A stretch of 64,000 nt of DNA from Flavobacterium sp. ACN6. Its GTDB lineage: Bacteria > Bacteroidota > Bacteroidia > Flavobacteriales > Flavobacteriaceae. Where the stretch lies: contig NZ_MRCQ01000001.1 of NCBI RefSeq assembly GCF_002304005.1, positions 62,001 to 126,000 on the forward strand, read 5' to 3'. The notes below the pieces were generated by a model that ran no database searches, had not been told where the DNA came from, and saw nothing but the letters and a program-made list of their open reading frames with translations. Below, one piece after another: positions 1 through 64,000 of this stretch; the first letter of the stretch is position 1; each line of letters starts with the position of its first letter. The translations under genes and the position numbers were made by a program.

Positions 1-2
1 AT

Positions 3-89
3 GCACTCGGACTTCCAATCGAAGATTTTTTTAATGGTCATTTCGAATTATATAAGAAGTTAAAATTTTACAACATACAAGCCATTTGA
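3..89 (+). CDS. C-terminal tail of a gene cut by the window start, possibly an XRE-type HTH protein
   Basis: An open frame enters from the left edge and ends in TGA at 87-89, giving 28 residues that begin ALGLPIEDFF and end NIQAI. The ALGLPIEDFF segment looks like the last helix of an XRE/Cro helix-turn-helix domain, which often reads 'xxALGVPxxxFF' just before its end. A short Lys/Tyr-rich tail follows. This rests on one short motif and the rest of the gene lies outside the window, so the family call is tentative. Confidence 0.4.
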   Translation, partial: ALGLPIEDFFNGHFELYKKLKFYNIQAI

Positions 90-235
90 CAACATTTTGA
101 AAGTTCGTTTTGACCGTGGGGGTTAAGAAAGTTTTCACTATAACCGAGTCATCAACTATAATTTAAATAAAAATATATTTTATATAAAAAGATTGCATAA
201 TAATTAATTCATGGTTTGATTTGTTTGTATGGGGG

Positions 236-274
236 GAAGCCTAACGTCTGATTAACGTTAGGCTTCATTTTTTT
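236..274 (+). terminator. Rho-independent terminator, perfect 11-bp stem
   Basis: GAAGCCTAACG (236-246) pairs perfectly with CGTTAGGCTTC (256-266) around a 9-nt loop and is followed by a T-rich run. The nearest upstream plus-strand gene ends at 89, so it either closes that transcript after a long 3' UTR or ends an unseen small RNA. The rest of 90-358 is AT-rich and shows no gene. Confidence 0.85.
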
Positions 275-358
275 ATTTAACTTTTGATTAATATAATTTA
301 ACGAAGCAAAACCGTTTTTGATAAGCGTATTTTAGCTAATTTTATAAAAAATTATACG

Positions 359-937
359 ATGAAAAATATAGCAATTTTAGTTTGCAGTGCATTATTTATG
401 ATAGCCTCGCAAATTCAGGCACAAACAAGCCATAAACCTAAAACAGAAGTTATGACAAAAGAAAACATTTATCAATTTAAAGTTGAAGATTTATCAGGAG
501 ATACTTTTGATTTTTCAACTTTAAAAGGCAAAAAAATCATGATTGTCAATACAGCTTCAAAATGCGGTTTGACACCTCAGTACAAAGATTTAGAGGCTAT
601 TTACAAAGAATATAAAGATAAAGGTTTTGTAATTGTAGGTTTTCCAGCAAACAATTTTGCTTCTCAGGAACCTGGAACAGCCAAAGAAATTGAGTCTTTC
701 TGCCAGCAGAATTATGGTGTAACTTTCCCAATGATGAACAAAGTTTCGGTTAAAGGAAATGATATGTCTGAAGTTTATAAATTCCTGACTCAGAAATCTA
801 AAAATGGTTTGCAAGATTCTGAAGTAGAATGGAATTTTCAAAAATACTTAATTAATGAAAAAGGAGAATTGGTAAAAGTAATCAAACCAAGAACTTTACC
901 AACAGATCCAGAAGTTATCAATTGGATTAAAAGTTAA
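359..937 (+). CDS. Glutathione peroxidase family thiol peroxidase, exported
   Basis: GPx-fold peroxidase that reduces hydroperoxides with thiols. The protein has 192 residues. Residues 1-22 form a signal peptide ending in QIQAQ, so it probably acts in the periplasm. The peroxidatic cysteine is Cys69 in NTASKCGLTPQ, FPANNF follows at about 95-100, and the active-site Trp lies in EWNFQKYLI. Cys115 in FCQQNYGVTFP sits where thioredoxin-dependent GPx enzymes carry the resolving cysteine, which suggests thioredoxin-type reductant rather than glutathione (inference). The gene stands alone between two strong terminators, so it is probably monocistronic. Confidence 0.93.
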   Translation: MKNIAILVCSALFMIASQIQAQTSHKPKTEVMTKENIYQFKVEDLSGDTFDFSTLKGKKIMIVNTASKCGLTPQYKDLEAIYKEYKDKGFVIVGFPANNFASQEPGTAKEIESFCQQNYGVTFPMMNKVSVKGNDMSEVYKFLTQKSKNGLQDSEVEWNFQKYLINEKGELVKVIKPRTLPTDPEVINWIKS

Positions 938-960
938 CAGCGTAACTATCTAAACCAAAA

Positions 961-1000
961 AATCCTCAAACTTAATTTTAAGTTTGAGGATTTTTTTTTT
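961..1000 (+). terminator. Terminator of the glutathione peroxidase gene
   Basis: A 13-bp stem, 961-973 with 980-992, has CCTCAAACTT in its left arm and a six-base loop, and runs into a tract of about ten T residues. It lies 24 bp after the peroxidase stop codon. Confidence 0.9.
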
Positions 1001-1002
1001 AG

Positions 1003-1112
1003 GTTCAAAGGTTCAAAGGAACAGAGGTTCAAAGGAACAGAGGTTCGGAGCTGCAGAGGTTGATTAAACTTTGCGGACTTTGCGTAAATCTTAGTGCCCT
1101 TGCGGTTAAAAA
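1003..1112. repeat. Short-period 'GGTTCAAAGGAACAGA' and 'CTTTGCGGACTTTGCG' word repeats
   Basis: The segment first repeats the words GGTTCAAAG and GAACAGAG several times, then reads CTTTGCGGACTTTGCG followed by CCTTGCGGTTAAA. It fills the whole space between the peroxidase terminator and the stop codon of the convergent acetyltransferase. The first word family recurs at 12050-12238. No coding potential is seen. Confidence 0.7.
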
Positions 1113-1113
1113 C

Positions 1114-1611
1114 TTATTTCAAAATTAACTGCATAAAAACCAAATCCAGCCAGTGGTCAAACTTATAGCCAACTTCCCGAATTGTTCCTGTTGCTACAAA
1201 GCCAAATCTTTCGTGAAAAGCAATACTTCCTGCATTAGCAGCATCAATTGCACCAATCATAACATGATAGCCTTGCTCTTTGGCCAATCGAATTAATTCT
1301 GTCAAAAGTTTAGAACCAATCCCTTTTCCAATAATATGATCTACTACATAAACCGAATGTTCTACCGTAAATTGATAGCCTATTTTTTCTCGGAACTGTC
1401 CATAACTGCCAAAACCAACTACCTCACCATCTAGATCGGCTACTACAATCGGAAGGTTTTTAGCTGTTTTATCTTCAAACCATTTTTTCTGAACTTCTAA
1501 TGTCTGAATTTCATAGCTGTAATTCGCCGTTGTGTGTAAAATAGAATGGTTGACGATTTCTAATATTTTTTGCAAATCATCTGCGACTGCTGGCCTTAAA
1601 ACGATGTTCAT
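1114..1611 (-). CDS. GNAT family N-acetyltransferase, phosphinothricin acetyltransferase-like
   Basis: Transfers acetyl from acetyl-CoA to an amine; the substrate is unknown. The 165 residues form one GNAT domain of normal length. FTVEHSVYVVDHIIGKGIGSKLL holds the acetyl-CoA pyrophosphate loop (GKGIGS), and AFHERFGFVATGT is the C-terminal motif typical of the Pat/Bar/MddA subgroup, whose members acetylate methionine sulfoximine or phosphinothricin. The gene starts 11 bp after the stop of the thioredoxin-fold gene on the same strand, so the two are probably co-transcribed. The subgroup is recognised from overall pattern; a resistance role is not implied. Confidence 0.85.
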   Translation of the reverse strand: MNIVLRPAVADDLQKILEIVNHSILHTTANYSYEIQTLEVQKKWFEDKTAKNLPIVVADLDGEVVGFGSYGQFREKIGYQFTVEHSVYVVDHIIGKGIGSKLLTELIRLAKEQGYHVMIGAIDAANAGSIAFHERFGFVATGTIREVGYKFDHWLDLVFMQLILK

Positions 1612-1622
1612 ATTTTTTTTGG

Positions 1623-2798
1623 TTATTTTTTGTTTAGTTCTGCTAGAAGAGCGTCTGCGTCTTTAGAATCCCAGCCCATTTCTTTTGCAACAGCTTTGGC
1701 TTCTTTGGCAAATTCTAAAGCTTTCTTTTTATCTTTTATTTTATGATAAAGTTTCGCTTGAAGTAAATTACCATCATAAGAATCATTTAATTCTAAAGAA
1801 TGATTAACCCAGAAAATCGCCTTCTTCAAACTTTCAGTATCGTTAATATGTTTTAAATATGTATTTCCAATTTCTTTTAGAAAACTGGCATCATTCCAAA
1901 CTAATTTTTGAGTATCTTCAAGTGTAACTTTTTTATAAAAATCCCATTTCTCTGTTCTTTCCGCCAAAGTTAAATCATATTTAAAAACCAGCGAATCAGT
2001 TTTTTGCAATCGAATCGATTTGGCAACTTCTCTTTGTTTGTAATAGTTTATAGTGTCTAAATTATCAACCAACGGACGAAGTAGTTCATTTACAATACTT
2101 TCAATTTTACGATCCACACGATTTTGAGAAGCTACAGTGGCAAATTCTTTTTGATGATTTAAAACATACTGAAATTCTCTCGATTTTATATCTGTAACAC
2201 CATTTGCAATAACGCGCCAATTTAACTCGCTCACCAATTGTGTATCAGATTGTGTATTAAGATACGTATGAGTTGCTGGAGACAATTCGGTTCTATCTTT
2301 TCCTTTTTTTAAGGTATTTAAATAGGTAAAGAACTTATCAGAATTACTCGGATCTGCCATAAATTCCTTTTCTAAATAAGGCAATTGCATTTTTGGGTTC
2401 AAAGCATAACGAAGCTCATTTAGAAATTCTGCCTTTTTCATTTCGCCCTTTAAAGCATAAATCAGAGTTTCATTGGCATCTAAAAATAAAAAAGTAGGAA
2501 GCGATTTGGTGTTGAATTTATTCTTTAAAGCAATTCCTTCTTCTTTTTCAATGTTTTTATAGGTGCAGACATAATTTTTGTTCAGAAAATCAATAACTGC
2601 AGGATCACTTAAAACTTCTGTTTTCATTAAATTACAATGCGGACACCAATCGGCATAAAGCATTATAAAAAGAGGTTTTCCTTCTTTTTTAGCATTTTCC
2701 AAAGCCGTTTTATACGTAACATCAACGGGAACAAATTTATTTTGAGAATTTACGGCTTGAAAAGTAACAGCAAAAAAAAGTATAAGTAAGAAACGCAT
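1623..2798 (-). CDS. Exported thioredoxin-fold protein with C-terminal helical extension
   Basis: Protein of 391 residues. Residues 1-18 are a signal peptide. A thioredoxin domain occupies about 20-130, with the redox motif WCPHC near residue 51 and the cis-proline segment KSLPTFLF near 100. The remaining 260 residues are helical and charged with a TPR-like end, as in the 'thioredoxin family protein / DUF255-like' proteins of Bacteroidota. A CPHC dithiol suggests an oxidant or isomerase role in periplasmic disulfide handling rather than a general reductase (inference). It is transcribed away from menD across a 177-bp divergent spacer, and the GNAT gene follows closely. Confidence 0.85.
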   Translation of the reverse strand: MRFLLILFFAVTFQAVNSQNKFVPVDVTYKTALENAKKEGKPLFIMLYADWCPHCNLMKTEVLSDPAVIDFLNKNYVCTYKNIEKEEGIALKNKFNTKSLPTFLFLDANETLIYALKGEMKKAEFLNELRYALNPKMQLPYLEKEFMADPSNSDKFFTYLNTLKKGKDRTELSPATHTYLNTQSDTQLVSELNWRVIANGVTDIKSREFQYVLNHQKEFATVASQNRVDRKIESIVNELLRPLVDNLDTINYYKQREVAKSIRLQKTDSLVFKYDLTLAERTEKWDFYKKVTLEDTQKLVWNDASFLKEIGNTYLKHINDTESLKKAIFWVNHSLELNDSYDGNLLQAKLYHKIKDKKKALEFAKEAKAVAKEMGWDSKDADALLAELNKK

Positions 2799-2975
2799 AG
2801 TATGTCTGGCTTTTATTAATTATTCGATTTTACAAATATATTTCCTTTTTCGAGAAAGAGACTTAATATATTCCTAATTATAATTTAAATCAACTGCGAA
2901 GTTTGTAACTTTGTAAGCAAGATGAAGAAAAATCAAATTGAGGATTTTCTTTAAAAAAAGTAATACGCGATCAGA

Positions 2976-4637
2976 ATGATTTACCCCAAAATTGCGCTTG
3001 CACAAAGCATTATCGAAATTTTATCTGCCAAAGGCATTATTAATATTATAATTTCTCCCGGATCAAGAAACGCACCATTAACGATTGGTTTTGCTCAAAA
3101 TCCTAATTTTAAATGTTACAGTATAGCAGACGAACGCTGCGCTGCTTTTTTTGCTTTAGGAATAGCACAACAAACCAAACAGCCAACAGCGGTTGTTTGT
3201 ACTTCTGGATCTGCTTTATTAAACTACTATCCCGCTTTTGCGGAAGCATTCTACAGCCAGATTCCTTTAATTGTAATCTCTGCAGATCGTCCGCAGAGTA
3301 AAATTGATATTGGTGACGGACAAACGATTCGCCAGGAAAATGTTTTTCTTAATCATTCTGTTTTTAATGCAAATCTAACAGAAGAAGCTTCAGAAGAAAA
3401 TGATTTGAAAATCAATCTCGCGATAGAAACTGCTATACAGAAAAAAGGACCAGTTCATATCAATGCACCTTTTGAAGAGCCCTTATATGAAACTACAGAA
3501 GTACTTTCTGTACATCCAAAAATTACAAATTCGAAGCCAGAAAATAACGTAAGTACGATTGAAAATAGTGCCCAATTTGCATCCGTTTGGAACAATGCCA
3601 AGCGAAAATTAATCTTAGTTGGTGTAAATGACGCAAACGTTTTGGATCAAGCAGTAATAGAAAATTTAGCTTCAGATCCATCAGTTGTAGTACTTACAGA
3701 AACTACTTCGAACCTGCATCATCCAACTTTCATTAATAGTATTGATACTTTAATTACACCATTTGATGATTCTGATTTTAAAGAATTTAACCCAGAAGTT
3801 TTAGTGACTTTTGGCGGCATGGTGGTTTCAAAAAGAATCAAAGGATTTTTACGAAAGTATAAACCGCAGCATCATTGGCATATTGATACTTTACGTGCTT
3901 ATGACACCTTTGGAGCGTTGACTAAACATTTTGAAATGTATCCCAATGACTTTTTCAAAGATTTGCTCTCCAAAACATCTTTTGCAGTAAGTGACTATTT
4001 TAGAGATATAGATGCTATTTATAAAATTAGATTAGTAAAAAGACAAGAATATTTAGAACAAATTAATTTTTCAGACTTTAAAGTTTTCGAGAAAGTAATT
4101 GGATCGCTTCCAAAAAACAGCATTCTTCAGATAAGTAATAGTTCTGCCATTCGTTATGCTCAATTAATTGATATTGACAAATCAATCGAAGTTTTCTGCA
4201 ACCGCGGTACAAGCGGTATCGACGGAAGTACGTCAACAGCAGTTGGAGCATCGGTTGGGAATGATAGACAGACTGTATTTATTACCGGAGACATTAGTTT
4301 TTTATATGACAGCAATGCCTTATGGAATTCTTATATCCCGAAAAATTTTAAAATAATATTGGTTAATAATGGAGGAGGAGGAATTTTCAGGATTCTGCCA
4401 GGACATGAAGAAAAGCCTGTTTTCAATACGTATTTCGAAACATCTCACCATTTAACTGCTGAACATTTAGCTAAAATGTATCATTGCAATTACTTTACCG
4501 CCAATGACTCGGAATCATTAAATAAAAGTTTAGAATTACTTTACAATACAAATGAGGCGCCTGGAATATTGGAAATCTTTACGCCGACAGCAGAAAATGA
4601 TGTTATTTTAAAGCAATACTTCAAAAAATTGATTTAA
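2976..4637 (+). CDS. menD: 2-succinyl-5-enolpyruvyl-6-hydroxy-3-cyclohexene-1-carboxylate synthase (MenD)
   Basis: Thiamine-diphosphate enzyme that joins isochorismate and 2-oxoglutarate, the first committed step of menaquinone synthesis. The 553 residues match the family's usual length. Recognised segments are PGSRNAPLTIGF near residue 29 at the N-terminal active-site domain, CTSGSALLNYYPAFAEA near 78, and the C-terminal ThDP domain with RGTSGIDGSTSTAVGAS and GDISFLYDSNALWN (the GDx..N metal/ThDP motif). ATG at 2976 gives the full N-terminus. Its pathway partners menB, menA and menC follow on the same strand within 9 kb; menF, menE and menH are not in the window. Confidence 0.97.
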   Translation: MIYPKIALAQSIIEILSAKGIINIIISPGSRNAPLTIGFAQNPNFKCYSIADERCAAFFALGIAQQTKQPTAVVCTSGSALLNYYPAFAEAFYSQIPLIVISADRPQSKIDIGDGQTIRQENVFLNHSVFNANLTEEASEENDLKINLAIETAIQKKGPVHINAPFEEPLYETTEVLSVHPKITNSKPENNVSTIENSAQFASVWNNAKRKLILVGVNDANVLDQAVIENLASDPSVVVLTETTSNLHHPTFINSIDTLITPFDDSDFKEFNPEVLVTFGGMVVSKRIKGFLRKYKPQHHWHIDTLRAYDTFGALTKHFEMYPNDFFKDLLSKTSFAVSDYFRDIDAIYKIRLVKRQEYLEQINFSDFKVFEKVIGSLPKNSILQISNSSAIRYAQLIDIDKSIEVFCNRGTSGIDGSTSTAVGASVGNDRQTVFITGDISFLYDSNALWNSYIPKNFKIILVNNGGGGIFRILPGHEEKPVFNTYFETSHHLTAEHLAKMYHCNYFTANDSESLNKSLELLYNTNEAPGILEIFTPTAENDVILKQYFKKLI

Positions 4638-4727
4638 TTATTGTAAGTTAATTTTTGTTAAAAATTAGTTTTATTTCATAATAGTTTTTAGTTTTGGTTT
4701 TATAAATAATAACCAATACATAACATT

Positions 4728-5069
4728 ATGAGCAAAAGAGAAGAATTAATTTTGAAGTATGCTTCAGATTTAAAAGAAAAATGCGGAGTAACTCCAAATA
4801 TGGATTTATTGACTAAAGTAACAATTGGCTGTGGACCATCCATTTACAATGATGATGCTTCGACAGTGGCAGGCAGCCAGCAGTCTGAATTAGATACAGT
4901 TAAAAATAATTTTTTAATTAAAAAATTAGGATTAGCAGACAGCCCAGCATTATTGGAAGCTATTCATTCTGTATTAGAAAAATACGGAAAATCGAACAAA
5001 CACAAATATAGAGCAGTTGTGTATTATTTATTGACAGTACACTTTAAAAAAGAAAGTGTTTACAAATAG
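4728..5069 (+). CDS. DUF2853 family protein
   Basis: Small soluble protein of 113 residues that reads as one DUF2853 domain. It opens MSKREELILKYASDLKEK and contains the conserved cysteines in KCGVTPN and IGCGPSIY, then the KNNFLIKKLGL helix. No catalytic role is established for this family. It starts 91 bp after menD and is closed by its own hairpin, so co-transcription with menD is possible but unproven. Confidence 0.85.
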   Translation: MSKREELILKYASDLKEKCGVTPNMDLLTKVTIGCGPSIYNDDASTVAGSQQSELDTVKNNFLIKKLGLADSPALLEAIHSVLEKYGKSNKHKYRAVVYYLLTVHFKKESVYK

Positions 5070-5087
5070 TCATTTAAAGTCAAAATG

Positions 5088-5118
5088 AAAGCGTCTTATT
5101 AAGGGCGCTTTTTGTTTT
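5088..5118 (+). terminator. Terminator after the DUF2853 gene
   Basis: AAAGCGTC (5088-5095) pairs with GGCGCTTT (5104-5111), with one G-T pair, and is followed by a T-rich tail. It lies just after the DUF2853 stop. Confidence 0.75.
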
Positions 5119-5215
5119 TAGTATTTTATCTCAAACATTTTCTATTTCCATTTTCAAACTTCGTACCTTTGCAACTCATAAACTTAGTTGCTTATCAACT
5201 TAGAACGTTAGAAAA

Positions 5216-6067
5216 ATGCTTGAAATAGGAAAATACAATACACTTACTATATTACGTGATACCAAAGTTGGTTTATTTTTAGGAGATCCTGAAAATGATC
5301 CAGATGGAATTCACGATGTTTTACTGCCAAATAAATATGTTCCAAAAGAATTTGAAATCGGAGAAGAATTAATCGTTTTCGTTTATCTGGATCATGAACA
5401 ACGACCTGTATCCACGACTTTAGTTCCCTATATTTTATTGAACGAATTTGCTCTTTTGAGAGTAAACTATATCAATAATGTGGGCGCTTTTATGGATTGG
5501 GGAATGGAAAAAGATATTCTTGTTCCGTTTAAAGAACAAGCACGTCCGATGGAAAAAGGAAAGCGTTATTTGGTTTATTTATATATGGATAAGCAAACCA
5601 ATCGTTTGGTAGCATCTAGTAAAACAAACCAATTCTTGAATAATGACCAGTTAACGGTTGAAAAAGGGGAAGAAGTAGATTTAATTGTTTCTCATATTAC
5701 AGATATGGGGATTAATGTAATTATAAACGAGCAGCATAAAGGTCTTTTATACAAAGACGAAGTTTATGATGATTCTATTAGAACTGGCGACAGAATGCGC
5801 GGTTACATTAAAAATATCCGACCTGACAATAAAATTGATGTTGCCTTACAAGTACAAGGCGCTGAAAGTATAGAACCAAATGCAGAAAAGGTTTTAAGTG
5901 AATTAAGAGCCAGCAGAGGTTTTCTTCGTTTAAACGACGATTCGCATCCAGAAGACATTAAAACGGTTTTAAAGATGAGTAAAAAATCGTTTAAAAAAGC
6001 AATTGGTTCTTTATACAAAGAGAAACTAATTGAAATTAAGGAAGATGGAATTTATCTTGTAAACTAA
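5216..6067 (+). CDS. S1-like RNA-binding protein of the CvfB/YitL family
   Basis: Protein of 283 residues with three consecutive S1-like OB folds (about 1-60, 65-130, 140-210) and a C-terminal winged helix (about 225-283, with VLKMSKKSFKKAIGSLYKEKLIEI). This is the layout of CvfB from Gram-positive bacteria, an RNA-binding regulator; the role here is inferred only from family. A TACCTTTG word about 45 bp upstream resembles a Bacteroidota -7 box, but no -33 box at normal spacing was found. The gene stands between menD/DUF2853 and menB on the same strand. Confidence 0.88.
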   Translation: MLEIGKYNTLTILRDTKVGLFLGDPENDPDGIHDVLLPNKYVPKEFEIGEELIVFVYLDHEQRPVSTTLVPYILLNEFALLRVNYINNVGAFMDWGMEKDILVPFKEQARPMEKGKRYLVYLYMDKQTNRLVASSKTNQFLNNDQLTVEKGEEVDLIVSHITDMGINVIINEQHKGLLYKDEVYDDSIRTGDRMRGYIKNIRPDNKIDVALQVQGAESIEPNAEKVLSELRASRGFLRLNDDSHPEDIKTVLKMSKKSFKKAIGSLYKEKLIEIKEDGIYLVN

Positions 6068-6205
6068 AGAGTTTTTAAAATTCCAATTTTAAAATTCCAA
6101 ATTCCAATGTAGGATTTTATAATTTAGATTTTAAGTACAATCCTAAAATATTGGAATTTGGAATTTAAAAAATATTGGAATTTAAAGTTAAAATTTGGAA
6201 TTTTA
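6068..6205. repeat. Imperfect 'TTGGAATTT' word repeat
   Basis: About 135 bp built from AAATTCCAA / TTGGAATTT words on both strands, including AAATTCCAAATTCCAA near the left end and TTGGAATTTGGAATTT near the right. The two orientations make a loose inverted repeat. The same words recur at about 41652-41685. No coding potential is seen. Confidence 0.7.
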
Positions 6206-6222
6206 AAAATAAATATAACACA

Positions 6223-6259
6223 AAAGGCTGCTCAATTAGAGCAGCCTTTCGCTTTTTAT
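6223..6259 (+). terminator. Terminator downstream of the CvfB-like gene
   Basis: AAAGGCTGCTC (6223-6233) pairs perfectly with GAGCAGCCTTT (6239-6249) around a 5-nt loop and is followed by CGCTTTTTATT. It is separated from the upstream stop codon by the word repeat. Confidence 0.85.
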
Positions 6260-6909
6260 TCTAGTTTTAAAAAAAATTGTAATTAAAAAAAAACAGAAAT
6301 AAAATAATTCGAATCCATCTCAGAATAATGGCTTTAAAAATTTTAGAAATTACTCCATTGATGGTATGTCTTTTAAACAATTGATGCAAATATCTTAAAA
6401 GCAAAAAGAGAATTTCACGGCTTAATCCATTGGTTTATAAATAACTTTTAGAAAGTGTGAATTAGTACTTTTTCGTCTTTTTCGTTATCATTCATATACT
6501 AATTATAGATACAATTCTAACATTTAACCTTAGGTGTTACTTTTTTCTTTTCGAAGTTTCGACAAACACATAAATCATTTGCTCATTAATTGGTCTGTTA
6601 CTAAAAACCGTAAAAAAATGAGCGACAAATTTTTTAAATTTTCTCAAAAAAATCATTTTTTAGGTTAATAAATCAGTGAAAGAAAATCAATCTAAAATCA
6701 TTGAAACAAAATGTATCTCATTGATTTCTAGGGTGTAAAATTAATTATTATTTTTCTAAACTAATGTTAAAAAATGTTATTTTTTGGACGCATGACCCAA
6801 TTGTTAACATTGAGCGTAATTTTCGTTAAGACTTAACCCGAATTGAGTAGGTAAAATTATAAAAATGCCTTATTTTTACCCTATAATTGTTTAAATAAAA
6901 TAAATCAAA
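6260..6909. other. 650-bp AT-rich spacer upstream of menB, no gene recognised
   Basis: No frame on either strand reads as a convincing protein; the longest start-to-stop frames are a few tens of codons. The spacer is very AT-rich and presumably holds the menB promoter. I could not identify a complete TTG / TAnnTTTG pair, a riboswitch or a tRNA-like fold. It is one of the longest unexplained spacers in the window. Confidence 0.5.
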
Positions 6910-7743
6910 ATGGATTGGATTACAGCCAGAGAGTTTGAAGATATAACCTATAAAAAATGTAATGGAGTAGCAAGAATCGCTTTTAACAGACCAAATGTTA
7001 GAAATGCATTCCGTCCTAAAACGACTTCAGAATTATACCAGGCCTTTTATGATGCGCAGGAAGATACTTCAATTGGAGTAGTTTTACTTTCTGCAGAAGG
7101 ACCTTCGACAAAAGACGGCGTTTATTCTTTTTGCAGCGGCGGCGATCAAAATGCGCGCGGGCATCAAGGATATGTTGGAGAAGATGGGCAGCATCGTTTA
7201 AATATTCTTGAAGTACAGCGTTTAATTCGTTTTATGCCAAAAGTAGTAATTGCTGTTGTTCCAGGTTGGGCTGTAGGCGGTGGACATAGTTTACACGTAG
7301 TGTGCGATATGACTCTTGCGAGTAAAGAACATGCCATTTTTAAACAGACAGATGCAGATGTAACAAGCTTTGATGGCGGTTACGGATCAGCTTATTTGGC
7401 TAAAATGGTGGGGCAGAAAAAAGCTCGTGAAATATTCTTTTTAGGTAGAAACTATTCTGCTCAGGAGGCTTTTGAAATGGGAATGGTAAATGCCGTAATT
7501 CCTCATGACGAACTTGAAGATACAGCTTACGAATGGGCTCAGGAAATCCTTCAAAAATCACCAACTTCTATAAAAATGCTGAAATTTGCAATGAACTTAA
7601 CTGACGACGGAATGGTTGGACAGCAAGTTTTTGCTGGAGAAGCAACTCGTCTGGCTTACATGACGGAAGAAGCCAAAGAAGGTAGAAATGCTTTCTTAGA
7701 AAAAAGAAAACCAAATTTCGGTGAAAATAAGTGGTTACCGTAA
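6910..7743 (+). CDS. menB: 1,4-dihydroxy-2-naphthoyl-CoA synthase (MenB)
   Basis: Crotonase-fold enzyme that cyclises O-succinylbenzoyl-CoA to DHNA-CoA in menaquinone synthesis. The 277 residues match the family. Characteristic segments are FCSGGDQNARG near residue 76 (oxyanion hole and substrate loop), PGWAVGGGHSLHVVCDMTLAS near 117, and QTDADVTSFDGGYGSAYLA near 150, with the catalytic Asp/Tyr region typical of MenB rather than other crotonases. The C-terminus KPNFGENKWLP is also MenB-like. menA follows after 118 bp on the same strand. Confidence 0.96.
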   Translation: MDWITAREFEDITYKKCNGVARIAFNRPNVRNAFRPKTTSELYQAFYDAQEDTSIGVVLLSAEGPSTKDGVYSFCSGGDQNARGHQGYVGEDGQHRLNILEVQRLIRFMPKVVIAVVPGWAVGGGHSLHVVCDMTLASKEHAIFKQTDADVTSFDGGYGSAYLAKMVGQKKAREIFFLGRNYSAQEAFEMGMVNAVIPHDELEDTAYEWAQEILQKSPTSIKMLKFAMNLTDDGMVGQQVFAGEATRLAYMTEEAKEGRNAFLEKRKPNFGENKWLP

Positions 7744-7751
7744 ATAATTGT

Positions 7752-7860
7752 AGATTTCTGATTTTAGTCCCGAAGCGTCGGGATAGATTTTTTTAATCTA
7801 TAATTCTTAGTCAGCGCATAATAATCTAAAATCTACACTCTAAAATCTAAAATAACAAAT
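7752..7860. repeat. Composite repeat: TCCCGAAGCGTCGGGA hairpin flanked by AGATTTTA words
   Basis: A 16-bp near-palindrome at 7768-7783 is preceded by GATTTTAG and followed by TAGATTTTTTTAATC, then AATCTAAAATCTA words run up to the menA start. The same order (GATTTTAG, 16-bp core, AGATTTT) is found at 41494-41612. It lies in the menB-menA spacer and may act as a processing or attenuation hairpin (inference). Confidence 0.65.
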
Positions 7861-7861
7861 A

Positions 7862-8824
7862 ATGAAACATTGGATTGAAGCCGCAAGACTGCGCACCTTA
7901 CCTTTATCAGTTTCCGGAATTATAGTTGGAAGTATTTATGCATTATCAAATCCAACAGAAACTATTAATACGCCAACAGAAGTATTCAGCTGGAAAGTAT
8001 TTGGTTTTGCACTTTTAACAACATTAGGATTGCAGGTTTTATCAAATTTTGCAAATGATTACGGCGATGGTGTAAAAGGTACCGATAATGCAGATCGAGT
8101 AGGGCCAATGCGCGCTATTCAGAGCGGTGTTATTACGCCTCAGGCAATGAAAAAAGCGATCATAATTACCTCAATACTGACTCTTTTGTCGGCTATGATA
8201 TTAATTTATTTCGCTTTTGGAAAAGATAATTTCGGATATTCGATCTTTTTTCTACTATTAGGAATTGCTGCAATCGCGTCTGCGATTCGATATACAGTAG
8301 GTAATTCTGCTTATGGCTACAGAGGATTTGGAGATATCTTCGTTTTTGTTTTCTTCGGACTTGTAAGTACATTAGGTGTAAACTTTTTATATGCAAAAGA
8401 AATTGATCCGCTTTTAATTCTTCCAGCAGTTTCAATAGGATTATTGAGCGTTGGAGTTTTAAATTTGAACAATATGCGTGATCAGGAATCAGATAAAAAA
8501 GCAGGTAAAAACACAGTTGTAGTGCAGATTGGCGCAGCAAAAGCAAAGTTTTACCATTATTTTCTAATTGGTACTGCAATGCTTTTGGTCGTTATTTTTG
8601 CCATTTTAAGCGATTATAATTTCGATCAATACCTTTTCTTATTGGCTTTTATTCCTTTGACTAAACATCTAATAACTGTTTACAAGAATCAAAACCCTAA
8701 ATTATTAGATCCAGAATTAAAAAAACTGGCATTAAGCACATTTCTTCTTTCGATACTCCTTACAATTTGTATGATTTCATTGATTTCAGACATTATTGTA
8801 AACTTATTTTTAGGAGGAAGATAA
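7862..8824 (+). CDS. menA: 1,4-dihydroxy-2-naphthoate prenyltransferase (MenA)
   Basis: Integral membrane UbiA-family enzyme that attaches the polyprenyl chain to DHNA to give demethylmenaquinone. The 320 residues contain eight to nine hydrophobic segments. The first aspartate motif is NDYGDGVKGTDN near residue 68 and the second NNMRDQESDKKAGKNTV near 203, as expected for prenyl-diphosphate and magnesium binding. The N-terminal WIEAARLRTLPLSVSG is typical of MenA. A UPF0173 hydrolase gene starts 30 bp downstream, suggesting one transcript. Confidence 0.96.
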   Translation: MKHWIEAARLRTLPLSVSGIIVGSIYALSNPTETINTPTEVFSWKVFGFALLTTLGLQVLSNFANDYGDGVKGTDNADRVGPMRAIQSGVITPQAMKKAIIITSILTLLSAMILIYFAFGKDNFGYSIFFLLLGIAAIASAIRYTVGNSAYGYRGFGDIFVFVFFGLVSTLGVNFLYAKEIDPLLILPAVSIGLLSVGVLNLNNMRDQESDKKAGKNTVVVQIGAAKAKFYHYFLIGTAMLLVVIFAILSDYNFDQYLFLLAFIPLTKHLITVYKNQNPKLLDPELKKLALSTFLLSILLTICMISLISDIIVNLFLGGR

Positions 8825-8854
8825 AAACAAACGTTAAACTTTAAACTTAACAAA

Positions 8855-9532
8855 ATGAAAATTACATTTTACGGACACGCTTCTTTAGCAATTGAAGTGG
8901 GAGGAAAAAATATTATTGTGGATCCTTTTATTACGGGAAATCCGCAAGCAGCAGCAATTGATATCAATGCACTAAAGGCAGATTATATCTTGTTGACACA
9001 CGCACATGGTGATCATGTTTTGGATGTTGAAGCTATTGCAAAAAACACCAATGCGGTTATTGTTTCAAATGCTGAAATTACAAGTTATTATGCCAACAAG
9101 GGATTCAATTCACACCCAATGAATCACGGCGGAAGCTGGAATTTTGATTTCGGAAAAGTGAAATATGTAAATGCTATTCACTCCAGCAGTTTTCCTGATG
9201 GTACTTACGGCGGAAATCCTGGTGGATTTGTGATCGAAGGCGAACATAAAAACATTTATATCGCCGGAGATACTGCATTAACGTACGATATGAAATTAAT
9301 TCCGCTTCGTACAAAATTGGATTTAGCAATTCTTCCAATCGGAAATAATTTTACAATGGATGTAGAAGATGCTATCATCGCTTCAGATTTTGTAGAATGT
9401 GATAAAATTTTAGGTTACCACTTTGACACTTTCGGTTATATCGAAATCAATCACGAAGAATCAATCCGTAAATTTTTCGATAAAGGAAAAGATTTAATGC
9501 TTTTACAAATCGGAGAATCTATAGAATTATAA
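8855..9532 (+). CDS. UPF0173 family metallo-beta-lactamase-fold hydrolase
   Basis: Metal-dependent hydrolase of 225 residues, the usual family length. The HxHxDH zinc motif appears as THAHGDHVLD near residue 48. Further ligands are in the AIHSSSFPDG and IAGDTALTYDM segments, and the protein ends with GYHFDTFGYIEI near 190. Substrate is unknown for the family. It starts 30 bp after menA and is followed by a spacer with an interspersed repeat, so it is probably the last gene of a menB-menA-hydrolase transcript. A link to menaquinone chemistry is only positional. Confidence 0.9.
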   Translation: MKITFYGHASLAIEVGGKNIIVDPFITGNPQAAAIDINALKADYILLTHAHGDHVLDVEAIAKNTNAVIVSNAEITSYYANKGFNSHPMNHGGSWNFDFGKVKYVNAIHSSSFPDGTYGGNPGGFVIEGEHKNIYIAGDTALTYDMKLIPLRTKLDLAILPIGNNFTMDVEDAIIASDFVECDKILGYHFDTFGYIEINHEESIRKFFDKGKDLMLLQIGESIEL

Positions 9533-9566
9533 TTGGCATCCTGAGAATAGTCGAAAGAAGGAGCTA

Positions 9567-9686
9567 ATCCTGCTTTCGGCTATATCTTTATTAAGGTAAA
9601 GAAAAATTAACTTAAAAAAGATACCGCCTCAAACGAATTTCACTAAACTCCAATTAAAATAAAATTTGGTGAAGTAATCGGGGCTA
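9567..9686 (-). repeat. Degenerate copy of an interspersed AGCCCCGAT element
   Basis: Read on the plus strand it starts TCCTGCTTTCGGCTATATCT and ends AATCGGGGCTA. These ends correspond to the reverse complement of the better preserved element at 19660-19741, whose ends read AGCCCCGATAGAAG and ATAGCGGGAC. The centre is diverged and lacks the TCCCGA core hairpin. The rest of the spacer up to 9771 shows no gene. Confidence 0.5.
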
Positions 9687-9771
9687 GGCAATCGTTTCCA
9701 TAAGAAAGTTATTTGGCATAATCTATGTTATTATATAATGAAGTTTTTTTAAGTAAAAATCATTTTAATCT

Positions 9772-11010
9772 GTGAAATCTGTGGCAATTAAAGCATCATC
9801 ACGAAATACAACTTTCAAAAAAATAATTCTATCGCTGTTTATTACAGTTTCCTTTACTGCTTTCGCACAGAAAGACGGTTATTGGGACAAAGAGCGAGCA
9901 ACTACAAAAGAAATTATGGTTCCCGCACGCGATAGAATTTATATTGCGACAGAAGATCTTCCAGTCGGAACCACAGAAATCGTTTATCGCATTACACTTT
10001 TAGACAAAAATCAGGAACTGACCAATAGTTTGGTTTCTTTACTAAAAGCTATTCCAGATCCAACAGGCGTTAGTCAGGGATCTGCAGGAGCTGTTTTTTT
10101 GATGTCTAAAATTTCTGGAGATGACGAATGCACCTATTCGATTTTTACATCAAATGAAAATGCAAAAAAATATGTGGCAGACGGTAAAATTGATAAAGCT
10201 TGTTTTTCTCAGGCCGAACCTGTAAGCAAAGACGCAAAACGTTTATCACTTGATAAATCTTCCTGCTTAAAACAAAATACCGGAACAATTTGGTTTGGTT
10301 TTGAAAGTAAAAATTGGATTCTAAGTCAGAAAGTAGTTTTAGAAGTTGTGCCTTGGGTCGATTCCAAATTAAACCGCGGCTGGAACCAAGACAATAAAAA
10401 CGAAATCATAAGTTTGTGTAAAACTTCTACAATGGCACAAAAAATGGCCAATTCAGATGATTTTTGTGTGTGCATTTTGAATAAAATCATGAAACAATAT
10501 CGTTATGATGAATTCCAAAAATTATTAGCCGTCGAAAAAACAAAAGTGTATAAAGATTTTGGAAACGCCTGTTATAAAGATGCCGACATTTCTAAAAATG
10601 TATTCAACGACTTAAGAACGCAGGCATCTTCATTAATAAAACTGCAAAAATACAATGAAGCCATTCCAAAGCTGAACACTATAATAAGTGAAGGTAAAGC
10701 AACGGCTTTAGATTATAGTTCATTAGGATATTGCTACATTTTAACCAAACAATATGCAAAAGCATTAAAAGCACTTCAAGAAGGCGAAAAGCTGGATGAT
10801 ACAGAATTAATGGTGAAGTTAAATTTAGCTCACACTTATTTAATTACTAACGATTACAGCGAAGCAAAAGCAATTTATAAAAAATACCAAACTCAAAATG
10901 TAACCGACAGTTTGAGCTGGGTTGCAAAAACAAAATTGGATTTTGCAGCTTTTGAAAAAGCTGGACTTCCGTCTAAGGATTTTGAAAAAGTGCTTAAACT
11001 TTATAATTAA
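9772..11010 (+). CDS. Exported TPR-containing protein of unknown function
   Basis: Protein of 412 residues with a signal peptide (KKIILSLFITVSFTAFAQ) and a C-terminal pair of TPR-like repeats at about 285-400 (NEAIPKLNTIISEG, AKALKALQEGEKL, SEAKAIYKKYQ). The middle region has cysteines in CTYSIF, CFSQ and DFCVCILNKI and resembles no family I can name. The start is uncertain: the frame can begin at GTG 9772 or GTG 9781, both inside a TCTGTGAAATCTGTGGC word that looks like an intergenic repeat, and no ATG exists before the signal peptide. menC follows after 12 bp, so the pair is probably co-transcribed. Confidence 0.75.
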   Translation: MKSVAIKASSRNTTFKKIILSLFITVSFTAFAQKDGYWDKERATTKEIMVPARDRIYIATEDLPVGTTEIVYRITLLDKNQELTNSLVSLLKAIPDPTGVSQGSAGAVFLMSKISGDDECTYSIFTSNENAKKYVADGKIDKACFSQAEPVSKDAKRLSLDKSSCLKQNTGTIWFGFESKNWILSQKVVLEVVPWVDSKLNRGWNQDNKNEIISLCKTSTMAQKMANSDDFCVCILNKIMKQYRYDEFQKLLAVEKTKVYKDFGNACYKDADISKNVFNDLRTQASSLIKLQKYNEAIPKLNTIISEGKATALDYSSLGYCYILTKQYAKALKALQEGEKLDDTELMVKLNLAHTYLITNDYSEAKAIYKKYQTQNVTDSLSWVAKTKLDFAAFEKAGLPSKDFEKVLKLYN

Positions 11011-11022
11011 AATAAACATTCA

Positions 11023-12051
11023 TTGAAAGCTTCTTACCAAAAATATTTATTAGAATTTAAACGCCCTTCAGGAACTTCGAGAGGTATAATGACCGAAAAA
11101 GAAACCTGGTTTATTACTCTAGAAGAAAACGGAAAAAAAGGGATAGGTGAGTGCGGGATCTTACGCGGTTTAAGCGCAGACGATCGTGACGATTACGAAG
11201 AAAAACTCCAATGGGCTTGTAATAATATTCATTTAGGCGAAAAAGCACTGTGGGAGGCCTTACTAGAATTTCCATCAATACAATTCGGAATAGAAATGGC
11301 TTTTCAATCCTTAAAAAGCGAAAATTCATATATTTTATTTCCGTCAGATTTCACTACAAACAAAAGTTCTATTGCAATAAACGGCTTAGTTTGGATGGGA
11401 GAATCTTCTTTCATGAAACAGCAAATAGAAGAAAAACTAGCCGATGGATTTAACTGTATCAAACTTAAAATTGGTGCAATAGATTTTGAAAAAGAATTAG
11501 AATTACTTCAATTTATTAGAAGTCATTTTTCACCAGAAGAAATCGAAATTCGTGTAGATGCAAATGGCGCTTTTACTTCTACAGAAGCTTTAGATAAGCT
11601 TAATCAATTAAAACAATTTGAACTTCATAGCATAGAACAGCCTATAAAAAACGGTAATATAAAAGAAATGGCACAGCTTTGTAAAGTAACTCCATTTCCT
11701 ATAGCTTTAGACGAAGAACTTATTGGTGTTTTTTCATTGGAAGAAAAAGAAAAATTACTCCACGAAATAAAACCACAGTATATTATTTTGAAGCCAAGTT
11801 TTATTGGCGGTTTCAGAGGCACGCAAGAGTGGATTTCGTTGGCAGACAAATATAATATCGGCTGGTGGATTACATCGGCTTTAGAAAGTAATATTGGTCT
11901 TAACGCCATTGCACAATGGACATTCCTTCAGAATTCAAAAATGCCCCAAGGTTTAGGAACCGGAGCATTATATACTAATAATATAGATTGTCCTTTAGAA
12001 GTTAAAAATGGTAAGCTTTGGTACAATAACTCAAAAGGTTGGGGATTGTAG
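11023..12051 (+). CDS. menC: O-succinylbenzoate synthase (MenC)
   Basis: Enolase-superfamily dehydratase that makes O-succinylbenzoate from SHCHC in menaquinone synthesis. The 342 residues contain the expected active-site set: KLKIG (KxK acid/base) near residue 150, RVDANGAF (metal Asp) near 178, SIEQP (metal Glu) near 205, ALDEE (metal Asp) near 232, and ILKPSFIGG (second catalytic Lys) near 256. The start is TTG at 11023, 12 bp after the TPR gene; no ATG precedes the conserved N-terminus. Its stop codon TAG overlaps the first bases of a 190-bp inverted repeat. Confidence 0.93.
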   Translation: MKASYQKYLLEFKRPSGTSRGIMTEKETWFITLEENGKKGIGECGILRGLSADDRDDYEEKLQWACNNIHLGEKALWEALLEFPSIQFGIEMAFQSLKSENSYILFPSDFTTNKSSIAINGLVWMGESSFMKQQIEEKLADGFNCIKLKIGAIDFEKELELLQFIRSHFSPEEIEIRVDANGAFTSTEALDKLNQLKQFELHSIEQPIKNGNIKEMAQLCKVTPFPIALDEELIGVFSLEEKEKLLHEIKPQYIILKPSFIGGFRGTQEWISLADKYNIGWWITSALESNIGLNAIAQWTFLQNSKMPQGLGTGALYTNNIDCPLEVKNGKLWYNNSKGWGL

Positions 12052-12238
12052 GTTCAGAGTTACAAAGGGAAAAAGGTACAGAGGGACAAAGGTTCAAAGG
12101 AGCAAAGATACAGAGCGAAAACTTTGTGCCTTTGAACCTTTGTCCCTCTCAACCTTTGTCCTCTGAACCTTTGTTTGAACCTTTGTTTAAACCTTTGTTT
12201 AAACCTTTGTCCCTTTGCAACTCTGAACCTCTGAACCT
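12050..12238. repeat. 190-bp imperfect inverted repeat of 'CAAAGGTTCAAAGG' words
   Basis: The left half reads GGTTCAGAGTTACAAAGGGA and GAGGGACAAAGGTTCAAAGG; the right half carries the reverse complements, CCTTTGAACCTTTGTCCCTC and TCCCTTTGCAACTCTGAACC, so a long branched hairpin can form. It begins in the menC stop codon and ends 6 bp before the stop of the convergent HhH gene, filling the whole gap. It probably serves as a two-way transcription end (inference). Confidence 0.75.
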
Positions 12239-12244
12239 ATTTCC

Positions 12245-12790
12245 TTACTCTTTCCCGCCTAAAAGATTTTGCTGCCAATCTTTTAATTCCTGCCATTTTC
12301 CTTGATAGGCAAATAAAGCTTGTTTAGCCCAGGTACTTGGATTATGTATGGAGTAATTTTCGCCGCCTGCATCAAGTATAGATTGTAGTTTTTCAGTTGA
12401 TGCTTGAGAAAGATCATACCATGTTGTAATTCCCGCATTATTTAATAATGCTTCTATTTTCGGACCAATTCCTTCTACAATTTTCAAATCATTATCTTTT
12501 ATTTTTTTGCCTAAAACTGTTGCTGCTAATGCGCTGTCAAAAGTAACTAACGTTGGTGCCGTGGCGGTAAATGACTGAGGCGCTATTTTAGGTTTCGCAG
12601 CTAAATCTGCTTCTAATGTCGCTATTCGGGCATTTAAATTTCTAGTATTCGCTTTACAGGCATCCAAATCAGCTTGAAGGGATAATGCAAGCGAATCATC
12701 ATTTTTCGAGTTCATTTTTCCAAGCAGGTAACCTAAAATCCCACAGATTAATCCCACTAGCACAGGTATTAAGATACAAGGTATATTCAT
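12245..12790 (-). CDS. Membrane-anchored coiled-coil protein with C-terminal helix-hairpin-helix domain
   Basis: Protein of 181 residues. Residues 3-24 form one membrane helix (IPCILIPVLVGLICGILGYLL), followed by a short coiled coil (about 35-65, LQADLDACKANTRNLNARIATLEADL). The C-terminal half has a helix-hairpin-helix fold, LKIVEGIGPKIEALLNNAGI near 101, as in flap-endonuclease-like HhH_5 domains found fused to many membrane proteins. It lies 19 bp downstream of the OmpA-family gene on the same strand, so the two probably form an operon. DNA binding by the HhH region is not assumed; in such anchored proteins its role is unknown. Confidence 0.75.
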   Translation of the reverse strand: MNIPCILIPVLVGLICGILGYLLGKMNSKNDDSLALSLQADLDACKANTRNLNARIATLEADLAAKPKIAPQSFTATAPTLVTFDSALAATVLGKKIKDNDLKIVEGIGPKIEALLNNAGITTWYDLSQASTEKLQSILDAGGENYSIHNPSTWAKQALFAYQGKWQELKDWQQNLLGGKE

Positions 12791-12809
12791 GATCGTATGT
12801 TTTGATTAG

Positions 12810-13721
12810 TTATTTAATTGTAATTACTGTTCTTCTGTTTGACGCCTTTCCTTCTGAAGTGTTATTATCACCAATGGGTTCATCTGGACCTTTAGACTGG
12901 GTTTCGATCCTAGTTTGGTCTATTCCGTTTTTAGAAAGATAACTTTTAGAAAATTCCGCTCTTTTTTGTCCTAAAACAATATTTGAATCGCGGTTTCCAA
13001 CATTATCAGAATGTCCAACAGCTAAAACAACAGCATCTTTTACATTTTCTGTATACTTAATAATATCGGCCACTTTTTGTTTTTCTACACTGCTTAAAGT
13101 TTGGCTGGACTGATTTGTGTTAAAGTGAAGAAGCAGCGGATCTGCGTTTATTTTGTCTTTTAAAGCGCTCCATTCGTCATTTGTAACAGCAGTAGAATCA
13201 ATAGTTCCAAAGGTATAAGCTGCAGGTCCTAAAAGCGTATCTGCACTCGTTTTCCAATTGTCTATTATTTCACCTTTAGTAATAAACTGTTTTTCAGTTA
13301 ATCCTTCTGATACAAAGTAATTCTTAACATCATTTGCCCTTGCCAGACCCAGACTCTCAAAAGAGGTCGTGTTCTTTTCGTCAGATAAAGCATAACCAGT
13401 TATTGTTACTTGCTGCTTTGGATTTGAAGCCAGGAATGTCTTTAATTTCTGAATTCCAGTTATAATAGAATCACTTACAGGCATTATTAAAATAGCGCTG
13501 TTTTTAAGGAACTTGAAATTATCATTTGTACGATATTCAATTCCAGAACCATTCAATTCAAACGGAACAAAATTTAGCTCTTGAACAGCAGTTGAAGCTG
13601 TTTTGGGAGTATCATCCGTTGGTGTTTTCTCATTGCAGTTGCAGCAAAATTTCAGATACAAATAAGTACCCAAAATAATGGTTATTGCAATGCCTAATAC
13701 ATAAAGTGCTTTTTTAGACAT
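12810..13721 (-). CDS. OmpA-family peptidoglycan-associating protein
   Basis: Protein of 303 residues with one N-terminal membrane helix (about 4-25) and a Cys pair CCNCN just after it. The C-terminal 110 residues are a clear OmpA/Pal domain: LHFNTNQSSQTLS, VGHSDNVGNRDSNIVLGQKRAE and ASNRRTVI (peptidoglycan-binding Asp/Arg pattern). The middle 100 residues (IITGIQKLKTFLASNP, ARANDVKNYFVSEGL) look like a degenerate second copy of the same fold. The protein likely links envelope to cell wall. The HhH protein gene follows at 19 bp. Confidence 0.88.
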   Translation of the reverse strand: MSKKALYVLGIAITIILGTYLYLKFCCNCNEKTPTDDTPKTASTAVQELNFVPFELNGSGIEYRTNDNFKFLKNSAILIMPVSDSIITGIQKLKTFLASNPKQQVTITGYALSDEKNTTSFESLGLARANDVKNYFVSEGLTEKQFITKGEIIDNWKTSADTLLGPAAYTFGTIDSTAVTNDEWSALKDKINADPLLLHFNTNQSSQTLSSVEKQKVADIIKYTENVKDAVVLAVGHSDNVGNRDSNIVLGQKRAEFSKSYLSKNGIDQTRIETQSKGPDEPIGDNNTSEGKASNRRTVITIK

Positions 13722-13907
13722 AGATGATAAAGTTTAGATTCTATCAAATTTAACTAAAAAAATAACACGTAATGTATTAATAATCAGTTATTTTAATGTT
13801 CTTGATTTACGTCTTTAAAATTGAATTAACATTTTTTTGCTTTTCTATATTTTCAACAGCTTGATTAAAATGAGTAACTTGCATAAAAAAAATAACGCAC
13901 ATTTAAA

Positions 13908-14381
13908 ATGGTCGAAATAGAAAGAAAATTTCTTGTGAAATCTGAGGACTTCAAGAAACAAGCTTTTGCTCAAAATAAAATTGCTCAAGGTTATCTTAGT
14001 TCTGTTCCAGAACGAACTGTCAGGGTTAGAATTAAGGGAAATAAAGGGTTTATAACTATAAAAGGAATAAGCCACAGCGGTGGTATGTCTCGTTTTGAAT
14101 GGGAAAATGAAATTCCGCTCGACGAAGCAGCTGAACTTTTGAAATTATGCGAAAAAGGCAAAATAGAAAAGACCCGTTTTGAAATAAAATCCGGAATTCA
14201 TGTTTATGAAGTTGATGAGTTTTATGGAGAAAACGAAGGTTTAGTTATGGCAGAAATTGAATTAAACTCTGAAACAGAAGCTTTTGAAAAACCAGATTGG
14301 CTTGGAGAAGAAGTTACAAACGACGAAAGATATTATAACGCCTATTTGAGTAAAAATCCATTTAAAGAATGGCAGAAATAA
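13908..14381 (+). CDS. CYTH domain protein (class IV adenylate cyclase / triphosphatase fold)
   Basis: Protein of 157 residues forming one CYTH (triphosphate tunnel) domain. The signature ExExK is EIERK at residues 3-7. Further tunnel residues appear in RVRIKGNKGFITIKG, EKTRFEI, YEVDEFYG and AEIELNSE. Members of this bacterial subgroup act on triphosphates, typically as tripolyphosphatases; the substrate here is unknown. The YpdA-type reductase gene starts 1 bp after its stop, so they are co-transcribed. Divergent from the OmpA gene. Confidence 0.9.
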   Translation: MVEIERKFLVKSEDFKKQAFAQNKIAQGYLSSVPERTVRVRIKGNKGFITIKGISHSGGMSRFEWENEIPLDEAAELLKLCEKGKIEKTRFEIKSGIHVYEVDEFYGENEGLVMAEIELNSETEAFEKPDWLGEEVTNDERYYNAYLSKNPFKEWQK

Positions 14382-14382
14382 A

Positions 14383-15354
14383 ATGACAGAAGCAGCATAC
14401 GACCTTATTATAGTAGGAGGAGGCCCAATTGGTCTTGCCTGCGCCATCGAAGCCCAAAAGAAAAAATTAAAATATTTAATAATTGAAAAAGGAGCAATTG
14501 TAAATAGCATTTTCAATTATCCGCTTTATATGACCTTTTTTTCTACTGCAGAGAGATTGGAAATTGGTGATATTCCGTTTAATTGCTTAGCGCCAAAACC
14601 TGGGCGTCAAGAAGCTTTAGAATACTACAGAAACATTCATCGTTATTTTAAATTCAATATTAATTTATTTGAAAAAGTAATCAGCGTTCAAAAAGAAAAT
14701 AACAAGATTTTCAAAATAACCACCGACAAACAAAATTACGAATCAAGCAATGTTATAATTGCTACAGGTTTTTATGATATTCCGATAGAAATGAATATTT
14801 CTGGAGAAAATCTCCCAAAAGTGCGCCACTATTATAAAGAAGCACACGAATATGCATTTAGAAAAATTCTAGTAGTGGGTGCCAATAATTCCTCTGTAGA
14901 CGCGGCTTTGGAATGCTGGAGAAAAGGCGCCGATGTAACTATGGTGATTCGTAAAAATGAAATTAACAACAGAGTAAAATATTGGGTAAAACCTGATATT
15001 GAAAATCGGATTGAAGAGGGAAGTATTAAAGCGTATTTTGAATCTAATATTACTGAAATCAGAGAAAATGAAGTTGAAATTGAAACTCCAAATGGAAAGG
15101 TTACACTTGAAAATGATTTTGTTTTAGCATTAACCGGTTATAAACCAGATTTGAATTTCCTAGAAAAAATGGGAATTCAGCTTTCTGACGACGAATTAAA
15201 AATTCCGATTTACAATCCTGAAACAATGGAAACAAATGTAGAAGGATTATTTCTTGCAGGCGTTGTCTGCGGCGGTATTCAGACACATAAATGGTTTATT
15301 GAAAACTCGCGCGTTCACGCCAGTATGATTGTGAATTATATTACTTCGAAATAG
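14383..15354 (+). CDS. YpdA-family FAD/NAD(P) oxidoreductase, putative bacillithiol disulfide reductase
   Basis: Flavoprotein of 323 residues with two Rossmann folds: the FAD site YDLIIVGGGPIGLACAIEA at 6-24 and the NADPH site ILVVGANNSSVDAALE near 165. It lacks a CxxC redox pair, as YpdA/Bdr proteins do, and has the family pattern MTFFSTAERLEIG and the C-terminal LFLAGVVCGG. In Firmicutes YpdA reduces bacillithiol disulfide; whether this organism makes bacillithiol cannot be seen here. It starts 1 bp after the CYTH gene. SelO and MsrA genes lie just beyond on the opposite strand. Confidence 0.88.
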   Translation: MTEAAYDLIIVGGGPIGLACAIEAQKKKLKYLIIEKGAIVNSIFNYPLYMTFFSTAERLEIGDIPFNCLAPKPGRQEALEYYRNIHRYFKFNINLFEKVISVQKENNKIFKITTDKQNYESSNVIIATGFYDIPIEMNISGENLPKVRHYYKEAHEYAFRKILVVGANNSSVDAALECWRKGADVTMVIRKNEINNRVKYWVKPDIENRIEEGSIKAYFESNITEIRENEVEIETPNGKVTLENDFVLALTGYKPDLNFLEKMGIQLSDDELKIPIYNPETMETNVEGLFLAGVVCGGIQTHKWFIENSRVHASMIVNYITSK

Positions 15355-15356
15355 GT

Positions 15357-15510
15357 TTGCCCCGAATTTCACGAATTTTCGCGGATTTTTTTATTGAATT
15401 TAAATTGTCACATCGAGCGAAGTCGAGACGTGCGCAAATTATTTAAGATTTATATTCTAATAAATATTTATATAAAAAAATAGCAAAAATTCGTGAAATT
15501 AGTAGCAGAA
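15357..15510. repeat. Word repeats GAATTTCACGAATTTT and CATCGAGCGAAGTCGAGACG between convergent genes
   Basis: The spacer between the YpdA-like gene and selO holds CCCGAATTTCACGAATTTT near 15361, the small hairpin word TCGAGCGAAGTCGA near 15413-15426, and AAAATTCGTGAAATTAGT near 15485, which is a partial reverse complement of the first word. These are typical intergenic repeat words of this genome; no gene is seen. Confidence 0.55.
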
Positions 15511-15515
15511 AAAAA

Positions 15516-17084
15516 TTAAGAACTACAAGAAAGCATTGAACATCCCACTTTAGATCTTGCCCAATCTGGTCGTTTAGCAAACCATTTTTCAGATTCAGGC
15601 TGTTCGTCGTATGGATTTTTCAACAGCTGAAATAACTCGTCAACTAAATCATAATTTCCTTTGTCCGCTTCATCTATAGCCAATTGTGCCATATAATTTC
15701 TCAGTACATATTTCGGATTTACCAAATTCATTTTCACAGCGCGTTCCTCATCTGACAGCTCTTCACTACTTAAACGTTTAAGATAAACCGATAACCATTT
15801 TTGCCAAGAATCTAGAATTTCGCCTTTTATCTCTTCTGGCAAATAAAATGCATATTCGATTTTGTTAAATGCCTGTTCTACAGAATCGTCTTTTTTGATT
15901 TGACTTAAATTTCTAAAATAGATAGTCATATCGGTTTCAGATAATTGCAAAATTTCTTCAATTCCTTGAATTATTTTATCATCAGTATTACTTGAAGTAA
16001 AGATACCTAATTTACTTAAAAACATATTTTTATAATCTTCTTTAAAATCAACTATAAAGGACTCTAGTATTTTTTCTAATGGTTCAGCTTCATTAATTAA
16101 TGGATATAGCGCATTGGCGAGTTGATATAAATTCCATTGTGCAATTTGAGGCTGATTTCCGAAACGGTATCTTCTATTTTGACTGTCTGTAGTGTTTGGA
16201 GTCCAGTTCGGATCATAGTTTTCCAGCCATCCGTAAGGGCCGTAATCAATTGTGATTCCGTGTATAGACATATTATCGGTATTCATTACGCCATGAACAA
16301 ATCCGACGCGCTGCCAATGTAAAATCATTTCGCGTGTTGTATCTGCAACTTTTTTAAAGAATTGTAGATACTGCTCTTTCGGTTCACCAGTAATTTCCGG
16401 GAAATAATGCTTGATTGTAAATTCTACAAACTCTTTCAGATTTTTAAGTTCATTTCTCGCTGTCAGCATTTCAAAACTTCCAAAACGAATAAATGATGGT
16501 GCAACACGGCAGACCACTGCGCCTTTTTCATAAGCAGGGTTTCCATTGTATAAAATGTCTCTTAAAACTTGATCACCAGAAAGAATCAACGAAAGAGATC
16601 GAGTAGTGGGAACTCCCAAATAATACATCGCTTCTGCACATAGATATTCTCTGATCGAAGAACGTAAAACAGCCAAACCATCTGCGGTTCTAGAGTACGG
16701 TGTTTTTCCAGCACCTTTTAACTGCAGCGTATAAAATTGATTATTGTGTTCAACTTCCGTTAAATTAATAGCACGTCCATCGCCCAATTGTCCAGCCCAA
16801 TTTCCAAATTGATGTCCGGCGTAACACATAGCATATGGCTGTGTATCAGGAAGAATATCTTTTCCAGAAAAAGCATTTAAAAACTCTTCAGATTGAATCT
16901 CTTCTTTTGAAATCCCGACTAAATCGGCAACTTCTTCAGAAGCGTGAATCAATTTCGGATTAGCTGGTTTTGTTGGATTTACATAAGAAAATAACGTATT
17001 TTTTACCTGACGAATTTCATTGGTCAATTCTGGATCCGCTGGTAATTCGGCTGTAAATCGATTGTTTATTTTTAGATTTTTCAT
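15516..17084 (-). CDS. selO: SelO/YdiU family protein adenylyltransferase
   Basis: Pseudokinase-fold enzyme that transfers AMP from ATP to Ser/Thr/Tyr of target proteins. The 522 residues match the family. Visible motifs are GDGRAINLTEV near residue 110, LQLKGAGKTPYSRTADG near 125 (nucleotide-binding Lys and SR-TADG loop), REYLCAEAM near 152 and HGVMNTDNMSIHGITIDYGP near 265 (catalytic Asn and metal Asp). The C-terminus CSMLSCSS keeps the two cysteines found near the end of bacterial SelO, at the place of selenocysteine in animal homologues. SelO is linked to redox-controlled AMPylation, which suits its neighbours msrA and the YpdA-type reductase. Confidence 0.95.
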   Translation of the reverse strand: MKNLKINNRFTAELPADPELTNEIRQVKNTLFSYVNPTKPANPKLIHASEEVADLVGISKEEIQSEEFLNAFSGKDILPDTQPYAMCYAGHQFGNWAGQLGDGRAINLTEVEHNNQFYTLQLKGAGKTPYSRTADGLAVLRSSIREYLCAEAMYYLGVPTTRSLSLILSGDQVLRDILYNGNPAYEKGAVVCRVAPSFIRFGSFEMLTARNELKNLKEFVEFTIKHYFPEITGEPKEQYLQFFKKVADTTREMILHWQRVGFVHGVMNTDNMSIHGITIDYGPYGWLENYDPNWTPNTTDSQNRRYRFGNQPQIAQWNLYQLANALYPLINEAEPLEKILESFIVDFKEDYKNMFLSKLGIFTSSNTDDKIIQGIEEILQLSETDMTIYFRNLSQIKKDDSVEQAFNKIEYAFYLPEEIKGEILDSWQKWLSVYLKRLSSEELSDEERAVKMNLVNPKYVLRNYMAQLAIDEADKGNYDLVDELFQLLKNPYDEQPESEKWFAKRPDWARSKVGCSMLSCSS

Positions 17085-17109
17085 TTTGTTTCTTTCTTTT
17101 TTATTTTGT

Positions 17110-17127
17110 CACAGATTACACAGATTA
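17110..17127. repeat. CACAGATTACACAGATTA word repeat
   Basis: An 18-bp direct repeat of CACAGATTA lies in the 84-bp gap between msrA and selO. A reversed relative, TCTGTGAAATCTGTGG, is at 9769-9784 at the start of the TPR gene. It is probably one more member of the genome's intergenic word repeats. Confidence 0.6.
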
Positions 17128-17168
17128 GAAGGATTTTATTTGCCTCTAATCTTGACAAAACTTTAAAT

Positions 17169-17702
17169 TTAACCAATTAATTTATCGGCGTACATTTTAT
17201 TTAGTTTCTGAATTTTTGGATCAATTACGACCTGACAATATCTCGCATCTCGATTTTCATTATAATAATTTTGATGATCATCTTCGGCTTGGTAAAAAAC
17301 TTCAAAAGGTTTTAATTCCGTAACAATCGGTTCAGGATATGCAGGTTGTACTTCCTGAAAAACTTTTTCAGCTGTTTCCTTCTGTTTTTCATCATGATAC
17401 AAAACAATAGAACGATATTGCGTCCCTTTGTCACCGCCTTGACGATTTAAAGTTGTTGGATCATGACTTGTCATAAATATAGAAATAAGGTCATGATATG
17501 AAATTATGTCAGGATTGAAGGCGACTTGAATCACTTCTGCGTGTCCCGTTCGTCCTGTACAGACTTCGCGGTAAGGTGGATTTTTTATAAACCCGCCGGA
17601 GAAACCCGATTGTATTGATTCAACACCTTTTAAACGCTGAATCACAGCTTCAATACACCAAAAACAACCACCTCCAAATGTAGCTATTGTTGAATTTTCC
17701 AT
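17169..17702 (-). CDS. msrA: Peptide-methionine (S)-S-oxide reductase MsrA
   Basis: Repairs oxidised methionine (S-sulfoxide) in proteins. The 177 residues form a single MsrA domain with the catalytic motif GGCFWCIEA (Cys13) and the substrate-binding HAEVIQV, YHDLISIFMTSHDPTTLNRQGGDKGTQYRS and EDDHQNYY segments. No MsrB domain is fused. The protein has no signal peptide, so it is cytoplasmic. selO follows on the same strand after 84 bp. Confidence 0.97.
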   Translation of the reverse strand: MENSTIATFGGGCFWCIEAVIQRLKGVESIQSGFSGGFIKNPPYREVCTGRTGHAEVIQVAFNPDIISYHDLISIFMTSHDPTTLNRQGGDKGTQYRSIVLYHDEKQKETAEKVFQEVQPAYPEPIVTELKPFEVFYQAEDDHQNYYNENRDARYCQVVIDPKIQKLNKMYADKLIG

Positions 17703-17884
17703 AAATAATGCTTTCTTTTAGTTGAATGCCTATTAATTCGATAGGATATTGTGATAATTTATTAAAAAAAAGATCTTTTGACTAAAGATATCCAACAGGA
17801 ATGTAATGTTTGAAGTTTACCATTGATAAATTCGCAATTTTATAAAAAAGCGATATATTTGCAGTCAAACACAAGGCACAACTA

Positions 17885-19372
17885 ATGGATAGCAAAAATA
17901 ATACCATCACTCTAGAAACTTATTTTCAGGAATTTAGACAAAATATTGTCGGTATAAACCAAGAATTTACGTCACCTTATGGCAGAAAATCAATTATTTA
18001 TACTGATTGGACTGCCAGTGGAAGGTTATACCGCCCGATTGAGGAAAAATTATTAAATGAATTTGGACCTTTTGTTGCCAATACACATACTGAAACTACG
18101 GTGTCTGGTACTGCTATGACAAAAGCGTATCATCATGCAAGACATATTATTAAGCGTCATGCGAATGCCAGTAATGATGACGTTTTAATTACAGATGGAA
18201 CTGGAATGACGGGAGTTATCAATAAATTCCAGCGCATTTTAGGATTGAAAATTCCAGAGAATTTGAAAAGCTTCACGAATATCCCAGCAGAAAAAAAACC
18301 AATTGTTTTTATTTCGCATATGGAGCATCATTCCAATCAAACTTCTTGGCTGGAAACTATTGCAGATGTTGAGATTATTCCGTCTTGCGAGAAAGGACTT
18401 TTTAATTTAGAAAATCTTGAATCTTTACTAGAAAAATATAGTGACAGAACAATAAAAATTGCTTCTATTACTGCTTGTTCTAATGTTACGGGTTTGAGAA
18501 CACCTTTTCATGAAGCAGCAAAATTGATGCACCAGCATAGTGGTGTTTGTTTTGTGGATTTTGCCTGCTCTGGTCCTTATGTAGAAGTGGATATGCATCC
18601 TGCAGATCCAGAATCTTATTTGGATGCTGTATTTATGTCGCCTCATAAATTTTTGGGTGGACCTGGAACTTCGGGTGTTTTAATTTTCAATAAAAAATTA
18701 TACAAAAATATGATTCCTGATTGTCCTGGCGGCGGAACGGTAAGCTGGACAAATCCTTGGGGAGAACATAAATATATTGATAATATAGAAGATCGTGAAG
18801 ATGGTGGAACGCCTGGTTTTCTTCAAGTTATAAAAACAGCACTTGCAATTGAGCTGAAAGAAGAAATGGGAATCGAAAACATTATGCAGCGTGAGCATGA
18901 AATCGTAGATTACGTTTTTAGTGAATTGGATCCTATTTCGAATATCAAAATTTTAGCAGGACAACATAAAGAGCGTCTTGGTGTAATTTCGTTTTTTATA
19001 GATGATCTTCATTTTAATTTAGGTGTAAAACTTCTAAATGATCGTTTTGGAATTCAGACCAGAGGCGGATGCAGCTGTGCGGGAACGTACGGACATTATT
19101 TACTGCATGTTGATCAGGAAACTTCTAATAAGCTGGTTAATGAAATCACGATTGGTGATTTGATCAAAAAACCGGGATGGATTAGAATGTCTATTCACCC
19201 AACGACAACAGATAAAGAGATTGCTTTTGTATGTGAAAGTATAAAAGAAATGGCTGCAAATCATAAAACTTGGGCTTTAGATTATTCTTACGATAGAGAC
19301 AGAAACGAGTTTATCCATAAAAATGCAACTTCTTTTGAAGATGAATTGGTAGCGAGCTGGTTTAAATCTTAG
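17885..19372 (+). CDS. Class V aminotransferase-fold PLP enzyme, cysteine-desulfurase-like
   Basis: PLP enzyme of 495 residues, longer than SufS/IscS (about 400). The PLP lysine is in MSPHKFLGGPGTSGVL near residue 256, preceded by VDFACSGPYVEVDMH (PLP Asp) and SHMEHHSNQTSW (PLP-stacking His). RGGCSCAGTYGHYLL near 393 carries a cysteine where desulfurases have their catalytic Cys loop. It could act as a cysteine desulfurase, selenocysteine lyase or a different lyase; the substrate is open. TATATTTG about 25 bp upstream of the start fits a -7 box. It is divergent from msrA and ends in a hairpin terminator. Confidence 0.85.
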   Translation: MDSKNNTITLETYFQEFRQNIVGINQEFTSPYGRKSIIYTDWTASGRLYRPIEEKLLNEFGPFVANTHTETTVSGTAMTKAYHHARHIIKRHANASNDDVLITDGTGMTGVINKFQRILGLKIPENLKSFTNIPAEKKPIVFISHMEHHSNQTSWLETIADVEIIPSCEKGLFNLENLESLLEKYSDRTIKIASITACSNVTGLRTPFHEAAKLMHQHSGVCFVDFACSGPYVEVDMHPADPESYLDAVFMSPHKFLGGPGTSGVLIFNKKLYKNMIPDCPGGGTVSWTNPWGEHKYIDNIEDREDGGTPGFLQVIKTALAIELKEEMGIENIMQREHEIVDYVFSELDPISNIKILAGQHKERLGVISFFIDDLHFNLGVKLLNDRFGIQTRGGCSCAGTYGHYLLHVDQETSNKLVNEITIGDLIKKPGWIRMSIHPTTTDKEIAFVCESIKEMAANHKTWALDYSYDRDRNEFIHKNATSFEDELVASWFKS

Positions 19373-19410
19373 TTTTTTTTAAACCGTAAAGAGCGCGAAA
19401 TAAAAATATT

Positions 19411-19447
19411 AAAGCCGACAGTTTTTTAAAACCTGTCGGTTTTTTTA
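19411..19447 (+). terminator. Terminator with CCGACAG/CTGTCGG stem
   Basis: CCGACAG (19415-19421) pairs with CTGTCGG (19433-19439) and a T run follows. It closes the class V PLP gene. The same CGACAGGTTTT / AAAACCTGTCG hairpin recurs at 41454-41476. Confidence 0.8.
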
Positions 19448-19483
19448 TGATATGACGGGTTTGTTAATAGAAAACTCAAACGT

Positions 19484-19582
19484 GTCATCCCGAGGAACGA
19501 AGGATCGCACACGGAACTCTACAACGCTTAATAAAATTCTGTGCGGAGTTTCTAGTGTGATCCTTCGTTCCTCAAGGATGAC
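19484..19582. repeat. Interspersed hairpin repeat, GTCATCCCGAGGAACGAAGG arms
   Basis: The left arm GTCATCCCGAGGAACGAAGG plus ATC (from 19484) pairs with GATCCTTCGTTCCTC and GGATGAC ending at 19582, leaving a central loop of about 45 nt that itself has a GAACTC/GAGTTT pair. It lies between two convergent genes. A related element with TTTCGACGAAGG arms is at 30969-31056. Elements of this type are familiar in flavobacterial genomes; I know no assigned function. Confidence 0.75.
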
Positions 19583-19659
19583 ATAAAAGCTCTGCAAAAC
19601 AATAAGATTTACATTTTTTTAGTTGGATTTTGAGATTTCATGAATAAGTGTTTATTTAT

Positions 19660-19741
19660 TAGCCCCGATAGAAGTGAAAATCCTTTTGTGCTGATCCCGA
19701 GGCTTCGGGAAGCACAAAAGATCGTAACGGATAGCGGGACT
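19660..19741 (+). repeat. Interspersed AGCCCCGAT element with nested hairpins
   Basis: An 82-bp unit with ends AGCCCCGATAGAAG and ATAGCGGGACT. Its centre is a nested hairpin: CTTTTGTGCT pairs with AGCACAAAAG around the near-palindrome TCCCGAGGCTTCGGGA (19695-19710). It is inserted just before the permease stop codon. A degenerate copy in the other orientation is at 9567-9686. The rest of 19583-19781 shows no gene. Confidence 0.7.
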
Positions 19742-19781
19742 TTAGTTCTTCAAAAAACGTATATTTCTGCTTCTTAAAAAA

Positions 19782-21524
19782 TTACATTATCAAACGTACG
19801 CCGCCTAGATCTGAAACGCGGTAAGAGAATTTATTTCCTGGAGAACCGATGAACATAAAGTTTTTGGGAATTTTCCATTTTTGGGAAAGTTCGTCAATTA
19901 TTTCTGGTCCAAAAACGCCATCTATTTCAATGTATTCAATATCAAGTCCGTCGTAGGCACGGTCCAAAACTTCGAGGTCTTTTTTTAGAGATTCGTTATC
20001 TACGGCCTGATTTTTAACATGGACGATTTTCAGTTTTTTGGTGGTCTCATTATCTTCCACATATTGCAAGACTTTGTTGAGAATTGTAATATCGTCACCT
20101 TTGGTAAAAAATACAAATTCCTGTGAATTGATTTTTACACTTAAATTTTGAAGATACCGATTGCTTACCACCACCATTTTTCGAAGCGGCTGATAGAAAT
20201 ATTCTAAGGCTTCAATGAGCAGACGAATTAAATTGACGCGGTTGAGCATGATTCCGATAAAAATCAAGGATGGGATCATGTATTGCAAAAAGGTATAAAA
20301 CGAATTGATATTCAGACGCATATTACCAATAAAAGCAGCAATAATAAAAGTTACCGCGGCTACAACGGCAATACCGCGCGCGCGTTCGGGTCTTGGAAGC
20401 TTTTTTCGTTTGTATTTTAAAAGTAAATTACCAATTCCGAATAATGCCATTACGGCTAAAAATGAAAAAGTATAAACCCCAGCCAGTGATTCTAAATGAC
20501 CGCTTGTAGCAAAAAGCACTGAAATGCAAAGGATTAAAAAGCTGATCACAATTCTGTAATGCGAACCTCTGTTGTTTTGTTTCAGGAAATAATTTGGCAG
20601 AATTCTGTCTAATGTCATTCTGTTTAAAAGGCCGGAAACTCCAACAAAAGACGTTAAAACTGCTCCGCAGAGCACCATAACAGCATCGATGGAAATTAGC
20701 CAAGCCAGCCACGAACCACCGGTTGTCTGCCCTAAATGTGCCAATAGTGACTCTTTATTTTCTCCAACTTCAGTTAACGGAATTACGCTAACTAATAATA
20801 TAGCAATCACCGGATTAAAGAAACTTACAATCGCCCACATATTGCGAAGTGTTTTTGGAAAAACTCCGTGTTCTTGTTCTTCCACAAAATTAGCAGAACT
20901 TTCGAAACCAGAAATTCCGAGCATTGCTGCCGAAAAACCAAGGAAAAGCGCTGTTTTAATATTATCGTAAGCAATAGGAGCTGCCCAATTGATATGAAAA
21001 GTTTCTAATCCGTTGGTCATTACAAACCAAATGGAAGCTAAAACCAGCAAAGTTAAAGTTGCAATGTGGGTCAGGAAAATGATAACAGCCACAAATGCAG
21101 ATTCTCCAATTCCTAAAATGGCTAGTCCTGTAAATAAAACTAGCACTACGACGGTTGCAATTGTAACATTTAGTCCTTCAAAAATTCCGTGCAAATAGTG
21201 CATGCCTTCAGACGCCGAAATTACCGCAGTTGCCATGTAGGATAAAACAGTTAAAGTCGCAGCCAAAGAAGCCAATCGCTTGGTTGAAGTGTTTAGTAAA
21301 ACATTGTAAGCTCCTCCGTTTAGTGGAATTGCTCCAACCACTTCTCCGTAAATTTTTCGGAATAGAAATAATACAACAGCAACAATTAAAAGTGAAATCC
21401 AAGCATATTGCCCAGCATATAAAATGGTTAATGCGGAAACATAAAGACAGGAAGAACTAATATCATTGCCACAAATTGCAGTTGCCTGTAATTGATTTAA
21501 TTTTTTGTGTACGATTTCTTTCAT
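19782..21524 (-). CDS. APC-superfamily amino acid/cation permease with C-terminal cytosolic domain
   Basis: Integral membrane transporter of 580 residues. About twelve hydrophobic segments fill residues 25-440; the first helices hold GAIPLNGGAYNVLLN (consensus substrate-binding loop of APC permeases), and FLGFSAAMLGISGFESSANFVEEQ near 190 marks TM6 of the family. The last 130 residues are soluble and include IVHVKNQAVDNESLKKDLEVL and IYIEI-type strands resembling a small alpha/beta domain, perhaps regulatory. Substrate cannot be read from sequence. The next gene upstream on the same strand (NTF2-like) is 93 bp away. Confidence 0.87.
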   Translation of the reverse strand: MKEIVHKKLNQLQATAICGNDISSSCLYVSALTILYAGQYAWISLLIVAVVLFLFRKIYGEVVGAIPLNGGAYNVLLNTSTKRLASLAATLTVLSYMATAVISASEGMHYLHGIFEGLNVTIATVVVLVLFTGLAILGIGESAFVAVIIFLTHIATLTLLVLASIWFVMTNGLETFHINWAAPIAYDNIKTALFLGFSAAMLGISGFESSANFVEEQEHGVFPKTLRNMWAIVSFFNPVIAILLVSVIPLTEVGENKESLLAHLGQTTGGSWLAWLISIDAVMVLCGAVLTSFVGVSGLLNRMTLDRILPNYFLKQNNRGSHYRIVISFLILCISVLFATSGHLESLAGVYTFSFLAVMALFGIGNLLLKYKRKKLPRPERARGIAVVAAVTFIIAAFIGNMRLNINSFYTFLQYMIPSLIFIGIMLNRVNLIRLLIEALEYFYQPLRKMVVVSNRYLQNLSVKINSQEFVFFTKGDDITILNKVLQYVEDNETTKKLKIVHVKNQAVDNESLKKDLEVLDRAYDGLDIEYIEIDGVFGPEIIDELSQKWKIPKNFMFIGSPGNKFSYRVSDLGGVRLIM

Positions 21525-21617
21525 CAGTATTTAAGATTAACACTTTTAGTAAAAAACAATAAGTAACAAATAAATTATAATCGGGGCAAAGGCAGTTTGA
21601 GTTTTGAATTCAAAAAA

Positions 21618-22088
21618 TTATTTTACCTCTTGAAATTTTTGTAATGATAATAAAGCCTGCTTTTGTACTTTTTTCTGAAAAAAACCAGTCCATCCTAATA
21701 AATAACCTGTAGTGCCGAAAGCTTGTTTTGACCATTTCCAGACATCAAAACTATCGGTATGCTTAATAATTAAGCCCTCTTTAAAAACAAATTCGGCGTA
21801 AATTTTATTAATAACTTTTCTGTTTGTTTTGCTAAAATTGTATGTAGCAGTCCAATTGGCAGAACCTGTAGAGTCGTCAGCTTTTACATTAGAAAACTCA
21901 ATTTTTAAATTCCCTTTACTTTTTAAAAGCAGCATCTCCCACATTTTAGAAACCTGATCTTCTTTTAGTAAACCAAAGGCCGGATCAATAAAGTGTACCT
22001 TTGGATGGTAGCAGTCACTCATTGTTTTGGCATCTGCATTTGCAAAAGCGGTGTAGAATTTTGTAATTAAGGTTTCATTTGCATTCAT
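21618..22088 (-). CDS. SnoaL/NTF2-like protein of unknown function
   Basis: Protein of 156 residues. The first 120 form an NTF2-like cone fold: FYTAFANADAKTMSDCYHPKVHFIDPAFG at 12-40 and IYAEFVFKEGLIIKHTDSFDVWKW near 95-118 are the typical SnoaL/ketosteroid-isomerase-like strands. The C-terminal tail GTTGYLLGWTGFFQKKVQKQALLSLQKF occurs in a Bacteroidota subgroup. No catalytic residues can be assigned. It is the last of a run of same-strand small genes, 48 bp from the next one upstream. Confidence 0.82.
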   Translation of the reverse strand: MNANETLITKFYTAFANADAKTMSDCYHPKVHFIDPAFGLLKEDQVSKMWEMLLLKSKGNLKIEFSNVKADDSTGSANWTATYNFSKTNRKVINKIYAEFVFKEGLIIKHTDSFDVWKWSKQAFGTTGYLLGWTGFFQKKVQKQALLSLQKFQEVK

Positions 22089-22136
22089 ACTGAAATTTTT
22101 AATGTTAAATATAAGATTTATTAGATTAAAAAATCA

Positions 22137-22661
22137 TTATAAAACACTAATTTCTTTCGCAGTATCGTATGTTTTTTTTGATTTGTCAAATACAGTCGAA
22201 AAATAGTTCATTTTATTGTGAGCTGTAAAATATCCAGTTTGATTACCAAAAGTTGTTGGCCCGCCGGCAATTATAAACCTAACAGCATAAATATCATTCT
22301 TTTTAAGTTTCAGCCATTCTGCAGGAGTAAAATAATAATAAGAAGTTGTTTTACCGTCTGTAGATTCTTTTACATTTTTGTCTGTGCAGGCAATAACATC
22401 GGCATTTGAAAGATCTACATATAGACCTCCAGCAATTCTTGCCTTGTCGTTTGCCGTTGCAGCTGTAATTTTTAAAATACCGCCTTTATCCGTTTTTGCT
22501 ATTTGAATATTAACTTCGCCAGTATAAGCATATTTTTCGCAGATAAAAGTGTAATCCTGTGTTGCAGGAAAAGGAGCAGAGCCCTTTACACTTATAGTTT
22601 GCTGTGCGATGGCAAAAGTTGAAACAAATAGTAATAGAAAAAACGGTAATTTAAAATTCAT
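22137..22661 (-). CDS. Exported protein of unknown function
   Basis: Protein of 174 residues with a signal peptide (1-19, cleavage after FAIAQ). The mature part is beta-rich with no motif I can assign; one cysteine pair (FICEKY, VIACTDK) could form a disulfide in the periplasm. It is 12 bp downstream of the lipoprotein gene and likely in the same transcript as the M23 peptidase and methyltransferase genes. Confidence 0.65.
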   Translation of the reverse strand: MNFKLPFFLLLFVSTFAIAQQTISVKGSAPFPATQDYTFICEKYAYTGEVNIQIAKTDKGGILKITAATANDKARIAGGLYVDLSNADVIACTDKNVKESTDGKTTSYYYFTPAEWLKLKKNDIYAVRFIIAGGPTTFGNQTGYFTAHNKMNYFSTVFDKSKKTYDTAKEISVL

Positions 22662-22673
22662 AATTTATGTGTT

Positions 22674-23150
22674 TTATTGATCGGCTAATTTGGCGTCAAA
22701 TTTTTCATCCCAATCCATTGATTTTATGGCTGAAATAAGGTTTTCATCATTTACAAATACTCGCAGCTCTTTATTTGCTACTTTCTTTGAGTATAACGCA
22801 TGGTAGCGGTAAATGACTTCATTTTTGGTTTTGTAAACTCCATCTAATTTTAAATCAATAAAACTTCCGTAATATTGTCTAAATCTTTGGCAGGTTTTGG
22901 TCAAACGTTCTTCTGTCGTGTTTTCCAAAACCGATTTAGTTACTTCCGTTTCATTAAAAGGTTTAAATTTTGAGGTGTTACAAGTTTCTAAAACTCTTTT
23001 TCCTAAATCATACGCTTTTTGCTGCTGATTTGCACTTATGTCGGCTCCAGAAACTTTTTTAATTTTTAAATCTTCTGTATCTCTGCTTACTGTTTTCGAT
23101 TTACATCCAATTAATAATAACAAACATATAATCAATCCTGCTTTCTTCAT
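22674..23150 (-). CDS. Lipoprotein of unknown function
   Basis: Protein of 158 residues with a lipobox LLLIGC at 12-17, so it is a membrane-anchored lipoprotein. The mature part is mixed helix and strand (DLGKRVLETCNTSKFKPFNETEVTKS, YKTKNEVIYRYHALYSKKV) and may belong to a DUF3887-like or NTF2-like fold; I cannot place it firmly. It lies 6 bp after the M23 peptidase gene, within the same run of minus-strand genes. Confidence 0.68.
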   Translation of the reverse strand: MKKAGLIICLLLLIGCKSKTVSRDTEDLKIKKVSGADISANQQQKAYDLGKRVLETCNTSKFKPFNETEVTKSVLENTTEERLTKTCQRFRQYYGSFIDLKLDGVYKTKNEVIYRYHALYSKKVANKELRVFVNDENLISAIKSMDWDEKFDAKLADQ

Positions 23151-23156
23151 AACTAT

Positions 23157-23846
23157 TTAAGTAATTTTTAATAATAAGTTAGGGTCGGGACAATTTTCTA
23201 TATAAAAGTTCAGGTCTTTTGTGTTGCAGACACCTGGATAATCTCCCCAGTAATCTTCAATTTTATGAATGATTTGAAAATGGACATGCGGGGCATAATC
23301 ACCATTTACTGAGGCATTTCCTAAAGTGGCAATTTTTTCGCCCTTCTTAAATTGTTCTCCGATATTTAATTTTTCTATACTTTCTAACGACAAATGACCG
23401 TATAAAGTATAAAATTTTTCATTTTCTATTTGATGTTCTAATATTATGGTAGGGCCGTAATCGCCTAAACCAATATTATTTTTAAAACTATGGACTTTAC
23501 CGTCTAATGCAGCAAGAACAGCAGTTCCAGCCTCTGCCCATAAATCTAAACCAATATGAATATTTCGCTCAGGCTTAGATTCGTTTAAAAATATCGAGCT
23601 GCGCTGGTACAAAAAGCGGCCTTCGATATAACCGCCAAAAGCAACTTTAGCATTATTTTCTTTTAGATAACTTAAAATGTATTTTTCAAAATCTTCAGAG
23701 GTATCTAACTTCTCTTCCATTAAATCTTTATTCGAAACCGATAAATTTAACGGCGTATATTCTGAAATTTTAATTGATTCATCAATAACTTTAGTAGGTG
23801 GTAAGGCGTTTAAAATAGAGGCAAGGGGTTTCATAAATTTAAGCAA
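23157..23846 (-). CDS. M23-family (LytM-like) metallopeptidase
   Basis: Protein of 229 residues with an M23 domain at about 95-200. The zinc ligands are visible in NIHIGLDLWAEAGTAV (HxxxD) near 96 and in HVHFQI (HxH) near 185, with YTLYGHLS near 142 as a further conserved block. M23 enzymes cut peptide cross-links or glycine-containing peptides. No signal peptide is seen, which is unusual for a wall hydrolase, so it may act on a cytoplasmic substrate or have its export signal missed. Its start overlaps the end of the methyltransferase gene by 8 bp. Confidence 0.85.
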   Translation of the reverse strand: MLKFMKPLASILNALPPTKVIDESIKISEYTPLNLSVSNKDLMEEKLDTSEDFEKYILSYLKENNAKVAFGGYIEGRFLYQRSSIFLNESKPERNIHIGLDLWAEAGTAVLAALDGKVHSFKNNIGLGDYGPTIILEHQIENEKFYTLYGHLSLESIEKLNIGEQFKKGEKIATLGNASVNGDYAPHVHFQIIHKIEDYWGDYPGVCNTKDLNFYIENCPDPNLLLKIT

Positions 23847-24504
23847 CTTTTTTTATAATTATTAATTCATTGTGTACTTCTATGCGGGGCAGCATTTTTG
23901 TTGTAAACAATTTTGGATTTACTTCAGAAATATATTTTCTGTTTCTAACATTGTGGGCTTCATCGAGAATCATCGTATTAAATAAAACATAACCATTGTC
24001 TTTTAAAAGAGTACAAATTCTGTCTACAAAAAATTTTTCAAATAAAAAGTTCGGCATATTAGTATCTTCAAAAATGTCAATTATAATAAGATTGTACCTG
24101 TCTTTGGTTTTTAAAACAAATTCAAAAGCATCATCAATTACTACTTCTAGTTGTTTGATTTGATTAAGATTGAAATATTCGTTGGCAATCTGAATCATAT
24201 CCGGATCAATTTCAACGCCTGTTATTTTATGCTTATAATCAATTTCATCTACTAATGTTTTAACAACACTGCCGCCGGCCACTCCTAATAATAAAATATG
24301 ATCCATTTTTAAAATGGTTTCATAGCCAATATTGCGAAGACCGTAACGCAAAATACGCTGCAGGCTTCCGTACGAATAATTTGTGTTTTCAGAATCTAAT
24401 ACTAATTCACCATTTGCCCAAGTCACTTCAATAATTTTACTTCTGGCAGATTTCTTTTTAAAGATTTTAATAGGAATTATATAACTGAAAAATTTTCGAA
24501 TCAT
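23839..24504 (-). CDS. Spermidine-synthase-like methyltransferase-fold protein
   Basis: Protein of 221 residues with a class I SAM-binding fold: LLGVAGGSVVKTLVDE near 90 (motif I), ITGVEIDPDMIQIANEYF near 110 and VIDDAFEFVLKT near 137, followed by LIIIDIFEDTNMP. This is the spermidine synthase pattern, but the protein is shorter than true SpeE (about 280) and lacks its N-terminal beta domain; such short forms are often only 'fused-type' relatives of unknown substrate. It overlaps the M23 gene by 8 bp and is divergent from the acyltransferase gene. Confidence 0.82.
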   Translation of the reverse strand: MIRKFFSYIIPIKIFKKKSARSKIIEVTWANGELVLDSENTNYSYGSLQRILRYGLRNIGYETILKMDHILLLGVAGGSVVKTLVDEIDYKHKITGVEIDPDMIQIANEYFNLNQIKQLEVVIDDAFEFVLKTKDRYNLIIIDIFEDTNMPNFLFEKFFVDRICTLLKDNGYVLFNTMILDEAHNVRNRKYISEVNPKLFTTKMLPRIEVHNELIIIKKVA

Positions 24505-24560
24505 TTTTGAATGCTTTTACTCAAATTTAGTATTAAATCTTTTATTTTGCACCAAATAAT

Positions 24561-25121
24561 ATGTCTTTAATGAAAAAACTATTGTACAAATTCCTATTTT
24601 TTAAGCTAATGGGCTGGAAAATAGTAGGAATAAAAAATGCCGAAATCAAAAAATGTATACTAATGGTAATGCCTCATACGAGTAATCACGATTTTTATAT
24701 AGGACTTTTCACGCGTGGTATATCAGGATTACAGATGAATTGGGTAGGAAAGAAGGAATTGTTTAAGTTTCCTTTCGGCTATTATTTCAGAAATGTTGGA
24801 GGAGAACCTTTGGACCGATCCGGCGGCTTAAATAAGGTAGATTCAATTGCTGCCATTTTTGACCGAAAAGAAATCTTCCGATTGGCTGTTGCTCCAGAAG
24901 GAACTCGAAAAGAGGTAAAAGAAATTAAAACAGGATTTTACTATATCGCGCTTAAAGCGAATGTTCCAATTGTTCCTGTAGCTTTTAATTGGGGCAAAAA
25001 AGAAGTTAGTTTTGGTGAAGCATTTTATCCAACTGGAAATTATGAGGCTGATTTTGAAATTTTGAAAAAACATTATCAAGGCGTTTCAGGAAAAATTCCA
25101 GAAAATGGCTTTCCACTATAA
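24561..25121 (+). CDS. PlsC-like 1-acylglycerol-3-phosphate acyltransferase family protein
   Basis: Acyltransferase of 186 residues. The catalytic HX4D motif is HTSNHD near residue 39, the glycerol-phosphate binding block appears as NVGGEPLDRSGG near 76, and APEGTRKEVKEIKTGFYYIA near 113 is the third conserved block, followed by VPIVPVAFNW. It probably acylates lysophosphatidate or a related lipid at the inner membrane; a short compact form like this is common in Bacteroidota. The first in-frame ATG is 24561; MKKLLYKF three residues later is an alternative start. Confidence 0.87.
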   Translation: MSLMKKLLYKFLFFKLMGWKIVGIKNAEIKKCILMVMPHTSNHDFYIGLFTRGISGLQMNWVGKKELFKFPFGYYFRNVGGEPLDRSGGLNKVDSIAAIFDRKEIFRLAVAPEGTRKEVKEIKTGFYYIALKANVPIVPVAFNWGKKEVSFGEAFYPTGNYEADFEILKKHYQGVSGKIPENGFPL

Positions 25122-25204
25122 TTTTTAAAGATTTTTTCAAATGCGTGAGAATCGCGTAAATAAAAAAAATATTTACCTGTGTCCAAATATGCGATAATTT
25201 TAAA

Positions 25205-25642
25205 TTAGGAAGAATACGTTTTAAAAGTTCCATTTTTGTAAAAGAATACAATTTTTTCAATTTCGCTTTCTTCCGAGTTTAAATTTGGGCTTTTTAATTC
25301 AGACGGAAATTTTGTTTCCGTTTTTTTATTTTCATTTACTTCAATTCTATAAAATAAATCTTTGTCAGAATTTTGAATTGAAATAGGTAAGGGAGGTAAA
25401 ATTTTTTCTTCGTCATTTTTCGGGAAATTTCCTCTTCCAATTAAAATCCAATAAAGATCTACATCTGGAAAAACTTCCAAAATTTTCATAACAAAATCTA
25501 AACTTGGTTTGTTTCTGCCAGATAATAGGTGAGACATACTCGAACGCTGCACACCAATTTTATCAGCAAATGCAGAGGCATTTAGTCCATAATAGTCTAG
25601 TACAATCTCAAGTCTTTTTACAAAATCATCTATGTTTACCAT
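25205..25642 (-). CDS. XRE-family transcriptional regulator, predicted repressor of itself and the M14 gene
   Basis: DNA-binding protein of 145 residues. The frame is open further upstream, but I choose ATG at 25640-25642 (protein starts MVNIDDFVKRLE) because the upstream part is hydrophobic junk and contains the predicted promoter. The XRE helix-turn-helix is at about 5-60: YYGLNASAFADKIGVQRSS (helices 2-3), then MSHLLSGRNKPSLDFVMKILEVFPDVDLYWILIG. The C-terminal 75 residues are a charged, probably disordered tail. The promoter TTG (25702-25704), 20 bp, TACATTTG (25674-25681) on the minus strand overlaps a TTTAC-N4-GTAAA palindrome, and another overlaps the start codon, pointing to autoregulation. 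Confidence 0.88.
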   Translation of the reverse strand: MVNIDDFVKRLEIVLDYYGLNASAFADKIGVQRSSMSHLLSGRNKPSLDFVMKILEVFPDVDLYWILIGRGNFPKNDEEKILPPLPISIQNSDKDLFYRIEVNENKKTETKFPSELKSPNLNSEESEIEKIVFFYKNGTFKTYSS

Positions 25643-25719
25643 TGTAAATTCTAGTTTTAGAAATGCGTATTTACAAATGTAAACAAAAAGAATAACTATA
25701 ACAATATTACAGTTGTAAA
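25635..25719 (-). promoter_or_regulatory. Promoter of the XRE gene with three operator palindromes
   Basis: Palindromes of form TTTAC-N4-GTAAA lie at 25635-25648 (over the start codon), 25670-25683 (over the -7 box) and 25706-25719 (ATTAC variant, immediately upstream of the -33 box). The minus-strand promoter is TTG at 25702-25704, a 20-bp spacer and TACATTTG at 25674-25681, which fits the Bacteroidota sigma consensus. Confidence 0.75.
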
Positions 25720-25868
25720 TCTTATATATAAAGAATAATAACTTAAACATAAACTTTAATAAAATTACATAAGTAATTGAAAAACAAATTAATGAACTTT
25801 AATTTTGTGATTTATAACATTTGTTAATTCATATCGCTGAACCAATAGGATATTAAGGCAATTAACTG

Positions 25869-25940
25869 TTTACATTTCTAAATTATTAACATTTTAAATA
25901 GTTTACAATTGTAAAAATAAAGATGTTTACTTTTGTAAAC
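25869..25940 (+). promoter_or_regulatory. Promoter of the M14 gene with three operator palindromes
   Basis: TTTAC-N4-GTAAA sites lie at 25869-25882 (one mismatch), 25902-25915 (perfect) and 25925-25940 (GTTTACTTTTGTAAAC, perfect). The last contains TACTTTTG (25928-25935), a TAnnTTTG -7 box, and the middle one contains TTG (25909-25911), a candidate -33 box 16 bp upstream. The M14 start codon is at 25954. Confidence 0.7.
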
Positions 25941-25953
25941 TAATCAAAACACA

Positions 25954-27108
25954 ATGAATTTAGAAGTACTTTTTACAGAATACAAAGAAGAAAGCATATC
26001 TGGAAGATATTTGACTTTAGATCACATTAAACCACTTTTAGATAAATTAAATACAAATAATCAAGTACAGATTATTGGAACATCAGTTTTAGGTGAACCT
26101 ATATATAGTTACCAATTTGGGACAGGACAAACACGTGTTTATTTATGGTCGCAAATGCACGGAAACGAAAGCACAACCACAAAAGCGCTATTCGATTTTA
26201 TTAATCTGCTAAATGGTGAAACAGATTTTGCAAAGAGAATGCTCAATACTTTTACCTTTTATAGTATTCCTATATTAAATCCAGATGGCGCAAGATTATA
26301 CACACGTGCAAATGCTGTTGATGTAGATTTAAATCGCGACTCTCAAGACCTGACACAGCCAGAAAGCAGGGTTTTAAGAGAAGTATTTGAAAGTTTCAAA
26401 CCCCATTATTGTTTTAATCTACATGATCAGCGTACTATTTTTGGCGCAGGAACTACTGGGAAGCCTGCAACGGTGTCTTTTTTAGCACCCTCTTATAATG
26501 AAGAGAGAGAAGTGAATGAGAATAGATTAAAAGCCATAAATATTATTGCAGGAATCAATCACGAACTTCAGAAATATATACCAGGACAAGTCGGCCGTTT
26601 CGATGATTCTTTTAATATTAATTGTATCGGAGATACTTTTCAATTTTTAGGAGTCCCTACTATATTATTTGAAGCAGGGCATTACCCAGGCGACTATGAA
26701 AGGGAAATCACACGTAAATACATATTTTTCTCGTTAATTTTGAGCTTTAAATTGATTTCCGAAAACGTTTTAGTTGATAATCGATTTGGTGAATATTTGA
26801 ATATTTCACAAAATAACGTGGTTTTTTATGATTTTATGTATAAAAATGTCAAAATAAATTATGATGGTATCGAAATTATTACGAATTTTGTCGCACAATA
26901 CAAAGAGGAATTAATCGAAAATAAGATTCAGTTTAATGCTTACATAGTTGAAGTAGGCGAATTGGAAAATTATTTTGGTCACTACGAATATGATGCGAAA
27001 GAGCAGGAATATTCGGATGATTTCACAAATTTTCCCAAATTGGGTCAGAAAGCAAATTTTTATTTAAATAAAAATGTTAAATTTGTTAACGGATTAATAA
27101 AAAGTTAA
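25954..27108 (+). CDS. M14-family metallocarboxypeptidase-like protein
   Basis: Zinc peptidase of 384 residues without a signal peptide. The zinc site is readable: SQMHGNEST (HxxE) near residue 67, FNLHDQRTIFG (second His) near 158, and the catalytic Glu in ILFEAGHYPGD near 237. PILNPDGARLYTRANAVDVDLNRD near 107 is the classic M14 substrate-binding block. The C-terminal 110 residues form an extra domain. Cytoplasmic M14 enzymes may trim peptides or amide-linked amino acids; the substrate is unknown. It is controlled by an operator array shared with the divergent XRE gene and is followed after 77 bp by an Lrp regulator. Confidence 0.88.
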   Translation: MNLEVLFTEYKEESISGRYLTLDHIKPLLDKLNTNNQVQIIGTSVLGEPIYSYQFGTGQTRVYLWSQMHGNESTTTKALFDFINLLNGETDFAKRMLNTFTFYSIPILNPDGARLYTRANAVDVDLNRDSQDLTQPESRVLREVFESFKPHYCFNLHDQRTIFGAGTTGKPATVSFLAPSYNEEREVNENRLKAINIIAGINHELQKYIPGQVGRFDDSFNINCIGDTFQFLGVPTILFEAGHYPGDYEREITRKYIFFSLILSFKLISENVLVDNRFGEYLNISQNNVVFYDFMYKNVKINYDGIEIITNFVAQYKEELIENKIQFNAYIVEVGELENYFGHYEYDAKEQEYSDDFTNFPKLGQKANFYLNKNVKFVNGLIKS

Positions 27109-27185
27109 TTTTTTTGTGAATTTGTTGTTTTTTATATATAATTTTATACTTTGTAATAGCAATTAGTAATATTAATTAAACAATT

Positions 27186-27665
27186 ATGAGTAAATTTCGT
27201 TTAGATGAAGTAGATCACCAGATTTTAGATATGTTAATAGACAATACGAGAGTTCCGTTTACTGACATTGCAAAAAAATTATTGATATCTGCTGGAACAG
27301 TACATGTTAGAGTAAAAAAGATGGAAGACGCAGGTATAATAATGGGTTCTTCTTTAGCCTTAGATTACGATAAATTAGGGTATTCATTTATTGCTTACGT
27401 AGGTGTATTTCTGAATAATACGTCTCAAACAAAATTTGTATTAGAGCGAATTAACCAAATTCCATTCGTTACCGTAGCTTCTGTAACTACAGGGAAATTT
27501 AATATTTTTTGCAAAATTAGAGCAAAAGATACTAAGCACGCGAAAGAAGTTATCTTTATGATTGACGATATCGAAGGTGTTTACAGAACTGAAACAATGA
27601 TTTCATTAGAAGAAAGTATAAACGATAAGAAGCGTTTGATGCATACTATTTTCAAAAATATGTAA
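27186..27665 (+). CDS. Lrp/AsnC family transcriptional regulator
   Basis: Regulator of 159 residues. The N-terminal winged helix (VDHQILDMLIDNTRVPFTDIAKKLLISAGTVHVRVKKMEDAGII, about 8-52) is followed by the RAM amino-acid sensing domain (about 65-150, VGVFLNNTSQTKFVLERI, VASVTTGKFNIFCKIRAKD). Such regulators form octamers that respond to amino acids. It follows the M14 gene by 77 bp and is closed by its own terminator. Confidence 0.93.
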   Translation: MSKFRLDEVDHQILDMLIDNTRVPFTDIAKKLLISAGTVHVRVKKMEDAGIIMGSSLALDYDKLGYSFIAYVGVFLNNTSQTKFVLERINQIPFVTVASVTTGKFNIFCKIRAKDTKHAKEVIFMIDDIEGVYRTETMISLEESINDKKRLMHTIFKNM

Positions 27666-27695
27666 GAACTTTTCTTGAATGCTATATTAAAATAT

Positions 27696-27724
27696 AACCT
27701 CAAGTTTATTCTTGGGGTTTTTTT
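27696..27724 (+). terminator. Terminator after the Lrp gene
   Basis: AACCTCAAG (27696-27704) pairs with CTTGGGGTT (27711-27719), one T-G pair, loop TTTATT, followed by a T run. It lies 31 bp after the Lrp stop and 34 bp before ppc. Confidence 0.82.
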
Positions 27725-27757
27725 ATGACTAATTAACCAACCAACTATAACACGATT

Positions 27758-30343
27758 ATGTATACGTTGCCAAAAATTGAACGTTTTAATCAAGATGTTC
27801 TCTCAAAATACCACATCTATAATAGTGTTTTTATAACATTACCATTTGATTCTATAGATAATACTGGGGTTTTACTTCCTTTATTTACAGAGACTTGCGA
27901 AACGGGCTTTAAAAAACAAGAAACCCCAAAGGAAATTTTTAATTTCTTTTCTGATAGATTTCTTAACAATGCTTCAGAAACTGAAAAAATCGATTTAATG
28001 TTTCGATTTATTCAATATATAGAACGCCAAATTGTATTGTTTGATGCTATTGAAGATGCTGCCTTTCCAGAAGTGAACAACATGGAAGGACGCGGTTCTT
28101 TACGTGATATCAAAGAAAAATCAGATGCTAAAGAGAAAGACGGTGAACTAATTGAGTTTTTAGAAAACTTTAATGTTCGTACTGTTTTAACTGCGCATCC
28201 AACTCAATTTTATCCTGGGCCAGTTTTAGGAATTATAAATGATTTGACTGAGGCAATCCGTCAAAATGATTTATTACAGATTAAACAATTACTGGCACAG
28301 TTAGGAAAAACACCTTTCATTCAAAATGAAAAACCAAATCCGTACGATGAAGCAGTCAGCTTGATTTGGTATTTGGAAAATGTGTTTTACGCAACTGCTG
28401 GAGAAATTGTACATTACCTTCAAAAAAACATAAAAGAGGGAGAGCCAATTCACAATCAATTAATCAAACTTGGTTTCTGGCCGGGAGGTGATCGTGACGG
28501 AAATCCTTTTGTTACAACAGAAATTACGCTTAAAGTTGCAGATCGTTTACGTACTTCAATTTTAAAGTGTTACTATGTCGAAATGAGAAATCTAAAACGC
28601 AAGTTAACTTTCTCTGGTGTAGACACTTTGGTGTCTGAACTTGAACATAAGCTTTATCGTTCTGTTTTCTATTCTAAAGGTGAAATTTTTATCACTTTAG
28701 AAGAATTATTGACGCAGTTAAATAAAATTAGAGCTATAATTATTGAAAAACATCAATCTTTATACTTAGATGAACTAGAAGCGTTTTTAGTAAAAATCAA
28801 TTTATTTGGATTTCATTTTGCAACTTTAGATATTCGTCAGAATAGTAAAATTCATAATGTTGTATTTAAAGATGTTGTGAACTATTATTTGAATTCTGGA
28901 TCTGATATTTTTCCGAAGAACTATTTTGAATTAACAGAAGAGCAAAAAATCAATGTTTTATCAAAAATTAAAGGAAATTTAAATCCTGCTGATTTTGAAG
29001 ATGAAATTACCAGATACACATTAGAGTCTGTTCAGGCGATTAAAACCATTCAAGCAAATAATGGTGAAGAAGGGGCCAATCGTTATATTATTAGTAATAA
29101 CGAAAGTGCGCTGAATGTAATGGAAACTTTCGCTATGATTCGTTTGAATAATTGGGAAAATCCTACGGTTGATATTATTCCGCTTTTTGAATCTGTAGAT
29201 GATTTACAAAATGCACATTCTATAATGGAGCAATTGTATACCAATGCAGAATATTCTAAGCATTTAAAAGAAAGAGGAAATAAACAAACAATTATGCTTG
29301 GTTTCTCTGACGGAACTAAAGATGGTGGTTATTTAATGGCAAACTGGAGTATTTATCAGGCAAAAATTTCATTGACCGAGATTTCTAGAAAATATGGTAT
29401 TAAAGTAATTTTCTTTGACGGACGCGGTGGGCCTCCAGCTCGTGGCGGCGGAAAAACGCACAAATTCTATGCTTCTTTAGGGCCAAAAATCGAAAATAAC
29501 GAAATTCAAATTACGGTTCAAGGTCAAACTATAAGCTCTAATTTTGGAACTTTAGATTCTTGTCGTTACAATATTGAGAACTTATTAAGTGCTGGAGTAA
29601 CTAACCAGGTTTTTAGTAAAGGAAAAAATGAACTTACTGCGGATGAGACTGAAATCTTGACGCAATTGGCTAATTTAGGATATGATAAATATTTGAGTTT
29701 TAAGAATCACCCAAAATTTATTCCTTATTTGGAAAAAATGAGTACGCTGAAATATTATTCTAAAACTAATATCGGCAGCCGTCCTTCTAAAAGAAGTAAA
29801 TCTGAATCTTTAGATTTTGCTGATTTAAGAGCAATTCCATTTGTGGGATCTTGGAGTCAGTTAAAACAAAATGTACCTGGATTCTTTGGAGTTGGTTCAG
29901 CTTTAAAACATTTTGAAGAAAGCGGGCAATGGGATAAAGTAAGCGATTTATATCATAACTCATTATTTTTCAAAACTTTACTGGAAAATAGTATGATGTC
30001 ATTGGCAAAATCGTTTTTACCATTAACAGCATATATGAGAAAAGATCCTGAATTCGGTGAATTCTGGCAGATTATTTACGATGAATTCTCAGAAACAAAG
30101 AGACTTTTACTAAAAATTGCTGATCATAAAACCTTAATGGAAAATTATCCAGATGGTATTGCTTCAATCCAAATAAGAGAGCGTATTGTTTTACCGTTGT
30201 TAACAATTCAGCAATATGCTTTATTGAGAATCAATGAGTTGAACAAAGAAGAATCTCCAAATGAAGAATTGATCAAAGTTTATGAAAAAGTAGTAACAAG
30301 ATCTCTCTTTGGAAATACTAATGCAAGTAGAAATTCAGCTTAA
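27758..30343 (+). CDS. ppc: Phosphoenolpyruvate carboxylase, divergent form
   Basis: Carboxylates PEP to oxaloacetate to replenish the TCA cycle. The 861 residues are near the family length (about 880). The catalytic histidine is His147 in VLTAHPTQ; FWPGGDRDGNPFVT near 240 and GFHFATLDIRQNS near 350 are clear PEPC blocks, as is NIGSRPSKR later on. Some otherwise strict motifs differ: the glycine loop reads FDGRGGPPARGGGK in place of GRGGTVGRGGGP, and the protein ends NASRNSA rather than with the usual RNTG. DFATLD and the other active-site residues are kept, so I expect activity, possibly with altered control. The start ATG at 27758 is the first in frame. Confidence 0.9.
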   Translation: MYTLPKIERFNQDVLSKYHIYNSVFITLPFDSIDNTGVLLPLFTETCETGFKKQETPKEIFNFFSDRFLNNASETEKIDLMFRFIQYIERQIVLFDAIEDAAFPEVNNMEGRGSLRDIKEKSDAKEKDGELIEFLENFNVRTVLTAHPTQFYPGPVLGIINDLTEAIRQNDLLQIKQLLAQLGKTPFIQNEKPNPYDEAVSLIWYLENVFYATAGEIVHYLQKNIKEGEPIHNQLIKLGFWPGGDRDGNPFVTTEITLKVADRLRTSILKCYYVEMRNLKRKLTFSGVDTLVSELEHKLYRSVFYSKGEIFITLEELLTQLNKIRAIIIEKHQSLYLDELEAFLVKINLFGFHFATLDIRQNSKIHNVVFKDVVNYYLNSGSDIFPKNYFELTEEQKINVLSKIKGNLNPADFEDEITRYTLESVQAIKTIQANNGEEGANRYIISNNESALNVMETFAMIRLNNWENPTVDIIPLFESVDDLQNAHSIMEQLYTNAEYSKHLKERGNKQTIMLGFSDGTKDGGYLMANWSIYQAKISLTEISRKYGIKVIFFDGRGGPPARGGGKTHKFYASLGPKIENNEIQITVQGQTISSNFGTLDSCRYNIENLLSAGVTNQVFSKGKNELTADETEILTQLANLGYDKYLSFKNHPKFIPYLEKMSTLKYYSKTNIGSRPSKRSKSESLDFADLRAIPFVGSWSQLKQNVPGFFGVGSALKHFEESGQWDKVSDLYHNSLFFKTLLENSMMSLAKSFLPLTAYMRKDPEFGEFWQIIYDEFSETKRLLLKIADHKTLMENYPDGIASIQIRERIVLPLLTIQQYALLRINELNKEESPNEELIKVYEKVVTRSLFGNTNASRNSA

Positions 30344-30374
30344 AACTGAATCTTAGATTATAGATTTATATAAA

Positions 30375-30890
30375 ATGAAAGTAAGCGATATAGCAGAGAA
30401 TGAATTTTCCGGCCATTTTGGGACATATTTAAAACAAGCCGGAGATGGATTATTGATTGAGGAATTAGAAATTTCTCTTCATGAATTTATACGATTTGTT
30501 CAAAATATTCCAATGGATAAATTTGATTACCGTTATGCAGAAGGTAAATGGACGATCAAAGATATTATCCAACATGTTATGGATACAGAACGTATTTTTG
30601 CTTACCGCGCTCTACGTTTTTCAAGAAATGATCAAACGCCTTTGCCAAGTTTTGAAGAGGATGATTATGCAAATAACACCAATTCAAATGGAAGAAGTAT
30701 TCAAGATTTGCTAACTGAACTATCAGCGCTAAGACACTCAACTTTATTGCTTTACAAAAGCTTATCTGAAGAACAACTTAAAAGAATTGGAACAGCTTCT
30801 GGTAATCAAATTTCGGTTCGTGCTTTAGGCTTTGTCATAATCGGACATCAAAAACATCATCAAAAAGTTTTTGAAGAAAGGTATTTGTAG
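30375..30890 (+). CDS. DinB-family four-helix-bundle protein
   Basis: Protein of 171 residues with the DinB/YfiT layout. The metal histidines are in DIIQHVMDTERIFAYRALRF near residue 73 and FVIIGHQKHHQKVFEERY near 160. Family members are nickel or zinc binding and some are thiol transferases (for example with bacillithiol); no activity can be assigned here. It starts 32 bp after ppc and is followed by a terminator, so it probably ends the ppc transcript. Confidence 0.88.
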   Translation: MKVSDIAENEFSGHFGTYLKQAGDGLLIEELEISLHEFIRFVQNIPMDKFDYRYAEGKWTIKDIIQHVMDTERIFAYRALRFSRNDQTPLPSFEEDDYANNTNSNGRSIQDLLTELSALRHSTLLLYKSLSEEQLKRIGTASGNQISVRALGFVIIGHQKHHQKVFEERYL

Positions 30891-30911
30891 AAAGCTAAAC
30901 TTCTTTATAAA

Positions 30912-30946
30912 AAAAATCCCGTGAAGCAATTCGCAGGATTTTTTTA
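30912..30946 (+). terminator. Terminator after the DinB gene
   Basis: AAAAATCC pairs with GGATTTTT around an inner TGAA/TTCG stem and runs into a T tract. It lies just after the DinB stop at 30890. Confidence 0.75.
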
Positions 30947-30968
30947 TTTAAATAATATTTTCACAGCC

Positions 30969-31056
30969 TGCCATTTCGACGAAGGAGAAATCACACTAGA
31001 AATTGAATAAATTCTTTTCAGATTCTCGCGTGAGATTCCCCCTTCGTTGAAATGAC
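30969..31056. repeat. Interspersed hairpin repeat, CATTTCGACGAAGGAG arms
   Basis: The left arm TGCCATTTCGACGAAGG pairs with CCTTCGTTGAAATGACA at the right end, with a central spacer holding TCACAC and GTGAGA words. It sits between the convergent DinB and recQ genes, just before the recQ stop. It is a sibling of the element at 19484-19582. Confidence 0.72.
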
Positions 31057-31068
31057 AAAAATTAGTAT

Positions 31069-33186
31069 TTATTGAATAGTTTGATTTTTTCTTTCTAAAA
31101 ACGCCAAACCAAATCTAATTTTATCATAAGACATTTTCTCTTCAAAATAATCAAAATAAGGTCTCAAAGCATTTGGATTTTCTAAAGCTGTTTTTGCTTT
31201 TTCGATTTCAGTAATTTCTGTATCAGAAATAAATGGATTCAAATCGAGATCGTGACCGTCAACATATAATTTAGCCAGATGAGAAATAATTGTTGTTCTG
31301 CCTAAACTTCTTCTTTCGGCAATTTCATCTACAGAAATACCGCTTTCATATAATTCTAAAGTTTTTTTATAGGTGTTTTCTTTTTTATCTTTCTTAACTA
31401 CCGATTTATTTTTGTAAAATTCAATTATAGCATTGATAAACTCGGAACCATATTTTTCAAGTTTAGCTTTTCCAACTCCTTCAACAGCAAGAAAATCTTC
31501 ATCTGTCATTGGTCTTAAAATTTCCATTTGTCTTAAAGAGGCATCACTGAAAATTACATACGCAGGAACTTCTTCTTCTTGAGCAATTTCGTAGCGTAAT
31601 TTTCGAAGTGTTTCAAAAAGAGAATTTTTAGCTGTTTTAGTTTTCGCTTCTTTAATTTCAGATTTATCGATTACTTTCTTAACAACTGTTGTCAATTTTA
31701 CTTTTTCACCTTCAAACAAAACTTTCTTTGCAAAAGGGGTAAGGAGTATTTTGTTATGCTGATGAAAGGCAATTTCACAATATCCCAAATTTATAAGCTG
31801 AATAAGGTATTGATTCCAGTCATACCAAGAAATATCATCGCCAATTCCGTAGGTTTTTAGCGTTTGATAATTTTTTTCGTAGATATACGCGTTTCTCGAG
31901 CCTCTTAAAAAATCTACAATTACTGCCAGTGGCTCAGATTCTTTCAAACGTGTAATTGCAGATAATGCTTTTTGCGCTAAAACTGTTCCGTCGAAAAAAG
32001 TTGGCGGATTTTTGCAGATATCACAATTACCGCAATTTTCTGTAACCAATTCACCAAAATAAGAAAGCAGAATTTTTCTACGGCAGCTAACGGCATCAGC
32101 GTATTGTTTCATACGATCTAATTTCGCAAGCTGAATGTCTGCATTTAATCCGTCCGAAGCAAATTTCTGAAGCTGAATCACATCTGCGTAACTTTCGAAC
32201 AAAACTGTTTCGGCTGGTAAACCGTCACGTCCCGCACGTCCAATTTCTTGATAATAACCTTCTATGTTTTTTGGAAGATTATAATGAATTACCCAGCGAA
32301 CATTCGATTTGTCAATCCCCATTCCGAAAGCAATCGTTGCGCAAACTACCTGACAATCGTCGTTTATAAATTGATCCTGAGTTTTCGCACGCGTATCGTT
32401 ATCTAAACCAGCATGATACGCTTTTGCTGTAATTCCGTTTTTCTTTAATTTTTCGGCTAATTCCTCTGTAGTTTTACGGCTTAAGCAATAAATAATTCCT
32501 GATTCATTGGGTTTATTTTCAACAAAATCAATGATCTGTTTTACACGATCCAATGCTGGACGTACTTCTAAACTTAAATTTGCACGATCAAAAGAGGCAA
32601 TAAAAGTTTTTGGCTTTATTAAATTAAGCTGTTTTGTAATATCTGTTCGCGTTGCTTTATCAGCTGTAGCGGTCAGCGCTAAAACTGGAGTAGAAGGGAA
32701 GCGGCTTTTTAAATATCCTAAATTAGTATAAGCAGGTCTGAAATCATGACCCCAAGACGAAATACAATGTGCTTCGTCAATTGCTATTAGGCTAATTGTT
32801 AGTTCATTAAAAGCAACATCAAGATAAGAAAGACTTTCTGGAGCAATATATACCAGCTTAAAAGTATTAGATTTTAAGTTTTCTATATAATACTGCTGTT
32901 CTTGTGCAGACTGTGAGCTGTTTATATAGCAGGCAGATATTCCGTTTGTTTTTAAACTGTCAACCTGATCTTTCATTAAGGCGATCAGGGGAGAAATCAC
33001 TATTGTAATTCCGGGTAAAATTAAAGCCGGAAGTTGGAAACATATTGATTTTCCGCCTCCGGTAGGCATAATAGCTAGAGCATCTTGCCCCGCTAATATA
33101 GTATTGATAATAGTTTCTTGATTTGGTCTGAATTTTTCAAAACCAAAATTTTCTTTTAATGCTGCATGTAATATTTCTGAAGTCAT
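31069..33186 (-). CDS. recQ: ATP-dependent DNA helicase RecQ
   Basis: 3'-5' DNA helicase used in recombination and repair. The 705 residues contain Walker A MPTGGGKSICFQLP near 40, IDEAHCISSWGHDFR (DEAH box) near 135, motif VI YYQEIGRAGRDG near 310, the zinc site with SCRRKILLSYFGE and CGNCDIC near 362-388, a winged-helix RQC domain, an HRDC domain (FLAVEGVGKAKLEKYG near 575) and a C-terminal HTH (SVDEIAERRSLGRTTIISHL near 635) often fused in Bacteroidota RecQ. A hairpin repeat lies just beyond its stop codon. Confidence 0.96.
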   Translation of the reverse strand: MTSEILHAALKENFGFEKFRPNQETIINTILAGQDALAIMPTGGGKSICFQLPALILPGITIVISPLIALMKDQVDSLKTNGISACYINSSQSAQEQQYYIENLKSNTFKLVYIAPESLSYLDVAFNELTISLIAIDEAHCISSWGHDFRPAYTNLGYLKSRFPSTPVLALTATADKATRTDITKQLNLIKPKTFIASFDRANLSLEVRPALDRVKQIIDFVENKPNESGIIYCLSRKTTEELAEKLKKNGITAKAYHAGLDNDTRAKTQDQFINDDCQVVCATIAFGMGIDKSNVRWVIHYNLPKNIEGYYQEIGRAGRDGLPAETVLFESYADVIQLQKFASDGLNADIQLAKLDRMKQYADAVSCRRKILLSYFGELVTENCGNCDICKNPPTFFDGTVLAQKALSAITRLKESEPLAVIVDFLRGSRNAYIYEKNYQTLKTYGIGDDISWYDWNQYLIQLINLGYCEIAFHQHNKILLTPFAKKVLFEGEKVKLTTVVKKVIDKSEIKEAKTKTAKNSLFETLRKLRYEIAQEEEVPAYVIFSDASLRQMEILRPMTDEDFLAVEGVGKAKLEKYGSEFINAIIEFYKNKSVVKKDKKENTYKKTLELYESGISVDEIAERRSLGRTTIISHLAKLYVDGHDLDLNPFISDTEITEIEKAKTALENPNALRPYFDYFEEKMSYDKIRFGLAFLERKNQTIQ

Positions 33187-33265
33187 AGGGCGTATAATCT
33201 TTAATAAAAGACTAAAATTAAAAATAATCTTACAAAAATATAAAATTTGTTTAATTATTATGGTA

Positions 33266-33294
33266 TAAAAAAAGGAACTCGAATAGAGTTCCTC
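33266..33294 (-). terminator. Terminator of the DHS-like / acidic protein transcript
   Basis: On the minus strand AGGAACTC (33293-33286) pairs with GAGTTCCT (33280-33273) around a 5-nt loop and is followed by a T run. It lies 24 bp after the stop of the acidic protein gene and upstream of recQ. Confidence 0.82.
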
Positions 33295-33317
33295 TTATTT
33301 TATTTCAAAGAAATGAA

Positions 33318-33728
33318 TTAATCTTCATCTTCTTCTTCATCCTCGTCATAATCAGTATCTGCTTTATCGTCGTCATCTTCATCATCTTCATCGCCGCCTT
33401 CAACATCAGGTTTGTCTTGATTATCGTCTTCATCATCGTCGTCGATATCATCATCAAGATCCATTCCTTTAACTGGAACGATTGTATCTACATCAACATC
33501 AATATCATCATCTTCATCGTAGTTTTCAATTCTATCAGCAAGTTTAGTACTAATTTTTACTAAATAAATAGTGTCTTCTGTGCGAACTTCCACAGCTTCA
33601 ACCAATTCGTTTTTAGCATTTCTAAAACGGATTACATCCGAATCATCATAACCATCAGGAAATTTTTCAACCAAAAGGTTTAAAATTTCATTGGTAAGTT
33701 TAGCGTAGTCTACTATAACTCTTTTCAT
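33318..33728 (-). CDS. Small protein with extremely acidic C-terminal tail
   Basis: Protein of 136 residues. The first 65 residues are a compact mixed fold (YAKLTNEILNLLVEKFPDGYDDSDVIRF, TIYLVKISTKLADRIENY). The last 60 residues are nearly all Asp/Glu, encoded by a low-complexity GAT/GAA tract that is likely prone to slippage. Some databases call homologues 'DNA primase', but no primase motif is present. It starts 8 bp after the DHS-like gene, so the two are co-transcribed. Acidic tails of this type may bind cations, polyamines or basic proteins; next to polyamine genes this is suggestive only. Confidence 0.72.
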   Translation of the reverse strand: MKRVIVDYAKLTNEILNLLVEKFPDGYDDSDVIRFRNAKNELVEAVEVRTEDTIYLVKISTKLADRIENYDEDDDIDVDVDTIVPVKGMDLDDDIDDDDEDDNQDKPDVEGGDEDDEDDDDKADTDYDEDEEEDED

Positions 33729-33736
33729 AAATTATT

Positions 33737-34705
33737 TTATAAATCTAATAAATATGCAAAAATTAACGGAGCAACAATTGTAGCATCCGACTCAATAATA
33801 AATTTAGGGGTTTTGATATCTAATTTACCCCAAGTGATTTTTTCATTTGGAACTGCTCCAGAATAAGAACCGTAACTAGTTGTTGAATCTGAAATTTGGC
33901 AGAAATAGCTCCAAAATGGAACATCATGCATTTCCATATCTTGGTATAACATTGGTACAACACAGATAGGGAAATCACCAGCGATACCACCACCGATTTG
34001 GAAGAATCCAATTCCTTTAGAGCTGTTTTTTGAATACCAGTCTGCTAGGAATGTCATGTATTCAATTCCAGATTTCATAGTAGATGCTTTCAACTCTCCT
34101 TTAATTACGTATGACGCAAAGATATTTCCCATTGTACTATCTTCCCATCCTGGTACAATAATAGGCAGGTTTTTCTCTGCAGCTGCATACATCCAGCTAT
34201 CTTTTAAATCAATTTCGTAATATTCTTCTAAAACGCCAGATAACAACATTTTATACATAAATTCATGCGGAAAATAACGTTCTCCTTTATCATCTGCATC
34301 CTTCCAAATTTTGTAAATATGTTTTTGTAAACGACGGAAAGCTTCATGCTCAGGAATACATGTGTCTGTAACACGGTTTAATCCTCTTTCTAGCAATGCC
34401 CACTCATCTTCTGGTGTTAAATCACGGTAATTTGGTACTCTTTCATAATGAGAATGAGCCACTAAATTCATGATATCTTCTTCAAGATTTGCACCTGTAC
34501 ATGAAATAATATGTACTTTGTCTTGTCTGATTACTTCTGCAAAAATTTTACCAATTTCTGCTGTACTCATTGCGCCAGCCATACTTACAAGCATTTTTGC
34601 ACCATCTGCTAACTGCTGTTCATATGCTTTTGCAGCATCTACTAATGAAGCAGAATTAAAATGCAAATAATGTTTTTCAATAAACTGACTGATTGGTCCT
34701 TTCAT
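33737..34705 (-). CDS. Deoxyhypusine-synthase-like protein
   Basis: NAD-dependent DHS-fold enzyme of 322 residues. NAD-site blocks are visible: SMAGAMSTAEIGKIFAE near 42, SCTGANLEED near 68, GIGFFQIGGGIAGDFPICVVPM near 230. The catalytic lysine is kept in KITWGKLDI (Lys294), matching the WGK of human DHS. Bacteria lack eIF5A, so the product is not hypusine; bacterial relatives can make homospermidine or use spermidine in another way. It lies 101 bp downstream of arginine decarboxylase and 8 bp upstream of the acidic gene, placing it in polyamine metabolism by context. Confidence 0.9.
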   Translation of the reverse strand: MKGPISQFIEKHYLHFNSASLVDAAKAYEQQLADGAKMLVSMAGAMSTAEIGKIFAEVIRQDKVHIISCTGANLEEDIMNLVAHSHYERVPNYRDLTPEDEWALLERGLNRVTDTCIPEHEAFRRLQKHIYKIWKDADDKGERYFPHEFMYKMLLSGVLEEYYEIDLKDSWMYAAAEKNLPIIVPGWEDSTMGNIFASYVIKGELKASTMKSGIEYMTFLADWYSKNSSKGIGFFQIGGGIAGDFPICVVPMLYQDMEMHDVPFWSYFCQISDSTTSYGSYSGAVPNEKITWGKLDIKTPKFIIESDATIVAPLIFAYLLDL

Positions 34706-34806
34706 TTTTTTTTGTTTTTTTTTTGAATTAAAAAGTTTAACCTTTTTGGATGTTAATGCAAATTAAGAATTTTCTAAATATTTATCTTACTTAATCTGCC
34801 GTTTTT

Positions 34807-36210
34807 TTACAACTTTTTTTTGTAGCCTAAAATCTTCAATACATCATCTGAAGTTTGCTGTTCTGAAAAAACTTCTGTCGCCAGAATACCATTTTCGTCA
34901 CGATCTATCAAAATGTGTTTAGGCTGCGGAATCAAACAGTGGTGAAGACCACCGTATCCTCCAATTGTTTCTTGATATGCGCCAGTATTAAAGAAACCAA
35001 TATATAATGGTTTTTCTTTATTGTACTTTGGCAGATAAATTGCGTTCATGTTTTGCTCAGAATTGTAATAGTCGTCACTATCGCAAGTCAGACCTCCTAA
35101 CAAGACCCGCTCGTAAGTATCATTCCAACGGTTTACCGCCAGCATGATAAAACGTTTGTTTATAGCCCAAGTATCTGGTAAAGTGGTAATAAAAGAGGAA
35201 TCAATCATATTCCATTTTTCTCTATCATTTTGTTGTTTTTGATACAAAATCTGATAGATTGCACCACCGCTTTCGCCTACAGTAAACGATCCAAATTCCG
35301 TAAAAATATTTGGAACATCAACTTCAGCTTCATCACAAGCAATTTTAATTTGATTGATAATTTCATCAATCATATATTGATAATCATAGTCAAAAGCTAA
35401 TGAATTCTTAATTGGAAAACCACCTCCAATGTTCAATCCATCTAGGGTAGGGCATTCTTTTTTAAGAGCAATGTATACTTTAATACATTTTACAAGCTCA
35501 TTCCAATAATATGATGTATCGTTTATTCCGGTATTGATAAAAAAGTGAAGCATTTTAAGCTCTAATCTATCATTTTCCTGAATTTGTTTTTTATAAAAAG
35601 AAACTATGTTTTTATAACCAATTCCTAATCTTGATGTATAAAATTCGAATTTAGGTTCTTCCTCAGCAGCAATACGGATTCCAATTTTAAATTTCCCTTT
35701 AATTTCTGCTTGAAGTAAATCTAATTCTTCATAATTGTCAATAATCGGAATAGTATTCTTATGTCCGTTATTAATCAATCTTGCAATATTACTAATGTAT
35801 TCGTCTCTTTTAAAACCGTTACAAATTACATAAGTACTCTTATTGATTTTTCCGTTTTCTAATAAATTCTCCACAATATTAACATCAAATGCCGATGATG
35901 TTTCTATATGAATGTTATTCTTGAAAGCTTCATTCATAATGTATTCAAAATGAGAACTTTTTGTACAATAACAATAATAGTATTTTGCTTCGTATTTATT
36001 TTTTTCCATTGATTTTCTGAACCAGGCTTTTGCCTTATTGATGTTTTCAGAAATCTGAGGCAGATAAGTAAATTTTAATGGCGTACCATATTGCTCAACC
36101 AATTTCATCAAATCGATATTGTGAAACAAAAGGTTGTCTTTGTTTAATTTAAATTCTGTTTGTGGAAAATAGTATGTTTGATTTATTAGATCAGAATATT
36201 TTGTATTCAT
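34807..36210 (-). CDS. Arginine decarboxylase, type III PLP fold
   Basis: PLP enzyme of alanine-racemase-like barrel fold, 467 residues, matching the Bacteroidota protein annotated as arginine decarboxylase (agmatine-forming). The PLP lysine is in YYYCYCTKSSHFEY near residue 80; GIRIAAEEEPKFEFYTSRLGIG near 175 and LNIGGGFPIKNS near 263 are phosphate-binding blocks; LLGGLTCDSDDYY near 375 carries the substrate-binding Cys-Asp pair and FFNTGAYQETIGG near 408 closes the active site. The substrate could also be diaminopimelate-like by fold, but the neighbours favour polyamine synthesis. No agmatinase gene lies next to it here. Confidence 0.88.
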   Translation of the reverse strand: MNTKYSDLINQTYYFPQTEFKLNKDNLLFHNIDLMKLVEQYGTPLKFTYLPQISENINKAKAWFRKSMEKNKYEAKYYYCYCTKSSHFEYIMNEAFKNNIHIETSSAFDVNIVENLLENGKINKSTYVICNGFKRDEYISNIARLINNGHKNTIPIIDNYEELDLLQAEIKGKFKIGIRIAAEEEPKFEFYTSRLGIGYKNIVSFYKKQIQENDRLELKMLHFFINTGINDTSYYWNELVKCIKVYIALKKECPTLDGLNIGGGFPIKNSLAFDYDYQYMIDEIINQIKIACDEAEVDVPNIFTEFGSFTVGESGGAIYQILYQKQQNDREKWNMIDSSFITTLPDTWAINKRFIMLAVNRWNDTYERVLLGGLTCDSDDYYNSEQNMNAIYLPKYNKEKPLYIGFFNTGAYQETIGGYGGLHHCLIPQPKHILIDRDENGILATEVFSEQQTSDDVLKILGYKKKL

Positions 36211-36279
36211 TTATGTGTCAATGTTTAGAGATTGTAATTTTATTTAAATTTAGGTTTTTTTTGGAACTAAATCTTAAAT

Positions 36280-36459
36280 TCAAACTCTAATATTGGCAAA
36301 TATAATAGGCAGTTTTTCATGCTCCGCTTTTGAACATTGGAAAACATCGGGGCAAAACGGACTCTTGCTATTATAAAAGCGATCTAACATTCTTAATAAA
36401 GAACTGTTGAGACGGTTTCTATAAGAACTAAAGTGTCTTTGTTTCCTGTTTGTTTTCAT
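36280..36459 (-). CDS. Possible small gene in the arginine decarboxylase leader
   Basis: A 59-codon frame begins ATG at 36457-36459 and ends TGA at 36280-36282. Its product opens MKTNRKQRHFSSYRNRLNS, is strongly basic, and has two cysteines (PFCPDVFQC). The frame is open through most of the 306-bp aroB-decarboxylase gap. A canonical promoter (36465-36496) ends 5 bp before its ATG, so the transcript would be nearly leaderless for it. It may instead be untranslated leader of the decarboxylase. I recognise no family. Confidence 0.3.
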   Translation of the reverse strand: MKTNRKQRHFSSYRNRLNSSLLRMLDRFYNSKSPFCPDVFQCSKAEHEKLPIIFANIRV

Positions 36460-36464
36460 GGTGG

Positions 36465-36496
36465 CAAATGTAAAAAATAATATATACCTAACGCAA
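36465..36496 (-). promoter_or_regulatory. Predicted promoter upstream of arginine decarboxylase
   Basis: On the minus strand TTG (36496-36494), a 21-bp spacer and TACATTTG (36472-36465) fit the Bacteroidota TTG / TAnnTTTG consensus. The start of transcription would fall near 36460, giving the decarboxylase a leader of about 250 nt. Confidence 0.6.
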
Positions 36497-36516
36497 TGCT
36501 TTTGATTAAAAAAAGT

Positions 36517-37584
36517 TTAAGATTTATAATCTTGAAACGCGTCTAGAATCAATTTATTTTCAACGGATTGGTTAATTTTTATCTTTCCTATTCCTTCAAT
36601 TAATGCGAATTGGATTAAGCCGTATTCATTTTTTTTATCGTGAATAAGCAATTCTAAGATTGGATCGATGTCATTTTCTTCAAAAATTACATCGTCGTAA
36701 ATGCCTTTTATGACAGTTTTGATTTCTCTGTAGTCTTCATCTGAAATTAGATTCTTGTGAAGAGAGATATAACTTTCCAGAATCATTCCAATAGCAATTG
36801 CTTCTCCGTGAAGTAAAGTAGTTTTGGTTTCGCTTTCTAGAAAATAACTTTCAATAGCGTGACCCAAAGTATGCCCAAAATTCAAGGCTTTACGAATGTT
36901 TTTTTCTGTTGGATCCTGAATAACTATTTCATTTTTGATTTCAACAGAACGATAAATTAATTGATCTAAATCATCGAAAATAATCGATTTTAGATCAGAG
37001 AACTGTCTCCAGTATGGTGCATCATAAATTAAACCATGTTTTAACATTTCGGCTAAACCAGAACGCATTTCACTTTGCGATAAAGTTTCAAGATATTGTG
37101 TATCTATTAAAACCATCTGCGGTACATTAATAACTCCGATCTGATTTTTAAGATTTCCTAAATCAACACCTGTTTTTCCGCCAACAGAAGCATCCACCAT
37201 AGATAACAATGTAGTAGGGATATTGATAAAATCAACGCCTCTCTTAAAAGTAGAAGCAACAAAACCTCCTAAATCTGTAACGACACCGCCGCCCAGATTA
37301 ATTACAAGTGATTTTCTATCGCCTCCAAGTTCTGTTAAGATATTCCAGATTTCAATGCAGGTTTCAATATTCTTATTAGCTTCTCCAGCTTCAAACTCAA
37401 TAATTTCAATTGTAAGATCTGTTTCTAAAAGCGGTATAAATTTTGGCAAACAAAACTCATTAGTTTGATCATCAACAATTATAAATATGTTTGAGTATTT
37501 AGTTTCTCTTAAATGTTTATTTAAAGCTTCGTATGCATTGTGGTTAAAATGTACGAAATAATTATTGGCTTGAATTGACTGCAT
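36517..37584 (-). CDS. aroB: 3-dehydroquinate synthase (AroB)
   Basis: NAD- and metal-dependent enzyme converting DAHP to 3-dehydroquinate in the shikimate pathway. The 355 residues match the family. Motifs: EAGEANKNIETC near 64, NLGGGVVTDLGGFVASTFKRG near 97, IPTTLLSMVDASVGGKTGVDLGNLKNQIG near 122, and the zinc ligands in SGLAEMLKHGLI, LNFGHTLGHAIE and LLHGEAIAIGM. Divergent from nothing close; the O-antigen ligase-like gene lies 117 bp upstream on the same strand. Confidence 0.96.
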   Translation of the reverse strand: MQSIQANNYFVHFNHNAYEALNKHLRETKYSNIFIIVDDQTNEFCLPKFIPLLETDLTIEIIEFEAGEANKNIETCIEIWNILTELGGDRKSLVINLGGGVVTDLGGFVASTFKRGVDFINIPTTLLSMVDASVGGKTGVDLGNLKNQIGVINVPQMVLIDTQYLETLSQSEMRSGLAEMLKHGLIYDAPYWRQFSDLKSIIFDDLDQLIYRSVEIKNEIVIQDPTEKNIRKALNFGHTLGHAIESYFLESETKTTLLHGEAIAIGMILESYISLHKNLISDEDYREIKTVIKGIYDDVIFEENDIDPILELLIHDKKNEYGLIQFALIEGIGKIKINQSVENKLILDAFQDYKS

Positions 37585-37701
37585 AATTCTTTAGTTAATT
37601 AAAACCGCAAAATAAGGCAATTTTAACTAAATAACGCTTATACTCGCTTTATAAATTTCCTAATATAATATCATTCAAAATATAATCTCCTATAAACTAA
37701 A

Positions 37702-40017
37702 TCATTTACAATATTGTGGCGTATATTGATGAGCACCAGGGTAATTTTTACTTTTTGCCAAGTTAAAATATTTGCAGGCATTATCTTTTTCATTTTTATA
37801 CAGATAACAAACCGCTATAAAGAACTCTGTTTTTCCACCCTTTAAACCAGGATGCTCAAGCGCTTTTTTGAAATATTTTACTGCCAGATCATTTTTTCCA
37901 GTATTGAAATAACAAAAACCAATATTTTGAAGTACATATATATTTTCAGGATCAATTTTTAAAGCTTTAAGATAAATTTCCATTTCTTTATCCCTTTTTC
38001 CTTCCGCTCCAGCTTTTTGTCCCTCCTCAATATAGTTTGTAACTACAAAATTATTTTTTTGCTTCAGAAGTGTGCTGTCATTTGGAAAGTTCTTTAATCC
38101 TTGATTAATAAAATTTAATAATCTATTGCGATCTGCACCCGAACTTTGCAAACCGTAAAATGCGGTAACCCATGTATCAGGTTCTTTTCTAAATTTATTA
38201 TATAATGAGTGTTCTTTTAATATTTCTAAGGTGTCACGTTTCCTAATTGCAAAATTCATTGCCGATTTATAAATAGCTTTATTTCTTGGACGTGTATAAA
38301 AAGCTCGTTTCGCATAAAAGTAAGCACTATCAATATTCCCTTTTTTTGAAGAAATCACTTGTTTGTAAAAATCGATTCTTCCAGAATATGGGTTTATTTT
38401 TGCTGCTTTAGAAAAACATTTAAGAGCTTTTTCGTAATTTTCTTCACGTATATAGTAGATTCCAGCGTACTCATAGAATGCTTCAGAACTACTGAAAACA
38501 TTTGGATAGCTTGGTATTCTTTTTACTACTTCGTCTCCGCTAAGAAGTCCTTTGTTATTTAAATTAATATTATCGCCGGCGATTAAATATTCAAGATTTG
38601 AAGCTCGGCATATTAAAAAAGCAGAATAACAAGCTATTATTGATAACGCAATTAGGACCCGAGATGCAATTTTAACCTTATTTGTATTGCCTCTTAAATC
38701 TTGATAATTAGAACTATTTATTATAGTAAGCGCAACCATCAAACAGAAAAAGATTGACATTGTAGGTCTGTACATTGGAAAATTAAAAAAAGAATCGACT
38801 CCATAAACAACGACTATTAATAAGGTTAAAAGCTCCGTTGTTTTTTTGCTTGACTCTTTTGATATTAAGACATTTTTTAAATTAAAAAAAAACAAAAAAA
38901 CAAAGATTGAAAAATAAATCAACCCGTTCACAATTCCAGTTTCTGATGCAATTTCAAGAAAATCATTGTGTGTATGCAGGGAAACAGTAACATCATTAGA
39001 AAAAGTTCTTTCATAAGGAATAGATTCTACTTGATAATTACCTAATCCAATTCCTAAGATTGGATTTTTTTTAGTTATTTCGACTGCATTTCCCCAATAT
39101 TCTAACCTTGCTTGTGATGAAGCGTCTTTGGTATTAATTTGACTGACTCTATTTTCTAATGATTGATATCGCCCATTATCTTTAGATTTTTCAAAAATTG
39201 AATTTGCAAATAGTATCGCTGTTAAAACAGGAAGAATTAAATAAATAATTTTTATAAAACTAGATTTTGTAAAGGATTTTTTTAAAAGATATATACTATA
39301 AATAGAATAGATCAAAAAAAGATTAATCAACGGAGTTCTTGCTCCGGTTAAGAAAATAACTGAAGTAACTGAAAAAAGTGCAATTATAAGAAGCCATTTT
39401 TTGTAAGCTGAAAAATGAGTTATTCCCAGTAATAAAAAAGGAACTTTGATTGTCAGGCTTGCGGCAATTATATTAATATTTCCTGTATTTCCTTTGATTG
39501 TGCTCAAAAGATCAATTATAGAAGCGTTTCTTGGTATAATAATAAAATTACATAATTGCTGCCATGACTGAAGGAATGCGCTAATACCTACCGCTAAAAT
39601 AATTTTATATAGTATATCTAATTTGTCTTTTAATAAAATTGTAAGGTTTATAAAAAGACAAAATATAATAACTAGCTCTGTCAATTTGGTATAAACTAAT
39701 GATGTATTTTTTGCCGCAAAAATAGAAATCCCGCTTATTATTATAAAAGCACAATAAAACTTAAAAATAATATTTCTTTTTAATAATGGAAAAATAGAAG
39801 CAGAAGTGGTATTTGAATTAAAATAAAAATATAATCCCAGCAAAATATTAATAACAGATAAATAAAAGAACTGAGGGTTAATAATTTCCAAAGTTTTAAA
39901 ATATGGAAAAAAATCAATTGCCAGCAGTGAACTTATAACTGCAAGTACTAAAAAATCCGATATTGCCTTTTTCCCTTTTGTTTCGTTGATGATTTCATCA
40001 ATCCTGTTCGCATTCAT
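37702..40017 (-). CDS. O-antigen ligase-like polytopic protein with C-terminal TPR domain
   Basis: Membrane protein of 771 residues from ATG 40015-40017; an upstream ATG at 40086 is also in frame, but its extra 23 residues are not hydrophobic-domain-like and cover the promoter region. The first 450 residues contain about twelve membrane helices with the Wzy_C/WaaL block: GARTPLIN near 225 and GIGLGNYQVESIPY followed by HTHNDFLEIASETG near 320-350. The last 280 residues form TPR repeats (YEKALKCFSKAAKINPYSG, ALKIDPENIYVLQNIGFCYFNTGKNDLAVKYFKKAL). It probably ligates or polymerises a surface glycan at the periplasmic face. The natural partner genes are not nearby. Confidence 0.82.
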   Translation of the reverse strand: MNANRIDEIINETKGKKAISDFLVLAVISSLLAIDFFPYFKTLEIINPQFFYLSVINILLGLYFYFNSNTTSASIFPLLKRNIIFKFYCAFIIISGISIFAAKNTSLVYTKLTELVIIFCLFINLTILLKDKLDILYKIILAVGISAFLQSWQQLCNFIIIPRNASIIDLLSTIKGNTGNINIIAASLTIKVPFLLLGITHFSAYKKWLLIIALFSVTSVIFLTGARTPLINLFLIYSIYSIYLLKKSFTKSSFIKIIYLILPVLTAILFANSIFEKSKDNGRYQSLENRVSQINTKDASSQARLEYWGNAVEITKKNPILGIGLGNYQVESIPYERTFSNDVTVSLHTHNDFLEIASETGIVNGLIYFSIFVFLFFFNLKNVLISKESSKKTTELLTLLIVVVYGVDSFFNFPMYRPTMSIFFCLMVALTIINSSNYQDLRGNTNKVKIASRVLIALSIIACYSAFLICRASNLEYLIAGDNINLNNKGLLSGDEVVKRIPSYPNVFSSSEAFYEYAGIYYIREENYEKALKCFSKAAKINPYSGRIDFYKQVISSKKGNIDSAYFYAKRAFYTRPRNKAIYKSAMNFAIRKRDTLEILKEHSLYNKFRKEPDTWVTAFYGLQSSGADRNRLLNFINQGLKNFPNDSTLLKQKNNFVVTNYIEEGQKAGAEGKRDKEMEIYLKALKIDPENIYVLQNIGFCYFNTGKNDLAVKYFKKALEHPGLKGGKTEFFIAVCYLYKNEKDNACKYFNLAKSKNYPGAHQYTPQYCK

Positions 40018-40200
40018 GACATTATTTTTTGCAAAAATACAAAATACAAAGTAATTTCTTACTTTATTGTCGGATATTTTATTCATATAGAATTACGCAG
40101 AAAAAAAATCAATCCTTCAATTGAGAAAATTGAAAAATTTGACACCATTTAGTAAATAATATTCAAAACACTCTATATCTTTGCACAAAAACTAAACTTA

Positions 40201-41370
40201 ATGGAAAAAATATTCGACAACACACAGGTTGCATTTTCGTTAAAAAGTGATACAGAACTTGATAGAGCTTATTTTCTTTTTAAAATGATTGACAGCGAAC
40301 CGTTAGTGCGTATTGGGACAGCAGTAACTAATTTTGCTATCAAAGCACATCTTCCAGTTGAAGGATTAATACGCGCAACTGTTTTTGATCATTTTTGCGG
40401 CGGGGTTAACGAAAATGACTGTTTAACTGTAGTTGATAAAATGTTTACTAAAGGTGTTTCATCTGTATTAGATTATTCAGTTGAAGGAAAAGAAGAAGAA
40501 GCACAATTTGATGCTGCTTTAGAAATGACCTTAAAAACTATTGAATTTGCAAAGGAGCGATTAGCAATTCCGTTTGCAGTATTTAAACCAACTGGTTTAG
40601 GCCGTTTTGAATTGTATGAGAAATTAGGAGAAAAGCAGACCTTATCTCCAACGGAGCAAGAAGAATGGAATAGAGTAGTAGCTCGTTTTGATCAAGTTTG
40701 CAGTGAAGCACATAAAAAAGATGTTGCTTTATTAATTGATGGTGAGGAAAGCTGGATGCAGGATGCTGCTGATGATCTTGTTACCGATATGATGCGCAAA
40801 TACAATAAGGAAAAAGCCATTGTATTTAATACTTTACAAATGTACCGTTGGGATCGTTTGGATTATTTGAAAAAATTGCATGATATTGCAAAAGCGGAAG
40901 GTTTCTACATCGGAATGAAATTAGTTCGCGGCGCGTACATGGAAAAAGAAAACAAACGTGCGGAAGAAAAAGGATATGTTTCTCCAATTTGTGTTTCTAA
41001 ACAAGCAACAGATGATAATTATGATGCCGCTGTAAACTATATGCTGGATCATTTAGAAACAATGGCGATCTTTGCAGGAACACATAACGAATTGAGTTCA
41101 TACAAATTGATGGAAATGATGGCTCAAAAAGGAATTGCTAAAAACGATAATAGAATCTGGTTTGGACAATTATACGGAATGAGCGATAATATTAGTTATA
41201 ACTTGGCTGAAAATGGTTATAATGTAGCTAAATATCTGCCTTTTGGACCAGTTAGAGATGTTATGCCGTACTTGATTCGTCGTGCCGAAGAAAACACTTC
41301 TGTAGCCGGACAAACAAGCCGCGAATTATCTATGATTAAAGCTGAACGCAAACGTAGAAAAGGGAAATAA
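40201..41370 (+). CDS. Proline dehydrogenase
   Basis: FAD-dependent enzyme oxidising proline to pyrroline-5-carboxylate. The 389 residues form one PRODH barrel with no P5C dehydrogenase fused. Characteristic blocks: YSVEGKEEEAQFD near 90, VFKPTGLGRFELYEKLG near 128, IGMKLVRGAYMEKENKRAEEKGY near 240 (substrate and FAD), AGTHNELSSY near 298, FGQLYGMSDNIS near 323 and the C-terminal YLIRRAEENTSV near 362 (substrate-binding Arg pair). TATCTTTG about 25 bp before the start is a -7-like word. The stand-alone form is usual in Bacteroidota. Confidence 0.95.
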   Translation: MEKIFDNTQVAFSLKSDTELDRAYFLFKMIDSEPLVRIGTAVTNFAIKAHLPVEGLIRATVFDHFCGGVNENDCLTVVDKMFTKGVSSVLDYSVEGKEEEAQFDAALEMTLKTIEFAKERLAIPFAVFKPTGLGRFELYEKLGEKQTLSPTEQEEWNRVVARFDQVCSEAHKKDVALLIDGEESWMQDAADDLVTDMMRKYNKEKAIVFNTLQMYRWDRLDYLKKLHDIAKAEGFYIGMKLVRGAYMEKENKRAEEKGYVSPICVSKQATDDNYDAAVNYMLDHLETMAIFAGTHNELSSYKLMEMMAQKGIAKNDNRIWFGQLYGMSDNISYNLAENGYNVAKYLPFGPVRDVMPYLIRRAEENTSVAGQTSRELSMIKAERKRRKGK

Positions 41371-41407
41371 TTTTTAGTTTTCAGTCTCGGCTTACAGTTT
41401 ACATATT

Positions 41408-41438
41408 AAAAAGGTTCCAACAAAATTGGAACCTTTTT
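41408..41438 (+). terminator. Terminator of the proline dehydrogenase gene
   Basis: AAAAGGTTCCAA (41409-41420) pairs perfectly with TTGGAACCTTTT (41426-41437) around a 5-nt loop and ends in T residues. A second hairpin, CGACAGGTTTT / AAAACCTGTCG (41454-41476), follows directly and is shared with the terminator at 19411. Confidence 0.88.
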
Positions 41439-41493
41439 CGTTCGTATTAAACCCGACAGGTTTTTAAAACCTGTCGAGTTTGTTGTAGACGTG

Positions 41494-41612
41494 CGATTTT
41501 AGATTTTAGTCCCGAAGTCTTGGGATTAGATTTTAGATTTTAGATTTTAGATTTTAGATTTTAGATTTTAGATTTTAGATTTTAGATTTTAGATTTTAGA
41601 TTTTAGATTTTA
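41494..41612. repeat. TTTTAGA tandem repeat (about 12 copies) with an embedded TCCCGAAGTCTTGGGA core
   Basis: From 41526 to 41611 the 7-bp unit TTTTAGA repeats almost without change, about twelve times. Two further units stand to the left, separated from the main run by the 16-bp near-palindrome at 41510-41525. The same core and flanks occur at 7752-7800. No coding potential; the unit count may vary between strains. Confidence 0.9.
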
Positions 41613-41652
41613 CAAAAAAAATCCATTTGCTTTGCAAATCCATTTTTTTTGT
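41613..41652 (-). terminator. Terminator of the ABC exporter gene
   Basis: ATTTGC and GCAAAT form a small stem with loop TTT, flanked by a run of A residues on the left and T residues on the right, so it can work in both directions. It lies 36 bp after the exporter stop, with TTGGAATTTGGAATTTT words between. Confidence 0.6.
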
Positions 41653-41687
41653 ATTGGAATTTGGAATTTTAAAAATTGGAATTTTAT

Positions 41688-43472
41688 CTAATAGTTACTA
41701 AACTGAAGATTACTTAAGTTCTTATAAATTCCATTTTCTAAATTAATCAATTCCTGATGTGTTCCTTCTTCTGAGATTTTTCCGTTATCTAAAACTAGGA
41801 TTTTATCTGCATTTCTAATAGTCGAAAGTCTGTGAGCGATAATGATGCTTGTTCTTCCTTCCATTAGGACTTCTAAAGCTTCCTGAACTAGTTTTTCGCT
41901 TTCGCTGTCTAAAGATGAAGTTGCTTCATCTAATATTAAAATACTCGGGTTTTTAAGCAGCGCTCTTGCAATTGCAATACGCTGGCGTTGTCCGCCTGAT
42001 AACTTAACCCCGCGTTCTCCAACTAACGTTTCAAATTTTTCTGGGAAACCTTCTATAAAATTAAAAGCATTAGCCTGTTTTGCTGCCAGTACAATTTCTT
42101 CGTCAGAAGCGTCTGGTTTTCCGTAGGCAATATTTTCTCTGATTGTTCCTCCAAATAAAATAACATCTTGCGGCACAATACTCATGTTGCCGCGAAGATC
42201 TTCTAAATCATAATCGTAAATATTTTTTCCGTCTATGGTTATTTCTCCAGAAGTAATATCGTAGAATCTCAATAAAAGAGAAGAAATAGTCGATTTCCCA
42301 GCACCGCTAGGTCCAACAATTGCTATTTTTTGTCCAAACTCGGCTTTGAAATTTACGTTTTTTAAAACCTGTATTTCCTGACGTGTCGGGTAACTAAAAG
42401 CAACATTATTGAAGGTTACATTTCCTTTAATTTTTTCTTTTTTTCTATTAACATCAGAATTGATTTTCTCCGGATTTTCGTCTAATAATTCGAAAACCCT
42501 TTCGGTTGCTCCAATTGCTTTTTGGATCTGTGCATATAATTCGGCGATTCCACCAAATGAAGCTCCGACGAAAGTAGAATACAAAACAAAAGAGATTAAT
42601 TGTCCCACGCTCATTTCGCCCGCAATACTCAACCGTACGCCAAACCAAACTACCGCTACAATGGCGCCAAATAAACAGAAGATAATAAATGATGCAAAGT
42701 AACCGCGATATTTACCACCTTTAATAGCCAGTTTTACAACATCGCTGATTTTACCTTTATAACGTGCAATTTCGTACCATTCGTTAGCAAAAGCTTTAAC
42801 AATGCTGATTCCCTGCATCGTTTCTTCAACTATAACCTGACTTTCTGCAACCTGATCTTGAACTTTTTTAGAATATTTTCTAATAAATCTTCCGAAAACA
42901 ACTGCTGCAATTGCCACTAACGGTACTACTGAAAGCATTAATAAAGTTAATTTCAAGCTTTCAGTCGCTAATAAAATAACACCTCCAATAATTAATATAA
43001 ACTGACGTAAAAACTCAGCAATTGTAGTAGTTAAAGTATCTTGGATTTGTGTAATATCCGCACTGATACGACTGTTTAATTCTCCAACTCTTTTTTGAGA
43101 GAAGAAAGTCATTGGCAGTTTTACTAAATTGGTATACAAAGCCAAACGGAGATTTGCCAATGTATTTTCGGTAAAGTTTACAAATAAAGACAATCTGAAA
43201 AAGGAAAAGAAAGATTGTAAAAACAAAATCGCAATTAATCCTAAAGCGATTGTATTAGCTTGGTCATTGTCTTTATTTTTTACACAGTCAACAAGCATTC
43301 CCATTAATTTTGGAAAGGCTAGGGCAGTAGCTCCCGTTAAAAGCAGAAAAATTAATCCGATGAAGAATTTCCATTTGTGATTTCCTGCGTATGTAAATAT
43401 TGTTTTTGCTTTGGTAAGTGAAGTAGCAGTTATTTTAGATTTTGGTAAATCATTTTCTTTAAATCTTGCCAT
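41688..43472 (-). CDS. MsbA-like ABC exporter (fused membrane and ATPase domains)
   Basis: Half-size ABC exporter of 594 residues that works as a homodimer. Six membrane helices lie at about 35-310. The ATPase domain follows: GPSGAGKST (Walker A) near 386, LSGGQRQRIAIARALL (signature) near 490 and ILILDEATSSLDSE (Walker B and D-loop) near 510, with the switch His in IIAHRLSTIRN. Sequence alone does not separate lipid from drug export. It is divergent from tRNA-Val. Confidence 0.92.
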   Translation of the reverse strand: MARFKENDLPKSKITATSLTKAKTIFTYAGNHKWKFFIGLIFLLLTGATALAFPKLMGMLVDCVKNKDNDQANTIALGLIAILFLQSFFSFFRLSLFVNFTENTLANLRLALYTNLVKLPMTFFSQKRVGELNSRISADITQIQDTLTTTIAEFLRQFILIIGGVILLATESLKLTLLMLSVVPLVAIAAVVFGRFIRKYSKKVQDQVAESQVIVEETMQGISIVKAFANEWYEIARYKGKISDVVKLAIKGGKYRGYFASFIIFCLFGAIVAVVWFGVRLSIAGEMSVGQLISFVLYSTFVGASFGGIAELYAQIQKAIGATERVFELLDENPEKINSDVNRKKEKIKGNVTFNNVAFSYPTRQEIQVLKNVNFKAEFGQKIAIVGPSGAGKSTISSLLLRFYDITSGEITIDGKNIYDYDLEDLRGNMSIVPQDVILFGGTIRENIAYGKPDASDEEIVLAAKQANAFNFIEGFPEKFETLVGERGVKLSGGQRQRIAIARALLKNPSILILDEATSSLDSESEKLVQEALEVLMEGRTSIIIAHRLSTIRNADKILVLDNGKISEEGTHQELINLENGIYKNLSNLQFSNY

Positions 43473-43671
43473 TAGAATTTACTATTTTTAGGTATACAAA
43501 TGTATGACTATAGGAAATGAATACAAAGTAATATTACGAATTAGAGTTCCATATTCTGCTTTTTAACGAAAATATAAGAAAACACAATTTTTTGTTCATT
43601 TTTTAACAGACTGAAAAATAGAGAGCTAAATAAAAACATCAAAAATAATTTCATTTTTTTTGTATTTATGC

Positions 43672-43701
43672 TTGCAAATACAAAATCTAGCTGTATATTT
43701 G
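43672..43701 (+). promoter_or_regulatory. Predicted promoter of tRNA-Val
   Basis: TTG (43672-43674), a 19-bp spacer and TATATTTG (43694-43701) match the Bacteroidota consensus closely. Transcription would start near 43707, about 33 bp before the mature tRNA 5' end. Confidence 0.8.
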
Positions 43702-43739
43702 CACTCGCAATCACGAAATGATAGCAGCCTAGTAAAATA

Positions 43740-43814
43740 GGGCGATTAGCTCAGCTGGTTCAGAGCACCTCGTTTACACCGAGGGGGTCGGGGGTTCGAA
43801 CCCCTCATCGCCCA
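43740..43814 (+). tRNA. tRNA-Val (anticodon UAC)
   Basis: A full cloverleaf folds: acceptor GGGCGAT (43740-43746) with ATCGCCC (43807-43813), D-arm AGCTCAGCTGGTTCAGAGC region, anticodon stem CCTCG/CGAGG with loop TTTACAC giving anticodon TAC (valine), and T-arm GGGGGTTCGAACCCCT. The discriminator is A at 43814; CCA is not encoded (the next bases are CAG), so it is added after transcription. Confidence 0.97.
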
Positions 43815-43817
43815 CAG

Positions 43818-43848
43818 AAAAACTCCTTAAGAAATTAAGGAGTTTTTT
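43818..43848 (+). terminator. Terminator of tRNA-Val, ACTCCTTAA family copy 1
   Basis: AAAAACTCCTTAA (43818-43830) pairs with TTAAGGAGTTTTT (43835-43847), loop GAAA, followed by T residues. The same stem appears at 44593, 46401, 50292 and 52943. Confidence 0.9.
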
Positions 43849-44027
43849 ATTTAAGTACACTTTTTTTTCGTTAAGAAATAATTCAAAAATTACCACACCT
43901 TTTCATAAATACGCTGAAAATATTTATAAAAATCTTCGTTCTAAATAGTCGAGACTGCAAAGATACTTTTTGCCTGCCTTAGAACAATTTCCTCTGTATT
44001 TTAATTAACAAAATAATTAATTAAAAA

Positions 44028-44579
44028 ATGATCAAATTAATCAACACATTCATAATTACAGGTGGTCCTGGAGTTGGAAAAACAACTATTATTCAAGAAT
44101 TAGAACGAAGAGGATATAATTGTATCGATGAAGCAGCACGTCAAATTATCAAAGAACAAGTAATAAATAATGGAGATGCACTTCCGTGGGCAAATCAGGA
44201 AAGATATACTTATTTAATGCTTGAAAGGTCTATAGATGATTTTCTGAAAAACAAGGACGATTCTTCAATTACCTTTTTCGATAGGGGTATTCCTGACACC
44301 ATAGCATATGCAAATCTAATTAAATTGGAAATATCCAATGAATTAGCTGAAACTGTTCGAAAATACAGGTATAATCATATTGTATTTATATTACCGCCTT
44401 GGGAAGAAATTTATCAAACAGATTCTGAGCGCAAGCAAACTTTTACAGAAGCAATTGAAGTTTATGACATATTAAAAAGAACTTATTATGATTATGGGTA
44501 TCGACTTATAGAAGTTCCAAAACTAAAAATAAGAGAAAGAGTTGATTTTATTCTTTCTACAATTGTACCAAATAATTAG
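44028..44579 (+). CDS. AAA-family predicted NTPase
   Basis: P-loop protein of 183 residues. Walker A is ITGGPGVGKTTIIQELERRGY at 10-30, followed by IDEAARQIIKEQ near 34 and SSITFFDRGIPDTIAYANLIK near 80 (Walker B-like region). VFILPPWEEIYQTDSERKQTF near 123 is typical of the AAA_28 group of small NTPases resembling kinases such as cytidylate or nicotinamide-riboside kinase. A kinase role is likely, but the substrate is unknown. It follows the tRNA by 213 bp and ends before a terminator of the repeated ACTCCTTAA type. Confidence 0.85.
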   Translation: MIKLINTFIITGGPGVGKTTIIQELERRGYNCIDEAARQIIKEQVINNGDALPWANQERYTYLMLERSIDDFLKNKDDSSITFFDRGIPDTIAYANLIKLEISNELAETVRKYRYNHIVFILPPWEEIYQTDSERKQTFTEAIEVYDILKRTYYDYGYRLIEVPKLKIRERVDFILSTIVPNN

Positions 44580-44592
44580 TATCACATATACT

Positions 44593-44625
44593 AAAACTCC
44601 TTAATTTCTTAAGGAGTTTTTTTTT
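44593..44625 (+). terminator. ACTCCTTAA-family terminator copy 2, overlapping the end of the next gene
   Basis: AAAACTCCTTAA (44593-44604) pairs with TTAAGGAGTTTT (44609-44620) followed by T residues. It closes the NTPase gene. The convergent lipoprotein gene ends inside it: its last codons (NSLRN and TAA) are read from this hairpin. Confidence 0.85.
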
Positions 44626-45278
44626 ATGGCTATATTTCCACAATGTATTTCTTTACCATTAATTGTATAAGTAAGATTTTTTCCGTTTAGACTAAGTCCT
44701 GTTCGTAAAGTTCCTTTAGCACCTTCAACCACGCAGAGCATTACAACATAAAAGCCAGTTGATTCTTTCGAATTAATGATTCTTTCTAATGAAGCTGCTG
44801 TATAAATATTAGTATCTAAAAAAGATTCTAAATCTGTTAAGCCATAATTAAACAAGGACATTTTCTCAGGAACCATCGTATCAGGAGGTATCACTATTTT
44901 AAAGTATTTGCCAAGTAAAGAGGGTACATCATATGAATTTATAGGAAAGTCAATTTTCAATTCCAGAATATTATCCGTTTCGTTTATTATTCTAGTCCAA
45001 AAAACGGCATAACGATAAACTTCGCCATTAGGAGCAGTATATTTCATTCCGCCTCTCGGGAAGCTGTTTTGTATTATTAGACTTGCGCTTTTAGAATCAT
45101 TATACTCATATTTAGTATAAATGTCTTTGTTATTAATCGTACTCAAACGCTTTTTAATATGGTCATTTTTTACCAAATGAAACGTTTCAGCCTCAGCTTT
45201 ATTTTTCATGGATTCGTTCCCTTGTTTACAGGAAAAAAGTAGAGCCATCAAAATCAATATTAATATATTTTTTTTCAC
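44601..45278 (-). CDS. Lipoprotein of unknown function
   Basis: Protein of 225 residues with lipobox LLFSCKQ at about 13-19, so it is anchored in a membrane. The mature part is beta-rich (FKIVIPPDTMVPEKMSLFNYGLTDL, GTLRTGLSLNGKNLTYTINGKEI) with no motif I can assign. The final residues NSLRN and the stop are encoded by the terminator hairpin at 44593-44625, so the original C-terminus may have been changed by insertion of the terminator sequence. The phosphotransferase gene lies 70 bp upstream. Confidence 0.7.
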   Translation of the reverse strand: MKKNILILILMALLFSCKQGNESMKNKAEAETFHLVKNDHIKKRLSTINNKDIYTKYEYNDSKSASLIIQNSFPRGGMKYTAPNGEVYRYAVFWTRIINETDNILELKIDFPINSYDVPSLLGKYFKIVIPPDTMVPEKMSLFNYGLTDLESFLDTNIYTAASLERIINSKESTGFYVVMLCVVEGAKGTLRTGLSLNGKNLTYTINGKEIHCGNIAIKKNSLRN

Positions 45279-45348
45279 TTTTTTAATGTAATTCTATTAT
45301 GCCAATTCTTTACCAGTATTTTTTACAATTAATCAATCTCAGTCGCTT

Positions 45349-46353
45349 TTAAATTATATTTTGTTCAATTTCAATATTATTATAGGCAGCCCAGCGTTTT
45401 AAGTTACCTACAAATCTTTTTAGATGATCCTCGTTTAGAAATATATTTGTCCAATATTCAAATCTATCACATTGAATACTGATGTAATAATTCATAATGG
45501 CCAGGCAGAGGTAGGGAAGTATTCTTTTTTCCTCTTCAGATATTTTAGTCACATTTTCATAACCTTTTAAAAAGCTCTGGGCTTTAATTAAATAGTCATT
45601 CTCATTGAGGTTGGTCGAAAAAAGCTGAAACAAGAAATAAGAAATATCAAGACATAACCAGCCATTACCGCAAAAATCAAAATCAAAAAAAGTTACTTGG
45701 TTTTCTTCATCGATATGCATATTATCAAACCAAACATCAAGATGAACGGCTCCAGATCTTATTTGTTTTTCATCAACATTATCAAACTTAATTTTTAGAA
45801 AGCTCGATAAAGCGTCTAAAAATAAAATTTCACCTGATGTTTTGTTGAAAAAAAGCTTTGTTCTTGTAAGGGACTCATCAAGTAAAGTCTGCGTATTATA
45901 AGTTATTCTTGCCAAACTGAACATTTCTGCGGCTTTATGAACTTCGGCTAGTCCTTTACCTATGAAAAAACTCGCATCAGCTGAAAATTTTGCTGTTTTT
46001 GAACCCTTTGCGTACGAAAAAAGCACGCCATACCTTTTCCCTTCAGGAGCATTAAATTCCTGAACCAGCTCATTCGATATGTCCTCTATTGGATAGGACA
46101 CGGATGTATTGCTATTTTTCAGATACAATAAAAGTTTTAATTCTTCGTCTATTTCTACTCGAGTTCTCCAATTGAAGGTGTAGACTCTAAAAACAAACTT
46201 TTCATCACCATCCAACACAATATACAAATGGTTCATTGCAGCTCTAAAAAGTTTACATTCTGCAGCTTCACTTAGACCATATTTATCTATAATAAATTCT
46301 CTGATTTTATCTGCCGAAAGAATACTATGTGTAACTGAAAATTCTTGTACCAT
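45349..46353 (-). CDS. APH-family phosphotransferase
   Basis: Protein-kinase-like small-molecule kinase of 334 residues. The catalytic loop is GAVHLDVWFDNMHI near 202 (HxDxxxxN) and the metal Asp is in VTFFDFDFCGNGWLCLDISYF near 220; the N-lobe FVFRVYTFNWRT near 52 has the ATP-binding region. The overall pattern resembles homoserine kinase / RdoA-like and aminoglycoside phosphotransferases; no resistance role is claimed. The AraC gene lies 118 bp upstream on the same strand. Confidence 0.87.
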   Translation of the reverse strand: MVQEFSVTHSILSADKIREFIIDKYGLSEAAECKLFRAAMNHLYIVLDGDEKFVFRVYTFNWRTRVEIDEELKLLLYLKNSNTSVSYPIEDISNELVQEFNAPEGKRYGVLFSYAKGSKTAKFSADASFFIGKGLAEVHKAAEMFSLARITYNTQTLLDESLTRTKLFFNKTSGEILFLDALSSFLKIKFDNVDEKQIRSGAVHLDVWFDNMHIDEENQVTFFDFDFCGNGWLCLDISYFLFQLFSTNLNENDYLIKAQSFLKGYENVTKISEEEKRILPYLCLAIMNYYISIQCDRFEYWTNIFLNEDHLKRFVGNLKRWAAYNNIEIEQNII

Positions 46354-46400
46354 TTTTTTATTTTTATTTTAATTCTGAAGAGGGCAAATGTATAGTTTAG

Positions 46401-46430
46401 CTCCTTAAGAAATTAAGGAGTTTTTATTTT
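46401..46430 (+). terminator. ACTCCTTAA-family terminator copy 3, without a plus-strand gene before it
   Basis: CTCCTTAA (46401-46408) pairs with TTAAGGAG (46413-46420) and is followed by TTTTTATTTT on the plus strand only. Both neighbouring genes are on the minus strand, so its orientation is unexplained. A half copy, GACTCCTTAATTT, covers the stop codon of the AraC gene at about 46464-46476. Confidence 0.6.
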
Positions 46431-46471
46431 ATGTATAATTCATAATCAATATGAAGCATCAATATGACTCC

Positions 46472-47368
46472 TTAATTTCCATTCTTATATTCATTGGGTG
46501 TCATTCCAGTTTTTTGTTTGAATAGGCGGGTAAAATGTTGTTGATATTTAAATCCAAGTTCATCTGCAATAGTATTTATTGACTTAAGGGGATCAAATAT
46601 TTTTGATTTTGCTTCATCAATCAACTTAGACTGGATGTAGTCTAGTGCCGTATTTCCTGTTTCTTTTTTTATTAAATCGCCAAAGTAATTGGGAGATAAA
46701 TGCAGTTGCTCTGCACACCAGTTTACATTTGGCAATCCTAATTTCCGCGGCAGATCAGATTTAAAATAGTTATTGAGTAAATCTTCAAAACGCACTAAAA
46801 TATCTTTATTAACATTATTTCGGGTAATAAACTGCCTATCATAATATCGCATACAATAATTTAGGAAAAGTTCAATATTGGAAACAATTAATGTTTTACT
46901 GTGTTTGTCAATATTTAAATCTATTTCGACCGCGATTTTCTCCAGACAATCATTTATTGTAATTCTTTCTTTTTTAGATAGATGAAGCGCTTCATTAACT
47001 TCATAAGAAAAAAAAGAATAATCCTTTATATGTTTTCCAAGTGATGTTCCTGCAATTAAATCGGGGTGAAATACCAGAGCTTTTCCTGCAGGTTTTATAA
47101 GTTTACCTTTACTATCGATTCCGTAAACTTGTCCAGGCGAAATAAAAACTAAAGTTCCATCTTCATAATCATAAGGCTGGCAGCCATAACGAATATCTCC
47201 GCAGTTAATATATTTTAGAAAAACGGCATAAATCCCCATGTACCTTCTAAAATATTGGTACGTTGGTATTTCATCAAAATTAACAACACTTACCAAAGGG
47301 TGCAATGTATCAACCCCAACCGAGTCATTGTATTGTTTAACGGTATCAATTCTTTCAATTTCTTCCAT
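46472..47368 (-). CDS. AraC-family transcriptional regulator
   Basis: Regulator of 298 residues. The C-terminal 100 residues hold two helix-turn-helix motifs of the AraC type: VNWCAEQLHLSPNYFGDLIKKETG near 220 and INTIADELGFKYQQHFTRLFKQKTGMTPNEYK near 264. The N-terminal 170 residues are the cupin-like ligand domain (IRYGCQPYDYEDGTLVFISPGQVYG). It is divergent from the cupin gene across about 160 bp, so it most likely controls the cupin-CMD-monooxygenase genes. Confidence 0.93.
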   Translation of the reverse strand: MEEIERIDTVKQYNDSVGVDTLHPLVSVVNFDEIPTYQYFRRYMGIYAVFLKYINCGDIRYGCQPYDYEDGTLVFISPGQVYGIDSKGKLIKPAGKALVFHPDLIAGTSLGKHIKDYSFFSYEVNEALHLSKKERITINDCLEKIAVEIDLNIDKHSKTLIVSNIELFLNYCMRYYDRQFITRNNVNKDILVRFEDLLNNYFKSDLPRKLGLPNVNWCAEQLHLSPNYFGDLIKKETGNTALDYIQSKLIDEAKSKIFDPLKSINTIADELGFKYQQHFTRLFKQKTGMTPNEYKNGN

Positions 47369-47530
47369 AATCTAAAAAATTACTATACAAATTTAAAGAA
47401 ACTAAATCATCCTGATTAATCTGATTTGTACTATCAGTAAAAGTGGTAAATAATTCAGTAATCTGTCTACGGCTAAAGCAAATATTAGTGACGAAATTTG
47501 TATTCAATGTTATATATCAAATATTTAAAG

Positions 47531-48034
47531 ATGAATTTAATGACAAAACTAAGATGTAAAACACTAATTTTAATAACATTAGTACTATTGACATCATGTA
47601 ATAACAAAATAATACAGCAAAAAATGAATACAGAAAACACTTCATCGCTTTTTTCTAAAGGAGAAAAATTGACAAACGGATATTTTACTGGAGACGCTTA
47701 TTTGCAACTTCTATTAGCAAAAGATAAAAATAACGACTTCGTAATAGGAAGCGTAACATTTGAGGCTGGAGCGAGAACAAATTGGCATACCCATCCAAAA
47801 GGACAGGTTCTAATCGTAACTGAAGGTGAAGGCTTATATCAGGAAAAAGGAAAACCTGCACAGTCGATAAAAATAGGAGATGTAATAAACATACCCGAAA
47901 ACACAGAACATTGGCATGGCGCTTCAGCAGATTCAAAAATGGTTCATATTGCTATTACAAATTACGAAGGAGAAGTAAATGCAGTTTGGTTAAATCCTGT
48001 TTCAGATGAGGAATATTTGGAGGCTAATAAATAA
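47531..48034 (+). CDS. Cupin-domain lipoprotein
   Basis: Protein of about 167 residues. The frame opens at 47498, but the first good signal begins at ATG 47531 or 47540 (MTKLRCKTLILITLVLLTSC), giving a lipobox LLTSC. The cupin barrel follows: GARTNWHTHPKGQVLIVTEGEG (His-rich motif 1) and IKIGDVINIPENTEHWHGA (motif 2), with metal ligands HTH, E and H. Such proteins often pair with carboxymuconolactone decarboxylase family proteins, which is the case here. Confidence 0.87.
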   Translation: MNLMTKLRCKTLILITLVLLTSCNNKIIQQKMNTENTSSLFSKGEKLTNGYFTGDAYLQLLLAKDKNNDFVIGSVTFEAGARTNWHTHPKGQVLIVTEGEGLYQEKGKPAQSIKIGDVINIPENTEHWHGASADSKMVHIAITNYEGEVNAVWLNPVSDEEYLEANK

Positions 48035-48041
48035 TCTTAAA

Positions 48042-48773
48042 ATGAAAAAAGCGACTATTTATAAAAATCTACTGATTATAATTCTTTTAATAAATATCAA
48101 TTCAATGAATGCGCAAGATAATAATACACAAAGTTCAAATTTAAATACTCATCAGCAAAGTATGGCTGGTATTGCTGCTTTGTCGGCAATTGGCAACATA
48201 CAGCAGCTAAAAATTCAATTAAATAAAGGGCTGGATGCCGGACTTACTATTAATGAAATTAAGGAAGCTTTAGTACAGCTTTACGCTTACTGTGGTTTTC
48301 CAAGGAGCCTTAATGCAATCAATGCTTTTATGGAAGTTCTGGAGGAAAGAAAAGCAAAAGGAATTAAAGATGAAGTGGGTAGGGAAGCATCTCCAATTAC
48401 TGATTCTGGCGATAAATATAAGGTTGGAAAAGAAACACTGCAAAAACTAACAGGACGTGAAGAAAAAGGTCCAAAAACAGGTGCGAATGCTTTTGCACCA
48501 GCAATTGATGTTTTTCTAAAAGAGCACTTATTTGCCGATATTTTCAGTCGCGATGTATTAAATTACCGTCAGCGCGAATTTGTAACTATTTCAATATTAG
48601 CTGCAATGTCAGGAGTTGAACCTCAATTGCAGGCTCATATTTCCATGGGATTAAATACAGGAATTACAGAAGGACAGATTACAGAATTAAGTACAATTAT
48701 TAAAAAAGAAATTGGGAACGAACAGGCTGAAATACTTAAAAACAATCTTGATAAAGTTCTTCAAAATCGGTAA
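48042..48773 (+). CDS. Exported carboxymuconolactone-decarboxylase-family protein
   Basis: Protein of 243 residues from ATG 48042; an in-frame start at 48006 lies inside the cupin gene and is unlikely. A signal peptide (LLIIILLININSMNAQD) is followed by two CMD-like domains: LKIQLNKGLDAGLTINEIKEALVQLYAYCGFPRSLNAI and REFVTISILAAMSGVEPQLQAHISMGLNTGITEGQI. The AhpD CxxC pair is absent, so a peroxidase function is not expected. It follows the cupin gene by 7 bp and precedes the monooxygenase gene by 14 bp; together with the AraC regulator this is a probable regulon. Confidence 0.87.
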   Translation: MKKATIYKNLLIIILLININSMNAQDNNTQSSNLNTHQQSMAGIAALSAIGNIQQLKIQLNKGLDAGLTINEIKEALVQLYAYCGFPRSLNAINAFMEVLEERKAKGIKDEVGREASPITDSGDKYKVGKETLQKLTGREEKGPKTGANAFAPAIDVFLKEHLFADIFSRDVLNYRQREFVTISILAAMSGVEPQLQAHISMGLNTGITEGQITELSTIIKKEIGNEQAEILKNNLDKVLQNR

Positions 48774-48787
48774 GAATCAATAATTTC

Positions 48788-49240
48788 ATGAATTTACATA
48801 TGGCAAATCTTATCCTCAATTTTCGAAACATTTTTTCAAAATGCCCCTTGTCGCATTTAATACTTTTAACCATAATTTTTACTTCCAGTTCTATGTCTGC
48901 TCAAAAAAAAGAGATGATGGTTCGTATTTCGGAAATTGAAATTTTTCCGGAATTTTTATCAGAATACAAGGCTATACTTAAAGAAGAATCTTCGGCATCA
49001 GTAAAATTAGAACCTGGAGTTTTGGCAATTTTTCCTATGTATCAAAAAAATGATTCAACACAAATAAGAATCTTAGAAATGTATAAAGATCAAGATTCTT
49101 ATCAATTCCATTTAAAAACGCCGCATTTTCTAAAATATAAAACAACAACCATCAAAATGGTAAAAGCACTCAATTTGGTCGACATGAATACAATTGATTC
49201 TGAATCAATGAAATTGTTATTTAGAAAATTGAATGAATAG
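48788..49240 (+). CDS. Exported antibiotic-biosynthesis-monooxygenase-fold protein
   Basis: Protein of 150 residues: a hydrophobic signal (LSHLILLTIIFTSSSMSAQ) and one ABM ferredoxin-like domain (VRISEIEIFPEFLSEYKAILKEES, LEMYKDQDSYQFHLKTPHFLKYK). ABM proteins are small heme-degrading or quinone-forming monooxygenases; no catalytic residue can be named. It is the third gene after the AraC regulator and lies 14 bp after the CMD gene. Confidence 0.82.
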   Translation: MNLHMANLILNFRNIFSKCPLSHLILLTIIFTSSSMSAQKKEMMVRISEIEIFPEFLSEYKAILKEESSASVKLEPGVLAIFPMYQKNDSTQIRILEMYKDQDSYQFHLKTPHFLKYKTTTIKMVKALNLVDMNTIDSESMKLLFRKLNE

Positions 49241-49352
49241 TATTTTTGAAAGCTAAGCAACATTTTACTAATCAAAAAAGAAAAATTCAAATCTACTTGT
49301 TTATTGTTGTCGCGAATACTATATTTGCGACAACAATTTAAATATAGTAAAA

Positions 49353-49712
49353 ATGAGAGAATTAACTTTTGCATCAGTGCAAGTAAAAAATCTAGAAGCA
49401 TCAAAAAACTTCTACGAGAAAAAATTAGGATTCGAGATTGGAAATACTAATCCGCAAGCCTGTATTTTTAAGTATAATGAAGGGCAGGCAAGTTTTGCCA
49501 TTCGTACACCGCTCGAACCTATAGAAGGAAAAGAATTAGGAACAGGAGTAGCGCTTTGGTTTGCAGTAGACGAAAATGTAGATGATTTGAAAGAAAAATT
49601 CATCGCAAATGAAGTAACTACAGCCGGACCAATTATTGAAACTCCTTTTGGAAGAGCATTTCATGTTAAAGATCTTGACGGTTATAAACTTACTTTTCTA
49701 GAAACAAAATAA
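49353..49712 (+). CDS. VOC-family (glyoxalase-like) protein
   Basis: Protein of 119 residues, one VOC fold: VQVKNLEASKNFYEKKLGFEIG at 9-30 and FGRAFHVKDLDGYKLTFLE at the end, with the usual two beta-alpha-beta-beta-beta modules. Substrate unknown; candidates include fosfomycin/bleomycin-type binding or lyase activity. It lies 65 bp upstream of a MarR-type regulator on the same strand, a common pairing. Confidence 0.87.
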   Translation: MRELTFASVQVKNLEASKNFYEKKLGFEIGNTNPQACIFKYNEGQASFAIRTPLEPIEGKELGTGVALWFAVDENVDDLKEKFIANEVTTAGPIIETPFGRAFHVKDLDGYKLTFLETK

Positions 49713-49777
49713 ATGTAATTATTTACTAATTTTAGAAAGAAATTCTGGAAGAAAAACAATTGCTTCAATATCATTTT

Positions 49778-50239
49778 ATGTCTAAAGAAATTAATTTTCA
49801 TTTTAAAAGTCCAAAGGATAGTCCAGGTTATTTGCTGGGACAACTGACAATGCTTTGGCAGCGTAAACTAAAAAAAGTATTAGATCCGTTAGATTTAACC
49901 CAGACGCAATTTGTATTGTTGGCCGCATTAGGGTGGCTTTCAAAAAAAAGTGATTCTGTAACACAAATTGACATTGCCAACCAAAGTAATGCCGACAGAA
50001 TGATGGTATCTAAAGTATTGCGAACGCTGGAAGAAAAAGCTTTCGTAACGCGACATGAACATCACACAGATACAAGGGCAAAAACAATTCGGCTAACAAA
50101 TACTGGAGAAAGCGTTTTGCAAAAAGCAATTATTGAAGTTGAAAATGCCGACATTGAATTCTTTTCTATTTTAAATGAAAATCTTCCATCTTTCAATTCT
50201 AACATGGTAAAACTTATTGCTATTAATAAGACCGAATAG
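49778..50239 (+). CDS. MarR-family transcriptional regulator
   Basis: Regulator of 153 residues. I choose ATG 49778 (MSKEINFHFKSP) over the upstream in-frame ATG 49760. The winged helix is at about 50-115: VTQIDIANQSNADRMMVSKVLRTLEEKAFVTRHEHHTDTRAKTIRLT, with the wing RHEHHTDTRAK. It may control the upstream VOC gene. A repeated-type terminator follows at 50292. Confidence 0.9.
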   Translation: MSKEINFHFKSPKDSPGYLLGQLTMLWQRKLKKVLDPLDLTQTQFVLLAALGWLSKKSDSVTQIDIANQSNADRMMVSKVLRTLEEKAFVTRHEHHTDTRAKTIRLTNTGESVLQKAIIEVENADIEFFSILNENLPSFNSNMVKLIAINKTE

Positions 50240-50291
50240 AAGAAATGTATATGTTATAATGGCCAAAAGCATCGTAAAACCGACTTTGATA

Positions 50292-50329
50292 TAAAAAAAA
50301 CTCCTTAATTTTTTAAGGAGTTTTTTTTA
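50292..50329 (+). terminator. ACTCCTTAA-family terminator copy 4, two-way
   Basis: ACTCCTTAA (50300-50308) pairs with TTAAGGAGT (50313-50321), flanked by A8 on the left and T8 on the right, so it can end transcripts from both sides: the MarR gene and the convergent membrane protein gene. Confidence 0.88.
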
Positions 50330-50335
50330 TACTTG

Positions 50336-50404
50336 TTAAAAAGCATCTTCATCAAAATACTTATATCCTGAACCAGTCATATTCGCAACTGTTTTTAATT
50401 CTAC
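50336..50404 (-). pseudogene. Possible remnant of a C-terminal gene end
   Basis: On the minus strand a frame of 22 codons between stops reads as VELKTVANMTGSGYKYFDEDAF. The TGSGYKYF stretch resembles the glycine-rich end of a fold-type II PLP enzyme, and the composition is protein-like. It has no start and lies in the gap between a terminator and the end of the next gene. It may be the tail of a decayed gene. Confidence 0.25.
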
Positions 50405-50937
50405 CTAAAAGTTTTAGACTTAATATTTTGTCCATCAAATCGTAATGTTTTGATGTAATTACAATCCAAAAAATATTCAATCCATATCGAATCTCCGATC
50501 TGGATTTTTTCGTAATATTTTTGATTTATCCAAATGCTTTTATGTTTTTCTTCAACTGCTGAATAAATTTTTATTTGGTGTGAAGTACTATCAGACTCAT
50601 GTCCTTCAATCGTAACGATTTCTTTTTCTAAAACTATTGTATCGCCCTCAATTTTAGTCTGCGATAGTAAATTCTGCTGTTCTTTTATTGTGTCTAATAT
50701 TCCCCTAATCGTAAGGTAAATCCAAAGTCCGAAAATAATTAAAACTATTAAAATTAAAAATCCTTTATCCTCTAACTCGTCATTGGTGATGATGGCATAA
50801 ATACAAAAAGCAGGAAAAACAACCGAAAATAGAGAGAAAATCAACCAGCCTAAGTAGCTCTTCTTGAGTTTTGTTTTCAGGAATTTTATGTCTTCATTAG
50901 TAAGGCTCGTAATTTTTAAAGTTTGGGGCATAAACAA
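50401..50937 (-). CDS. Two-helix membrane protein of unknown function
   Basis: Protein of 178 residues with two membrane helices near 30-51 (YLGWLIFSLFSVVFPAFCIY) and 60-82 (GFLILIVLIIFGLWIYLTI), followed by a soluble beta-rich domain (TIVLEKEIVTIEGHESD, YYEKIQIGDSIWIEYFLDCNYI). The layout resembles small Bacteroidota membrane proteins with an OB-like C-terminus; no family can be named. It is convergent with the MarR gene across a two-way terminator. Confidence 0.65.
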   Translation of the reverse strand: MFMPQTLKITSLTNEDIKFLKTKLKKSYLGWLIFSLFSVVFPAFCIYAIITNDELEDKGFLILIVLIIFGLWIYLTIRGILDTIKEQQNLLSQTKIEGDTIVLEKEIVTIEGHESDSTSHQIKIYSAVEEKHKSIWINQKYYEKIQIGDSIWIEYFLDCNYIKTLRFDGQNIKSKTFR

Positions 50938-51084
50938 GTATTTCTGTGGCTAATATAAACATATCGCATTAATTCAAATTATTTCTGTGTCATTGATTTT
51001 TAGTAAAAAAAAATAAAACCTTCAACTGAATTATTGCAGATCTCCAAAAAAAGCAATAAATTACATTAAATCTAAAAAATCAAT

Positions 51085-51669
51085 ATGCAAAATATAGAAC
51101 AACAAAAAGACTGGTCAATAGATGAAATTCAGAATGTTTGGCAATTGGTTTCAAAATTGCATGAAGGGCAAAAATATGGTGGTGTTAATGAAGGAGAAAG
51201 GGTAGAATACATTAATCATATCGGAAGCGTTGTTTTTGAAGTCCTAAATGCCGTTCGTTTAACAGAAAATATGAATTCTGATTTAGCTGTTAAATGTGCG
51301 ATGCTCCATGATACCATAGAAGATACAGCATTTGACTATGAAAAAGTAAATGATTTATTTGGAGGTCAGGTTGCGTCGGGAGTTTTGGCATTAACCAAAA
51401 ATGAAAACATTGCGGATTCGTTTGAAAAAATGCGTGATAGTTTGAGCAGAATAAAACAACAGCCGATAGAAGTCTGGGCTGTAAAAATGGCCGATAGAAT
51501 ATCAAATTTGTATGAACCTCCATATTATTGGAGTGACGAAAAAAAACTGAAATACATCGAAGAAGCCGAAATTATATTACATGAGCTGCAAGACGGCAAC
51601 AAATATTTGGCAGAAAGATTAAAAAATAAAATTAAAGAGTATTATCGTTTTTTAAGTTCTTCTAACTAA
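51085..51669 (+). CDS. HD-domain phosphohydrolase (SpoT/RelA-type HD)
   Basis: Protein of 194 residues with an HD metal site: KYGGVNEGERVEYINHIGSVVFEVL near 35, CAMLHDTIEDTAFDYEKVNDLFG near 87 (HD plus ED pair) and VWAVKMADRISNL near 137. These are the blocks of (p)ppGpp hydrolase HD domains and of MESH1-like small hydrolases. There is no synthetase or regulatory domain, so a stand-alone hydrolase of (p)ppGpp or a related nucleotide is likely, but unproven. It ends in its own terminator. Confidence 0.85.
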   Translation: MQNIEQQKDWSIDEIQNVWQLVSKLHEGQKYGGVNEGERVEYINHIGSVVFEVLNAVRLTENMNSDLAVKCAMLHDTIEDTAFDYEKVNDLFGGQVASGVLALTKNENIADSFEKMRDSLSRIKQQPIEVWAVKMADRISNLYEPPYYWSDEKKLKYIEEAEIILHELQDGNKYLAERLKNKIKEYYRFLSSSN

Positions 51670-51675
51670 AAAAAT

Positions 51676-51711
51676 AACCTCCAAATGGCTTCATTTTGGA
51701 GGTTGTTTTTT
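51676..51711 (+). terminator. Terminator after the HD hydrolase gene
   Basis: AACCTCCAAA (51676-51685) pairs perfectly with TTTGGAGGTT (51695-51704) and a T run follows. It separates the HD gene from the convergent serine hydrolase gene. Confidence 0.87.
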
Positions 51712-51716
51712 ATAAA

Positions 51717-52775
51717 CTATTTCAATACGGTATCATAAATCTGATTCACTAGTTCTTGTCTCATTTTTGAATTTCTTTGATCCAGCAGTATAATAATTCC
51801 CCAATTTTGAGCTCTGTTATAACAGATAATAGAGGACTGTCCCATAGAGTCGCCAGATTTAGAATAGATGGTATTCTTATCATCTGTCATGATACCTAAG
51901 CCTAATCCTATTTCCCTTTTTTCGTCTTTGTAAAAGATTTTTTCTGTAATTAAAGCTGCTTTACCAACCGCATTATCTTTATTTAAAACAGCCTTTAAAT
52001 AAGTAACCATATCAGATGTACTTGATTTTACTAATCCTGCGGGCGCTGTAATATTCCAATTAAAGAATTCTTGAATACCTCCTTCAGGATTATGACTTGT
52101 TGTGATATTCTTTACATTAAAATCTGTAGTAAAAGTATTTTTCAACTTTAAGGGAATAATTATTTTCTCTCTTATAATTTCATCGTAACTTTTATGATAC
52201 ACTTTTTCAAGTATTTGACCAAGTAAAGTATAACCAATAGTTGAATAGCGATATTTACCATAATCTTTTAGTTCTGTACAATTATTAACTAGAGCAGTCA
52301 GCGTTTCTTGGGTAACAATGCTTACAGGCTGTTGTGGATTCAATTCTATCAGCTTTGCAAAATCTATATCAGGTAAGCCGGATTGATGAGATGCCAAGTC
52401 TGAAATTTTTATTTTGTTTTTAAGGTTTGGATGCAGTACATACTCTTTGGGAATAAAATTATCTATATAATCATCTGTTTTAATTTTATTCTCATTTACT
52501 GCCTGTGCAATTAAATTAGAAGTTAAAATTTTAGTAATAGACGCAATTTCGAAGATTGAGTTTTTATCAATTTTAGTTTGAGTTTCTGCGTTCAAATTAC
52601 CATAGGAAGTATAGTACTCTTTATTATTTTGAACAAAACCAACACTGATTCCCACGTTGGGATTTTTTTGATAATTACCCTTTATTATAGAATCAATTTT
52701 TTTGGTAATATCTTGTCCAAAAGAAATATTACTTATTATTAAAAGCCCTGCTAAAATTTTTACTGAAGTTTTCAT
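51717..52775 (-). CDS. Exported serine hydrolase, class C beta-lactamase fold (paralogue 1)
   Basis: Protein of 352 residues with a signal peptide (1-20). The nucleophile motif SxxK is SITK at 79-82, the YxN-like motif is YRYSTIGYTLLGQ near 175 (Y-S-T, so the Asn is replaced), and the KTG-like motif is YSKSGDSMGQ near 310. These are the marks of class C/beta-lactamase-related esterases and D-aminopeptidases. Lactam resistance cannot be inferred. A close relative lies upstream at 53006-54091, suggesting tandem duplication. Confidence 0.87.
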   Translation of the reverse strand: MKTSVKILAGLLIISNISFGQDITKKIDSIIKGNYQKNPNVGISVGFVQNNKEYYTSYGNLNAETQTKIDKNSIFEIASITKILTSNLIAQAVNENKIKTDDYIDNFIPKEYVLHPNLKNKIKISDLASHQSGLPDIDFAKLIELNPQQPVSIVTQETLTALVNNCTELKDYGKYRYSTIGYTLLGQILEKVYHKSYDEIIREKIIIPLKLKNTFTTDFNVKNITTSHNPEGGIQEFFNWNITAPAGLVKSSTSDMVTYLKAVLNKDNAVGKAALITEKIFYKDEKREIGLGLGIMTDDKNTIYSKSGDSMGQSSIICYNRAQNWGIIILLDQRNSKMRQELVNQIYDTVLK

Positions 52776-52942
52776 AGTATCGTTTTTTGTGTTAGAAATT
52801 TATTTCGATACAAATGTGAAAAAGAAACTAGTCTTACGCGACCGACTAAAAAAAGTCGAACGCTTTTCTTTAAAAAATAATAGTACGACTTTTTACAAAA
52901 ACAGGAAACACTAACTTCAATACCTTAATTTTCAGAGATATA

Positions 52943-52976
52943 TAAAAAAACTCCTTAAATATATTAAAGGAGTTTT
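52943..52976 (-). terminator. ACTCCTTAA-family terminator copy 5, minus strand
   Basis: AAAACTCCTT (52947-52956) pairs with AAGGAGTTTT (52967-52976); on the minus strand the stem is followed by a T run. It ends the transcript of the second serine hydrolase. The rest of 52776-53005 shows no gene. Confidence 0.82.
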
Positions 52977-53005
52977 CAGCAATTCATTTTTCATTAATTT
53001 GAAAA

Positions 53006-54091
53006 CTATTTTTTATTTTTAGAAGTTGAAATGATTTTTTTCTGCAGCACTTCATCATAATTTGTATTAATTAAATCTGCTACAATTCCAGAATTGTTAT
53101 GATTTAACAAAATCACCAAACCCCAATCTGCCTTTTTATTATAAGCCAGAATCGAAGAACAAGCCATTGTATTTCCTGTTTTATAGAAATAAACATCATC
53201 ATTTGTTCGCTCCATTTGAAGTCCTAAGCCAATTTCTCTCAGTGTATTTTTATAAAAGGTATTTTCGCTTATTGTCGTCGCTTTTGAAATTTCAGTTTTA
53301 TTAGATAAAATACTCTTAACCAATTTCGTTAAATCTGATGTATTAGATTTAAGCAGACCTGCCGGCGCAACTACAGTATTCCAATTGAAAAAATCTTGCT
53401 GAACGCCTTTATAATCGTAACCTGTTACCATATTTTCAACAGTATAAGAAGAAGTGAACGTGTTTTCCATTTTTGTTGGAACAAGAATCTTTTCTCTAAT
53501 TAAAGTCTCATAATCTTTTCCATATACCTTTTCTAGTATGGCACCAAGCAATATAAAACTCATATTAGAGTAGCGATAGTTGCCATAATCAATTAATTCT
53601 GTTTTCTCATTGATAATAGAATGAACCAATTCTTTACTTATATCTAAAGGCTGTTTCGGATTTAGTTCTGTCAATTTTTTGAAATCTAAATCGGGCAGAC
53701 CAGATTGATGAGAAGCTAAATCTGAAATTTTTATTTTGTTTTGAAGTTCTTTTGATAGCTTATAATCTTGCAGATATCCATCTATAAAATCATCCACTTT
53801 CAATTTACCTTCATTGCTGGCTTGTGCTATTAAATTTCCCGTAAAAAGTTTAGTGATAGAACCAATTTCATAAATTGTTTTTTCATTTACTGGCTGCTTA
53901 CTTTCTTTGCTTATTTTTCCATAATTAAAAAAGTATTCTTTACCATTATCAAGAAATCCTACACTGATTCCAACTTCTGGATTTTTCTTTGAAATTGACT
54001 GGCAAATCGAATCAATTTTCTTTGCAGCAGTTTGTCCATAAGCAGCTTGACATATTATTAATAAGATTAAGATTCTTGAAAGTATTTTCAT
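53006..54091 (-). CDS. Exported serine hydrolase, class C beta-lactamase fold (paralogue 2)
   Basis: Protein of 361 residues with a signal peptide (1-20). SITK at 78-81 is the nucleophile motif; YRYSNMSFILLG near 176 keeps the Tyr-x-Asn motif; FYKTGNTMACSS near 310 is the KTG-like motif. It shares large blocks with the gene at 51717-52775 (for example KIKISDLASHQSGLPD and GLGL), so the two arose by duplication. Its catalytic set looks more complete than that of its neighbour. Substrate unknown. Confidence 0.88.
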   Translation of the reverse strand: MKILSRILILLIICQAAYGQTAAKKIDSICQSISKKNPEVGISVGFLDNGKEYFFNYGKISKESKQPVNEKTIYEIGSITKLFTGNLIAQASNEGKLKVDDFIDGYLQDYKLSKELQNKIKISDLASHQSGLPDLDFKKLTELNPKQPLDISKELVHSIINEKTELIDYGNYRYSNMSFILLGAILEKVYGKDYETLIREKILVPTKMENTFTSSYTVENMVTGYDYKGVQQDFFNWNTVVAPAGLLKSNTSDLTKLVKSILSNKTEISKATTISENTFYKNTLREIGLGLQMERTNDDVYFYKTGNTMACSSILAYNKKADWGLVILLNHNNSGIVADLINTNYDEVLQKKIISTSKNKK

Positions 54092-54161
54092 TGGTTATAG
54101 GTTTGGTGTTTAGTTATTTTTTGATTTGTTGTATTTTAAAGGAAGTATTTTGAGTTGATGT

Positions 54162-54734
54162 TTATTTCGAATCTACTTTTCTAAGCTCATTGAGCATATC
54201 ATCTAAAAAAGCCTGCTGCTCTTTGTCATCTTTAAAATAACGTTGATACTGTACGCTGCAGCTTTCAATATCAGCAATATTTACTTTATTAAAAGACCAA
54301 TCGTCGACTTCTTTGACAGTGATGCTTAAACCGTCGGTGCAGCCTTGCCATATTTTAGCAAATTTCGTTTTTTTATCTTCAGTCAATTTGCTGAAATCAG
54401 CATAAACAGTATAACCGCGCATTTCAGAATTGAAAAATTTTTCAATCCAATAAATAGGAATACCACCCCAATCTAGGGTTTGTCCTTCGGGTAATTTTAT
54501 ACTCGTTAAGCGCTTTTCGCTCATAGTATGGTCTTGTTTTCCTTTTACAAAAAAGTGTTCATCGTATGTTAACCTGGTTCCTTTAGGCACTAAAATTTTC
54601 TTCACTATTATTGGTTCGGTAGTAATAAAATAAGGATAATCTACAGAAGAATTTCCGCCATTTGGACTCAAGTTTCCAATACATCCAGTAAGTATCAAAA
54701 GTATTAAGGAGGAAAAAGGTTTTATAAATTTCAT
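54162..54734 (-). CDS. Lipoprotein of unknown function
   Basis: Protein of 190 residues with a lipobox LILTGC at 14-18 (MKFIKPFSSLILLILTGC). The mature part has a mixed fold (TYDEHFFVKGKQDHTMSEKRLTSIKLPEGQTLDWGGIPIYWIEKFFN) with no recognised motif. It is the last gene before a divergent VOC gene; the serine hydrolase lies 70 bp downstream on the same strand. Confidence 0.7.
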   Translation of the reverse strand: MKFIKPFSSLILLILTGCIGNLSPNGGNSSVDYPYFITTEPIIVKKILVPKGTRLTYDEHFFVKGKQDHTMSEKRLTSIKLPEGQTLDWGGIPIYWIEKFFNSEMRGYTVYADFSKLTEDKKTKFAKIWQGCTDGLSITVKEVDDWSFNKVNIADIESCSVQYQRYFKDDKEQQAFLDDMLNELRKVDSK

Positions 54735-54860
54735 AGTTCTTTGTCTATTAAGCTAAGATAGAAAAAACTTACAGAGGCAGTCTATAAATTAGAATTGTTT
54801 TCTTAAATCTAGCATAATTTAATTAACTTAGTGTAAATCAATTTAATAAAATCAAAGTTT

Positions 54861-55256
54861 ATGAAAACGAAAATGATATGGGCAAATTTGGTTACGCATG
54901 ATTTGCAAAAAACAATTCAGTTTTACACAAATCTAGGTTTCGTACAAAACGGAAAAGAAACAGAAGAATTGGTGAGTTTCTCTTTTGGAGACAGCAATTT
55001 TATAATTAACTTTTTCACTTCCAAGAGATTTAAAAATGCTCTAAAAGGCAATATAACGAATACTAAATCTGAAAATGAAATCATATTTTCTTTATCGGCC
55101 GAAAGTAGGGAAGAAGTAGACCTTTGGCACGAAAAAGTCAAAAAAATTGGTGGAACTATATTTTCAGAACCAGAAAATTTTGAACAAGGTTATACTTTTG
55201 GTTTTTCAGATCCAGACGGGCATAAATTTAATTTTCTGTATTGGCCGGGAATGTGA
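54861..55256 (+). CDS. VOC-family protein (glyoxalase/bleomycin-resistance-like)
   Basis: Protein of 131 residues with one VOC fold: WANLVTHDLQKTIQFYTNLGFVQNG at 7-31 and GYTFGFSDPDGHKFNFLYWPGM at the end (the DPDGH/E metal-binding turn). Substrate unknown. It ends 12 bp from the stop of the convergent 405-residue protein gene. Confidence 0.88.
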   Translation: MKTKMIWANLVTHDLQKTIQFYTNLGFVQNGKETEELVSFSFGDSNFIINFFTSKRFKNALKGNITNTKSENEIIFSLSAESREEVDLWHEKVKKIGGTIFSEPENFEQGYTFGFSDPDGHKFNFLYWPGM

Positions 55257-55268
55257 TTCAATCTCAAT

Positions 55269-56486
55269 TTATTGAGAATCTTTAAGTTGAATTACTATGC
55301 CGCCAAATCTTGCTTCTTGTGCAAAAAACAATTTACCATCAATTATACAATCACAAAATTGGTCGGTATCATTTTCTTTGATAATTTCTCCTTCCTTATT
55401 TTTTGTAATTGCCTTGAAACCGCCTGACATTCCGAGGTTTGAAAACTCAAGTACATTTCCATCTGCATCGTATGCGTCTTTAGAAGCACATTCTTGACAA
55501 ATATACTTTGGATAGCGTCCATTGTAATTCACTGGTTTAAAACAATTAGAACACCACTGTTTTATTTCCTTCTTTTTATACTCGTCACTCCAAACTATTC
55601 CCTGCCATTCATTAATTTTTTCATATTCTTTAAATGAAGACTTTTGTTCCTCACGCAATTCATTCAAATATTCCGTTACTTGTTTTGCCAAAACCAATGG
55701 TTTATGATCAAAGCCGTAATGTAAGTTATACTTTAAATACCATTTTTCATCTTTACTAAATTCTTTCCAAAATTCATCTATAGTAGAGTAAACAGCGATT
55801 TCATCATAGTATAATGACTGCCAATCTTCTTGTTTTGAAGGAAATATATCTCCTTTAGATAAAACAAATTCATCATTTAAGAAAGTAAGTTTAAATGTAT
55901 CAAAAGCATCATAATAATAAATTATAACATCTTGATTTTTTAACTGATTAATCTGAATCGTGTAGAATGCAGCTAAATTGGGTTTAGCATTATATATTCT
56001 TATTCGCTCTTCTAATTCCCTTTCCGAACGATATTTATTTTCTAATAAATTTTCATATTTATCTTCACGAAAAGCAACAGAACGGCTTGAACTTATTAGA
56101 TCGCCAGAAACATTATCATATAATTCTTCAATGATTGAATCATTATTGTTTTCTGGTTTAAAAACCCTTTGAGTGATCAATTTGTACTTTTTATCGTCAC
56201 TAATTATTTCAATTTTATTGTAATTGAAATACTCTTTCCACTCTTCACATTCTAAAATACGAAGCGTATTCAAATCAATTTTATATTGTTTGGTTGGAAT
56301 CACGGTGCCATTATAACCCAGATTTTCCCATTTGGTTTTATCTATAATACTTAGAGATACTATTAAAAGTTTAGATTCATAATCAATGAATGTCTGCGAA
56401 AATTCCCAGCCCTCATCGGGTATTATTTCAAAATTGCCGTACTCACATTTCCTAGGCTTGAAAAAACTGCTTTCTATAATTTTCAT
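55269..56486 (-). CDS. Large unknown protein with C-terminal zinc ribbon
   Basis: Protein of 405 residues. Most of it is a charged helical and beta mix of no recognised family (for example SFKEYEKINEWQGIVWSDEYKKKEI). The C-terminal part has a four-cysteine zinc site: WCSNC and then YICQEC near 320-345, followed by DADGNVLEFSNLGMSGGF. The N-terminus carries a strand-rich segment (SKLLIVSLSIIDKT). It is not secreted. The zinc ribbon and tail suggest nucleic-acid or protein binding, but this is a guess. Confidence 0.6.
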   Translation of the reverse strand: MKIIESSFFKPRKCEYGNFEIIPDEGWEFSQTFIDYESKLLIVSLSIIDKTKWENLGYNGTVIPTKQYKIDLNTLRILECEEWKEYFNYNKIEIISDDKKYKLITQRVFKPENNNDSIIEELYDNVSGDLISSSRSVAFREDKYENLLENKYRSERELEERIRIYNAKPNLAAFYTIQINQLKNQDVIIYYYDAFDTFKLTFLNDEFVLSKGDIFPSKQEDWQSLYYDEIAVYSTIDEFWKEFSKDEKWYLKYNLHYGFDHKPLVLAKQVTEYLNELREEQKSSFKEYEKINEWQGIVWSDEYKKKEIKQWCSNCFKPVNYNGRYPKYICQECASKDAYDADGNVLEFSNLGMSGGFKAITKNKEGEIIKENDTDQFCDCIIDGKLFFAQEARFGGIVIQLKDSQ

Positions 56487-56591
56487 TTCTCTTATAAAGA
56501 TTGTTACCGTAAATAAACCAATGCAAAGTAAGAATAATGCCGAAGACGGACTAAAATTTATTAAAAATTAAGCTTTTCAGAATACTATTTT

Positions 56592-56607
56592 TTTGCCATA
56601 TGACAAA
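56592..56607 (+). promoter_or_regulatory. Operator palindrome TTTGCCATATGACAAA upstream of the Crp/Fnr gene
   Basis: A 16-bp palindrome with one mismatch lies 34 bp before the start codon of the Crp/Fnr-family gene. A perfect copy (TTTGCCATATGGCAAA) lies upstream of the next gene at 57219-57234. Confidence 0.65.
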
Positions 56608-56640
56608 TTTCCATTAAAAACTTATACTTAACTTTCGTGC

Positions 56641-57210
56641 ATGAAAGAATTAGTAGAATACTTATTACAGTTTGGTAATTTAAATCAGCAGCAAATTGAT
56701 TTAATTTTAACCAAAGCCAAAGAACGAGACATTACTAAAGACGCTTATTTCTCAGAAGCTGGTAAAATCGCTGTAGAAGTTGGTTTTATTGTAGACGGAA
56801 TAATGAGGGTTTGTTACTATAATAACAAAGGCGAAGAAATAACGAAATATTTTATAGACGAAAATAATCTTGTTGTCGACCTGGAAAGTTTTCAAAATAG
56901 TATTTGTTCCTCAGCTTACGTACAGGCTGTTACAGATTGTAAAATGATTGTTTTTTCTAAAAAAGATTGGGAAGAACTCCTGATCACCATTATTGGCTGG
57001 GATACTATTGTGCACAAAATTATCTCAAAAGCTTTAATTCAGAAAGTAGCTCGAAGAAGTCCGTTGGTTTCAGAAGATGCTACAACTCGTTATTTATCTT
57101 TTATGGAAATGTTTCCAAAAGTTATTAATCGCGTACCGCTTTCATATTTGGCTTCTTATCTCGGAATTACACAATCTTCTTTAAGCAGAATACGAAAAAA
57201 TATTCGCTAA
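56641..57210 (+). CDS. Crp/Fnr-family transcriptional regulator
   Basis: Regulator of 189 residues. The N-terminal cyclic-nucleotide-binding-like barrel (about 25-115, FSEAGKIAVEVGFIVDGIMRV, KYFIDENNLVVDLESFQNS) is followed by helices and a short winged helix (SYLASYLGITQSSLSRIRKNIR at the end). No Fe-S cysteine cluster as in FNR is seen. The palindrome TTTGCCATATGACAAA before its start and the perfect copy before the SDR gene indicate that it binds both and controls itself and its neighbour (inference). Confidence 0.9.
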   Translation: MKELVEYLLQFGNLNQQQIDLILTKAKERDITKDAYFSEAGKIAVEVGFIVDGIMRVCYYNNKGEEITKYFIDENNLVVDLESFQNSICSSAYVQAVTDCKMIVFSKKDWEELLITIIGWDTIVHKIISKALIQKVARRSPLVSEDATTRYLSFMEMFPKVINRVPLSYLASYLGITQSSLSRIRKNIR

Positions 57211-57218
57211 AATCGCTT

Positions 57219-57234
57219 TTTGCCATATGGCAAA
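57219..57234 (+). promoter_or_regulatory. Perfect operator palindrome TTTGCCATATGGCAAA upstream of the SDR gene
   Basis: A fully symmetric 16-bp site lies 56 bp before the SDR start and 9 bp after the Crp/Fnr stop. It matches the site at 56592-56607 at 15 of 16 positions. Confidence 0.7.
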
Positions 57235-57289
57235 TGTTTTTGTTTTTTATCGACGCAGCTTTGTACTCAATAATTTATAAAGATAAAAA

Positions 57290-58027
57290 ATGGATTCAGT
57301 ATTAATTACAGGCGCAAACAGAAGCATTGGTTTAGAAACTGCTAAACAGCTTTCAGAAAAAGGATTATTTGTTTATTTAGGAAGCCGTGATCTTGCAAAA
57401 GGCGAGGAAGTGGTAAAAGAACTAACACAGCAAGGTTTTAAAAACATTAAAGCAATTCAAATTGATGTTACAAACGAAGAAAGTGTTTTAAAAGCAAAAG
57501 AAATTGTAGAAAAGGAGCAGGGAAAATTAGATATTCTAATCAATAATGCTGGAGTTTTAGGAGATACACCGCAAGATCCTTCGTCAACTGCTGTAGAAAA
57601 GATCCAGAGTACTTTTGATACTAACTTTTTTGGGGTAATTAGAGTTACACAAGCGTTTATTGAATTGCTTAAAAAGTCTAAGAATCCGAGAATTAGCAAT
57701 ATCACTTCGGGTCTTGGTTCACTTACGTTACATAGCGATCCTGCTTGGAAATATTACGCTATTAAAGCCGTTTCTTATGTTTCATCCAAAGCAGCTCTCA
57801 ACGCTTTTACCGTTACTTTGGCTTACGAATTAAAAGATTTAGGTTTCAGAGTAAATTCCATAGATCCAGGTTACACCGCTACAGATTTTAATCATTTCAG
57901 CGGGCCGGGAAGTGTCGAAAGCGCCGCTGGTTTCATTATAAAACATACACTGACTGACAAAAACGGACCAACTGGAAAATTCTTCAGCAATGATATTGAA
58001 GACGAAAGCGAAGAAAGTCCTTGGTAA
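57290..58027 (+). CDS. SDR-family NAD(P)-dependent oxidoreductase
   Basis: Classical short-chain dehydrogenase of 245 residues. The coenzyme site is ITGANRSIGLETA (TGxxxGxG) at 6-18, with INNAG near 85. The active-site region is YYAIKAVSYVSSKAALNAFT near 155-175, with Tyr and Lys of YxxxK. Length and layout match carbonyl-reductase-like SDRs. Substrate unknown. It is predicted to be controlled by the adjacent Crp/Fnr-type regulator through a palindromic site. Confidence 0.9.
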   Translation: MDSVLITGANRSIGLETAKQLSEKGLFVYLGSRDLAKGEEVVKELTQQGFKNIKAIQIDVTNEESVLKAKEIVEKEQGKLDILINNAGVLGDTPQDPSSTAVEKIQSTFDTNFFGVIRVTQAFIELLKKSKNPRISNITSGLGSLTLHSDPAWKYYAIKAVSYVSSKAALNAFTVTLAYELKDLGFRVNSIDPGYTATDFNHFSGPGSVESAAGFIIKHTLTDKNGPTGKFFSNDIEDESEESPW

Positions 58028-58084
58028 AATAAAAAAATGGTAGTTTTGTGAAATATTCAATTGAAGAACTTTAAAGAAAGAACT

Positions 58085-58849
58085 ATGTCAATTACAACAG
58101 AAGCAGAATTAGCAGGAATGAAAAAAGCAAGTGAAGCAGTTGCATTCACCTTAAAAGAAATGAGAAAGTTTGCCAAAGCCGGCATGTCTACCAAAGAATT
58201 GGATGATTATGGCGGACAAATACTAAACGATCTCGGCGCTAAATCTGCACCATATTTGACTTATGGTTTTCCTGGATGGACTTGTATCAGCGTTGGAAAT
58301 GAATTCTGTCACGGAATCCCTTCAGAAAATAGAATTCTTCAAGAAGGTGATTTAATCAATATTGATGTTTCTGCCGAACTAGATGGTTTTTGGTCAGATA
58401 ACGGAGGCTCATTTGTAATTGGTTCTGATGTAAACGAACATCAAAAACTGGTTGAAGCTTCCAAACAGATTTTGCATAAAGCGATTCACAATATAAAAAG
58501 AGGCGTTCGTATTTCTGATATTGGTTTTTTAATTGAAACAGAAGCTAAAAAAAGAGGTTATAAAGTCATTAAAAACTTAACGGGGCACGGAGTAGGGAGA
58601 AACCTTCATGAAGCACCGCACGAAATAGCCAATTATAGAGACCGATTCAATTTGACAAGATTCAAAAAGAATTCTGTAGTTGCGATAGAAACGTTTATTT
58701 CGACAACTTCTACTTATGCCGAAACTTTGCAGGATGGATGGACAATGGTTGGTAACAAAGGCGGTTTTATGGCGCAGCACGAACATACGATTGTTGTGAC
58801 AGAAGGCAAACCCATTATTTTGACAGAAATGAATGAAATCTGGAATTAA
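58085..58849 (+). CDS. map: Type I methionine aminopeptidase
   Basis: Removes the N-terminal Met of new proteins. From ATG 58085 the protein has 254 residues; a TTG start at 58061 would add eight residues and is unlikely. Metal ligands are visible: INIDVSAELDGFWSDNGGSF (Asp, Asp), TGHGVGRNLHEAPH (His), AIETFIS (Glu) and AQHEHTIVVT (Glu). The N-terminal MetAP extension of actinobacterial forms is absent. It is 57 bp after the SDR gene. A second map gene likely exists elsewhere with the ribosomal genes, so this one may be an accessory copy (inference). Confidence 0.93.
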   Translation: MSITTEAELAGMKKASEAVAFTLKEMRKFAKAGMSTKELDDYGGQILNDLGAKSAPYLTYGFPGWTCISVGNEFCHGIPSENRILQEGDLINIDVSAELDGFWSDNGGSFVIGSDVNEHQKLVEASKQILHKAIHNIKRGVRISDIGFLIETEAKKRGYKVIKNLTGHGVGRNLHEAPHEIANYRDRFNLTRFKKNSVVAIETFISTTSTYAETLQDGWTMVGNKGGFMAQHEHTIVVTEGKPIILTEMNEIWN

Positions 58850-58866
58850 AATTAGATAAAAAAACG

Positions 58867-58900
58867 AAAGCTCCATTAGAAAATAATGGAGCTTTTTTTT
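58867..58900 (+). terminator. Terminator of the methionine aminopeptidase gene
   Basis: AAAGCTCCATT (58867-58877) pairs perfectly with AATGGAGCTTT (58885-58895) and a T run follows. Confidence 0.88.
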
Positions 58901-58948
58901 ATATTTTTTTCAATCAATCTAAATAAACCATTAACAATTAACAATTAA

Positions 58949-59356
58949 TCAAATTGGTTCCCAAAGTTCTATTTTATTGCCTTCGGTATCCATAATGTGA
59001 ACAAATTTCCCGTAATCGTACGTTTCAATATCATCCAGAATAGTTACTCCGTTTTGTTTGAGTTTTTCTAAAAGACCTTCAATATTTTGAACACGGTAAT
59101 TCACCATAAAATCCTTTTTGGATGGAGAAAAATATTTATCTCCCGTTTTAAATGGACACCATTGAGTCGATTCTATTTGATCTGGTTTCTCAAGATTTCT
59201 CGATTCAAAACTCGCAGAACCCCAATCATTAATTTCTAATCCTAAATTTTTGGCATACCAATCCTTAGTCTCTTTCGGATTATCAAGAAAAAAGAAAATA
59301 CCGCCTATTCCTGTAACTTTTGGTGTGTTGTCGTTTAAATTATTCTGGTTTTCCAT
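58949..59356 (-). CDS. VOC-family protein
   Basis: Protein of 135 residues with one VOC fold: GIGGIFFFLDNPKETKDWYAKNLGLEI at 16-42 and FVHIMDTEGNKIELWEP at the end. Members of this small subgroup are often paired with DUF2200 or DoxX genes and are of unknown substrate. Divergent from the DUF2200 gene across 133 bp. Confidence 0.87.
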   Translation of the reverse strand: MENQNNLNDNTPKVTGIGGIFFFLDNPKETKDWYAKNLGLEINDWGSASFESRNLEKPDQIESTQWCPFKTGDKYFSPSKKDFMVNYRVQNIEGLLEKLKQNGVTILDDIETYDYGKFVHIMDTEGNKIELWEPI

Positions 59357-59489
59357 AAAAATAGTTTTTAGATTACTGATTGAAATGTTAAAACTAAATC
59401 TAAGGTATAAAATAATTTATTCCGTTGCCGTTTTTTAAGTTTTGAATTATATTTACACTAAACCATAATTGATCTAAAAAAAGAGTAAA

Positions 59490-59840
59490 ATGAAGAACGA
59501 TAGAGTATATAAAATACTATTTTCAAGCGTGTATCCTTTATACATTCAAAAAGCAGAAAAGAAAGGAAGAACCAAAGAAGAAGTAGATATTGTAACCAAA
59601 TGGTTAACAGGATACAGCGACGAAGAACTTAAAGCTCAAATTGAGAAAAAGGCCGACTTTGAAACCTTCTTTGCTGAAGCACCAAAATTGAATCAGAACG
59701 TATCTAAAATTACAGGCGTTATCTGTGGTTATCGTGTAGAAGAAATCGAAGATCCGCTGATGCAGAAAATTCGTTATTTGGATAAATTGGTAGACGAATT
59801 GGCAAAAGGAAAAAAGATGGAAAAGATTTTAAGAGAGTAA
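59490..59840 (+). CDS. DUF2200 domain protein
   Basis: Protein of 116 residues that is one DUF2200 domain: [37 protein letters not shown] at 6-42 and [34 protein letters not shown] near 75-108. No biochemical role is established. It lies in a cluster of small stress-type genes and is convergent with DUF4256. Confidence 0.9.
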
Positions 59841-59845
59841 ATAGA

Positions 59846-59885
59846 AAACCTCCAAAATGAAATCTTTCGGAGGCTTTTGCTATTT
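59846..59885. terminator. Weak two-way terminator between DUF2200 and DUF4256
   Basis: AAAACCTCC pairs with GGAGGCTTTT with one bulged base around a 15-nt A-rich loop, with AT tails on both sides. It lies between convergent genes. Confidence 0.5.
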
Positions 59886-60443
59886 TTAAACTCGCAGTAA
59901 ACCGCGAAAACCTCTTGCGGCATAATACGATTCTGCGCCATTATGATATACAAAAACGGTATTGTATCTAAAGTCAGAAAAAATTGCACCGCCTAATTTT
60001 CGTATTTCCGGCGGCGTCAAAATCCAGCTCGATGTTTTAGTATCAAACTTCTCTAACTTTTGTAATTCTTTGTATTGTTCTTCGTTTAAAATTTCAATTC
60101 CCATTTCAGCAGCCATATTTACAGCGCTGTTATTAGGTTTGTTTTCTTTTCTTTTTTCGAGTGCTTCATGATCGTAACAGATACTTCTGCGTCCCTTTGG
60201 ACTTTCAGGAGAACAATCCGCAAAAAGATATTCATCTGTTTTTTTATCGTAGCCAATAACATCTGGTTCCCCTTCAGTTCTTTCCATTTCTTCAAGCGAC
60301 CATAACTTTTCAGGATTGGCTTTTAATTTTGCTTCAATTTTTGCCCAATCTAAATCTTTATGCCGCTTTAAGTTCTTCTCAAAACGTTTTTCAAGCGTAC
60401 TTAAAATCTCTTCCTGCTCGTTTGTAGTTAATACTTTTTTCAT
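59886..60443 (-). CDS. DUF4256 family protein
   Basis: Protein of 185 residues matching DUF4256: PEKLWSLEEMERTEGEPDVIG near 54, FADCSPESPKGRRSICYDHEALEKRKENKP near 83 and SWILTPPEIRKLGGAIFSDFRYNTVFVYHNGAESYYAARGFRGLLRV at the end. The family is common in Bacteroidota and Firmicutes and has no known activity. It is the last gene of the ArsR-AHSA1-DoxX-DUF4256 run (13 bp after DoxX). Confidence 0.87.
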   Translation of the reverse strand: MKKVLTTNEQEEILSTLEKRFEKNLKRHKDLDWAKIEAKLKANPEKLWSLEEMERTEGEPDVIGYDKKTDEYLFADCSPESPKGRRSICYDHEALEKRKENKPNNSAVNMAAEMGIEILNEEQYKELQKLEKFDTKTSSWILTPPEIRKLGGAIFSDFRYNTVFVYHNGAESYYAARGFRGLLRV

Positions 60444-60456
60444 CTGATTCTTTTTT

Positions 60457-60834
60457 TTAATTTACAAAACACTTTCTCTCTGCAGGCCTGTAATACCAAG
60501 AGAAAATAGTCAAAACAATTAATAATAGCGGGCCAAAAAGTTCTTTGGCACCATCTCCGCATGCTAAATGAGAAATTACCGCACCAGACATAGCAAAGAA
60601 AAAACCTGCGTAAGCCCATTCTTTCAGTAAACCAAATTTAGGAATAAGTATTGCAATTACACCTAATAATTTCCAAACACCTAAAAGCGTTAAAAAATAA
60701 AGCGGATATCCTAAATGGGTCATCATTTCGGTTTCTTCTTTCATCTTAATGAGCTGTACAGTTCCCGTAGAAGCCATTCCTAAAGACAGCCAAATCGTGG
60801 CAATCCAGTAAATAAATTTATTTCGTTTAGACAT
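60457..60834 (-). CDS. DoxX-family membrane protein
   Basis: Protein of 125 residues with four hydrophobic helices (about 10-30, 48-65, 72-90, 100-118) as in DoxX/DoxD-like proteins. LGYPLYFLTLLGVWKLLGVIAILIPKFG is a typical block. Members take part in redox or stress functions in some organisms. It is 6 bp after the AHSA1 gene and 13 bp before DUF4256, so it is in the same operon. Confidence 0.88.
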   Translation of the reverse strand: MSKRNKFIYWIATIWLSLGMASTGTVQLIKMKEETEMMTHLGYPLYFLTLLGVWKLLGVIAILIPKFGLLKEWAYAGFFFAMSGAVISHLACGDGAKELFGPLLLIVLTIFSWYYRPAERKCFVN

Positions 60835-60840
60835 ACTATT

Positions 60841-61308
60841 TTATTTTAGGTTCGTTACAATTTCTTCCAATCTGTTATGCGCCATATTTAAACCTTGCGC
60901 AAAAGGCAATTTTAACTGCTGTTCTCTATGTTCAATTGATTTATAAATAATCTGCATCTTTAATTTACTGGTTTCGTCGGTCAGCTTTTCAAATTCTAAA
61001 AACTCCAATTGAGGTGCAAAATTTGCATTATCCATTTCAAAAGTTCTCGTTATTTTTTCATTTGGAACAAAATCATGAATAGCGCCATTAGCACTAAATA
61101 CTACGTTTCCGTTGGGATCACTAGTTTCAAAATGCCAGCCGCCATGTTTTTTATTTTCCAATTTCAAAACTTTTGTTCCCATCCACTGTTCTACAATTTC
61201 AGGTTCGATATAAGCTTTAAATAATAATTCAACTGCAATATCAAATTCTCTTGTGATTACAAGATCTTGTCTGCCGTTTTCTGCTTCAATTTTCGTTTTT
61301 CTTTCCAT
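60841..61308 (-). CDS. AHSA1/SRPBCC-family protein
   Basis: Protein of 155 residues with one START/Bet v1-like domain: LVITREFDIAVELLFKAYIEPEIVEQWMG at 15-43, GWHFETSDPNGNVVFSANGAIHDFVPNEKITRTFEMD near 56-92 and the C-terminal helix GLNMAHNRLEEIVTNL. It lies 4 bp after the ArsR gene, the classic ArsR-AHSA1 pair in which the cavity protein binds a small hydrophobic ligand. Confidence 0.9.
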   Translation of the reverse strand: MERKTKIEAENGRQDLVITREFDIAVELLFKAYIEPEIVEQWMGTKVLKLENKKHGGWHFETSDPNGNVVFSANGAIHDFVPNEKITRTFEMDNANFAPQLEFLEFEKLTDETSKLKMQIIYKSIEHREQQLKLPFAQGLNMAHNRLEEIVTNLK

Positions 61309-61312
61309 GTTT

Positions 61313-61630
61313 TTATTTTTTATAATTTTTCATGATTGCTTCCAACTTATTAAAACGATCGTCCCACATTTTTCTAAAGGGTTCAATAAAGCTGTCGATT
61401 TCTTTCATTTTTTGAGGATTTAAATGATAATAAATTTCCCTGCCATTTTGTATTTGGTGCAGTAATTCACATTCATTTAATATTTTAATGTGTTTCGAAA
61501 TGGTCTGTCTCGACGAATCAAAATTATCTGCAATTGCCCCAGGTGTCATTGCTTGTATAGCGACTAAACTTAAAATAGCTCTTCGCGTAGGATCGGCTAT
61601 GGCTTGAAAAACATCTCTTCTAATTTCCAT
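61313..61630 (-). CDS. ArsR-family transcriptional regulator
   Basis: Winged-helix repressor of 105 residues from ATG 61628-61630 (protein starts [20 protein letters not shown]); the longer frame upstream is unlikely because it runs through the terminator at 61698-61738. The HTH is ALS-type: [29 protein letters not shown]. No metal-sensor cysteine pair is seen. It is the first gene of a four-gene run (AHSA1, DoxX, DUF4256 follow within 4-13 bp) and probably controls it. Confidence 0.92.
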
Positions 61631-61697
61631 TATGCAGTTATTTGACTGCAAATATAATGAAGTCATTTGACTGCGCAATATAATTTGATGATTATTT

Positions 61698-61738
61698 TTA
61701 ATAAAAAAAACCTTCAAACTTTTAAATTTGAAGGTTTT
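61698..61738 (-). terminator. Terminator of the 35-codon gene
   Basis: AAAACCTTCAAA (61707-61718) pairs perfectly with TTTGAAGGTTTT (61727-61738) around an 8-nt loop. On the minus strand the stem is followed by a T tract, so it ends transcription coming from the small gene at 61760-61867. Confidence 0.85.
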
Positions 61739-61759
61739 ACATATCATTTTTCAGCTATC

Positions 61760-61867
61760 TTAGTCCAATCCAGCAAACTGAAAAGGTTTAGATTCCTTGA
61801 AATTCAATAACGATTCACTAGAATAATTTTCGTTATTAGCCACAAAAAATCTGTTTCGTGATTTCAT
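61760..61867 (-). CDS. Small protein of 35 residues, unknown
   Basis: A frame from ATG 61865-61867 to TAA 61760-61762 gives MKSRNRFFVANNENYSSESL followed by a 15-residue tail ending FQFAGLD. It is followed at 22 bp by a strong minus-strand terminator, and no other gene needs that terminator. The basic start and the acidic, aromatic end with Gly-Leu-Asp look like a leader-plus-core layout, but no maturation enzyme lies next to it. A real small protein is my best reading; a peptide precursor is one possibility. The remaining spacer to 62112 shows no gene and the promoter is not evident. Confidence 0.55.
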   Translation of the reverse strand: MKSRNRFFVANNENYSSESLLNFKESKPFQFAGLD

Positions 61868-62112
61868 AGTTTTTAATTTTGATTAAGCGTATACTTTGCA
61901 GACAACTAATTTGTAAATAAAACCTCTCTATGCAATTTACGTCTTTTTTGTATTGATTTGAATTTCAATTCAATACTTATATAAATTCTTTTTTTAAGAT
62001 ACGTCGGTTTTTAATCAATATTATCTGGAATAATTATAAATAATATTGTAATTTGAATAGAATTAAAGTATTTTTGGAACAAACGATATTTACACGCCAA
62101 AACAACTTTAAA

Positions 62113-63087
62113 ATGATAAAAAAGATTTTCAAAGTTCTCAAAATAGTCATACTAATTCTGCTGGCGTTAATTGCAATCGGATTTTTGTTTGAACATATTT
62201 CAAGAGTCTATTACAACAGCAAACGACCGCAGGATTCGGAATTTGTTGAAGTTGAGGGCCGAAAAATTCATTACAAGAAAGAAGGAAAAGGTTCCTGCAC
62301 CATCATTTTTGAATCTGGTTTGGGCGGAGATTATCTGCATTGGCAGGAAATTCAGAAGAAACTTTCTCAAAAATATACCACCATTTCGTATGATAAAGCA
62401 GGAATATTATGGAGTGAGCCCTCAGAAAATATATCATTAAGAAGATATGCCGATGATTTAAAACAGCTTTTAGAGAAAACAAAATGCCCAAAACCTTATA
62501 TTTTGGTCGGACACTCCTTTGGAGGTATTACGCCAAGATTATTTATTAAAGAAAACACAAAAGATCTGGCAGGAATTGTATTTGTTGATGTTTCCCATCC
62601 AAAGCAGTTAGAAAAATCTTCTGAAGCTTTAAAAAATTCCGTACAGCCGCCACCAAAAAATTTTTTAAGTTTTTTAAACGAAATTGGTGTCATCAGAATT
62701 TTGTACAGCAACGTTTCTTTTACAACCGCAGTTCCAGAGAAACATTGGTTCAATCAGAATGTGAAAACCTATTTTTACCGCATTTTCGATGGAATGATGG
62801 CTGAACTGGAAAATGATGAAAAATTAATGAATGAAGCGTCGCGAATTACTAATTTTGGCGCTGTTCCGTTAACCATAATTACAGCTAAATATCCAGATGG
62901 AGTAGAAGGCGCGAAAGATAAAAACTTAGAAAAAGAATATTTATCGGTTCACAATGCCTTACAAGTTGATCTTCTGAATTTGTCATCTCACAGCAAACAG
63001 ATTTTTGCGCAGAAAAGCGGTCATTATATAACGCTTCAGCAACCGGATTTAATTTGTAATGAAATCAATAAATTAGCGCCAAATTAG
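62113..63087 (+). CDS. Membrane-anchored alpha/beta hydrolase
   Basis: Protein of 324 residues from ATG 62113; an in-frame TTG start at 62053 would add 20 residues with no role. Residues 5-30 form a membrane anchor (VLKIVILILLALIAIGFLF). The alpha/beta hydrolase fold follows: FESGLGGDYLHWQ (oxyanion region), ILVGHSFGGITPRL (nucleophile Ser in GHSFG) near 133-146, and HSKQIFAQKSGHYI at the end (catalytic His). Substrate unknown. It is divergent from the 35-codon gene. Confidence 0.88.
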   Translation: MIKKIFKVLKIVILILLALIAIGFLFEHISRVYYNSKRPQDSEFVEVEGRKIHYKKEGKGSCTIIFESGLGGDYLHWQEIQKKLSQKYTTISYDKAGILWSEPSENISLRRYADDLKQLLEKTKCPKPYILVGHSFGGITPRLFIKENTKDLAGIVFVDVSHPKQLEKSSEALKNSVQPPPKNFLSFLNEIGVIRILYSNVSFTTAVPEKHWFNQNVKTYFYRIFDGMMAELENDEKLMNEASRITNFGAVPLTIITAKYPDGVEGAKDKNLEKEYLSVHNALQVDLLNLSSHSKQIFAQKSGHYITLQQPDLICNEINKLAPN

Positions 63088-63110
63088 TTTTCGCGCTAAA
63101 ATTATTTTAT

Positions 63111-64000
63111 TTAAAGCAGAATTTCTTTTTCAATATTGATTTGTTCCAAAAACAACTGATCGTGCGAAACAACTATCAAAGTTCCCTGATATTCATTAAT
63201 CGCCGCCGTTAGAATTTCGATATTTTGAATATCCAGATTATTAGTCGGTTCATCCAAAATAATAATATCGGGCGACTCATTACTTATTGTCAAACAGCAA
63301 AGCATCAGGCGCATTCTTTCTCCGCCGCTCAAAGCATCGCAGGGTTTGTCCCAATCATTTTGAGAAAACAAAAAGCGATTGAGCCTCATTTTTATTTCAT
63401 GTTCTTCTAAACCTGAATCGTTAAAAACTTGAGCTTGCTGATACACATTTAAGTTGTTATCAAGCAGGGAATAATCCTGATCGATATAAATTGCTTTTTT
63501 ATTTAAGGATTGAATATTTCCAAGCTTTGGATTTAATTTTCCCAAAATTATTTTTATTAAAGTAGTTTTTCCAGAGCCGTTTGAACCTTTTAAAACCAAA
63601 CGGTCTCCTGAAAGAATTTCAAAACTCAGGTTTTCTTTCCAAAGTACTTGATTTTCATAGCTGTAATTGATTTCATCTGCTTTAAAAAGTATTTTGCCTT
63701 TATGAAATACAGTAGCATTAAAACCAAATTTCATCTGATCAATCGCTGGAAGCGACGATCGCAGCTGTCGCAGATCATCAGAAATACTGGTGATTTTTTC
63801 TGTGTGAACATCTTTAATTTTCGAACTGCTGTTTTCGGCTTTATTTCGGAGCGTATTCATCATAATGCGTGCAACACCTGATTTTTCCTGCTTCTTTTTC
63901 CCTCTTGAATCTAATTTATTTTGACGTTCAATCGTTTCACGTTCCTTTTCTTTTGCTTTTCGCAAGGCTTTTTCTTTACTCTGTACATCTTGTTCTAAGG
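63111..64000 (-). CDS. ABC-F family ATPase, C-terminal half (cut by window end)
   Basis: The frame stays open past the right edge, so only the last 296 codons are seen. In reading order they hold the end of the charged coiled-coil linker (SKEKALRKAKEKERETIERQ) and the second ABC domain: Walker A GSNGSGKTTLIKI, signature LSGGERMRLMLCC and Walker B DIIILDEPTNNLDIQNIEI. There are no membrane segments. ABC-F proteins bind the ribosome and can relieve stalls or protect against antibiotics; the group cannot be fixed without the N-terminal half. Confidence 0.88.
   Translation of the reverse strand, partial: LEQDVQSKEKALRKAKEKERETIERQNKLDSRGKKKQEKSGVARIMMNTLRNKAENSSSKIKDVHTEKITSISDDLRQLRSSLPAIDQMKFGFNATVFHKGKILFKADEINYSYENQVLWKENLSFEILSGDRLVLKGSNGSGKTTLIKIILGKLNPKLGNIQSLNKKAIYIDQDYSLLDNNLNVYQQAQVFNDSGLEEHEIKMRLNRFLFSQNDWDKPCDALSGGERMRLMLCCLTISNESPDIIILDEPTNNLDIQNIEILTAAINEYQGTLIVVSHDQLFLEQINIEKEILL

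Follow-up and report, generated by a model that had tools for sequence, protein, structure and literature searches.

The closest described systems are of three kinds. Phage repressors of the lambda CI and 434 type act at operator triads, OR and OL, and at PRM lambda CI combines activation with repression. GalR, LacI and AraC are DNA-loop regulators, and the evidence for looping usually comes from engineered spacing series. Controller (C) proteins, for their part, belong to restriction-modification systems. In this report we analysed a 64,000-nucleotide stretch of the Flavobacterium sp. ACN6 genome, called the window throughout, and focused on a spacer between divergent genes for a XRE-family regulator and a M14 metallocarboxypeptidase-like protein. 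Comparison of this spacer across Bacteroidia leads us to propose, with good though not full confidence, that the XRE protein is an autoregulatory repressor that binds two triads of palindromes, joins them through a DNA loop and silences both promoters.

The XRE/M14 locus and its proteins

The XRE (minus strand) and M14 (plus strand) genes are separated by a 311-bp spacer, in which a sequence-only reading had noticed six TTTAC-N4-GTAAA palindromes, four perfect and two with one mismatch. All six are there, and five had been given their right coordinates, the last starting at 25926 and not at 25925. The features, with the sites numbered O1 to O6, are the following.

25205..25642, minus strand: XRE gene, 145 aa, with Pfam HTH_3 and Phage_CI_repr matches
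25635..25648: O1, perfect site, spanning the XRE start codon (25640-25642, minus strand) and codons 2-3
25670..25683: O2, perfect match, covering the XRE -7 box
25674..25681, minus strand: XRE -7 box TACATTTG, inside O2; predicted +1 near 25669 if the box lies at -12 to -5
25706..25719: O3, one mismatch
25869..25882: O4, one mismatch
25902..25915: O5, perfect match, 5' of the M14 -7 box
25926..25939: O6, perfect match, covering the M14 -7 box
25928..25935, plus strand: M14 -7 box TACTTTTG, inside O6; predicted +1 near 25940
25954..27108, plus strand: M14 metallocarboxypeptidase-like gene, 384 aa (PF00246, E 1e-11)
27186..27665, plus strand: Lrp/AsnC-family regulator gene, 3' neighbour of M14

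The same reading had placed one site over the XRE start codon, which indeed falls in O1, and each -7 box within a palindrome, as is the case for the TAnnTTTG sequences, on the minus strand in O2 and on the plus strand in O6; both promoters thus have a common site-over-box layout. A study of F. psychrophilum positions a TAnnTTTG-type box at -12 to -5 (PMC9723704), from which the predicted starts near 25669 and 25940 follow. The inner edges of the O1-O3 and O4-O6 triads are 149 bp apart in the window. A seventh, weak palindrome with two mismatches is found mid-spacer, at 25764-25777.

The XRE protein matches PF01381 (HTH_3) at 28.9 bits against a cut-off of 23, which makes it a member of the XRE/HTH_3 group. 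Its AlphaFold2 monomer model consists of an HTH domain at about residues 1-70 (pLDDT about 90), a 49-residue stretch at 78-126 with pLDDT under 50, probably a disordered linker, and a C-terminal beta hairpin at 130-144 (pLDDT about 80-85). Within the hairpin, I131, V132, F134, Y135, G138 and F140 each show conservation of 90% or more across 98 sequences; searched against the genome, the hairpin tail matched solely the XRE gene itself at E <= 10. The Foldseek search returned 434 Cro, C.AhdI, C.BclI, SinR and HigA among its matches, the best at E 2.6e-3 and none at 0.001 or below, and no solved sequence relative of XRE was found at E <= 0.001. Two narrower assignments were rejected. A HigA antitoxin would have to reach the TIGR02607 cut-off of 47.7 bits, and XRE scores 20.3. 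CI/LexA-type repressors carry a C-terminal S24 peptidase/dimerisation domain, for which XRE gives no Pfam match and has the low-confidence linker and hairpin instead. Phage matches to XRE are weak (five records, at most 35% identity), and its PHROGs matches are generic regulators.

The M14 protein matches PF00246 at 45.5 bits (cut-off 21.6), and H69, E72, H157 and E240, which we take to be the expected zinc ligands and catalytic Glu of a zinc carboxypeptidase, are invariant in the 30 rows compared. Its structural model is poor (mean pLDDT 57), with Foldseek giving a carboxypeptidase fold at the level of fold class only, and its one solved sequence relative is 3k2k, at 1.3e-4. Identity as the murein tripeptide amidase MpaA was rejected (NF007897, 28.5 bits against a cut-off of 157).

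Conservation and helical register of the sites

In a genus sample of 150 genomes, XRE was matched in 110 and M14 in 149, with the XRE matches in G016, G042, G068 and G145 looking like paralogues. We examined 70 genus XRE loci, mostly the better-scoring ones and the window's own among them. M14 is divergent from XRE in every one of them, and relative to the XRE start the sites recur near -7, 28, 64, 228, 261 and 285; O2 and the O5/O6 pair were scored in all 70 loci, O1 in 67, O3 in 46 and O4 in 60. Double perfect sites occur in at least 74 of the 150 genomes, a reversed control pattern giving 0 among the matches listed; also among the matches listed, double perfect sites lie off the locus in G051, G075 and G114. 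In the latter two genomes a similar double site was seen remote from the XRE locus (G075:C1:35901-35950 and G114:C35:154903-154952). A set of 80 named relatives, taken from 420 matches with XRE identity up to 79% and partly overlapping the genus genomes, consists entirely of Flavobacterium or unclassified Flavobacteriaceae; M14 and the O5/O6 pair are each present in 79, and one locus (L292) ends at a contig end.

For the family, 249 genomes were sampled, of which all except two belong to other genera; 235 of the 249 gave a XRE match at E <= 1e-6. The 108 other-genus loci that we examined are mainly better XRE matches, and the fractions with scored sites may therefore be optimistic: O1 in 94, O2 in 87, O3 in 13, O4 in 66 and the O5/O6 pair in 98. 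The score matrix derives from the genus sites, and a distance of 24 bp between O5 and O6 is built into the pair score; mono-shuffled controls gave 0/108 for both O2 and the pair, and unfitted site lists for genus and other-genus loci show the same sites as the scored lists. M14 is divergent within 700 bp in 106 of these 108 loci, is missing from L204 and lies at 866 bp in L272. The comparison with relatives that had been proposed as a check on the array thus finds the palindromes conserved beside XRE and M14 in both genus and family. Operator-like sites over the regulator's own promoter and start codon, the arrangement looked for in autoregulation, are present in genus and family alike as O1 and O2.

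O1 is conserved at the DNA level within the XRE frame, with codons beyond the demand of the protein sequence alone. In genus and family loci, counted over related rows, 110 of 115 valines at codon 2 are encoded by GTA, against 39% of valines further along the gene, and 48 of 49 isoleucines by ATA, against 26%; RTA accounts for 158 of 164 Val/Ile codons at this position. At codon 3, 167 of 173 asparagines use AAC, compared with 27% at later positions. On the M14 side, TAnnTTTG lies within 60 nt upstream of the gene in all 70 XRE-containing genus loci. The -33 elements that had been predicted fared unequally. For XRE, a TTG 20 bp from the box is plausible (45/70 genus loci, 25/87 other-genus loci); for M14, a TTG at 16 bp (52/70 and 65/98) is doubtful, because it falls inside O5 and its frequency may merely reflect the operator.

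The distance between the two triads varies in steps. In 98 other-genus loci, the offset of O5 from the XRE start clusters around 231, 240, 252 and 262. Offsets of 221, 228, 282-283 and 295 occur once or twice, and the interval 244-249 is empty, although one genus locus has an offset of 247. The best period is about 10.7 bp (R 0.70, the largest value in 5000 jittered sets being 0.35). Since shared descent could mimic phasing, we paired tips disjointly on the M14 protein tree, leaving out of the phasing tests the loci under the score limits. In 46 disjoint pairs the O2-O5 distance differs by 0-2 bp in 21, by 3-8 bp in none and by more in 25, and 21 of these 25 larger differences are within 2 bp of multiples of 10.5 bp (jittered mean 9.9, binomial p 0.0002). 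For O5 offsets in disjoint other-genus pairs, 16 of 20 are within 2 bp of whole turns. A first pairing had given 19/27 for O5 offsets and 18/22 for O2-O5, for which the re-paired tips gave the 21/25. Turn classes, defined as rounded offsets, change at least 40 times over 107 tips of a 'quick' tree (dropped were L113, L210 and L218, with no readable M14 frame, and L204, with no M14 match); as this tree and FastTree were used, change counts are approximate and gain is indistinguishable from loss. Some distances are off-step, namely O2-O5 of 199, 208 and 219 and O1-O2 of 30-32; the O1-O2 distance is 24-26 in 8 loci, 30-32 in 4, 33-36 in 139 and 45-47 in 6.

The stretch between the triads, roughly 130-150 bp, holds no conserved site, and whole-turn spacing across it predicts a loop that would bridge them. 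It might be argued that XRE autorepresses from each triad independently, with no loop and with a register that comes from short-range cooperativity and shared descent. Adjacent sites are close together (in most loci 24 bp from O5 to O6, and 33-35 bp from O4 to O5), and many bacterial repressors act in such a way, but it is the inter-cluster distance that changes by whole turns, in the 21 of 25 cases given above, whereas near whole turns are found in only 6/16 for the distance from O6 to the M14 start codon, in 6/18 for that from the M14 stop to the Lrp start (genus loci) and in 1/4 for a neighbouring divergent spacer (genus loci). We therefore regard independent action of the triads as unlikely. 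The phase could also reflect another promoter-promoter contact, made by RNA polymerase or a nucleoid protein. Looping between the clusters by XRE, which the sequence-only reading had put forward, is the account that this comparison favours: the distal sites are in helical phase. Evolution has in effect run a spacing series over about a hundred genera, and other distances, measured in these or related loci, depart from the rule.

Sites in loci without XRE and beyond the family

Genus loci that have M14 and lack XRE allowed the sites to be followed apart from the regulator. We counted as such those with no XRE match or, in G016, G042, G068 and G145, with only a weak match elsewhere, and examined 40 of the 44 genomes at M14 (left out were G034, G069, G093 and G116); in L159 and L165 the contig ends less than 300 bp upstream of M14, and XRE absence there is judged from that stretch only. 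In the 310 bp upstream of M14, 38 of the 40 have no scored site, one has one and one has two, compared with 3 to 7 scored sites in XRE-containing loci. A looser count over 500 bp adds a single one-mismatch site in six further loci, at -54 to -180. Two loci keep more: L161, whose M14 is 89% identical to the window's, has an undamaged -7 box and both sites on the M14 side, each with one mismatch, and L153 retains one perfect and one near-perfect site. In many XRE-less loci an acyltransferase gene directly precedes M14 and the whole intervening stretch is gone, so that the sites there may simply have been deleted along with it. More weight falls on the loci with a -7 box and without a scored site, found among the 21 of 40 that keep TAnnTTTG within 60 bp of M14 (save L153 and L161). 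In L156, L157, L166, L167 and similar loci, M14 stands right behind the acyltransferase gene, without TAnnTTTG in the examined sequence, as if it had been taken into the acyltransferase operon.

XRE state changes at least 8 times on a FastTree of M14 proteins (one 23-residue M14 protein dropped), and among 7 independent pairs the sites track XRE in 6, go against it in none and tie in one (sign test p 0.031). Together with the sites found beside XRE homologues of other families (see below), this tracking points to XRE as the likely protein that binds the palindromes. Because sites lie over both -7 boxes, repression of both genes is predicted, and the dual repression that had been suggested from the array is supported by comparison, in that the sites go with the XRE gene. 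One could imagine that XRE represses its own gene yet activates M14, as lambda CI does at PRM: O4 and O5, upstream of the M14 -7 box, could hold a protein touching RNA polymerase, and no clear -33 element is seen outside O5. We consider this quite improbable, because O6 sits over the M14 -7 box and because 21/40 XRE-less loci retain TAnnTTTG near M14, as expected of a freed promoter.

There is even less to be said for the palindromes binding another regulator, such as Lrp, or being RNA hairpins or a repeat element. The Lrp gene does adjoin M14 in all 40 XRE-containing genus loci long enough to show it, but it also does so in all 40 XRE-less loci, where its product is kept at 89-100% identity while 38/40 have lost the sites. 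The position of the Lrp gene beside M14 with or without XRE, and the zero sites with up to one mismatch from 25940 to 30189 of the window, likewise leave unsupported the earlier suggestion of a peptide or amino-acid sensing switch. The Lrp-family protein (27186-27665) is itself very conserved, at 88-100% in 40 XRE-containing genus loci. Outside the family, sites accompany XRE with M14 present in 1/24 loci, and of 20 perfect sites inspected elsewhere in the genome 17 fall within open frames of at least 80 aa, which makes binding by another regulator, an RNA hairpin or a repeat origin very improbable.

A class-wide sample extends the case for XRE as the binder. A XRE relative was matched at E <= 1e-12 in 48 of 247 genomes, family members included. 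Outside the family, 19 of 24 XRE loci have at least one site (up to one mismatch, -15 to +300 of the XRE start), and the 24 loci, two of them represented by short stretches, together hold 54 sites where shuffles predict 1.6. M14 was found within the 1.5-kb flanks in a single one of them (L364). As the sites accompany XRE where M14 is mostly absent, the regulator-site pair looks older than its association with M14. In four loci of one non-Flavobacteriaceae family (L357, L359, L362 and L366), the XRE homologue and similar sites stand beside a DtxR/MntR-like regulator and/or a metal-binding lipoprotein, suggesting another target there. A RecF-like gene adjoins the XRE homologue in L365, L367, L370 and L373, with sites at about 135 and 170 bp, and the 35-bp site distance recurs in these four loci. 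The names of these neighbours were read from translations.

All four perfect sites of the window are in this spacer, and 11 sites with up to one mismatch lie elsewhere in it. The genome has 29 further perfect sites; of 20 inspected, 17 lie within open frames of at least 80 aa (mechanical frames) and three outside, and the 2-kb stretch around each of the 20 is devoid of a second perfect site. A genome-wide regulon is not supported on these grounds, the inspected sites being mostly intragenic and none paired within 2 kb. That the array is a chance product of AT-rich DNA has next to no probability: 25630-25953 is 81% AT, but 5000 dinucleotide shuffles of it yielded means of 0.004 perfect sites and 0.13 with up to one mismatch (maxima 1 and 3) against the four and six observed, a frequency far above random DNA, and the sites are conserved across the family.

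Predicted mechanism and known systems

The mechanism that we propose has XRE as a dedicated repressor that also regulates itself; it would bind GTTTACAWWTGTAAAC-type palindromes, presumably in dimeric form. The O1-O3 triad would cover the XRE -7 box and start codon, and the O4-O6 triad the -7 box from which M14 is divergently transcribed. Within each triad the binding of dimers would be cooperative, a DNA loop would bridge the triads in helical register and close both promoters together, and some signal would release both. The C-terminal hairpin is a candidate for the oligomerisation or bridging contact, which is a guess. Searches of an open literature collection turned up no paper on the XRE/M14 locus, on its motif or on such a looping repressor. 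We tentatively suggest, at slightly less than even chances, that a chromosomal mini-XRE family with one operator sequence and changing neighbours across Bacteroidia represents a looping repressor undescribed in that literature, in which a flexibly tethered hairpin would do the bridging and the triads would have stayed in register, under selection for the loop, through perhaps dozens of whole-turn indels. The locus points to a conserved M14 peptidase as the gene under control and lends itself to testing looping and cooperative repression in Bacteroidota.

Compared with C proteins, two of which (C.BclI and C.AhdI) are among the Foldseek matches, XRE is alike in its small size, its HTH and the palindromic operators that cover its own promoter. 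Unlike them, it has no restriction-modification gene among its scanned neighbours, and its array has two outward promoters and long-range phasing. With lambda CI and 434 repressors it shares an HTH of the same fold class (at weak Foldseek E-values), two groups of three short palindromes, with O5 and O6 starting 24 bp apart, and, as predicted features, autoregulation, cooperativity and bridging. It differs from them in having no detected CI-type C-terminal domain, just a 15-residue hairpin, in having no phage genes among its four scanned neighbours, and in its target, a M14 peptidase, with triads about 150 bp apart rather than kilobases. Finally, in comparison with GalR, LacI and AraC, XRE is of a different protein family, has six sites and predicted divergent autoregulation, and the evidence for its proposed loop is evolutionary rather than biochemical; what it would have in common with these regulators is a loop of comparable size that depends on helical phase.
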